Part shown: positions 1 through 34,323 of the stretch, one piece after another
Layout: every line of letters begins with the position of its first letter
Numbering within the stretch: position 1 is the stretch's first letter
Assembly (NCBI GenBank): GCA_001780825.1
Contig: MFIX01000140.1
Coordinates: 1-34,323 of the forward strand
Source of the DNA: Candidatus Glassbacteria bacterium RIFCSPLOWO2_12_FULL_58_11
GTDB taxonomy: Bacteria; Gemmatimonadota; Glassbacteria; GWA2-58-10
Direction: 5' to 3'
DNA length: 34,323 nt
Program-made: the position numbers and the translations under genes
Notes under the pieces: generated by a model
Database searches by the model: none
The model's input: only the letters and a program-made list of their open reading frames with translations
What the model was told of the DNA's origin: nothing

Positions 1-275
1 AAGCCGACATTTTTCATCTCAAAAATGAAACTCTAAGAGTTTCTTTATCGCTCCCAAGCAAACCCCTTCGGCCTTCTTAAGTTGAGGTGCGGAACTCCCT
101 TTAATTCTTCGGCAGCTTACTATTTGAAAAACATTGTATTGATGATTTACGGGATTCGAGCAGAAGGGAATAGACTCTGAACATTCATTCTTAACCAGAG
201 AACCGCATTATTACCAGTCATTATCGGACGCCTAAGCGACCGTATTTCACCTCGCTTTTGTAGCTTTTCCATTTT
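1..275. other. Intergenic stretch at window edge
   Basis: No coding region is supported here. A short inverted repeat (8 bp arms around one base, 27-43) is visible. The stretch lies downstream of the minus-strand zinc-ribbon gene, but no hairpin followed by a T-run on that strand was found. Nothing else was recognised. Confidence 0.5.
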
Positions 276-491
276 TCACACCAGAACTTTGTCCGCCTTC
301 TTAATCGTCTCGACATCGTAATGCTCGAGGACCTTGTAGAAGTCGAGCAGCTTGCCGCAGTCCGGGCATTTCTGCGGCAGGTAGAAGAACGTCGCTTTCA
401 GTTTCCCATCCACCACCCGCACCGGCTGCTCGACTTTGGAATGGCAGCGGCTGCATTCCCATTTCGGTGAGATAAACTCAACTTTCGGCAA
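276..491 (-). CDS. Small zinc-ribbon protein, function unknown
   Basis: A 71-residue protein with two CxxC knuckles (Cys13/Cys16 and Cys42/Cys45), as expected for a single zinc ribbon. No other domain is seen. The start is TTG at 491. It is chosen because GAGGAG (plus-strand 501-506) lies 9 nt upstream and there is no ATG at this end of the frame. The stop is TGA. The middle holds an aromatic/hydrophobic strand (ATFFYLP) between the knuckles, as in small ribbon proteins that bind nucleic acid or act as assembly factors, but no family is recognised. It is the only protein gene on the minus strand in the window and has no operon partner here. The gene call is fairly secure; the function is unknown. 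Confidence 0.7.
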   Translation of the reverse strand: MPKVEFISPKWECSRCHSKVEQPVRVVDGKLKATFFYLPQKCPDCGKLLDFYKVLEHYDVETIKKADKVLV

Positions 492-500
492 CGTTTTTCG

Positions 501-506
501 CTCCTC
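501..506 (-). promoter_or_regulatory. Ribosome binding site deciding a TTG start
   Basis: GAGGAG on the minus strand, 9 nt before the TTG codon at 491. This spacing supports TTG as the start of the zinc-ribbon gene. Confidence 0.6.
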
Positions 507-636
507 GAATCAGCGGAAACGGCAATTCCGCAGGACTGGCCGGCAAGGCAAAGGCCACATTGACAACGGGACAATATACAAGAGCACTCCCAGGAAAAGC
601 TATCCCATCCTCGATCTACGTCCCTAGCCTTTATCT

Positions 637-666
637 AAAGTAATGCAGATAGTGGAATATTGTCAA
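637..666 (-). promoter_or_regulatory. Possible promoter for the minus-strand zinc-ribbon gene
   Basis: On the minus strand a perfect TTGACA (plus 661-666) is followed after 18 nt by TACTTT (plus 637-642). The -35 is ideal and the -10 is poor (3 of 6). It would give a leader of about 140 nt before the TTG start at 491. Confidence 0.3.
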
Positions 667-1184
667 AAGGTTGAGTTTTGCTCCCTTTTGTGTTAAAAAT
701 GATAAGGCCGTGAAATTTAGCAGGCTGCTCTTAACTTCTCAGGTTAAATAACCGGGCGATGATAGATTTTCAGGCCATACGCTCGCGGCATCTTCTGGTA
801 TTCAGAAGATACGCCGCTTTTCGCGATATGAACCTCGGACCGACCCGCCGTGCCAGTGCGGAGATCGAGGCAATTAAGAATCTGACCCTGATAGTCAAGC
901 GGCAATTAGACAACCGGGCCTCATTTCTTCCGGCGGAATTGATCGGCCGGAATATCGATGTCAGCTTCTGATCCTCGATCCCGAGCCGGATACGGCTCCG
1001 GACCTGTGCGGCGGATGGCCGGGTGCGGGATGAGCTATAACTATTGCTTTTTCCTGTAAAACAGTCAAATTAGTCAGAAGTGATTTGGTTTGTGCGAAGT
1101 TATGCATGCATTGATTGGCAAAGCGCCCTCCGGTATTTCATTCACTGAATGAATGATGAACCGGGGATTCAACCGTCGCAAAGC

Positions 1185-1216
1185 AAAAAAAGGCCCGGGA
1201 ATGTGATTCCCGAGCC
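1185..1216 (-). terminator. Intrinsic terminator, minus strand
   Basis: On the minus strand GGCTCGGGAA (1207-1216), a 5-nt loop and TTCCCGGGCC (1192-1201) form a 10-bp stem with one mismatch. Seven T residues (plus-strand A-run 1185-1191) follow at once. This is a typical rho-independent terminator. Confidence 0.65.
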
Positions 1217-1290
1217 TCGAGCACAAAAAGCGAGAGATCTATTTGGGGTTCCCGGAAGGGGGTAGATTGGTATCGGCTTCTTTGTGCTCC
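1185..1290 (-). ncRNA. Candidate structured small RNA, minus strand
   Basis: Read on the minus strand, a 13-bp stem with one bulged base joins 1276-1289 to 1219-1231 and encloses about 44 nt. Those inner bases contain a short stem (ATCTA/TAGAT) and a C-rich apical part. The long stem is followed directly by an intrinsic terminator (1185-1216). No ORF spans the element, and no minus-strand protein gene upstream of it is convincing, so it looks like the 3' end of an independent RNA of roughly 105-130 nt. No clear promoter was identified. It does not match 6S, SRP, tmRNA or RNase P features that I could recognise. Confidence 0.42.
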
Positions 1291-1508
1291 GTTGTTTCAA
1301 CCTTTGACACTGTTTTTATCGGCAATCTGGAAAGTTTACTTTAGTTTCCGAGCCTTTTCACACAGGGATTAGTGAAGAATATCCGGAGGAAGCCCGAGGA
1401 GTTTCGCTGAATCGAATGCCTGAAATAAGGCGCTATTCATCCTGAACGCCTGTCGCGGTTTTTAAATGATGATTAACGCTGAGCCTTAAACTTACCGGGG
1501 GGTCGGTT

Positions 1509-1919
1509 ATGGATCTCAGCTCTATGTCCAGCACGCGGTACGCCGAGCGTGCTTTTCAGCCGCAGTTTTACCAGCAGCCGCATTATTCTGCGCCCGGAGT
1601 TTCCCCGGGCCAGCCTGGAGCGAGTCCGCTTCCCGGCTCGACCTGGGGCGCCGACAAAACGGTCTGGGTGGCGCAGGACCAGGAGAAAGCCGGCCTGGAG
1701 AAAATCCATGTCAGCGAGGCCGGACAAAGGATGCTCGGCCGGATGGCCGGCCTCTGGGAACTGCAGACCGGAGTGGTCAGAAGGTTCAAGGACGAGCAGA
1801 ACAGCTCCGAGCGGGCGGCTGTCTCCAGCCAGTTTTTGACCCGCAATGCGATCAATGCCCTGGAAGCGGTTAAATCGCGCTTTGCGGTCGCCGGCGCATC
1901 GATCGACATTTATGCTTGA
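1509..1919 (+). CDS. Hypothetical protein with Gln/Pro-rich N-terminus
   Basis: A 136-residue protein of no recognised family. Residues about 15-45 are rich in Pro, Gln, Tyr and Gly (low complexity). Residues about 60-135 look helical, with regular hydrophobic spacing. There is no signal peptide, membrane segment or Cys motif. A G-rich tract (GGGGGG, about 8 nt before the ATG) is the only ribosome-binding candidate. The antisense frame is also open across the region but reads like an antisense shadow (Arg/Gly/His-rich, no pattern). The gene lies about 110 nt upstream of a lipoprotein gene on the same strand and may be co-transcribed with it. Coding status is probable; the function is unknown. 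Confidence 0.5.
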   Translation: MDLSSMSSTRYAERAFQPQFYQQPHYSAPGVSPGQPGASPLPGSTWGADKTVWVAQDQEKAGLEKIHVSEAGQRMLGRMAGLWELQTGVVRRFKDEQNSSERAAVSSQFLTRNAINALEAVKSRFAVAGASIDIYA

Positions 1920-2031
1920 CATATTCGCGGCTGGAAATTATTTATCGGGTTTAATTTATCCGGCGTTATTTTCCCCGTGCCACGGCGTGGTCATCGGCCT
2001 GCGCCGTTCGTTGACTCCAGGAGGACCGATT

Positions 2032-2757
2032 ATGCGCGCTGGGCGTTCAATGTTATTCGTTTTCTCGGCAACTTTGTTTCTGTTGTTGGGATGTTCGAAC
2101 AGGCCCACATATTACTTGAAATTGCAGTTGCAAGGGGCGGATGCTGTTTGCCAGGGAGTGCAGATCGCATTCTCCTCTTATAATTACGTAGAAGTGCTGG
2201 ACAGCTTGACCAAAATGAATAACCCCGGCCCCCGGCCGGATTCGACTGAGTTGATGGCTCTGGTGGCTACCTACCAGACAATTCTGGAAAAAAGCGCCCG
2301 CATGGCGGACGCGGTCGATACCCTCCGGGATGCGCTTGAAAAACTCGACAGCAAAACCGTGGATTACCGGAAAAAATATCCCCTGTTCCAGCGGCTCGAA
2401 AAAGAACTGCAGGAACGAATGGTGGAGCGCCAGCAGATTCACGAGCAGTACCTGGAGGCCAAGGGTTCTTACGATATTAAGTTAAAGGATTGGCAGACCT
2501 CGGCCTACAAGGGTTTCAGCGATTTCAAATCGAGTATTATTCCCGAGTTCCAGACCAAGGTGGAGCTGACGGATCAGGATTGCATGGTTAAGAAACTGGA
2601 CCTGCCTTATACGAGATGGTGGCTGCATTGCGAGACCCGGAAACCGGGCTCGGCCAATGAGAAATTGATCTGGGAAATGGAAATGCCGGTGGGCGCGGAC
2701 TCCCTGATGATAATTCTTGATGAAAGCAATGCCAAGGTATCTAAAGAGATGCTCTGA
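2032..2757 (+). CDS. Lipoprotein with coiled-coil region, function unknown
   Basis: A 241-residue protein with a signal peptide (residues 1-20, hydrophobic core LFVFSATLFLLLG) and a lipobox cysteine at residue 21, so a mature N-acylated lipoprotein is expected. Residues about 70-150 are heptad-like and charged, predicting coiled coil. The C-terminal 80 residues contain a Trp/Cys-containing segment and end in a likely beta-rich part. The frame is open further upstream to 1846, but the ATG at 2032 is chosen because AGGAGG (2019-2024) lies 7 nt before it and the signal peptide begins there. No family is recognised. Membrane anchoring and the start are well supported; the role is unknown. Confidence 0.8.
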   Translation: MRAGRSMLFVFSATLFLLLGCSNRPTYYLKLQLQGADAVCQGVQIAFSSYNYVEVLDSLTKMNNPGPRPDSTELMALVATYQTILEKSARMADAVDTLRDALEKLDSKTVDYRKKYPLFQRLEKELQERMVERQQIHEQYLEAKGSYDIKLKDWQTSAYKGFSDFKSSIIPEFQTKVELTDQDCMVKKLDLPYTRWWLHCETRKPGSANEKLIWEMEMPVGADSLMIILDESNAKVSKEML

Positions 2758-2941
2758 CAAAAAGTTATGGCAAAACTTTACCGGCCAGACACCCGGCAGT
2801 CTTTCCTCGCCAGAATCCGGAAAACTGCCGGTTTGTGTATCCGGCTGAATCAGTAAGCTTAAAGGGAGGGTTGCGGAGCGCCGCATGTCGGGTGATCAGT
2901 CTGTACCTTTCCGGTTAGTTTGCGGGACTTGCTGAAATGGC

Positions 2942-2970
2942 AGCCGGCGCTTCGCCGCCGGCTATTTCTA
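2942..2970 (+). terminator. Terminator-like GC hairpin upstream of ahcY
   Basis: AGCCGGCG (2942-2949) and CGCCGGCT (2956-2963) form a perfect 8-bp stem with a 6-nt loop, followed by ATTTCTA. The T-tract is weak. It could end transcription from the lipoprotein gene or be a leader hairpin of ahcY, whose ATG is 35 nt downstream. Confidence 0.4.
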
Positions 2971-2997
2971 CGGTTGGATAGAATGGACGGAGATTAA

Positions 2998-4257
2998 ATG
3001 AACTATCATATTGCTGATCCATCCCTGGCCAAGGGTGGCAAGAAAAGAATCGATTGGGCCGAGCACGATATGCCGGTGCTGCGCCTCGTGCGCGGGCGGT
3101 TCCAGAAGGAGAAGCCGCTGGAAGGCGTAAAAATGAGCGCCTGTCTGCATGTGACCGCCGAGACTGCGAACCTGTGCCGTACGCTGGCCGCGGGCGGCGC
3201 GGACCTGGTCCTGTGCGCCTCGAACCCGCTCAGCACCCAGGATGATGTCGCCGCCTCGCTGGTAAAAGATGATAAGTTCAAAGTATTCGCAGTCCGCGGT
3301 GAGGACCACGATACCTATTACTCCCATATTCACAGCGCGATCAAGCACAAGCCGACAATCACGATGGACGATGGGGCGGACCTGGTCTCCACGATACATG
3401 CCGAGTATCCCGCCCTGGTGGGCAAGATCATGGGCAGTATGGAAGAGACTACGACCGGGGTGATCCGCCTCAGAGCGATGGCCGTCGATGGGGCGCTGAA
3501 AATCCCGGTGTTCGCGGTCAATGATGCGCAGACCAAGCACCTGTTCGACAACCGCTACGGCACAGGCCAGTCAACTGTGGATGGGATTATCCGGGCGACG
3601 GATATTCTGCTGGCCGGAAAAAATGTGGTCGCCGCCGGATACGGTTTCTGCGGGCGCGGTTTTGCCATGCGCGCCCGCGGCATGGGCGCCAATGTCATTA
3701 TTACCGAGGTTGACCCGATCAAAGCGATCGAGGCGGTGATGGATGGCTACCGGGTGATGACCATGAAAGAAGCCGCGGTTGTCGGCGACCTGTTCTGCAC
3801 CCTGACCGGCGATATCAATGTTGTACGCCCCGAGCATTTCAAGCTGATGAAGGATGGAGCGATTGTCTGCAACAGCGGACATTTCAATGTCGAGCTCGAT
3901 CTGAAGGGCCTGGCCAAGCTGGCGGTCAAGGTCGAAAAGAACGTACGAAAAGAAGTGGATGCTTATTATCTCAAGGATGGCCGGAAAATTTTCGTACTCG
4001 GTGAGGGCCGGCTGATCAACCTGGCCGCTGCCGAGGGCCATCCGGCCTCGGTGATGGATATGAGCTTCGCGGTCCAGGCCCTGACCACCGAGTACGTGGT
4101 CAAAAACCACAAGAAATTCAGCCCCCGGGTGTATGAGGTCCCGGAAGCGATCGATAACTGGGTCGCCGAGCTGAAGCTGAAATCCATGGGCGTCTCGATT
4201 GATAAGCTTACCCCGGAACAGGTAAAATATCTCGCCAGCTGGACCATGGGAACCTGA
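2998..4257 (+). CDS. ahcY: Adenosylhomocysteinase (S-adenosyl-L-homocysteine hydrolase)
   Basis: Cytosolic, NAD-dependent enzyme that splits S-adenosylhomocysteine into adenosine and homocysteine and so relieves product inhibition of methyltransferases. At 419 residues it is the short form without the extra segment and C-terminal tail of the animal/proteobacterial type, like the Thermotoga/archaeal class. Visible residues: His51 in CLHVTAETA, Asp125 in MDDGAD, Glu150, the Lys180/Asp184 pair in [11 protein letters not shown], the NAD-binding loop AGYGFCGRG (213-221) and [13 protein letters not shown] lies about 5 nt before the ATG. It appears monocistronic, with hairpins on both sides. No SAH riboswitch could be matched upstream. 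The assignment is secure. Confidence 0.96.
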
Positions 4258-4330
4258 GCGCCGGGTTCCGGTATAATTTGTGCAGTCGTTAATTGGGGAT
4301 AAGCGGAAACGACAATTCAACGCTATCGGG

Positions 4331-4374
4331 CGATCCGCGGGGCAGGCAATCTGCCGGGGATCGTTAATCTTTGT
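4331..4374 (+). terminator. Hairpin downstream of ahcY, possible terminator
   Basis: CGATCC (4331-4336) pairs with GGATCG (4358-4363), with an inner stem GGCAG/CTGCC (4341-4345/4351-4355). The tail TTAATCTTTG is only moderately T-rich. It may end ahcY transcription. Confidence 0.35.
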
Positions 4375-4394
4375 AGAGCGGAAGCGAGCGAGCG

Positions 4395-4889
4395 ATGATA
4401 GAACTGACTATTTCCGGCCTCGGGATCGACAGCTCGAATAACTCGCCGGTGGTGCTGCTGAAAGAGAAAAGCGGCGAGAGGGTCCTGCCGATCTGGATCG
4501 GTCCCAGCGAGGCCAGCGCTATCGCCATGGAAATATCCGGCGTCAAATTCAAGCGGCCCCTGACCCACGACCTGTTCAAACAGGTGCTGCTCGACCTCGG
4601 GGTGGTCCTGGAGTCCGTTTTTATCAGCGAGCTCAAGGACAATACGTATTATGCCAGGATTTATCTGAAACACGAGGGAAAGCGTATCGAGCTCGATGCC
4701 CGTCCCAGCGACTCGATTGCCCTGGCCCTGCGGATGAAAGCGCCGATACATACCACCGAGGAGCTCCTGGACAGCGCCAGCAAAATCATGCCCAAAACTG
4801 TCGCCCAGACCGAGGAGTACGACCCGGAGGTCCTGCGCGAAACCCTGCGCAAAATGAACCCGGAAGATTTCGGTAAGTTTTCGCTCTGA
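4395..4889 (+). CDS. Bifunctional nuclease family protein (DUF151/BFN)
   Basis: A 164-residue protein of the DUF151 family. The core spans residues about 1-130, with the hallmarks PIWIGPSEASAIA (about 33-45), RPLTHDLF (about 55-62) and ARPSDSIALALR (about 102-113). Relatives include the Thermotoga crystal-structure protein TM0160 and the plant BFN proteins, for which DNase/RNase activity has been reported. The substrate here cannot be read from the sequence. The C-terminal 30 residues are acidic, helical and less conserved. No strong ribosome binding site is visible. It stands between ahcY and the aromatic attenuator and is probably transcribed alone or from ahcY read-through. The family call is firm; the biological role is open. 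Confidence 0.88.
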   Translation: MIELTISGLGIDSSNNSPVVLLKEKSGERVLPIWIGPSEASAIAMEISGVKFKRPLTHDLFKQVLLDLGVVLESVFISELKDNTYYARIYLKHEGKRIELDARPSDSIALALRMKAPIHTTEELLDSASKIMPKTVAQTEEYDPEVLRETLRKMNPEDFGKFSL

Positions 4890-5034
4890 AAGACATTGAA
4901 TGGATTAGGCTGAAGCTCCTGATCCACGATGTCCATTCCCTGGCGCGATTTCGGCTTCGATTTACGCCGCAAGCGCGGTAGGAAAAACAGAAAAATAAAT
5001 TCGCGCCAAAACTATATATTCTGCTGTAATTTAC

Positions 5035-5063
5035 TTGACTGGTCCGCGGGGTTTGATTAAAAT
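5035..5063 (+). promoter_or_regulatory. Promoter of the aro attenuator/operon
   Basis: TTGACT (5035-5040), a 17-nt spacer and TAAAAT (5058-5063) form a near-consensus sigma-70-type promoter. Transcription would start near 5070 and produce a leader of about 300 nt before aroQ. Confidence 0.65.
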
Positions 5064-5130
5064 AAGATTATTCGGAAGGATACGGGATTCTGGAACAGGC
5101 TTCCCATTTGAATTGATGCTGGAGGTATCC

Positions 5131-5163
5131 GTGTTGTACTTGTACCTTCTTTTTCCAATCTAA
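5131..5163 (+). CDS. Tyr/Phe-rich leader peptide (attenuator)
   Basis: A short ORF reading MLYLYLLFPI then TAA, with GTG (5131) or the next codon TTG (5134) as start. GGAGG at 5121-5125 lies 5 nt before GTG and 8 nt before TTG. Two Tyr codons and one Phe codon fall within ten codons, between a promoter and an intrinsic terminator ahead of chorismate mutase and DAHP synthase. This is the pattern of a transcription-attenuation leader peptide, comparable in principle to the pheA and trp leaders of enterobacteria. Ribosome stalling at the Tyr codons (5137-5145) would be the sensing step. The start codon is uncertain. The assignment rests on position and codon content, not on homology. Confidence 0.72.
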   Translation: MLYLYLLFPI

Positions 5164-5171
5164 TATTTGAT

Positions 5172-5257
5172 TTGATAGTGAGGGAAGGGACTGCCGGAAC
5201 TCGATCAAAAGTGCAATCAAGCGTGACCCGCCACTATCAAGCCGATAGTGGTTTTTT
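5172..5257 (+). promoter_or_regulatory. Transcription attenuator: competing antiterminator and terminator
   Basis: Segment 2, TTGATAGTG (5172-5180), can form 9 bp with segment 3, CACTATCAA (5232-5240). Segment 3 can instead pair with segment 4, GATAGTGG (5244-5251), giving the terminator. Segments 2 and 4 share GATAGTG, so the two structures exclude each other. A possible protector pairing joins the leader-peptide codons 5145-5152 to 5181-5188 (with two G-U pairs). A ribosome stalled on the Tyr codons would cover 5145-5152, leave segment 2 free and allow the antiterminator. Efficient translation to the stop at 5161 would favour the terminator. Confidence 0.72.
5231..5257 (+). terminator. Intrinsic terminator of the aro leader
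   Basis: CCACTATC (5231-5238), loop AAGCC and GATAGTGG (5244-5251) form a perfect 8-bp stem, followed by TTTTTT (5252-5257). It lies 111 nt upstream of the aroQ start, so it is a leader terminator and not the end of a gene. Confidence 0.85.
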
Positions 5258-5368
5258 GTTATTCGGACCCTGTTTGGGGTGGCATTTTCATTAAAGGCTT
5301 TCCGGCCGAAATCGAAGATATTTATATCCTAACTTACTGAATACGCTTAAATTATAAGGTTCGCTCTC

Positions 5369-5665
5369 ATGGAAAACGGATTCGATGGCTGGCGGGATAA
5401 AATCGATGAGATCGACAAAAAACTGATCGAGCTTTTCAACAAGCGCGCGGAATACGCGATTGAAATCGGACGGCTCAAGAGAATCAAAGGCCTGCCGGTT
5501 TACGATCCGGAGCGGGAGAACATGATATACGAACAGTTGAAGCTGCGCAACCAGGGTCCGCTTTCCGATCCGGCCATCCGGCGCTTATTCGAGCGGATTA
5601 TCGACGAAACCCGCCGTCTCGAGCGCGAAATCTGTGAAACAGGGGGAGCGGGCGATGATAATTAG
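5369..5665 (+). CDS. aroQ: Chorismate mutase, AroQ class
   Basis: Converts chorismate to prephenate, the branch point to Phe and Tyr. This 98-residue single-domain AroQ protein keeps the active-site set expected from the E. coli enzyme with a constant offset of two: Arg9, Arg26, Lys37, Asp46, Arg49 and Glu50 correspond to Arg11, Arg28, Lys39, Asp48, Arg51 and Glu52. The stop overlaps the start of the DAHP synthase gene by 11 nt, implying translational coupling. In some bacteria this domain is fused to the N-terminus of DAHP synthase as a regulator. Here the two are separate but adjacent, so a regulatory complex is possible but unproven. Expression is likely under the upstream attenuator. Confidence 0.93.
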   Translation: MENGFDGWRDKIDEIDKKLIELFNKRAEYAIEIGRLKRIKGLPVYDPERENMIYEQLKLRNQGPLSDPAIRRLFERIIDETRRLEREICETGGAGDDN

Positions 5666-6674
5666 CATGCGCCACGATGCCTCCGAGCCGCAGATCCAGG
5701 CGGTGATCGAGAAACTCCAGAGCCTGAAGCTCGATGCGCACCGCTCGACCGGCCTCGACCGGACGATTATCGGCGCTATCGGCGATACCGCCCGGATCGA
5801 CACGCGGGATTTCGAGATTCTCGAGGGTGTCGATGACGTGGTGCGCATCTCCGCGCCCTACAAATTGGCCAGCCGCCAGTTCAAGCCTTCGGACACGGTG
5901 GTAAAAATCCGGGATGTGGCTATCGGGGGAAGGGAAGTGGTGGTCTCCGCCGGCCCCTGCTCGGTGGAAAGCCGCGAGCAGATCGATTTGATCGCCCGCC
6001 TGGTGGCCGCCGCAGGCGCGAAAATCCTGCGCGGTGGGGCTTTCAAGCCCCGCACCTCGCCTTATAGTTTTCAAGGCCTGGGCGAGGAGGGTTTGATAAT
6101 GATGCGCGAGGCCGCGGATAAATACGGCCTGGCTATCGCCAGCGAGGTGATGGACGCGAGCCAGATCGAGATGATGCTCCAGTACGTGGATATCTTTCAG
6201 GTAGGGGCGAGGAACATGCAGAATTTCACCCTCCTGCGCAGCCTGAGCAAGGTCAGCAAACCGGTACTTTTGAAAAGGGGGCTCTCGGCAACCATCGAGG
6301 AGTTACTGATGTCAGCCGAGTACATCCTTTCCGGGGGCAACACCCAGGTGATCCTGTGCGAGCGGGGGATTCGCACTTTCGAAACCTACACCCGCAACAC
6401 CATGGATATCTGCGCCATCCCGGTGGTCCATAAACTCAGCCACCTGCCGATTGTCGCTGACCCGAGCCACGGTACGGGCCTGCGCGACAAGGTGCTGCCG
6501 ATGGCGCGCGCGGCGATTGCCGCGGGGGCGGACGGCCTGCTGATCGAGGTCCATCACGAGCCGGACAAGGCGGTCAGTGACGGGGCCCAGAGCCTTTACC
6601 CCAATCAGTTCGACACACTGATGAAAGAGCTGGAAATAATCGCCCGGGCAATCGGCAGAACGCTCGCGGCCTGA
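5655..6674 (+). CDS. aroF: DAHP synthase, Thermotoga-type with N-terminal regulatory domain (copy 1)
   Basis: Condenses phosphoenolpyruvate and erythrose 4-phosphate, the first step of the shikimate pathway. Of 339 residues, about 1-70 form the ferredoxin-like (ACT-like) regulatory domain that mediates Tyr/Phe feedback in the Thermotoga enzyme, and about 85-335 form the TIM barrel. Metal ligands Cys102 (GPCSVE), His272 (DPSHGTG), Glu298 (IEVH) and Asp309 (SDG) fall at the numbers I recall for T. maritima. [15 protein letters not shown] and GARNMQNF are intact. The ATG at 5655 is preferred over an upstream in-frame ATG at 5634 because GGGGGAG lies 6 nt before it and the domain starts there. 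A second copy (11943-12962) follows the leu genes. Confidence 0.95.
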   Translation: MIISMRHDASEPQIQAVIEKLQSLKLDAHRSTGLDRTIIGAIGDTARIDTRDFEILEGVDDVVRISAPYKLASRQFKPSDTVVKIRDVAIGGREVVVSAGPCSVESREQIDLIARLVAAAGAKILRGGAFKPRTSPYSFQGLGEEGLIMMREAADKYGLAIASEVMDASQIEMMLQYVDIFQVGARNMQNFTLLRSLSKVSKPVLLKRGLSATIEELLMSAEYILSGGNTQVILCERGIRTFETYTRNTMDICAIPVVHKLSHLPIVADPSHGTGLRDKVLPMARAAIAAGADGLLIEVHHEPDKAVSDGAQSLYPNQFDTLMKELEIIARAIGRTLAA

Positions 6675-6717
6675 GATCACAGCCCGACGCTCCCATGAGC
6701 GGGGACAGGTGCTTATT

Positions 6718-6798
6718 ATGTTCGATTTCGCCATAAAAATTCGCTGGTTCTCAACTACCAGCTTGCGACTCCTCCCGCTGGATACGTGCCGCAGCTGA
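6718..6798 (+). CDS. Candidate Leu-rich leader peptide upstream of leuA
   Basis: A 26-codon ORF whose residues 16-21 read LRLLPL (Leu codons TTG, CTC, CTC, CTG) and which ends in TGA 73 nt before the leuA start. AGG at 6707-6709 is a weak ribosome binding site 8 nt before the ATG. A cluster of four Leu codons before the first gene of leucine synthesis suggests an attenuation peptide like those of enterobacterial or actinobacterial leu operons. There is no T-tract terminator between it and leuA, so control would have to act on translation or through rho. The call is speculative; a chance ORF is possible. Confidence 0.35.
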   Translation: MFDFAIKIRWFSTTSLRLLPLDTCRS

Positions 6799-6823
6799 TT
6801 ACTCTCGTGCTTTGGACTTATTC

Positions 6824-6866
6824 CGGAATTATTAACGAACTGAGAGATTCCGATTTCTCAGGGAGG
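6824..6866 (+). promoter_or_regulatory. leuA: Alternative hairpins next to the leuA ribosome binding site
   Basis: A 9-bp hairpin with a 4-nt loop (6840-6848/6853-6861, one G-U pair) ends at the first G of the leuA ribosome binding site GGGAGG (6861-6866). Its apical bases ATTCCG (6847-6852) can pair instead with CGGAAT (6824-6829), which would open the hairpin. The two pairings exclude each other, which fits a leader switch responding to the Leu-rich ORF at 6718-6798. The function is inferred. Confidence 0.35.
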
Positions 6867-6871
6867 ATGAA

Positions 6872-8443
6872 ATGTCGAGTAAAAAACGGAAAATTATCAT
6901 TTTCGATACTACCCTGCGCGATGGCGAGCAAAGTCCCGGATGCAGCATGAATCTGGATGAAAAACTGGCCATGGCCCGCCAACTGGCCAGGCTCCAGGTC
7001 GATGTCATCGAGGCAGGGTTCCCGATCGCCAGCGACGGCGATTTCGAGGCGGTAAAGGCAATCGCCCAGCAGGTACGCAATGTCAGAGTGGCCGGCCTGG
7101 CCCGAGCGGTCAAGATCGATATCGATCGGGCCTGGGAGGCGCTGCAGTACGCCGCGCAGCCCCGGATCCACACTTTTATCGCCACCAGTGATATCCACCT
7201 CAAATATAAGCTGAAAAAAAGCCGCCAGGAGGTCCTGGATGCGGCCGTGGCCGCGGTGCAACTGGCCAAAAGCTATTGTGAGGACGTTGAGTTCTCCTGT
7301 GAGGATGCCGGCCGCACTGAGGACGATTACCTGGCGCAGGTGGTCAAGGCGACTATCGAGGCCGGCGCGACCACGATCAACATTCCCGACACGGTCGGCT
7401 ATGCGATCCCCAGCGAATGGGGCGAGCGTATGAAGCGACTGGTTAAGAACGTGCCTGAGCTGACCAGGAAAGCGGTGCTCAGCACGCATTGCCACAACGA
7501 TCTCGGCCTGGCGGTGTCCAATTCAATCGCCGCCTGCCAGAACGGCGCGGGCCAGGTGGAGTGCACGATCAATGGAATCGGCGAGCGGGCCGGCAATGCC
7601 TCGCTGGAGGAGTTCGTGATGGCCTGCCGGACCAGGCACGATCTGCTCGATTTCACCACAGGGATCGTGACCGAGGAAATTTATCCCACCAGCCGCCTGC
7701 TCACCAATACCACCGGAGTATTCGTGCAGCAGAACAAGGCAGTTGTCGGCAAGAACGCATTCGCCCATGAGGCCGGAATCCATCAGGACGGGATGCTGAA
7801 AGATTCGCTGACCTACGAGATCATGACTCCGCAATCGGTGGGGATAGTCAAGAGCAACATCGTCCTGGGAAAACATTCCGGCCGCCACGCCCTGGCCAAC
7901 CGGTTCTCCGAGCTGGGCTTTGATCTGGAGAAGACCGAGCTGGACAAGGCTTACAAACTGTTTACCAAGCTGGCGGACCAGAAGAAAAACATATCGGATG
8001 AGGACCTGCTGGCGATTATTCAGGATGGGATCCAGAATATTCCCGAAAAATGGCACATGAAGTACATCCAGACCATAGGCGGCAACCAGGTGGTCAGCTC
8101 GGCCGTGGTAGTCCTGATTGATATGGACACCAGCACCGAGGTCAAAGACGCTGCTCCCGGAGATGGGCCGGTCAGCGCCCTCTGTAAATCGATTGACCGG
8201 ATTGTCGGCCTTGAAGGTACGGTCACTGACTACCAGGTGCATTCGATCACCGAGGGCCGGGATGCGGTCGGCGAGGTGTTCCTGCGCGTTACTTTCGATA
8301 AAGTCGAGTATATGGGCAAAGCGGCGAGCACCGATGTGATGGATGCGACCGCCAGAGCTTATCTCAATGCGGTCAATAAGGCCTTGTACGCCAGGCAAAA
8401 CAGCAAGTCGAAGAAACGGGACAGGCATGGGGCGGGAGTCTGA
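6872..8443 (+). CDS. leuA: 2-isopropylmalate synthase
   Basis: Condenses acetyl-CoA with 2-oxoisovalerate, the committed step to leucine. It has 523 residues. The N-terminal TIM barrel contains the DRE-TIM signature [13 protein letters not shown] (11-23), the metal-binding [13 protein letters not shown] motif (about 208-220) and [14 protein letters not shown]. The C-terminal LeuA dimer domain (about 390-505) normally binds leucine for feedback inhibition. [12 protein letters not shown] is also present, as in LeuA of the bacterial class I. GGGAGG lies 5 nt before the ATG. The C-terminal tail is Lys/Arg-rich. It heads leuA-leuC-leuD-leuB and is separated from aroF1 by a 197-nt leader that holds the Leu-rich ORF. 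The call is secure; citramalate synthase is less likely because leuCD and a leuB homologue follow. Confidence 0.95.
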
Positions 8444-8510
8444 AACCGGAGCCCGGTCCAGCCTGGACTCAATGAACGGAAAGGATAGATCAGTTAAAGG
8501 AGCCAGTCCG

Positions 8511-9908
8511 ATGGGTAAGACCATGTTTCAAAAAATCTGGGATGCGCATGTCGTCCACGAACAGGAGGGCATCACCATCCTCTATATCGACCGCCATCTG
8601 GTGCACGAGGTAACCTCTCCGCAGGCCTTCGAGGGCTTGCGGCTGACCGGCCGCAAAGTGCGCCGGCCTGAGTCTACCTATGCCGTACCGGACCACAACG
8701 TGCCGACCCGGGATCGCGACAAGGAGATCAGCGATCCCCTGTCCGCCAAACAGGTGAAAACCCTGCGCGACAACTGTCTTCAGTTCGGAATCACTCTCTT
8801 CGACATCGATGACATCCGTCAGGGTATCGTGCATGTGATCGCCCCTGAGCAGGGCCTGACCCTGCCCGGCATGACCATAGTCTGCGGGGATTCGCATACC
8901 GCCACCCACGGGGCATTCGGGGCGCTGGCTTTCGGGATCGGGACCTCTGAGGTGGAACACGTACTGGCCACGCAAACGTTGCAGCAGCGCAAACCCAACT
9001 CCATGTTAATCCGAGTCAACGGCACGCCGCGCGAGACTATCCGGCCGAAAGATGTCATCCTGGCGATAATCGGAAAAATCGGCACAGCCGGCGGCACGGG
9101 CTATGTGATCGAGTATGCCGGGGAGGTCGTGCGCCGGATGTCGATGGAAGGCCGGATGACTCTTTGCAACATGTCTATCGAGGCTGGAGCCCGGGCCGGG
9201 ATGGTGGCGCCGGATGAGACGACATACAAGTACCTCGAGAACCGGCCGTTCGCCCCGCGGGGCGAGCAGTTCGAGCGGGCGGTCGCGGCCTGGCGCACTC
9301 TGCCTTCCGATCCGGATGCCGCGTACGATAAAGTGGTCGACCTGGATATCGCGTATGTCAAGCCGCAAGTCACCTGGGGCACCTCGCCCGGCATGGTGAC
9401 CGATATCGATGGGAGCGTGCCCGATCCGGCTAAGATAACGGACCCCGCGCAGCGCAAGACCACTGAGCTGGCCCTCGAATACATGGGCCTGGAGCCGAAC
9501 ACTCCGATCCGGAACATCGCCCTGGACAAGGTGTTTATCGGTTCCTGCACCAATGCGCGGATCGAGGATTTGCGGGAAGTGGCGCAGTTCGTCAGGGGGC
9601 GGAAAGTGGCCGGCAGCGTGCAAGCCATGATCGTCCCGGGGAGCGGCCTGGTCAAAATGCAGGCCGAGCAGGAGGGTCTGGACAAAATATTTATCGAGGC
9701 GGGTTTCGAATGGCGGGATGCCGGCTGTTCAATGTGCCTCGCGATGAACGATGACCGTCTCCAGCCGGGTGAGCGCTGCGCCTCGACCAGCAACCGAAAT
9801 TTCGAGGGCCGTCAGGGTAAGGGCGGCCGGACCCACCTGGTGAGTCCGATTATGGCCGCCGCGGCCGCGCTGGCCGGGCATTTTACCGATCCACGGACCA
9901 CGAATTAG
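8511..9908 (+). CDS. leuC: 3-isopropylmalate dehydratase large subunit
   Basis: With LeuD it isomerises 2- to 3-isopropylmalate through a [4Fe-4S] cluster. The protein has 465 residues, the bacterial LeuC length. Cluster cysteines are Cys346 (GSCTNAR), Cys406 and Cys409 (GCSMC), matching Cys347/407/410 of the E. coli type. [21 protein letters not shown] (start about residue 125) is the aconitase-family signature. An upstream in-frame extension to 8343 overlaps leuA and is rejected: the ATG at 8511 has AAGGAG (8497-8502) 8 nt upstream and matches the family start. It lies 67 nt after leuA and 40 nt before leuD. Confidence 0.96.
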
Positions 9909-9948
9909 TATTGCCGTTTAACTTAACTGTCAATGCGAGCTTGAATAT

Positions 9949-10575
9949 ATGAAACCATTTGTGAGACTGACCGCGCTGGCGGCCCTGCTCGACCGTCAGA
10001 ATGTCGATACAGACCAGATCATTCCAAAGCAGTACCTCAAGAAAATCGAGCGGACCGGCTTCGGCCGTCACTTGTTCCATGACTGGCGCTATCTGGATGA
10101 GGAAGAAACCCGGCCCAATCCGGATTTTGTTCTCAACCAGCCCCGCTACCGGGGGGCCGGGATCCTGGTCGCCCGGGACAATTTCGGCTGCGGATCGAGC
10201 CGTGAGCACGCTCCCTGGGCCTTGCAGGAATACGGATTCCGCAGTATAATCGCGCCCAGTTTCGCCGACATTTTTTATAACAACTGTCTTAAGAACGGTA
10301 TGCTGCCGGTGGCCCTGAAAACCGGCGAGGTGGAGCGGCTCTTTGCGGAGGTCGGCGCAACTGAGGGCTGCAAACTTACCGTTGACCTCGAGAAGCAGGA
10401 GGTTTCATCTCCGCAGGGCTTGTGTTTCAAGTTCGAGATTTCGCCATTCTCCAAGGATTGCCTGCTCAGGGGACTGGACGATATCGGCTGGACTTTACAG
10501 TTCGCGCAAAAAATCGAGGATTTCGAGAAGGTATATCACCGGGAGAATCCCTGGCTGCTGGTCGGCCGGAGTTAG
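9949..10575 (+). CDS. leuD: 3-isopropylmalate dehydratase small subunit
   Basis: Swivel-domain partner of LeuC in the isopropylmalate isomerase. Its 208 residues match the bacterial LeuD length. Signature parts are [14 protein letters not shown] (18-31), [16 protein letters not shown] (about 77-92) and the [13 protein letters not shown] segment, which shape the substrate pocket. The ribosome binding site is weak (GAG about 9 nt before the ATG), so translation may depend on leuC. The spacing to leuB is unusually long (258 nt) because a palindromic repeat lies between them. The call is secure. Confidence 0.95.
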
Positions 10576-10593
10576 CGAGGCGGCAAAAGAGGA

Positions 10594-10745
10594 ATCAGAT
10601 TTAAGAAGTCAGTATTCAGAAGTCAGGAGTTAGAATTCAGGAAAAAAGCCTGAGACAGTAGCCGGCCCGGCTAATTCGTGAAATATCGGCTGTCCGTTTG
10701 AAATATCTTTTAACTTCTGACTTCTGGCTCCTATATTCTCTTTAT
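10594..10745. repeat. Imperfect inverted repeat of the AGAAGTCAG type (MITE-like)
   Basis: The left arm carries AGAAGTCAG twice in direct orientation (10604-10612 and 10618-10626). The right arm has the complement (10707-10725 pairs with 10618-10636 at about 15 of 18 positions). The arms are separated by about 70 nt, so transcripts could fold into a long hairpin. No ORF or transposase lies inside. It looks like a non-autonomous dispersed palindrome inserted in the leuD-leuB gap. Confidence 0.55.
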
Positions 10746-10833
10746 CTTTGCTATTAAGTGGCAATTACTAATCTCAAGATGTTGCCCGTAATTAACTAAG
10801 TCGCAAAGAATAACAACCAGAGGAGCATTCCAG

Positions 10834-11901
10834 ATGGCGGCGAGCTATAAGATCGCGGTTCTGCCGGGCGATGGCACCGGTCCGGAAGTGGTCGCGGAGG
10901 CCTTGAAAGTCCTGAAGGCGGCCGGGAAAAAATACGATGTAAAATTTAATTTTACCGAGTTCAACTGGGGCGGAGAAAATTACAAGGCCACCGGAATTGT
11001 GTTGCCGGAAGATGGCATCGAAACGCTGAAAAAGTACGACTCGATCCTGCTGGGTGCAATCGGCCACCCGGATGTCAAGCCGGGCATTCTGGAAAAAGGG
11101 CTGCTGCTGGCCCTGCGCTTCGGGCTAGACCACTATATCAACCTGCGCCCGGTAAAGCTCTACCCTGGTGTCGCCACCCCGATCCGGGACAAGGGCCCGG
11201 AGGATATCGACTTCGTGGTGGTGCGCGAGAACACCGAGGGTCTCTATGCCGGCGCGGGCGGAAACTTGAAAAAAGGCACGCCGGATGAGGTGGCGATCCA
11301 GACCTCGATCAATACCCGCAAGGGCGTGGAGCGCTGCGTGCGCTATGCTTTCGATTACTGCCGCAAGCGCGACAAACGCAAGACCCTGACCCTGGTGGCA
11401 AAAACCAACGTGCTGACCTATGCCTCGGACCTCTGGGAGCGCACCTTCCATGAGGTGGGAAAGAAAGACTATCCCGACATCAAGCGTGAGTACGCCCACG
11501 TGGATGCCACCTGCATGTGGATGGTGAAAAACCCCGAGTGGTTCGATGTAATCGTGGTGGAAAACATGTTCGGCGACATTATCACGGACCTGGGCGCCAT
11601 GGTCCAGGGCGGTATGGGAATCGCCGCCGGGGGCAACATCAATCCCCAGGGAGTTTCGATGTATGAGCCGATCGGCGGCAGCGCCCCCAAATACACCGGC
11701 AAGGGCGTGATCAACCCGCTGGCCGCTATCAGCGCGGCCCAGATGATGGTTCTGGACCTCGGGCTGGAAAAGATGGCGCACGATATCGAGCAGGCGGTAA
11801 TGTGGGCCTGCGCGAACAAGATTAAAAACCTCGGCGCGGGTAAGATGGGTTACAGCACCAGCGAGGTCGGCGACCTGATCGCTGGAAAGATTGACGGATA
11901 G
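10834..11901 (+). CDS. leuB: 3-isopropylmalate dehydrogenase (isocitrate/tartrate-dehydrogenase-like type)
   Basis: NAD-dependent oxidative decarboxylation of 3-isopropylmalate to 2-oxoisocaproate, inferred from the leu context. The 355-residue beta-decarboxylating dehydrogenase has PGDGTGPEV near the N-terminus, LRPVKLYPG for substrate Arg contacts, VAKTNVL with the catalytic Lys, VVENMFGDIITDLGAM with the metal-binding Asp residues and the NAD loop EPIGGSAPKYTGKG. The substrate loop reads VRENTEGLYAGAGG, not the VRELTGGIYFG of classical LeuB. It therefore belongs to the broader clade shared with tartrate, isocitrate and homoisocitrate dehydrogenases. GAGGAG sits 8 nt before the ATG. The family is secure; substrate specificity rests on neighbours. 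Confidence 0.88.
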   Translation: MAASYKIAVLPGDGTGPEVVAEALKVLKAAGKKYDVKFNFTEFNWGGENYKATGIVLPEDGIETLKKYDSILLGAIGHPDVKPGILEKGLLLALRFGLDHYINLRPVKLYPGVATPIRDKGPEDIDFVVVRENTEGLYAGAGGNLKKGTPDEVAIQTSINTRKGVERCVRYAFDYCRKRDKRKTLTLVAKTNVLTYASDLWERTFHEVGKKDYPDIKREYAHVDATCMWMVKNPEWFDVIVVENMFGDIITDLGAMVQGGMGIAAGGNINPQGVSMYEPIGGSAPKYTGKGVINPLAAISAAQMMVLDLGLEKMAHDIEQAVMWACANKIKNLGAGKMGYSTSEVGDLIAGKIDG

Positions 11902-11942
11902 ACCTGACTAACTTGCTTTACCCTGACTGAAAGCGGCGCTTG

Positions 11943-12962
11943 ATGATTATTGTCATGCAGGAAAACGCCACCCGCGAGCAGATTGACCACGTGTTCGAGC
12001 GGGTGCGCGAGCTGGGTTACAACGTACATCCGATCTACGGCAAGCAGCGCACGGTGATCGGCGCGATCGGGGATGAGCGCGGCAAGTTCCGCCTGAAATC
12101 CCTCGAATCGGTCCCCGGAGTCGAATCGGTCATCCCAATCCTCAAGCCCTATAAGCTGGTCGGCCGGGAGCTCAAGAAAGAGAAAACCGTGGTCCGGGTG
12201 GGCGAGGATGTCGCTTTCGGCAGCAAGCAGTTCGTGATAATCGCCGGACCCTGTTCGGTGGAGAGCCGCGAACAGATTATCGAGACCGCTGAGCGCGTAA
12301 AAAAGGCTGGGGCCCGCATGCTGCGCGGCGGAGCTTTCAAGCCCCGAACCTCGCCTTACAGTTTCCAGGGTCTGGAGGAGGAAGGGCTTGAGCTGCTGGC
12401 CGAGGCCCGGGAAAAGACCGGACTCAAGATTGTCACCGAGGTGATCACGCCCCAGGACCTGCCCCTCGTCTCCAGTTACGCGGATGTCCTGCAGGTGGGC
12501 GCCCGCAACATGCAAAATTTCGCCCTGCTCAAGCAGATTGGCCAGCTCGACAAGCCGGTGCTGCTCAAGCGCGGGCTGTCGGCGACTATCAACGAGTTCC
12601 TGATGTCCGCCGAATATATCCTGAGCGAGGGCAACCGCAACGTAATCCTCTGCGAGCGCGGGATTCGGACTTTCGAAACCGCGACACGCAACACGCTGGA
12701 CCTCTCCGCGGTCCCGCTGATCCTGAAAATGAGCCATTTGCCGATAATTGTCGATCCGAGCCACGGGACCGGGGTGCCGGACCTGGTGGCGCCGATGTCC
12801 AAGGCGGCGGCGGCCGCGGGCGCGGATGGGGTCATTGTCGAGGTGCACAGCAACCCGGAAACCGCCCTTTCGGATGGCGAGCAGTCGCTGGACCCGGATG
12901 CTTTCGACCGGCTGGTGGGCGCGCTCAAGCCGATACTCAAGGCAGAGGGGCGTACGCTTTGA
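11943..12962 (+). CDS. aroF: DAHP synthase, Thermotoga-type (copy 2)
   Basis: Same reaction, domain order and length (339 residues) as copy 1 at 5655-6674, with a ferredoxin-like N-terminal domain (about 1-70) and a TIM barrel with GPCSVE (Cys104), [34 protein letters not shown] and DPSHGTG. The two proteins are clearly paralogous, but the regulatory domains differ more than the barrels, so they may respond to different end products (inference). A TTG immediately before the ATG is also in frame. ATG 11943 is chosen because it aligns with copy 1. The ribosome binding site is weak. The gene lies 41 nt after leuB and ends the block before a terminator. Confidence 0.94.
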
Positions 12963-12985
12963 AACGCGGACAATATTGAATGCAG

Positions 12986-13017
12986 AAAGGCTGTCCCGGA
13001 ATGGACGGCCTTTTTTA
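12986..13017 (+). terminator. Intrinsic terminator ending the aro-leu block
   Basis: AGGCTGTCC pairs with GGACGGCCT across a short loop (one bulged T), followed by TTTTTT (13011-13016). It lies about 25 nt after the stop of the second DAHP synthase. Confidence 0.75.
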
Positions 13018-13145
13018 TCTGAGCGCAATTTTTCGGTTCTGCAGGCAGTCCTTCCAGGGAGGCGTCACTCCATTTCCCACTTAGACCTTTCACCGGCGCC
13101 CTCCATTCAGCCCCGCGCGCGGTCAGAGGCCGCGCCCCTCAAACA

Positions 13146-13174
13146 TTGACACCCGCCGCAGGCACTGATAAATT
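13146..13174 (+). promoter_or_regulatory. proS: Promoter of proS
   Basis: A perfect TTGACA (13146-13151), a 17-nt spacer and TAAATT (13169-13174, 4 of 6). It is placed between the terminator at 12986-13017 and the proS start at 13229, giving a leader of about 48 nt. Confidence 0.6.
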
Positions 13175-13210
13175 TAAACGATTTACCAAATCCTGAAAAT
13201 TCAACGGTAA

Positions 13211-14659
<1,449 letters not shown>

Positions 14660-14688
14660 TAGATATCAATAAGCGGGAGAAGCGAGAG

Positions 14689-15216
14689 ATGCTGGTAGGA
14701 ATAGTTTCGGACAGCCATGATAATGTGCCCATGCTGAAAAGGGCGGTGGAGCATTTCAATGCCGCCGGCTGCGGGCTGGTATTGCATGCCGGCGATTTTG
14801 TCGCCCCCTTCTCGATTGCCGTGCTGGAAGTGCTGGCCTGCCCGTTCAAAGCCGTCTATGGCAACAATGATGGAGAGAAAGTGGGGCTTAAGATGAAGGC
14901 CGCGGCTGTGGGCGGGTCGGTCGAGGAGCCGCCGCTGGCTCTCGAGGCCGGAGGCAGGAAATTTGTGATACTTCACGACTGCGATAACTGGGCCGCGGAG
15001 GCAGAAAAATTCGGCGCGGATGTGGTCGTTTTCGGACATACCCATGCCCTGCTGATCGAGCGGCCACACGGGGCCCGCTTGCCGGTGGGGATTAACCCCG
15101 GGGAATGCGGCGGCTGGCTCAGCGGCTCCTGCACCGCGGCGATCTTCGACACCGAGACCCTGGATGTGCGTGTGATCGATCTCACTCTCGATCCCGGTAA
15201 AGAGGTTAAGGCTTAA
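14689..15216 (+). CDS. Metallophosphoesterase, YfcE/MJ0936-like
   Basis: A 175-residue calcineurin-like phosphodiesterase with all five metal motifs: SDSHDN (7-12), HAGDF, YGNNDGE, LHDCDN (HD variant) and FGHTHALLIER. This short form resembles YfcE/MJ0936, manganese-dependent phosphodiesterases whose natural substrate is not settled. The frame is open back to a TTG at 14656, overlapping the proS stop, but ATG 14689 is chosen because the first beta strand MLVGIVSDSHD begins there and GGGAG lies 9 nt before it. It is probably co-transcribed with proS (29-nt gap). Confidence 0.88.
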   Translation: MLVGIVSDSHDNVPMLKRAVEHFNAAGCGLVLHAGDFVAPFSIAVLEVLACPFKAVYGNNDGEKVGLKMKAAAVGGSVEEPPLALEAGGRKFVILHDCDNWAAEAEKFGADVVVFGHTHALLIERPHGARLPVGINPGECGGWLSGSCTAAIFDTETLDVRVIDLTLDPGKEVKA

Positions 15217-15290
15217 GTCAGCGGAGTGGGAAGGTTCCCTTGAATCACTTTCCGGAAAACATCTAATCCCCTGCCAGAGTAAAATCAACC

Positions 15291-18200
15291 ATGCCTAAAC
15301 GCACCGACATAAAGAAAATAATGATCATCGGCTCTGGCCCGATTGTAATCGGCCAGGCCTGCGAATTTGACTATTCAGGCACCCAGGCCTGCAAGGCGTT
15401 GCGCGAAGAGGGTTATGAGGTAGTGCTGGTGAACAGCAATCCGGCCACGATCATGACTGACCCCGAGATGGCGGAAAGGGTTTATCTCGAGCCCCTGACG
15501 CCGGAGCTGGTAGCCAAGATAATCGAGAAAGAGCGGCCCCAGGCCCTGCTTTCGACCATGGGCGGCCAGACCGCCCTAAACCTTTCCGTGGCGCTGGCCG
15601 ATTCCGGCGTACTGGAGAAGTTCGGGGTCGAGCTGATCGGCGCCAAGCTCGAGGCGATCCGCAAGGCTGAGGACCGGGAAAAATTCGGCCGGTCCATGCA
15701 GAAGATCGGCCTCGACCTGGTCCGCGGCGACTATGCCCGTGACGTGGAGCAGGCCCGGGAGGTTGTCGGGCGGATTGGCCTGCCCGTGATCATCCGGCCT
15801 TCGTTCACGCTCGGCGGCACGGGCGGCGGAATTGCCGACACTCCGGAAAATTTTCTCGAGGCCGCCAAGCGGGGTCTGGCTCTCTCGCCGATCAGCGAGA
15901 TCCTGATCGAGGAATCGGTAGTCGGCTGGAAAGAGTACGAGCTGGAGGTGATGCGCGACCTGAAGGACAACGTGGTTATTATCTGCTCGATCGAGAATTT
16001 CGACCCGATGGGCATTCACACCGGCGACAGCATTACTGTCGCTCCGGCCCAGACACTGACCGACAAAGAGTACCAGCGTATGCGGGATGCAGCGCTGGCG
16101 GTAATCCGCGAGATCGGCGTGGAGACTGGCGGCTCGAACATCCAGTTCGCAGTGCACCCGGAAACCGGGCGGATGGTGATTATCGAGATGAACCCGCGGG
16201 TTTCCCGCTCCAGCGCCCTGGCCAGCAAAGCCACCGGTTTCCCGATAGCCAAGATCGCCGCCAAGCTAAGTGTTGGGCTTACCCTGGATGAAATCCCCAA
16301 CGATATCACGCGTAAGACTCCGGCCTCTTTCGAGCCGACCATCGATTATGTGGTGGTTAAAATCCCGCGCTTCACATTCGACAAGTTCCCCGGCACGGAT
16401 GATACGCTCACCGTACAGATGAAAAGCGTGGGCGAGGTGATGGCGATCGGCCGGACTTTCAAGGAGGCCTTGCAGAAAGCCCTCCGCGGCCTGGAAACCA
16501 ACCGCTATGGGCTGGGCGCCGATGGGCGGGAGATCGCCGCCCCGGAGAACCTGCTGGCACAATTGAAGCGGCCCAATGCGGACCGGGTATTTTATATCCG
16601 CCAGGCGCTGCTCGACGGGATGGAACCCGAGCGGATCAGCGAATTGAGCAAGATCGACGCCTGGTTTATCTATCAGATGAAAGAGATTGTCGAGATGGAG
16701 GAGCGGCTGGCCAAGATCCGCACCTCGGTTGGCCTTACAGCGGAGGTTCTGCGCGCCGCCAAGCGGATGGGGTTCTCCGATTACCAGATCGGCACGCTCT
16801 GCGGGATGGAGCAACTCGATGTGCGAAGGCTGCGCAAGAGCCGGGGCGTCCAGGCGGTGTTCAAGCGTGTCGATACCTGCGGCGGCGAGTTCGAGGCCCA
16901 CACACCTTACCTGTACAGCACTTATGAAACCGAGGACGAGTCCTGGCCCACGCGCCGCCGCAAGGTGATGATCCTCGGAAGCGGGCCGAACCGGATCGGC
17001 CAGGGAATCGAGTTCGATTACTGCTGCGTCCAGGCCGCTTTCGCCTTGCGCGAGGAGGGCTTTGAGTCGATCATGGTCAACTCGAACCCGGAAACTGTCA
17101 GTACGGATTACGATATTTCGGACCGCCTCTATTTTGAGCCGCTCACCCTGGAGGATGTGCTTAATATTGTCGAACTCGAAAAGCCGGAAGGGGTGATCGT
17201 GCAGTTCGGCGGCCAGACTCCGCTCAAGCTGGCTGTCCCGCTTGCCGAGCAGGGCGTGCCGATAATCGGCACCTCTCCGGCAAGTATTGACCTGGCCGAG
17301 GATCGCGAAAGATTCGGCAAGCTCATGCTCGAGCTGGGGATCGCCCACCCGGAATACGGAATCGCCTATAACCTCAAACAGGCTCAGGAGATCGCCGCCC
17401 GGATCGGCTACCCGGTCCTGGTCCGGCCCTCCTATGTACTCGGCGGCCAGTCGATGGTGATAGTCTACGATGACCAGTCACTGATCCGCTACATGAAATC
17501 GGCAATCGACGCCTCGCTGGGCAAGTCGATCCTGATCGATGATTATCTGGAAGCCGCGGTCGAGGTGGATGTGGATGCAATCTCGGATGGCAAGCTGACC
17601 GTGATCGGCGGAATCATGCAGCATATCGAGGAGGCGGGCATCCATTCCGGCGATTCAGCTTGTGTCATGCCGCCGCACACCCTGGATGCGGAGATTCTGG
17701 AGCAGATGCGCCAGGTCACCCGGGAACTGGCCCGGGCTTTGGAGGTGAAAGGCCTAATCAATATTCAGTTTGCGGTAAAAGACCATAAGCTTTACGTTTT
17801 GGAAGTCAATCCGCGGGCCAGCCGGACCGTGCCCTACGTGAGCAAGACCATCGGCATCTCTCTGGCCAAGCTGGCCGCCAAGGTGATGATCGGGCGCACT
17901 CTCGAGGAATTGGGCTTTACCAAGGAGCGTAAGATCAAGCATATTTCAGTCAAGGAAAGCGTTTTGCCGTTTATAAAATTCCCCAATGTCGATATCCTCC
18001 TCGGTCCGGAAATGAAATCCACCGGCGAAGTGATCGGGCTGGGGCACGATTACGGGATCAGCTATGCGAAGGCCCAGATAAGCGCCGGAAACGCGTTGCC
18101 GATGGAGGGCTCAGTGGCGGTCAGCCTGGCCGACAAGGACAAAACTGCGCTCCTGCCCGGAATACGCAAACTGGTGAAACTGGGTTTCCGGATTTACGCT

Positions 18201-18500
18201 ACCCAGGGAACCCATGAATCTTTGAAGAAAAACGGTGTCAAGAGCGAGCGGGTGTTCAAGGTAGGAGAGGGGACACCGAATATTGTCGATCTGATCAACG
18301 ATAATAAAATCAGCCTGTTGATCAATACGCCGATGGGCGAAAAAAGCCAGTACGATGCCGCGGCCATGCGCCGCGGAGCGCTGACCCGCGGCATTCCATA
18401 TGTGACCACCACCTCAGGGGCGATTGCCGCAATCGATGGGATCGAGGCCCTTAAGAAAGGCCGGCTCGAAGTAACCTCACTGCAGGAATATTACGCATGA
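15291..18500 (+). CDS. carB: Carbamoyl-phosphate synthase large subunit
   Basis: Makes carbamoyl phosphate from bicarbonate, ATP and glutamine-derived ammonia for pyrimidine and arginine synthesis. The 1069 residues are full length and show the internal duplication: [20 protein letters not shown] near the start and [20 protein letters not shown] at about 563. They carry two ATP-grasp domains (about 130-330 and 675-865), an oligomerisation domain between them (about 405-550) and a C-terminal MGS-like regulatory domain (about 935-1069). [13 protein letters not shown] and [13 protein letters not shown] are the paired nucleotide loops. No small subunit (carA) is in the window. The stop overlaps the following ATG by 4 nt (ATGA), so the receiver gene is translationally coupled. 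Confidence 0.97.
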
Positions 18501-18859
18501 AAAAAATTATCGTAGTGGATGATGTCGCCGCGAACCGCGATATTTTTTTGCACTTGCTGGAAGATCAATACCAGGTCCTGGAAGCGGCGGATGGCCGGGA
18601 GGGTATCGAGCTGGCGGAGCGGGAAGCGCCGGATTTGATGTTCCTCGATGTCTCGATGCCGGGCATGGGCGGCCTGGAAGTAATCGAAGCGCTGCGCAAG
18701 CATAACGAGCTTTACCGCCTGCCGGTGATCGCGATAACCGCGCATTCGGTTTTCAGCGCCAAGAAAGCGGTGGAGAAAGGCTGCAATGATTTTCTGCTTA
18801 AACCGTTGACTCCACAGAAAATTCTGGATAAAATCGAAAAATGGATCCAGCCTACATAG
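18497..18859 (+). CDS. Single-domain response regulator (receiver only)
   Basis: A 120-residue CheY-like receiver with no output domain. The phosphorylation site is complete: Asp8/Asp9 acidic pair, Asp51 phospho-acceptor in [11 protein letters not shown], Thr81 in AITAHS and Lys102 in LLKPL. There is no adjacent histidine kinase, so the partner is elsewhere. Its ATG overlaps the carB stop (ATGA) and its own end overlaps the next lipoprotein gene by 19 nt, so three functionally unlike genes are translationally linked. Receiver-only proteins usually act by protein contact or as phosphorelay intermediates. The target here cannot be inferred. Confidence 0.92.
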
Positions 18860-19431
18860 ACCGCCCCGGGCCGGGCAAGAAACGGACATCGAGCCGCGCT
18901 GGAGGCGCCGGATTTTTGCTGCCGCTGCTGTTCCTGGCGCTGGCGGCCTGTTCGCGCTCGGTCAATCAGCCCCGGGAGGTCGCCGAATGCTTTCTGGAGG
19001 CGATCCAGGAAGGTTCGCTGGAAAAAATGGATACCCTGATGAACTGGAATGAAGTGGCGGCCAATGCCTACTATTTTACGCGGGATTTCATGAAACTCCA
19101 GTCAAAGGAACAGCAGCTCGAAGCGCTCAAAGGCTTCAAACAAAGACTACGCGAGGAGGTCCTTCCGCTGGCGCGCAGAGCTAAATATGAGTTGGCGGAT
19201 GTATATATTTCAAGATGGAAAAGTGACGCTGTCTACCGGGTAACCTTCCCGGAGACGGTTACGAAGCTGAAGAAACCCAGGATCGAGCCGCAATTTACAG
19301 TCATAATGAATCTAGATTTGGGCATTAAACGCTGGTATATTACTGACTTGGGCGATTTTATCAGCCAGAACATGCTCCAGGGGAATTATAATCCTGATAC
19401 TCTTTACCTGTCCAATCCGATTCGGCCTTAG
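18841..19431 (+). CDS. Lipoprotein, possibly NTF2/DUF4878-like
   Basis: A 196-residue protein with a basic N-terminus (residues 1-24), a hydrophobic segment (about 25-36) and a lipobox FLALAAC with Cys37, so a membrane-anchored lipoprotein. The mature part begins with a helix pattern (REVAECFLEAIQEGSLEKMDTLM) like the DUF4878/NTF2-like lipoproteins, then a strand-rich C-terminal half. That family link is a resemblance only. The start lies inside the end of the receiver gene (19-nt overlap). The unusually long n-region could mean a later start, but no in-frame ATG precedes the lipobox. Role unknown. Confidence 0.75.
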   Translation: MDPAYIDRPGPGKKRTSSRAGGAGFLLPLLFLALAACSRSVNQPREVAECFLEAIQEGSLEKMDTLMNWNEVAANAYYFTRDFMKLQSKEQQLEALKGFKQRLREEVLPLARRAKYELADVYISRWKSDAVYRVTFPETVTKLKKPRIEPQFTVIMNLDLGIKRWYITDLGDFISQNMLQGNYNPDTLYLSNPIRP

Positions 19432-19470
19432 CATGGGTAGGTTAACCTTCAAGGGATGCGGAGTAGCCTG

Positions 19471-19665
19471 ATGAGCGAACTTCAGTTTCCGAAATGCATG
19501 AAATGCAGCACCGGCGTACTGGTGCCGCTCAGCGATTACGGCCGTGACGGGGCCTCGATAATGTATAAGGCCTGGGTCTGTACCAACCCGGACTGCGGAT
19601 TTCACCTGCGGATCGATAACGGTGAAGTCAGTATCGGCAAAGACATCGGCCAGTCTTTCAAGTAG
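19471..19665 (+). CDS. Small zinc-ribbon protein
   Basis: A 64-residue protein with Cys9-x2-Cys12 and Cys37-x4-Cys42, a likely zinc ribbon, followed by a short strand-rich tail. An in-frame ATG 15 nt upstream (19456) has no usable spacing to a ribosome binding site, whereas ATG 19471 has GGAG (19460-19463) 7 nt before it. It follows the lipoprotein gene by 39 nt. No specific family is recognised. It is unrelated in sequence to the other zinc-ribbon gene at 276-491. Confidence 0.72.
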   Translation: MSELQFPKCMKCSTGVLVPLSDYGRDGASIMYKAWVCTNPDCGFHLRIDNGEVSIGKDIGQSFK

Positions 19666-19685
19666 GGCGGTCCCTGCGCCGCCCT
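19664..19685 (+). terminator. GC hairpin at the end of the zinc-ribbon gene
   Basis: AGGGCGG (19664-19670) and CCGCCCT (19679-19685) form a perfect 7-bp stem that starts in the stop codon. There is no T-tract, so it may be only an RNA-stabilising hairpin or a rho-assisted end. Confidence 0.3.
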
Positions 19686-20079
19686 CAGCGCTCAACTGCG
19701 ATGCACTAGCGGTTGTCGCGCTGTTGAATATTTCACCAGGCGGCGCCTGATCGAGGGGTACTGACCCGGACAATTCGAGAAATTGTTATTGAGCCTGCCT
19801 GATCTGTTGAAGGCTTTTCATATTGCTTCCGGTATGTCGTTGTGCCTCCCGCGGCCTCCCGTCGCGCCAGGCCGGGTCCAACTTCCGCGCTAGAGGCGGA
19901 CCACGCGGGATTTATAATTAACTTTCCCGGCCCGGATATCCAAAGATTGGTCCGGGATAACATTTATTCTCTCGGCACACTCGCATAGCATTAGTGCTAA
20001 ATATATTTCGTAATTGTTTACATATTCTATTTTAACATAATTATTCTAAAGTCAATTATTAAGCAGTACGGAGCCAGCC
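19686..20079. other. Intergenic region before nnr
   Basis: About 390 bp with no convincing gene on either strand. The first two thirds are GC-rich, and the last 100 bp are strongly AT-rich and contain a promoter-like arrangement (annotated separately). A 76-codon minus-strand frame (19733-19963) shows no domain or ribosome binding site. Confidence 0.45.
20014..20047 (+). promoter_or_regulatory. Possible promoter of the nnr/fab block
   Basis: In the AT-rich stretch, TTGTTT (20014-20019) with a 17-nt spacer to ATAATT (20037-20042), or TTTACA (20017-20022) with a 19-nt spacer to TATTCT (20042-20047), could serve. Neither is close to consensus, but this is the only plausible site ahead of nnr. 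Confidence 0.3.
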
Positions 20080-21645
20080 ATGCAGCCGGTCCTTACAGCG
20101 GAACAGATGCGCCGGGTTGACCGGGCGACTATCGATGGGCTGGGGTTACCGGGCACCGTGCTGATGGAATCGGCGGGCCGGGCGGTGGCACAGGCTATCA
20201 GGGAGTTTCCGGCCACTTCGAGCCTTAAGCGTCCACTGGTACTCTGCGGCAAGGGCAATAACGGCGGAGATGGTTTCGTGGTCGCCCGCGCCCTGCAGGG
20301 GCATTCAGCCAGTGGCTTTCCGAGGATCATTCTGTGCGGAAAAGTGAACGAGCTGAGCGGCGATGCCGCACTGATGGCCCGGGTGGCCGTTAATTGTGGT
20401 ATCAAGGTAATCGAGTTGGATGAACATAACCTTCACCTGCTCGCCGCTGAGCTTGCGGCCTGCGACATGGTAGTCGACGCTCTCCTGGGGAGCGGGGCCG
20501 GGGGCGCGCCGCACGGGTTGATCGCGCGGGTCATCGAGACCCTGCAGGAATATCAGCCCGTCGTAGTGGCCGTAGATTCGCCGAGCGGAGTGGAAATGGA
20601 CAGCGGTCAAGTCCCCGGTGCGGCGGTAACTGCGGTCCTGACTGTTACTTTCGGCTTCGAAAAGATCGGCCACCGTTTCTACCCCGGGCGCTCCAGGTGC
20701 GGAAAGGTACTGGTCGCCGATATCGGCTTCCCGGAAGCCGCGCTTTCAGGGATCGACTGCAAGCTGTTTGTCTGCGAACCCGCCGATATCCGTCATCGCC
20801 TCCCGGTCCGCAGGGCGGACAGCCACAAGGGCGACTACGGCAAGGTGCTGGTGGTTGGCGGCTCTACCGGCTTGACCGGGGCTGCGGTGATGGCCGCCGA
20901 GGCCGCCCTGGTTGCCGGCGCGGGAATGGTCACCGCCGGAGTGCCGCAGTCCCTGAACCCGGTATTTGAAGCCAAGCTCACCGAGGCGATGACCCTGCCA
21001 TTGCCGGATACCGGCAATGGCTTTCTCGCGGCTAAAGGACTGGATAAAGTCCTAGAATTCCTTACCGGGATGGATGTGCTGGCGCTTGGTCCAGGCCTGG
21101 GCCGGGATGAGGAGACGGTAAAATTCGCTCGCGGGCTGGCCCGCGCTGCTGTAAAATTGCCGGTGGTGATCGATGCCGATGGCCTGAACGCCTTCGCGGC
21201 CGAGCCCTCGACGCTCGAAGCCTTCGGCGGAACGGTAGTGATAACGCCGCATCCGGGTGAGATGGCCCGCCTTTGCGGCTCGAGCGTGGAAATGGTGCGC
21301 TCTGAGCCGGTAAAGGTGGCTCGCGAATTCGCCGAGAGCCATGGCGTAGTGGTTGCGCTCAAGGGGCCGCCAACCGTGGTTGCCGGGCCGGGCGGCCGGG
21401 CGGTGATCAATCCCACCGGCGGACCGGCGATGGCCAAGGCCGGCAGCGGAGACGTGCTGACCGGGATAATCGCCGGGCTTCTAGCCCAGGGCCTCGAACC
21501 TTTCGATGCGGCTTTCTGCGGCTCGTACCTTCACGGCCTGGCCGGCGATATCGCCGCCGGGGAACTCGGGCCTTACAGCGTAGTGGCCGGCGATATTCTG
21601 GCGCGGATCGGCCGGGCGATCGGCCGGGTGAATGAGCGGGATTGA
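20080..21645 (+). CDS. nnr: Bifunctional NAD(P)H-hydrate epimerase/dehydratase
   Basis: Repairs NADHX and NADPHX. The N-terminal YjeF_N domain (about 1-215) epimerises the hydrates and shows the nucleotide loop GKGNNGGDGFVVAR (about 51-64) and DALLGSGAGG. The C-terminal ribokinase-like domain (about 230-515) is the ADP/ATP-dependent dehydratase, with KGDYGKVLVVGGSTGLTGA, GPGLGRDEE, VIDADGLNA, TPHPGEMARL and the catalytic AGSGDVLTGIIAGLL. At 521 residues it is the usual fused length. GGAG sits 6 nt before the ATG. It precedes the lipid/ribosome cluster by 68 nt and may share its transcript. Confidence 0.96.
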   Translation: MQPVLTAEQMRRVDRATIDGLGLPGTVLMESAGRAVAQAIREFPATSSLKRPLVLCGKGNNGGDGFVVARALQGHSASGFPRIILCGKVNELSGDAALMARVAVNCGIKVIELDEHNLHLLAAELAACDMVVDALLGSGAGGAPHGLIARVIETLQEYQPVVVAVDSPSGVEMDSGQVPGAAVTAVLTVTFGFEKIGHRFYPGRSRCGKVLVADIGFPEAALSGIDCKLFVCEPADIRHRLPVRRADSHKGDYGKVLVVGGSTGLTGAAVMAAEAALVAGAGMVTAGVPQSLNPVFEAKLTEAMTLPLPDTGNGFLAAKGLDKVLEFLTGMDVLALGPGLGRDEETVKFARGLARAAVKLPVVIDADGLNAFAAEPSTLEAFGGTVVITPHPGEMARLCGSSVEMVRSEPVKVAREFAESHGVVVALKGPPTVVAGPGGRAVINPTGGPAMAKAGSGDVLTGIIAGLLAQGLEPFDAAFCGSYLHGLAGDIAAGELGPYSVVAGDILARIGRAIGRVNERD

Positions 21646-21713
21646 GAGCTTGGCTAAAGCGCTCCGGCCGGTATCTTTAAGCTTGACAATCAAATAAATC
21701 GAGGATATTTTAA

Positions 21714-22256
21714 ATGTCTGTGCTGTTAATAGATTTGGACGACCTAAAGGCCGGCTCTTTCAGCGCTTCCGGTTCTTTCCGGTCCGCCTCTCTGGAGCTG
21801 GACCCGGATTCCGCTTTCAGGTTTTCCGGGCAGATAAAGCTGAGCGTCCGGATCAACACTACCGATAAGCTGACCTATTATGTCTCGGGCCGGCTGAATT
21901 ATCAGGCGCAGGGCGATTGCCGGCGCTGCCTCCGTGAAGTTAATGAGCCTGTGGAGACGGAGTTCAGGGGAGTATTCGCGTTTCCCGAGGCTTTGGAAAA
22001 GCTGGCCCCCACCCGGGAGGAGCAGGCAGCCGAAGAGATATTCCCTCTCAAGCACGGCGAGACGAATATCGACCTGACCGCGTTGGTGCGCGAAAGCCTG
22101 CTCCTGGAATATCCGTTATACGTTCAATGCGCCGAAGATTGCCGTGGATTTTGCCCGAGTTGCGGAGCCAATCTCAATGTAGAGAGCTGTAAGTGCCGGA
22201 ATCTAGTCCGCGACGCGCGCTGGGCCAAGCTGCTTGATTTGAACCGGGATAAATAA
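21714..22256 (+). CDS. yceD: YceD/DUF177 family protein
   Basis: A 180-residue member of the DUF177 family, linked by genetics in other organisms to 23S rRNA accumulation, and almost always encoded directly before rpmF, as here. Residues about 20-90 form the N-terminal beta region with CRRCLREVNEPV. The conserved C-terminal part carries clustered cysteines (CAEDCRGFCPSCG and CKC), suggesting a metal site in this lineage. The pattern IDLTALVRESLLLEYPL is typical. GAGGA lies 8 nt before the ATG. Confidence 0.9.
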   Translation: MSVLLIDLDDLKAGSFSASGSFRSASLELDPDSAFRFSGQIKLSVRINTTDKLTYYVSGRLNYQAQGDCRRCLREVNEPVETEFRGVFAFPEALEKLAPTREEQAAEEIFPLKHGETNIDLTALVRESLLLEYPLYVQCAEDCRGFCPSCGANLNVESCKCRNLVRDARWAKLLDLNRDK

Positions 22257-22282
22257 GCTGTACATAGGTTTTTCTTTCTTAC

Positions 22283-22311
22283 CGGAAGGCGATTCTCGCT
22301 ATCACCTTCCG
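22283..22311 (+). promoter_or_regulatory. Hairpin in the yceD-rpmF gap
   Basis: CGGAAGG (22283-22289) and CCTTCCG (22305-22311) form a perfect 7-bp stem with a 15-nt loop, 10 nt before the rpmF ribosome binding site. It may set relative expression or processing of the two messages. There is no T-run long enough for a terminator. Confidence 0.3.
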
Positions 22312-22332
22312 TTTGACTATTAAGGAGGAATC

Positions 22333-22512
22333 ATGGCAGTACCTCGGACTAGATGTTCGAAAACGCGGAAGAGACAAAGAAGGACGCATTTCAAGTTAAA
22401 GTCGCCTTCATTTGCGGTGTGTTCCAATTGCGGCCAGCAGAAGCAGCCGCATCAGGTTTGTGGACATTGCGGGTACTACAATGGCCGCGAGGTGATCGAG
22501 GTCGCAGAATAA
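22333..22512 (+). CDS. rpmF: Large ribosomal subunit protein bL32
   Basis: A 59-residue ribosomal protein. It begins [19 protein letters not shown], has the basic middle expected for rRNA contact and the zinc-binding CSNCG...CGHCG pair of the C+ form, and ends [19 protein letters not shown] (22322-22328) lies 4 nt before the ATG. A longer overlapping frame (22353-22547) is a shadow. Its place between yceD and plsX is the conserved bacterial arrangement. Confidence 0.96.
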
Positions 22513-22652
22513 CCCTGGCGCAGATCCTCTTTCTTCGTGATCTTTAACCGGCGGAATGCCGGACGGGATGCAGGCGGGAATTTGTCAGTCGGTTTCGCAC
22601 TGTATTCTGAATTCAGGCCGCAAGGCAATATTGAAAGGTATCGGGACATTCA

Positions 22653-23684
22653 ATGCGGATTGCGCTTGATGCCATGGGTGGGGATAATATCCCCGGTGTT
22701 CCGATCCGGGGGGCGGTGGAGGCGATTGAGCAGCTCGAGCCCGATTTCGAACTGATCCTGGTTGGAGACAAGGCGCTGATCAAGCGTAATCTGGATAATT
22801 ACCGGGAGCTTGATCTCAGCCGCATCGAAATCGTACACGCGCCGGAAGTGGTGGAAATGGGCGAAAGCCCGAGCGTGGCCTTAAGAAAAAAGAAGCGTTC
22901 CTCGATCGCGGTCGGGATCGAATTGACCGCCCGGAAAGAAGCCCAGGCATTTATCAGTGCCGGGAACACCGGCGCGGTCATGGCCGCCTCTCTCCTGGGT
23001 CTGGGCAGAATCAGCGGGATCAGCCGTCCCGGAATCTGCAGCGTTTTTCCGACCACTAAGAAATCCTGCGTTGTGGTGGATGTGGGGGCCAATGTGGACT
23101 CCAAGCCCGCGCATCTGCTGCATTTTGCCCTGATGGGGGCGATATACTCGGAAAAAGTGCTCGGCACCCCCCGGCCCCGTGTCGGGCTGCTCAATGTCGG
23201 CGAGGAGCCGGGCAAGGGAGATGAGCTCTCAGTCGCCACCCATAAGCTGCTTTCCGCCAGCTCGCTGAACTTCATCGGCAATGTCGAGGGCGGGGATATC
23301 TTCGAGGGGCTGGCGGATGTGGTGGTCTGTGACGGGTTCGTGGGCAATGTCGTCCTCAAGCTAAGTGAAAAGATCCTGAACCTGCTGATCAGCCACCTGA
23401 AAACCGAGATCAAAGCCAATCCTCTTGCCGCGCTGGGTTTTCTGCTGCTCAAACAGACCTTTGAGGACATGAAAAAGACCTTCGATTATACGGAGTACGG
23501 AGGGGCGCCGCTGCTGGGTATCGAAGGCACGACCATCATCTGTCACGGCGGCTCTCCGCCGCGGGCTTTCCGCAATGCCATTAAATCCGCCAGATTAGCC
23601 GTACTGAATAATATTAACGAGATTATCCGTCAGGAAGTCAAACAATACCAGACCCCGAATACGAATAATGAAAACTTATCTTAA
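22653..23684 (+). CDS. plsX: Phosphate acyltransferase PlsX
   Basis: Converts acyl-ACP to acyl-phosphate for PlsY, the first step of phospholipid synthesis, as a peripheral membrane enzyme. The 343-residue protein has ALDAMGGDNIPG at the N-terminus, NVGEEPGKG (about 186-194), EGGDIFEGLADVVVCDGF (start about 210) and GGAPLLGIEGTTIICHG near the C-terminus. A short hydrophilic tail after residue 325 is not conserved and overlaps fabH by 17 nt, implying coupling. The gap to rpmF is 140 nt with no strong promoter seen. Confidence 0.96.
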   Translation: MRIALDAMGGDNIPGVPIRGAVEAIEQLEPDFELILVGDKALIKRNLDNYRELDLSRIEIVHAPEVVEMGESPSVALRKKKRSSIAVGIELTARKEAQAFISAGNTGAVMAASLLGLGRISGISRPGICSVFPTTKKSCVVVDVGANVDSKPAHLLHFALMGAIYSEKVLGTPRPRVGLLNVGEEPGKGDELSVATHKLLSASSLNFIGNVEGGDIFEGLADVVVCDGFVGNVVLKLSEKILNLLISHLKTEIKANPLAALGFLLLKQTFEDMKKTFDYTEYGGAPLLGIEGTTIICHGGSPPRAFRNAIKSARLAVLNNINEIIRQEVKQYQTPNTNNENLS

Positions 23685-24651
23685 AGTTGTCTCGACTGGA
23701 ATCGCCATACCGGACAAAGTAATCTCCAATGCCGATCTGGAAAAGATGGTCGAGACCAGCGATGACTGGATTGTCACCCGGACCGGCATACATGAGCGGC
23801 GGATCAGCGAAAACGGGGTATCCTCCGGCGATCTGGGCGCGCAAGCCGCACGGATGGCGCTGGACAACGCCGGATTGAGCGCCGGGGATATCGACCTGAT
23901 TATGGTCGCCACGGCCAGCGGGGACCACCTCTTTCCCTCGACCGCCTGCATAATCCAGAACAAGCTCGGCGCGAAACAGGCTACCGCCTTCGACATCTCG
24001 GCCGCCTGCAGCGGTTTCCTGTACTGCCTGACTGTGGCTCACAGTTTATTGAGCACCGGCTCCTTTCGTACGGCGCTCATCATCGGCGCTGAAACTTTGA
24101 GCAAGATCACCGATTACTCCGACCGCTCGACCTGCGTACTTTTCGGTGATGGAGCCGGCGCGATGATAGTCACCCTGGGCACCGACGATAAGGGGCTTTT
24201 TGCCAGCCATCTCGGCAGCGATGGGAGTTACGCCCCGCTGTTGAACCTCCCGGCCGGCGGCAGCCGCCTGCCGGCCAGCCTGGAGACGGTGCGGCAGGAT
24301 CTGCATTATATCAAAATGAATGGCAACGAGCTGTTCAAGGTGGCGGTCCGCTCGATGGAAGAGGCCGCTATCATGACTCTTTCCAAGGCGCACGTCAGCA
24401 CCGCGCAGCTCGACCTGCTGATACCGCATCAGGCCAATATCCGGATCATCAATTCCCTGGTCAAGCGCCTGGGAGTCGAGGAAAAGAAAGTGTATGTCAA
24501 TATCGAGCGCTACGGCAACACCTCCGCGGCCTCGATACCTATCGCCTACCACGAGGCGCGCGCGCAGGGCCTGTGCGATGAGAATTCGCTGATCCTGATG
24601 GTTGCCTTTGGCGGAGGAATCACCTGGGGTGGCGTGTTGATCAGGGGCTGA
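23668..24651 (+). CDS. fabH: 3-oxoacyl-ACP synthase III
   Basis: Starts fatty-acid synthesis by condensing acyl-CoA with malonyl-ACP. The 327-residue thiolase-fold enzyme carries the catalytic triad Cys114 (AACSGF), His254 (PHQANIRI) and Asn284 (YGNTSAAS). The start overlaps the end of plsX. The C-terminal GGGITWGGVLIR is standard. The call is secure; acyl preference (straight or branched) cannot be read from the sequence. Confidence 0.96.
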   Translation: MKTYLKVVSTGIAIPDKVISNADLEKMVETSDDWIVTRTGIHERRISENGVSSGDLGAQAARMALDNAGLSAGDIDLIMVATASGDHLFPSTACIIQNKLGAKQATAFDISAACSGFLYCLTVAHSLLSTGSFRTALIIGAETLSKITDYSDRSTCVLFGDGAGAMIVTLGTDDKGLFASHLGSDGSYAPLLNLPAGGSRLPASLETVRQDLHYIKMNGNELFKVAVRSMEEAAIMTLSKAHVSTAQLDLLIPHQANIRIINSLVKRLGVEEKKVYVNIERYGNTSAASIPIAYHEARAQGLCDENSLILMVAFGGGITWGGVLIRG

Positions 24652-24698
24652 GCTGTCCAGGTTGGCTTTAGCGCGGCAAGGAAAGGATTTCAGGCAAG

Positions 24699-25613
24699 TT
24701 GAAAACAGCGGTGGTTTTTCCGGGCCAGGGCTCGCAGTTCGTGGGGATGGGAAAGGACTTGTTCGAGAACAGCGAACCCTCCCGCGCGCTGTTTAAGCTG
24801 GCGAGTGAGAAACTGGGTTACGATCTGGCTGAGGTTTGTTTCAACGGGCCCGAGGAAGAGCTGAGCCAGACCCGGGTGACCCAGCCGGCGATATATGTCC
24901 ACAGTGTCGCGGTGTTCCGCCTGCTGGAAGAAAAGGGATTCAAGGCTGATTTCGCCGCCGGTCACAGCCTGGGCGAGTACAGTGCCCTGACCGCCGCCGG
25001 GTTTCTTTCTTTCGAGGAAGGACTCGAGCTGGTCGGTCTGCGCGGCCGGCTGATGCAAGAAGCCGGGGAAAAGGCCCCGGGCGCGATGGCGGCGGTGATC
25101 GGACTGGAGGACCGGAGAGTCGAGGAGCTCTGCCGTGAGACTGGAGAGACCGTGGTTCCGGCGAATTTCAATGCCCCGGGACAATTGGTGGTGAGCGGCA
25201 GCCTCCAGGGCGTCGATAAATTGATCGAGGCCGCCCAAAAAGCCGGTGCCCGCCTGGTAAAGAAACTTAAGGTAAGCGGGGCCTTTCACTCGCCGCTCAT
25301 GTCTTATGCAGCCGCGGCCATGCGCGAGCGGCTGGCGCAGGCGAAAATCGTTTCAGGCCGGATCCCGGTGGTGGCGAATGTCAGCGCCGGGTTCGAAACT
25401 GATCCGGAGCGGATCAGGGACCTGCTGGTGGAACAGATAACCAGCCCCGTGCGCTGGACTGACTCGGTCGAGACTCTGGCCGCGGGAGGGGCGCTAAGGT
25501 TTGTCGAAGCCGGACCGGGCAATGTGCTCTCCGGGCTTTGCCGCAGGATAAAGCGGGAGCTGGAAATCACGAGTATCGGTAAGCTTGAAGAAATCAAGGC
25601 ATTTAGCGCTTAA
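24699..25613 (+). CDS. fabD: Malonyl-CoA:ACP transacylase
   Basis: Loads malonyl groups onto ACP. It has 304 residues with the oxyanion motif FPGQGSQ (7-13), nucleophile Ser90 in GHSLGEYSA and catalytic His197 in GAFHSPLM. The start is TTG at 24699, the only start that gives the conserved MKTAVVFPGQGSQ N-terminus. AAAGGA lies about 11 nt upstream, a loose spacing that, with the TTG, predicts modest initiation. It lies 47 nt after fabH. Confidence 0.95.
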   Translation: MKTAVVFPGQGSQFVGMGKDLFENSEPSRALFKLASEKLGYDLAEVCFNGPEEELSQTRVTQPAIYVHSVAVFRLLEEKGFKADFAAGHSLGEYSALTAAGFLSFEEGLELVGLRGRLMQEAGEKAPGAMAAVIGLEDRRVEELCRETGETVVPANFNAPGQLVVSGSLQGVDKLIEAAQKAGARLVKKLKVSGAFHSPLMSYAAAAMRERLAQAKIVSGRIPVVANVSAGFETDPERIRDLLVEQITSPVRWTDSVETLAAGGALRFVEAGPGNVLSGLCRRIKRELEITSIGKLEEIKAFSA

Positions 25614-25655
25614 GAATCGCAGTTTGACTTTACTTTTTTTGCGAGTAGTATTAAA

Positions 25656-26396
25656 ATGTTGCTGAAAAATCAGGTGGCTTTGATTACCGGGGCGGCGCGG
25701 GGTATCGGCAAGGCCGTGGCTGCCCGCCTGGCCGCGGAAGGGGCTACTGTTATCCTCGTGGATATCGATGGCGGAGCGGCCGCCGCGACTGCGGCTGAGC
25801 TGGCGGCGAAGGGGATACGGACCGAATCATTTGCCTGTGATGTCTCCAACCCGGTCCAGGTGGAGGAAGTAGTCGGCAAAGCGGTGGAAAAGCTGGACCG
25901 CCTGGATATCCTGATCAATAACGCCGGTATCACGCGCGATGGGCTCCTGATGCGGATGAAACCCGAGGACTGGGACCTGGTGCTGGCGGTCAATTTGAAG
26001 GGGGCGTTTAACTTTATCCACTCCGCCTGCCGTCAGATGCTGAAACAGCGGTCAGGCTCGATTGTCAATATATCCTCGGTGGTCGGCTTGATGGGCAATG
26101 CCGGCCAGGCCAATTACTCCGCATCCAAAGCCGGGCTTCTCGGCTTGACCAAATCCGCGGCCAAGGAATTTGCCGGCCGCGGGATACGGGTAAATGCGGT
26201 CGCTCCGGGTTATATCGAATCGGAGATGACCGCGGCTTTGCCGCAGGAGGTCAGAGAGGGCTGGCTCGCCTCGATTCCGATGAAACGCGGCGGGACGCTC
26301 GAAGATGTAGCCGCCGCAGTCGCTTTCCTGGTGGGACCGGACTCGGTTTACATCACGGGTCAGGTTCTGCAGGTTGATGGCGGGATGATCATGTAG
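25656..26396 (+). CDS. fabG: 3-oxoacyl-ACP reductase
   Basis: NADPH-dependent reduction of 3-oxoacyl-ACP. A 246-residue short-chain dehydrogenase with TGAARGIG (11-18), NNAG (88-91) and the catalytic Ser141, Tyr154 and Lys158 in the spacing of E. coli FabG. The surrounding GNAGQANYSASKAG is diagnostic of FabG within the SDR family. The ribosome binding site is poor. It lies between fabD and acpP. Confidence 0.95.
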   Translation: MLLKNQVALITGAARGIGKAVAARLAAEGATVILVDIDGGAAAATAAELAAKGIRTESFACDVSNPVQVEEVVGKAVEKLDRLDILINNAGITRDGLLMRMKPEDWDLVLAVNLKGAFNFIHSACRQMLKQRSGSIVNISSVVGLMGNAGQANYSASKAGLLGLTKSAAKEFAGRGIRVNAVAPGYIESEMTAALPQEVREGWLASIPMKRGGTLEDVAAAVAFLVGPDSVYITGQVLQVDGGMIM

Positions 26397-26449
26397 TTTG
26401 ATTGAAACGGGTCTTTTTTGTTCTGAACCTATTTTACGGAGGATGTCAG

Positions 26450-26701
26450 ATGGCCAATTATGCTAACAAGGTTAAAGAGATTATCATCGAAAAACTCGGT
26501 GTCGATGCGGAGAAAGTCACCGATGACGCGTCTTTCGTCGAGGATCTCGGAGCGGACAGCCTGGATACGGTCGAGCTGGTGATGGATTTCGAAGAGGAAT
26601 TCGACTTGGAAATCCCGGATGAGGAAGCTGAAAAGCTCACCACGGTGGGCGCGGCGATCAAGTACCTGGAAGAAAAGTTGGGAAGCAAGGAAGCCTCCTG
26701 A
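26450..26701 (+). CDS. acpP: Acyl carrier protein
   Basis: An 83-residue acidic four-helix carrier with Ser37 in GADSLDTVE as the 4'-phosphopantetheine site. The frame is open upstream to a TTG at 26402, but ATG 26450 is chosen: GGAGG (26438-26442) lies 7 nt before it and the protein then has the usual length. It is the shuttle for the surrounding fab enzymes. Confidence 0.97.
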
Positions 26702-26822
26702 GTTTTGGCAGGATTGCTTCTCCGGGCCAGGAAATGGACCGGTAGGTATTATTTCTGTTTGCAGTTTGCCGCACGGGGCGCCGTCAGGGATTCAGCCTGC
26801 GCTGTTGATAAAGGAAAAGTAG

Positions 26823-28064
26823 ATGGCCAGAAGAGTCGTAATTACCGGAGTCGGGGCGGTAACTCCTTTGGGAAATGACGTTAAAACCTCCTGGGAGGGA
26901 CTCCTCGAAGGCCGCAGCGGCATCGATACGATCAAGGCTTTTGATGCCAGCCTGTTCGAAACCAGGTTCGCCGGCGAATTGAAAGGTTTCGACCCCCAGA
27001 AATACATGGACCGCAAGGAAGTCAACCGGACGGATAAGTTCGTCCACTTTGCGGTAGCGGCCAGTACCATGGCCCTCGAGGATAGCGGGGATAAGATAAC
27101 CGATCCCGCGGAACGCGAGCGCTTCGGTGTGATTATCGGCTCCGGGATCGGGGGGATCGAGACTCATGAAACCCAGCATTCGCGCTATTTGAAAGGCGGA
27201 CCGGGACGGATCAGTCCGTTTTATGTGCCGATGATGATTTCGGACATGGCCGCCGGCTACGTCTCGATCCATTTTCAGGCCAAGGGACCCAATTTCTGCA
27301 CTGTTTCCGCCTGCGCCTCAGCCGGCCATGCGGTCGGGATGGCTTTCCGCTCGATCAAATACGGCGAATCGGACATGATGCTGACCGGAGGCACTGAATC
27401 CTCGATCACTCAAATGGGTCTGGGGGGATTCTGCGCCTGTAAAGCGCTGTCCACCCGTAACGAGGATCCGCAGAGCGCCTCGCGGCCTTTCGATAAGACG
27501 CGTGATGGTTTCGTGCTTGGCGACGGCGCGGGAATCCTCTTCCTGGAGGAGTACGAGCGCGCCAGGGCCCGCGGTGCCAGGATTTACGCCGAGGTGGTCG
27601 GCGTGGGCAGCACGGCCGACGCTTATCATATCACAGCCCCGGCCGAGCAGGGCGAGGGAGCGCAGCGGGCGATGAAAGCCGCTTTGGCCGAGGCGAAGCT
27701 CAACTCCGAGGACATCGATTATATCAATGCGCACGGCACCTCGACCGAACATAATGATGCTACCGAGACTTTCGCCATTAAAAAAGTTTTCGGCGACCGG
27801 GCCAGGGATGGACTGGTGGTGAGCTCCACCAAGTCGATGACCGGCCACCTGCTGGGCGCTGCCGGCGGCATCGAGGCCATATTCTCCGCCCTGACCATCT
27901 ACCACGGAGTTGTGCCGCCCACCATCAATTACCGTCATCCGGACCCGGAGTGCGACCTGGACTATTGTCCGAATGAGGCCCGCCGGATGAACGTCTCCGC
28001 TGCCTTGAGCAATTCTTTCGGATTCGGCGGGCACAATGTGACAATCGCCCTGAAAAAGGTCTGA
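26823..28064 (+). CDS. fabF: 3-oxoacyl-ACP synthase II
   Basis: Elongating condensing enzyme of fatty-acid synthesis. It has 413 residues with nucleophile Cys164 (VSACASAGHA) and the two active-site histidines in NAHGTSTEHND and STKSMTGHLLGAAG. The C-terminal NSFGFGGHN is typical. The 121-nt gap after acpP holds AAAGGAAA just before the ATG as a weak ribosome binding site. FabF, not FabB, by the start GVGAVTPLGND and the pairing with acpP. Confidence 0.96.
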   Translation: MARRVVITGVGAVTPLGNDVKTSWEGLLEGRSGIDTIKAFDASLFETRFAGELKGFDPQKYMDRKEVNRTDKFVHFAVAASTMALEDSGDKITDPAERERFGVIIGSGIGGIETHETQHSRYLKGGPGRISPFYVPMMISDMAAGYVSIHFQAKGPNFCTVSACASAGHAVGMAFRSIKYGESDMMLTGGTESSITQMGLGGFCACKALSTRNEDPQSASRPFDKTRDGFVLGDGAGILFLEEYERARARGARIYAEVVGVGSTADAYHITAPAEQGEGAQRAMKAALAEAKLNSEDIDYINAHGTSTEHNDATETFAIKKVFGDRARDGLVVSSTKSMTGHLLGAAGGIEAIFSALTIYHGVVPPTINYRHPDPECDLDYCPNEARRMNVSAALSNSFGFGGHNVTIALKKV

Positions 28065-28089
28065 TTTCACGGAATATCAGGTAAAAATA

Positions 28090-28884
28090 ATGCTGGCCAG
28101 GCCATTCAGGTTTGTGGCCGGACTTTTCAAAACCAGCCGGCCTGCGGACAATCGAAAAAAAAAGCTAAGCCGTCTTGAGCATAGTGTCGGGTACCTTTTC
28201 AAAGAACATAAACTGCTCGAGACGGCTCTTTCTCATTTATCCTATGTAAACGAAAACGCAGGCGATTACGCGGACAGCAATGAGCGCCTGGAGTTTCTCG
28301 GCGATGCGGTCCTGGATCTGGCGGTTTCCGAGTACCTTTTTACGCGCTTTGGCTCCTGCAGCGAGGGGGACCTGACCCGGATCAAATCCTCGATCGTCTC
28401 GCGCGCCGCCCTGGCGGGGAAGGGGCAGGAGCTGAGGCTGGAAGACTACATCCTTTATTCGAAGGACAGCTTTCCGGACTTGCGCAGGGGAAAAGTGACG
28501 ATCATATCGAACGCGCTCGAAGCCCTGATCGGAGCGATTTATCTGGATGGAGGGCTTGACGCGGCCAAGTCGTTCATCTATAACAAGCTCCTCGACAGGG
28601 GGCGGGCCGATTTCACTTTCGACAGCCTGCAGGAGGCCAAGAACAGCCTGCTGCACCATTCCCAGGTAAAATTTCACTGCCAGCCCTCGTACCGGATTGT
28701 CGAGGTGAGCGGCCCGGAGCACGCCAAGGAATTTGTCTGCGAAGTCCGGATCAGGGACCGGATCATGGGCCGGGGTATCGGCTCGAATAAAAAAGAAGCG
28801 GAAAAGAAAGCCGCCGTACAAGCCCTGGAGCAGTTGGCCGAAGCAGAAACTACGGAAAACAACAATCACGGATCGCCTGACTAA
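28090..28884 (+). CDS. rnc: Ribonuclease III
   Basis: Double-strand-specific RNase for rRNA and mRNA processing. The 264-residue protein has a basic N-terminal extension (about 1-28), the catalytic domain (about 29-180) with the signature NERLEFLGDAVLDLAV (64-79) and a C-terminal dsRNA-binding domain (about 190-258). Catalytic residues map as Glu65, Glu68, Asp72 and Glu144. The position of E. coli Asp114 is Asn141 (ISNALEALIGAIYLD), so one metal-site acid is replaced by an amide. The same variation occurs, as far as I recall, in some Bacteroidota enzymes. It ends the fab cluster in the common acpP-fabF-rnc order. Confidence 0.95.
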   Translation: MLARPFRFVAGLFKTSRPADNRKKKLSRLEHSVGYLFKEHKLLETALSHLSYVNENAGDYADSNERLEFLGDAVLDLAVSEYLFTRFGSCSEGDLTRIKSSIVSRAALAGKGQELRLEDYILYSKDSFPDLRRGKVTIISNALEALIGAIYLDGGLDAAKSFIYNKLLDRGRADFTFDSLQEAKNSLLHHSQVKFHCQPSYRIVEVSGPEHAKEFVCEVRIRDRIMGRGIGSNKKEAEKKAAVQALEQLAEAETTENNNHGSPD

Positions 28885-28918
28885 TCTGAACCGGGACATC
28901 AATCGCCACGGAGTGACA

Positions 28919-30082
28919 ATGGAGTATTTCCTGACTGAAGAGCAGCTCGAGATCAAGCGCCTGGCGCGCCGGATCGCCGAGAATCATGTAATCCCCCAGC
29001 GAGCGGAGCTGGACAAGAACGCTGAATTCCCGCATGCGATCATGAAAGAAATCGCCGAAGCCGGCCTGCCGGCGATCTATATCCCGGAGGAGTACGATGG
29101 GATCGGAGCGGGGCTGCTGGAGCTGTGTCTGGCCACCGAGGAGCTGAGCCGGGCCTGCGGCGGAGTCGGTGTGACCTATGCGGCCAGCTCGCTGGGCAGT
29201 TTTCCGATAATTATCGGTGGCAGCCACGAGCAGAAGGCCAGATTTTTGCCGCCGATCGCCTCCGGCGAGCATTACGCGGCATTCTGCCTGACCGAGGCCG
29301 GGGCCGGCTCGGACGCCGGCAACATCTCGACGAATGCGCGCAAGGTCGGCAATGAATACGTAATTAATGGGACCAAGCAGTGGATCACCAATGGCTGCGA
29401 GGCGCATACCTACACGGTTTTCGCGAAGACCGACAAGGCCCGTGGGGCGCGCGGGATCAGCGCATTCGTGGTCGAAAAAGGCACCCCCGGGCTCTCTTTC
29501 GGCAAAAAAGAGGACAAGCTGGGGATCCGCTGTTCCGCCACCTATGAGGTCGTATTTGAGGACTGCGTAGTGCCCGCGGAGAACCTTCTCGGCCGGGAAG
29601 GCGCCGGGTTCAGTATCGCCATGCGCACCTTCGACAAGTCCCGTCCGGGGATCGGCGCGCAGTCGATCGGGATCGCCCAGGGCGCCTATGAGGCCGCCCT
29701 CAATTACGCCTATACTCGTCAGCAGTTCGGCCAGTCGATCCTGAATTTTCAGGCGGTCTCGTTCATGCTAGCTGACATGGCGATCCAGATCGAGGCTGCC
29801 CGGGCTCTTACCTACCAGGTCGCCCGGATGGTCGACGCCGGAATAAAGAATTACGGCAAGGAAAGCGCCATGTGCAAGGTCTTTCCCTCGGACGTGGCGA
29901 TGCGGGTGACCACCGATGCTATACAGATTATGGGCGGTTACGGCTATATGAAAGATTACCCGGCGGAGAAGTATTTCCGCGATGCCAAGATCACCCAGAT
30001 CTACGAGGGCACCAACCAGATACAGCGGCAGATCATTGCCTCCAGCCTTATTCGGGAAATGGCGAGCGGACAGAGGGGTTAG
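28919..30082 (+). CDS. Acyl-CoA dehydrogenase
   Basis: FAD-dependent alpha,beta-desaturation of an acyl-CoA, passing electrons to ETF. It has 387 residues, the normal length for the soluble short/medium-chain class. Visible parts are the FAD-contact motif CLTEAGAGSDAG (about 124-135), the TRQQFGQ segment, GGYGYMKDYPAEKYFRDAKI and catalytic Glu363 in IYEGTNQIQ. Upstream frame extension to 28733 overlaps rnc and is rejected: GGAG (28910-28913) lies 5 nt before ATG 28919. The substrate is not predictable (butyryl-, acyl- or branched-chain). It is a catabolic-type gene between rnc and mqnE, 34 nt after rnc. Confidence 0.94.
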   Translation: MEYFLTEEQLEIKRLARRIAENHVIPQRAELDKNAEFPHAIMKEIAEAGLPAIYIPEEYDGIGAGLLELCLATEELSRACGGVGVTYAASSLGSFPIIIGGSHEQKARFLPPIASGEHYAAFCLTEAGAGSDAGNISTNARKVGNEYVINGTKQWITNGCEAHTYTVFAKTDKARGARGISAFVVEKGTPGLSFGKKEDKLGIRCSATYEVVFEDCVVPAENLLGREGAGFSIAMRTFDKSRPGIGAQSIGIAQGAYEAALNYAYTRQQFGQSILNFQAVSFMLADMAIQIEAARALTYQVARMVDAGIKNYGKESAMCKVFPSDVAMRVTTDAIQIMGGYGYMKDYPAEKYFRDAKITQIYEGTNQIQRQIIASSLIREMASGQRG

Positions 30083-30102
30083 TGATTATCAGGGAGAAAG
30101 CA

Positions 30103-31194
30103 GTGGGGTTCCGCGACCGGCGGCTCGAACGGATTGCCGGTAAACTGGCCGCGGGGGGCAGGCTGGACCGGAAGGATGGTCTGGCCCTTTTCGAGACCGG
30201 GGACCTGCTCGGGCTGGGAAAGCTGGCGGATGAAGCCAATCTACGGAAAAACGGCGGCCGCGTCTTCTACATAAATAACCTGCACGTCAACTATACCAAT
30301 ATCTGCGTCAACAAATGCCGCTTCTGCGCCTACCGAAGGAGCGAGGATGAGCGTGGAGCGTTTTTCCTCTCTGCGGAACAGGTGGTGGCCAAAGCGCGTG
30401 AGCTATGGCACGCCAAGGCTTGTGAGTTCCACATAGTCGGAGGCTGCCATCCCTCGGCACGCCTGGATTACTACCGCGAGATGCTCACCCGCCTTCGCCG
30501 CGAGTTTCCTCAGGTGCATCTGCAGGCCTTTACCGCGGTGGAGATAGAAAATATCGCCCAGGTGGAAAATCTCCCGGTTCCCGAGGTCCTCGCCAGCCTG
30601 GCCGAGTGCGGCCTGGGGTCGCTGCCCGGCGGCGGGGGAGAGATTTTCGCCGAAAAAATCCGGTCCAAGATCTGCCCGGAAAAAATCAGCGGGGCGCGCT
30701 ACCTGGAGGTAATGCGTCAGGCGCACCAGCTGGGGCTGCCATCCAATGTGACCATGCTTTTCGGCCATATCGAGTCGGCGGCGGACCGGGTGGACCATTT
30801 GTTGGAAATCCGCGCCCTCCAGGATGAAACTGGCGGATTCAACGCTTTTATTCCATTGCTGTTCCACCCCTGGAACACGAAACTCGAAAAGCTCCGGAAA
30901 GCAGGCGCGGTCGATGTCCTGAAAACAATTGCGGTCAGCCGGCTGCTGTTGGACAATTTCAAACATATCAAGTCGTTCTGGATCATGCTAGGTCTCCCAT
31001 TGACCCAGATTTCCCTGTTTTTCGGGTCGGATGATGTGAACGGCACGGTGCTGGAAGAGCATATTACGCACGAGGCCGGGGCCGATACTCCACAATACAT
31101 GCCCGAAGAAAAGCTCGTTTCCCTGATCCGTCAGGCCGGGCGGATTCCGGTCGAAAGGGATACACTTTACAATCCGATCTGTGGTGAGGTATAA
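30103..31194 (+). CDS. mqnE: Aminofutalosine synthase (radical SAM)
   Basis: Futalosine pathway to menaquinone: joins 3-(1-carboxyvinyloxy)benzoate to a SAM-derived adenosyl radical, giving aminodeoxyfutalosine. The 363-residue protein has an intact cluster motif Cys68-x3-Cys72-x2-Cys75 in NICVNKCRFCAYRR, LGSLPGGGGEIF, and the SPASM-free C-terminal half shared with MqnC. The start is GTG 30103, with AGGGAG (30091-30096) 6 nt upstream. Another GTG at 30082 overlaps the preceding stop and is a poorer choice. The nhaD-like gene promoter lies over its 3' end. Distinguished from MqnC by the CAYRR motif and overall pattern. Confidence 0.9.
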   Translation: MGFRDRRLERIAGKLAAGGRLDRKDGLALFETGDLLGLGKLADEANLRKNGGRVFYINNLHVNYTNICVNKCRFCAYRRSEDERGAFFLSAEQVVAKARELWHAKACEFHIVGGCHPSARLDYYREMLTRLRREFPQVHLQAFTAVEIENIAQVENLPVPEVLASLAECGLGSLPGGGGEIFAEKIRSKICPEKISGARYLEVMRQAHQLGLPSNVTMLFGHIESAADRVDHLLEIRALQDETGGFNAFIPLLFHPWNTKLEKLRKAGAVDVLKTIAVSRLLLDNFKHIKSFWIMLGLPLTQISLFFGSDDVNGTVLEEHITHEAGADTPQYMPEEKLVSLIRQAGRIPVERDTLYNPICGEV

Positions 31195-31195
31195 T
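31166..31195 (+). promoter_or_regulatory. Promoter of the Na+/H+ antiporter gene
   Basis: TTTACA (31166-31171), an 18-nt spacer and a perfect TATAAT (31190-31195), overlapping the mqnE stop codon. Transcription would start near 31202 and give a leader of about 169 nt. Confidence 0.65.
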
Positions 31196-31201
31196 ATTGA
31201 G

Positions 31202-31370
31202 TCGCACAATTTAGCAATTCTGTCTGATAACTATATTTCCGGATAATTGTGGCTTTTTATCAGGAGCAACCTGTAACCAAAGGACACCTCTCGCGGCACT
31301 GATGACGGGTATTCCCTCTGAGGGAATCCGACTGACTGCATCAAGTCCCAAACTTTAGCCGGAGCTGAAT
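31202..31370 (+). promoter_or_regulatory. Structured 5' leader of the antiporter gene, possible riboswitch/attenuator
   Basis: A 7-bp stem CACAATT/AATTGTG (31205-31211/31245-31251) is followed by GCTTTTTATC, resembling a weak leader terminator. Further on, a hairpin with one bulge (31308-31317/31321-31329, ATTCCCT/AGGGAAT core) lies 41 nt before the ATG. Ion-sensing leaders (Na+ and Li+ riboswitch classes) are known for antiporter genes elsewhere, but I could not match this one to a known consensus. Confidence 0.35.
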
Positions 31371-32849
31371 ATGCGGATTTCTGTGTTTGCCGCTGGATTG
31401 CTTGCCATCCTGTGCGGCTTGTTTCTGCTAGATGGCGCCAGTGCCGGAGCGCTGCTGCTGGCCGAGGAAGAAGCCGCCCACGGCGGGATCGATCTGGGAG
31501 CCATGCTGCCGCTCTGGAGTGTCATCCCCTTCGCCGGGATGCTGCTCAGCATTGCCTTATTTCCGCTTTTCGCTCCGGGCTTCTGGCACCATCACTATCC
31601 CAAGGTGAGCGCTTTCTGGTCGCTGATACTCGCCATCCCCTTTGTGGCGGCCTACGGGCATGCGGCCTGGCACGAGATTCTGCATATCTACCTTGTCGAT
31701 TACATCCCCTTTATCATCCTGCTCTGGGGCCTATTTACAGTCAGCGGCGGTTTGCTGGTCCGGGGCAAACTCAAGGGCACCCCGGTCGTCAACACTGTCT
31801 TTCTTCTTATCGGTACAATCCTGGCTTCCTGGGTGGGCACCACCGGCGCCTCGATGCTGCTGATCCGGCCGGTTATCCGCTCCAATAAAGACCGTCAGAG
31901 CAAGGTTCATATCATAGTCTTTTTTATTTTCCTGGTGGCTAATATCGGCGGGTGCCTGACCCCGCTGGGAGATCCGCCGCTGTTTCTCGGCTTCCTTCAT
32001 GGCGTGTCTTTCTTCTGGACGATGCAGCTTCTTCCCACCATGTCCTTTCTGGCGGTGCTCTTGCTCGTCGTCTTCTTTCTCTTCGATCTTATCCTCTATA
32101 AGAGAGAGCAGAAATCCGCCTCGACAGTGCAATCCGCTGCTGAGGCCGGAGCTGAGAAGCACGAGAAAATCTCTGTTGTCGGGCTTTACAATATCATCTT
32201 CCTGCTGGGTATCATGGGCAGCGTCTTGATGAGCGGCATACTCGATCTGGCCTCGCTCAATATCGGCGGCATCGAGGTCGAGGGGCAGAACCTGTTGCGC
32301 GATGTGCTGATATTGTTGATGGGATTTCTTTCCTGGCATTTCACGCCGCGCGAAATCCGCCAGGAAAACGAGTTCACCTGGTTCCCAATCATCGAAGTGG
32401 CCTATCTGTTCGCCGGAATTTTCATGACCATTATCCCGGCTCTGGAGATCTTGAAAGCCGGCGAGCACGGAGCCCTGGCTTTTCTGATCAAAACCGTCAG
32501 CGAGCCGGTGCATTACTTCTGGGCCACAGGCGCGCTGTCCTCCTTCCTGGACAATGCGCCCACGTATCTGACATTTTTCAACAGTGCCCTTGGACAACTT
32601 TTGCCCGGTGTCCCTGAGGCCACGGCCGTGCAGGACCTGATGACCACCCATAAGGTCTATCTTGAGGCGATCAGCGCCGGCGCAGTATTCATGGGGGCCA
32701 ATACCTACATCGGCAACGCGCCGAATTTCATGGTCCGCTCGATCGCTGAGGAAAGCGGGATCAAGATGCCGAGCTTCTTCGGCTATATGGTATATTCCAT
32801 ATTCATCTTGATCCCCATGTTCACCCTGGTGAGCCTGATTTTCTTTTAA
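31371..32849 (+). CDS. Na+/H+ antiporter of the NhaD/CitM-like ion-transporter superfamily
   Basis: A 492-residue inner-membrane protein with about 11-12 hydrophobic segments. The first (about 5-25) may act as a signal anchor or cleaved signal. A His-rich loop FWHHHYPKVS follows the second segment. ANIGGCLTPLGDPPLFLGFL and FLDNAPTYLTF form the paired re-entrant motifs typical of the IT superfamily (NhaD, ArsB, CitM). The WSVIPFAGMLLSIALFPL start is typical of proteins annotated as sodium:proton antiporters. GGAG lies 6 nt before the ATG. It has its own promoter, structured leader and strong terminator, so it is an independent unit between mqnE and mqnC. The ion specificity is inferred from the family. 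Confidence 0.85.
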   Translation: MRISVFAAGLLAILCGLFLLDGASAGALLLAEEEAAHGGIDLGAMLPLWSVIPFAGMLLSIALFPLFAPGFWHHHYPKVSAFWSLILAIPFVAAYGHAAWHEILHIYLVDYIPFIILLWGLFTVSGGLLVRGKLKGTPVVNTVFLLIGTILASWVGTTGASMLLIRPVIRSNKDRQSKVHIIVFFIFLVANIGGCLTPLGDPPLFLGFLHGVSFFWTMQLLPTMSFLAVLLLVVFFLFDLILYKREQKSASTVQSAAEAGAEKHEKISVVGLYNIIFLLGIMGSVLMSGILDLASLNIGGIEVEGQNLLRDVLILLMGFLSWHFTPREIRQENEFTWFPIIEVAYLFAGIFMTIIPALEILKAGEHGALAFLIKTVSEPVHYFWATGALSSFLDNAPTYLTFFNSALGQLLPGVPEATAVQDLMTTHKVYLEAISAGAVFMGANTYIGNAPNFMVRSIAEESGIKMPSFFGYMVYSIFILIPMFTLVSLIFF

Positions 32850-32938
32850 TCCGGCGCCGGCCCTGCGGGATTACTCGGCCTGACTTGCTGGCTGCCGGGA
32901 CCTGAATTCCGGCTATCGCTGAAAGGAATTTGCTCTGC

Positions 32939-32990
32939 GGTTTGGGCGCGAAAAACTGTATTTCGCGCCCAAACCGTTTTTCTTTTTCTT
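32939..32990 (+). terminator. Strong intrinsic terminator after the antiporter gene
   Basis: A perfect 15-bp stem (32939-32953 with 32961-32975, GC-rich middle) closes a 7-nt loop, followed by GTTTTTCTTTTTCTT (32976-32990). Unidirectional, plus strand. Confidence 0.92.
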
Positions 32991-33027
32991 ATCATTGCAT
33001 GAAATTAAGGATTTCAGGCGGTAAAAT

Positions 33028-34059
33028 ATGAGCCGGAGCTTTTTGCGGTTCGGTCTGGAGCTGCTGCAAGATACCGAACTTCTGAGTCTTGGGGCCCTTG
33101 CCGACAGTGTCCGGCGACGGCTGCATCCCGAAGGCCGGGTGACCTTTATCAACGACCGCAATATCAACTATTCGAATATCCGTATCAGCCGCTGCCGGTT
33201 CTGCGCCTTTTACCGAGGGGAAAAAGACGCCGCGGCCTACCTTCTCAGTTACGAGGAGATCGGCCGGAAGATCGATGAGGCAAAGGCCCTGGGCGCGGTG
33301 CAGATACTTCTGCAGGGCGGCCTGCACCCGGGTCTCGGCCTCGAATGGTACACGGGATTGCTGCGTTATATCAAGCGCCGCCACCCGATCCACGTTCACG
33401 CTTTTTCCGCCCCGGAGATTGACCATATCGCCCGGCTTTCCGGGCTGGAGCCGGAACGGGTGATCGAGGAGCTGGCCGCCTCCGGGCTGGATTCGATTCC
33501 AGGCGGAGGAGCGGAAGTCCTTTGCGCCAGAGTAAGAAAGCTGGTCAGCCCGCGGAAGATCGGGGTAAAGCGCTGGCTGGCGATCCATGAGCGGGCGCAC
33601 CGCCTGGGCTTAAGGACCACGGCGACCCTGGTTTATGGGATGGGAGAGAGGCCCGAGGAGTTGATCCGTCACCTGCGTCACATCCGCGCCCTGCAGGAGC
33701 GCACGGGCGGGTTTACCGCTTTCATCCCCTGGAGCTTCCAGCCTGAGCACACCCGGCTGCGGGAGGAAAAGACCACGCCGGTCACATATCTGCGCGTACT
33801 GGCCGCCAGCCGTATTCTGCTGGACAACGTTCCCTCGATCCAGGCCTCCTGGGTCACCCAGGGCCCGGATATCGCTACGCTGGCCCTCTATTTCGGGGCC
33901 AATGATTTCGGCAGCACGATGCTGGAAGAAAACGTGGTGCGCGCCGCCGGCTGCAATTTCTCGACCATGGATGAGCCGACAATCGCCCGCCTGATCCGGC
34001 AGGCCGGATTCACTCCGGCTCTGCGGCGGCAGGATTACAGTATTATCCGGACACTTTAG
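33028..34059 (+). CDS. mqnC: MqnC-type radical SAM protein with first cluster cysteine replaced by Arg
   Basis: By family, cyclic dehypoxanthinylfutalosine synthase, which cyclises dehypoxanthine futalosine in the menaquinone pathway. The 343-residue protein keeps NDRNINYSN before and CRFCAFYRGE after the cluster loop, LLQGGLHPGL, SGLDSIPGGGAEVL, TTATLVYGMGE and LYFGANDFGSTMLEENV, all MqnC-like. The CxxxCxxC motif is incomplete: the first cysteine position is Arg52 (CGT at 33181-33183), with Cys56 and Cys59 present. One T-to-C change from TGT would explain it. It may be a sequencing error, a recent loss of function or a divergent paralogue. The remainder of the frame is intact. An MTA-phosphorylase-like gene follows. 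Confidence 0.85.
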   Translation: MSRSFLRFGLELLQDTELLSLGALADSVRRRLHPEGRVTFINDRNINYSNIRISRCRFCAFYRGEKDAAAYLLSYEEIGRKIDEAKALGAVQILLQGGLHPGLGLEWYTGLLRYIKRRHPIHVHAFSAPEIDHIARLSGLEPERVIEELAASGLDSIPGGGAEVLCARVRKLVSPRKIGVKRWLAIHERAHRLGLRTTATLVYGMGERPEELIRHLRHIRALQERTGGFTAFIPWSFQPEHTRLREEKTTPVTYLRVLAASRILLDNVPSIQASWVTQGPDIATLALYFGANDFGSTMLEENVVRAAGCNFSTMDEPTIARLIRQAGFTPALRRQDYSIIRTL

Positions 34060-34092
34060 CCCGGGAAACGGATTCTTGAATTGAAAAATCCC

Positions 34093-34323
34093 ATGCAAAA
34101 ACTAAAGACAGCTCCCGGAGATTATTCCGGGTTCGCGGTGATCGGCGGCAGCGGGGCTTACGACTTGACCCTGGAGAGTATCGGTGAGAGGGCGGGGGGG
34201 CTGGTTCTCGAGACGCCGTTTGGCAAGGCCTCGCCGATCGAGTTCCTGCGTCCAGAGGGTTGCCGGGGAACGTTAGCTTTCCTGTCCCGTCACGGGACCT
34301 CCGGCTATCAGCGGACCGCGGGG
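34093..34323 (+). CDS. mtnP: S-methyl-5'-thioadenosine phosphorylase-like protein (5' part, cut by window end)
   Basis: The first 77 residues of a purine nucleoside phosphorylase-family protein: the phosphate-binding start IGGSGAYDL (about 17-25), ETPFGKASPIEF and the LSRHG motif are seen. The frame is open to the window end. ATG 34093 is taken as start. An in-frame TTG at 34081, with CGGA 8 nt before it, is an alternative that adds four residues. MTA phosphorylases salvage methylthioadenosine. Next to mqnC, this one might instead cleave aminodeoxyfutalosine or the 5'-deoxyadenosine made by radical SAM enzymes (inference). Confidence 0.85.
   Translation, partial: MQKLKTAPGDYSGFAVIGGSGAYDLTLESIGERAGGLVLETPFGKASPIEFLRPEGCRGTLAFLSRHGTSGYQRTAG

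Follow-up and report, generated by a model that had tools for sequence, protein, structure and literature searches.

The window, that is, the whole stretch of 34,323 nucleotides analysed here, corresponds to bases 1-34323 of scaffold C140 (63,763 bases), from the scaffolded draft genome of an uncultured bacterium, which has 263 contigs and 4.17 Mb and is rated as 91% complete. On its forward strand, mqnE, which encodes an aminofutalosine synthase, occupies positions 30082-31194 and begins with a GTG codon; its product reaches 473.7 bits against TIGR03700 (cut-off 434.55). It is followed on the same strand by an ORF that resembles a membrane transporter (31371-32849, NhaD-type by look) and by mqnC (33028-34059, forward strand, ATG start codon), encoding a cyclic dehypoxanthinyl futalosine synthase of 343 amino acids, a radical SAM enzyme of menaquinone (vitamin K2) biosynthesis. 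A similar mqnE-transporter-mqnC order is present in a relative (locus L075). The start of a gene of the MTA/nucleoside phosphorylase family, recognised by its family match, lies at 34081-34323 on the forward strand and is cut at the window end by a gap of 44 N. This interrupted gene, located 3' of mqnC, might be a candidate for the MqnB-type step. Elsewhere in the window, two DAHP synthase-like ORFs (5634-6674 and 11940-12962, identified by eye) flank leucine-pathway-like genes.

The product of mqnC matches the NCBIfam model TIGR03699 over its full length with 450.5-451 bits, above the curated equivalog cut-off of 428.1, and it also matches PF04055 and PF19288 (CofH/MqnC C-terminal region). 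The gene is near mqnE, as noted above, and the protein is 79% identical to that of the nearest relative (L006). The closest solved structure by sequence is MqnE, aminodeoxyfutalosine synthase (6xi9 and 6xig; E 6.1e-45, residues 8-339), which also belongs to the radical SAM family. However, MqnE is a separate enzyme encoded in the same window, and the mqnC product is not an MqnE, since it reaches 317.3 bits against TIGR03700 and remains below the cut-off of 434.55. Judged by these matches, the protein is an MqnC orthologue by descent, although this does not in itself demonstrate a working MqnC. Two residues set it apart from the MqnC proteins with which it was aligned: Arg in place of the first cluster cysteine, and Thr at the otherwise invariant Gln284.

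The first of these differences is encoded by codon 52 (33181-33183, forward strand), which is CGT and lies where the CxxxCxxC motif has its first cysteine. The motif region is NINYSNIRISRCRFCAFYR in the window protein, whereas the relatives show NIC/NVC...C.FC in the alignment. Residues 52-59 consequently read RxxxCxxC (RISRCRFC), with two of the three cysteines of the radical SAM motif, while C56 (33193-33195) and C59 (33202-33204) are intact on the forward strand (33193-33204). The original prediction, made from the letters of the window, had pointed to the loss of this cysteine in MqnC and to its conservation in MqnE, and both points were borne out, the MqnE of the same window carrying all three cysteines (CVNKCRFC). 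It had also placed CGT one base away from TGT, and TGT is indeed the codon of the nearest relative, with the difference in the first base.

Radical SAM enzymes use their three motif cysteines to coordinate three of the irons in the [4Fe-4S] cluster, the fourth being left to SAM (PMC5943407, PMC11048331), and MqnC uses the resulting radical for the cyclisation of dehypoxanthine futalosine (PMC8210684). KW_cyclase lost SAM cleavage when its three cluster cysteines were all replaced at once (PMC5491770), and the literature searched contained no study of MqnC with Arg in place of the first cysteine alone. From this chemistry we infer that the encoded Arg52 protein would neither keep a stable cluster able to cleave SAM nor cyclise dehypoxanthine futalosine. 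A replacement cysteine as ligand was rejected, because MqnC carries no new cysteine: its four cysteines are C56, C59 and two others common to the relatives.

A recoding, with CGT read as Cys or an edited transcript, has nothing in its favour other than the position of the codon. It is hardly conceivable and was largely refuted by the codon usage of the window, where CGT is an ordinary Arg codon (44 of the 429 Arg codons counted), and by mqnC itself, in which the CGT codons 113, 217 and 262 fall on Arg residues conserved in 5/5 family relatives.

The comparison of codon 52 in related genomes gave no sign of an Arg conserved across relatives. Cys was found at this codon in the five other family genomes, the nearest relative included, at the aligned position of ten named loci from several phyla, and in 43/43 of the other distinct MqnC proteins in the alignment. 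Of the 395 genomes sampled across the phylum, 228 matched the motif when position 52 was left free, and only one, the window's own genome, when the first base of this codon was restricted to A, C or G; the latter pattern is blind to non-Cys codons starting with T, and the any-codon matches printed were all TGT or TGC by eye. The relatives compared come from the same family and from wider groups, with no second genome of the genus in the sample. On the evidence of these alignments, Arg52 is private to the window genome and is not a conserved variant.

The original prediction had kept an assembly error, a recent inactivating mutation and a tolerated replacement open, and the relatives argue against a conserved tolerated replacement, the Arg being found only in this genome. 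The best explanation seems to be an ordinary MqnC orthologue with one isolated base change at the first cluster cysteine, due either to an error or to a recent inactivating mutation (probability about 0.8; all degrees of probability expressed here are judgements and were not computed). The change would be a single first-base substitution that turned a TGT-type Cys codon into the CGT Arg codon.

The rest of the gene is consistent with this explanation. No internal stops were found in mqnC, and its differences from the nearest relative are distributed as 64, 44 and 170 over the first, second and third codon positions, with dN = 0.165, dS = 1.42 and a dN/dS of about 0.12 (NG86; dS is close to saturation). 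The window MqnC departs from near-invariant columns 7 times, compared with 1, 7, 7, 7 and 12 times in the five family relatives. Moreover, 73 of the 75 columns that are invariant in the 43 other MqnC proteins are kept, C52R and Q284T being the two exceptions. Therefore, the claim that there is no other decay stands broadly (absence of stops, low dN/dS, departures within the range of the relatives), but it has to be qualified by Q284T, a private change at an invariant residue. Apart from codon 52, the mqnC gene is apparently alive and under constraint.

Codon 284 (33877-33879, forward strand) is ACG (Thr), whereas the other 43 MqnC proteins present Gln in the alignment, and the aligned MqnE also has Gln at this position. 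Since two base changes separate CAG from ACG, a simple miscall is unlikely, and Q284T is probably a true change of the lineage. As another private change, again at an invariant position, it counts against the explanation of one isolated base change, because the MqnC of this lineage may be truly different.

Regarding the origin of the change at codon 52, a consensus or assembly error has in our judgement an even chance of being the right answer: the true codon would be Cys, and the base of the draft would be wrong or derived from a minor haplotype. This fits with Arg52 being a singleton in the phylum sample, with CGT lying one base from the codon of the relatives and with the conservation of the remainder of mqnC. 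The assembly of 263 contigs is also a draft, and four gaps lie within the 2 kb beyond the window end. In the part of the scaffold examined in full there are six runs of N, four of them between 34,324 and 36,250 (34324-34367, with 44 N; 35816-35823; 36101-36120; 36236-36250). This gap cluster points to a weak assembly just 3' of mqnC, which makes a consensus error at codon 52 more plausible. Nevertheless, the first 34.3 kb of the scaffold, codon 52 included, are free of gaps and ambiguous bases, 1.1 kb separate the codon from the nearest gap, and internal stops are absent from the 17 window genes checked. A position of mqnC at a contig edge was ruled out, given that the scaffold runs to 63,763 bases, even though the window ends at the gap of 44 N.

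The change could also be real and very recent, making the only mqnC found a strain-level pseudogene. We consider this possible but doubtful, and it would imply that the inactivation is tolerated, with cells that live without their own menaquinone, that scavenge menaquinone, or that were sampled while the mutation had yet to be purged. The search of the genome for a second mqnC with a complete CxxxCxxC, as the original prediction had proposed, returned none in the assembled genome (91% complete), the next match being MqnE, so that no paralogue in the assembled sequence would make up for a loss of MqnC. Q284T, as a second private and non-conservative change, also favours inactivation, and the 8 lineage-specific residues of the window MqnC, compared with 4 in the nearest relative, go in the same direction, though they are too few for significance. 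On the other hand, no other decay was observed, and MqnE shows only conservative departures. Furthermore, ORFs on the same contig that look by eye like haem-copper oxidases suggest quinone-linked respiration, which speaks against the inactivation.

A functional variant, in which C56 and C59 hold the cluster together with a non-Cys ligand, or with a ligand that is shifted or supplied by a partner, is unlikely. Purifying selection on the remainder of the protein and the lack of another MqnC in the genome agree with an enzyme that still works, and the co-occurring Q284T could be compensatory. Against it, Arg52 occurs in no relative, even at 79% identity, and no new cysteine was identified. To our knowledge, clusters of this kind do not usually have Arg as a ligand. 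Atypical cluster motifs are known from other members of the radical SAM group, for example Dph1-Dph2, which lacks a plain CxxxCxxC (PMC11048331). However, enzymes of the Dph1-Dph2 type still rely on at least three cysteines from other parts of the chain, and the window MqnC has no such replacement. The narrower proposal of a natural, working MqnC that binds its cluster in the absence of the first motif cysteine, with compensation by Q284T, is more unlikely still. If the Arg is real and the enzyme is active, it would break the rule of three motif cysteines for radical SAM enzymes of the family of MqnC.

Concerning the rest of the futalosine pathway, mqnE and the phosphorylase-family gene are present in the window genome, and no match was found there either with PF02621 (MqnA/MqnD) or with the MqnA of the nearest relative as a query. 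In four relatives (G002-G005), mqnA directly follows guaB, and the guaB match of the window genome (contig C74, 5655-6989) breaks off at base 6989, in a contig of 6991 bases. Because this contig ends inside the gene that precedes mqnA in the four relatives, mqnA is most simply regarded as unassembled. The loss of the pathway, which could be deduced from the zero PF02621 matches, is thus unsupported for MqnA, and the explanation of its absence by a contig break instead of a loss also speaks against the inactivation of mqnC. The classical Men pathway was considered as a backup and rejected, as no MenD above the cut-off was found in any of the six family genomes.

MqnD shows a different pattern. 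MqnC is conserved in the family and four of the six family genomes have MqnA, but neither Pfam nor an alignment made for the purpose revealed MqnD in any of the six, three of which are rated as 97-99% complete. PF02621 is present in the family as a single copy, of the MqnA type, while most other PF02621-bearing genomes of the phylum sample have two copies. From the gene content, the whole family seems to be without MqnD, and this step may be carried out by a divergent or unknown enzyme.

Arg52 is mainly a caution that a key enzyme can seem dead because of one base in a draft, and the relatives can tell whether such a change is shared. That MqnD is apparently absent from the whole family may be a more useful lead than Arg52, as it suggests that an unknown or very divergent enzyme could take its place in the futalosine pathway of these bacteria.
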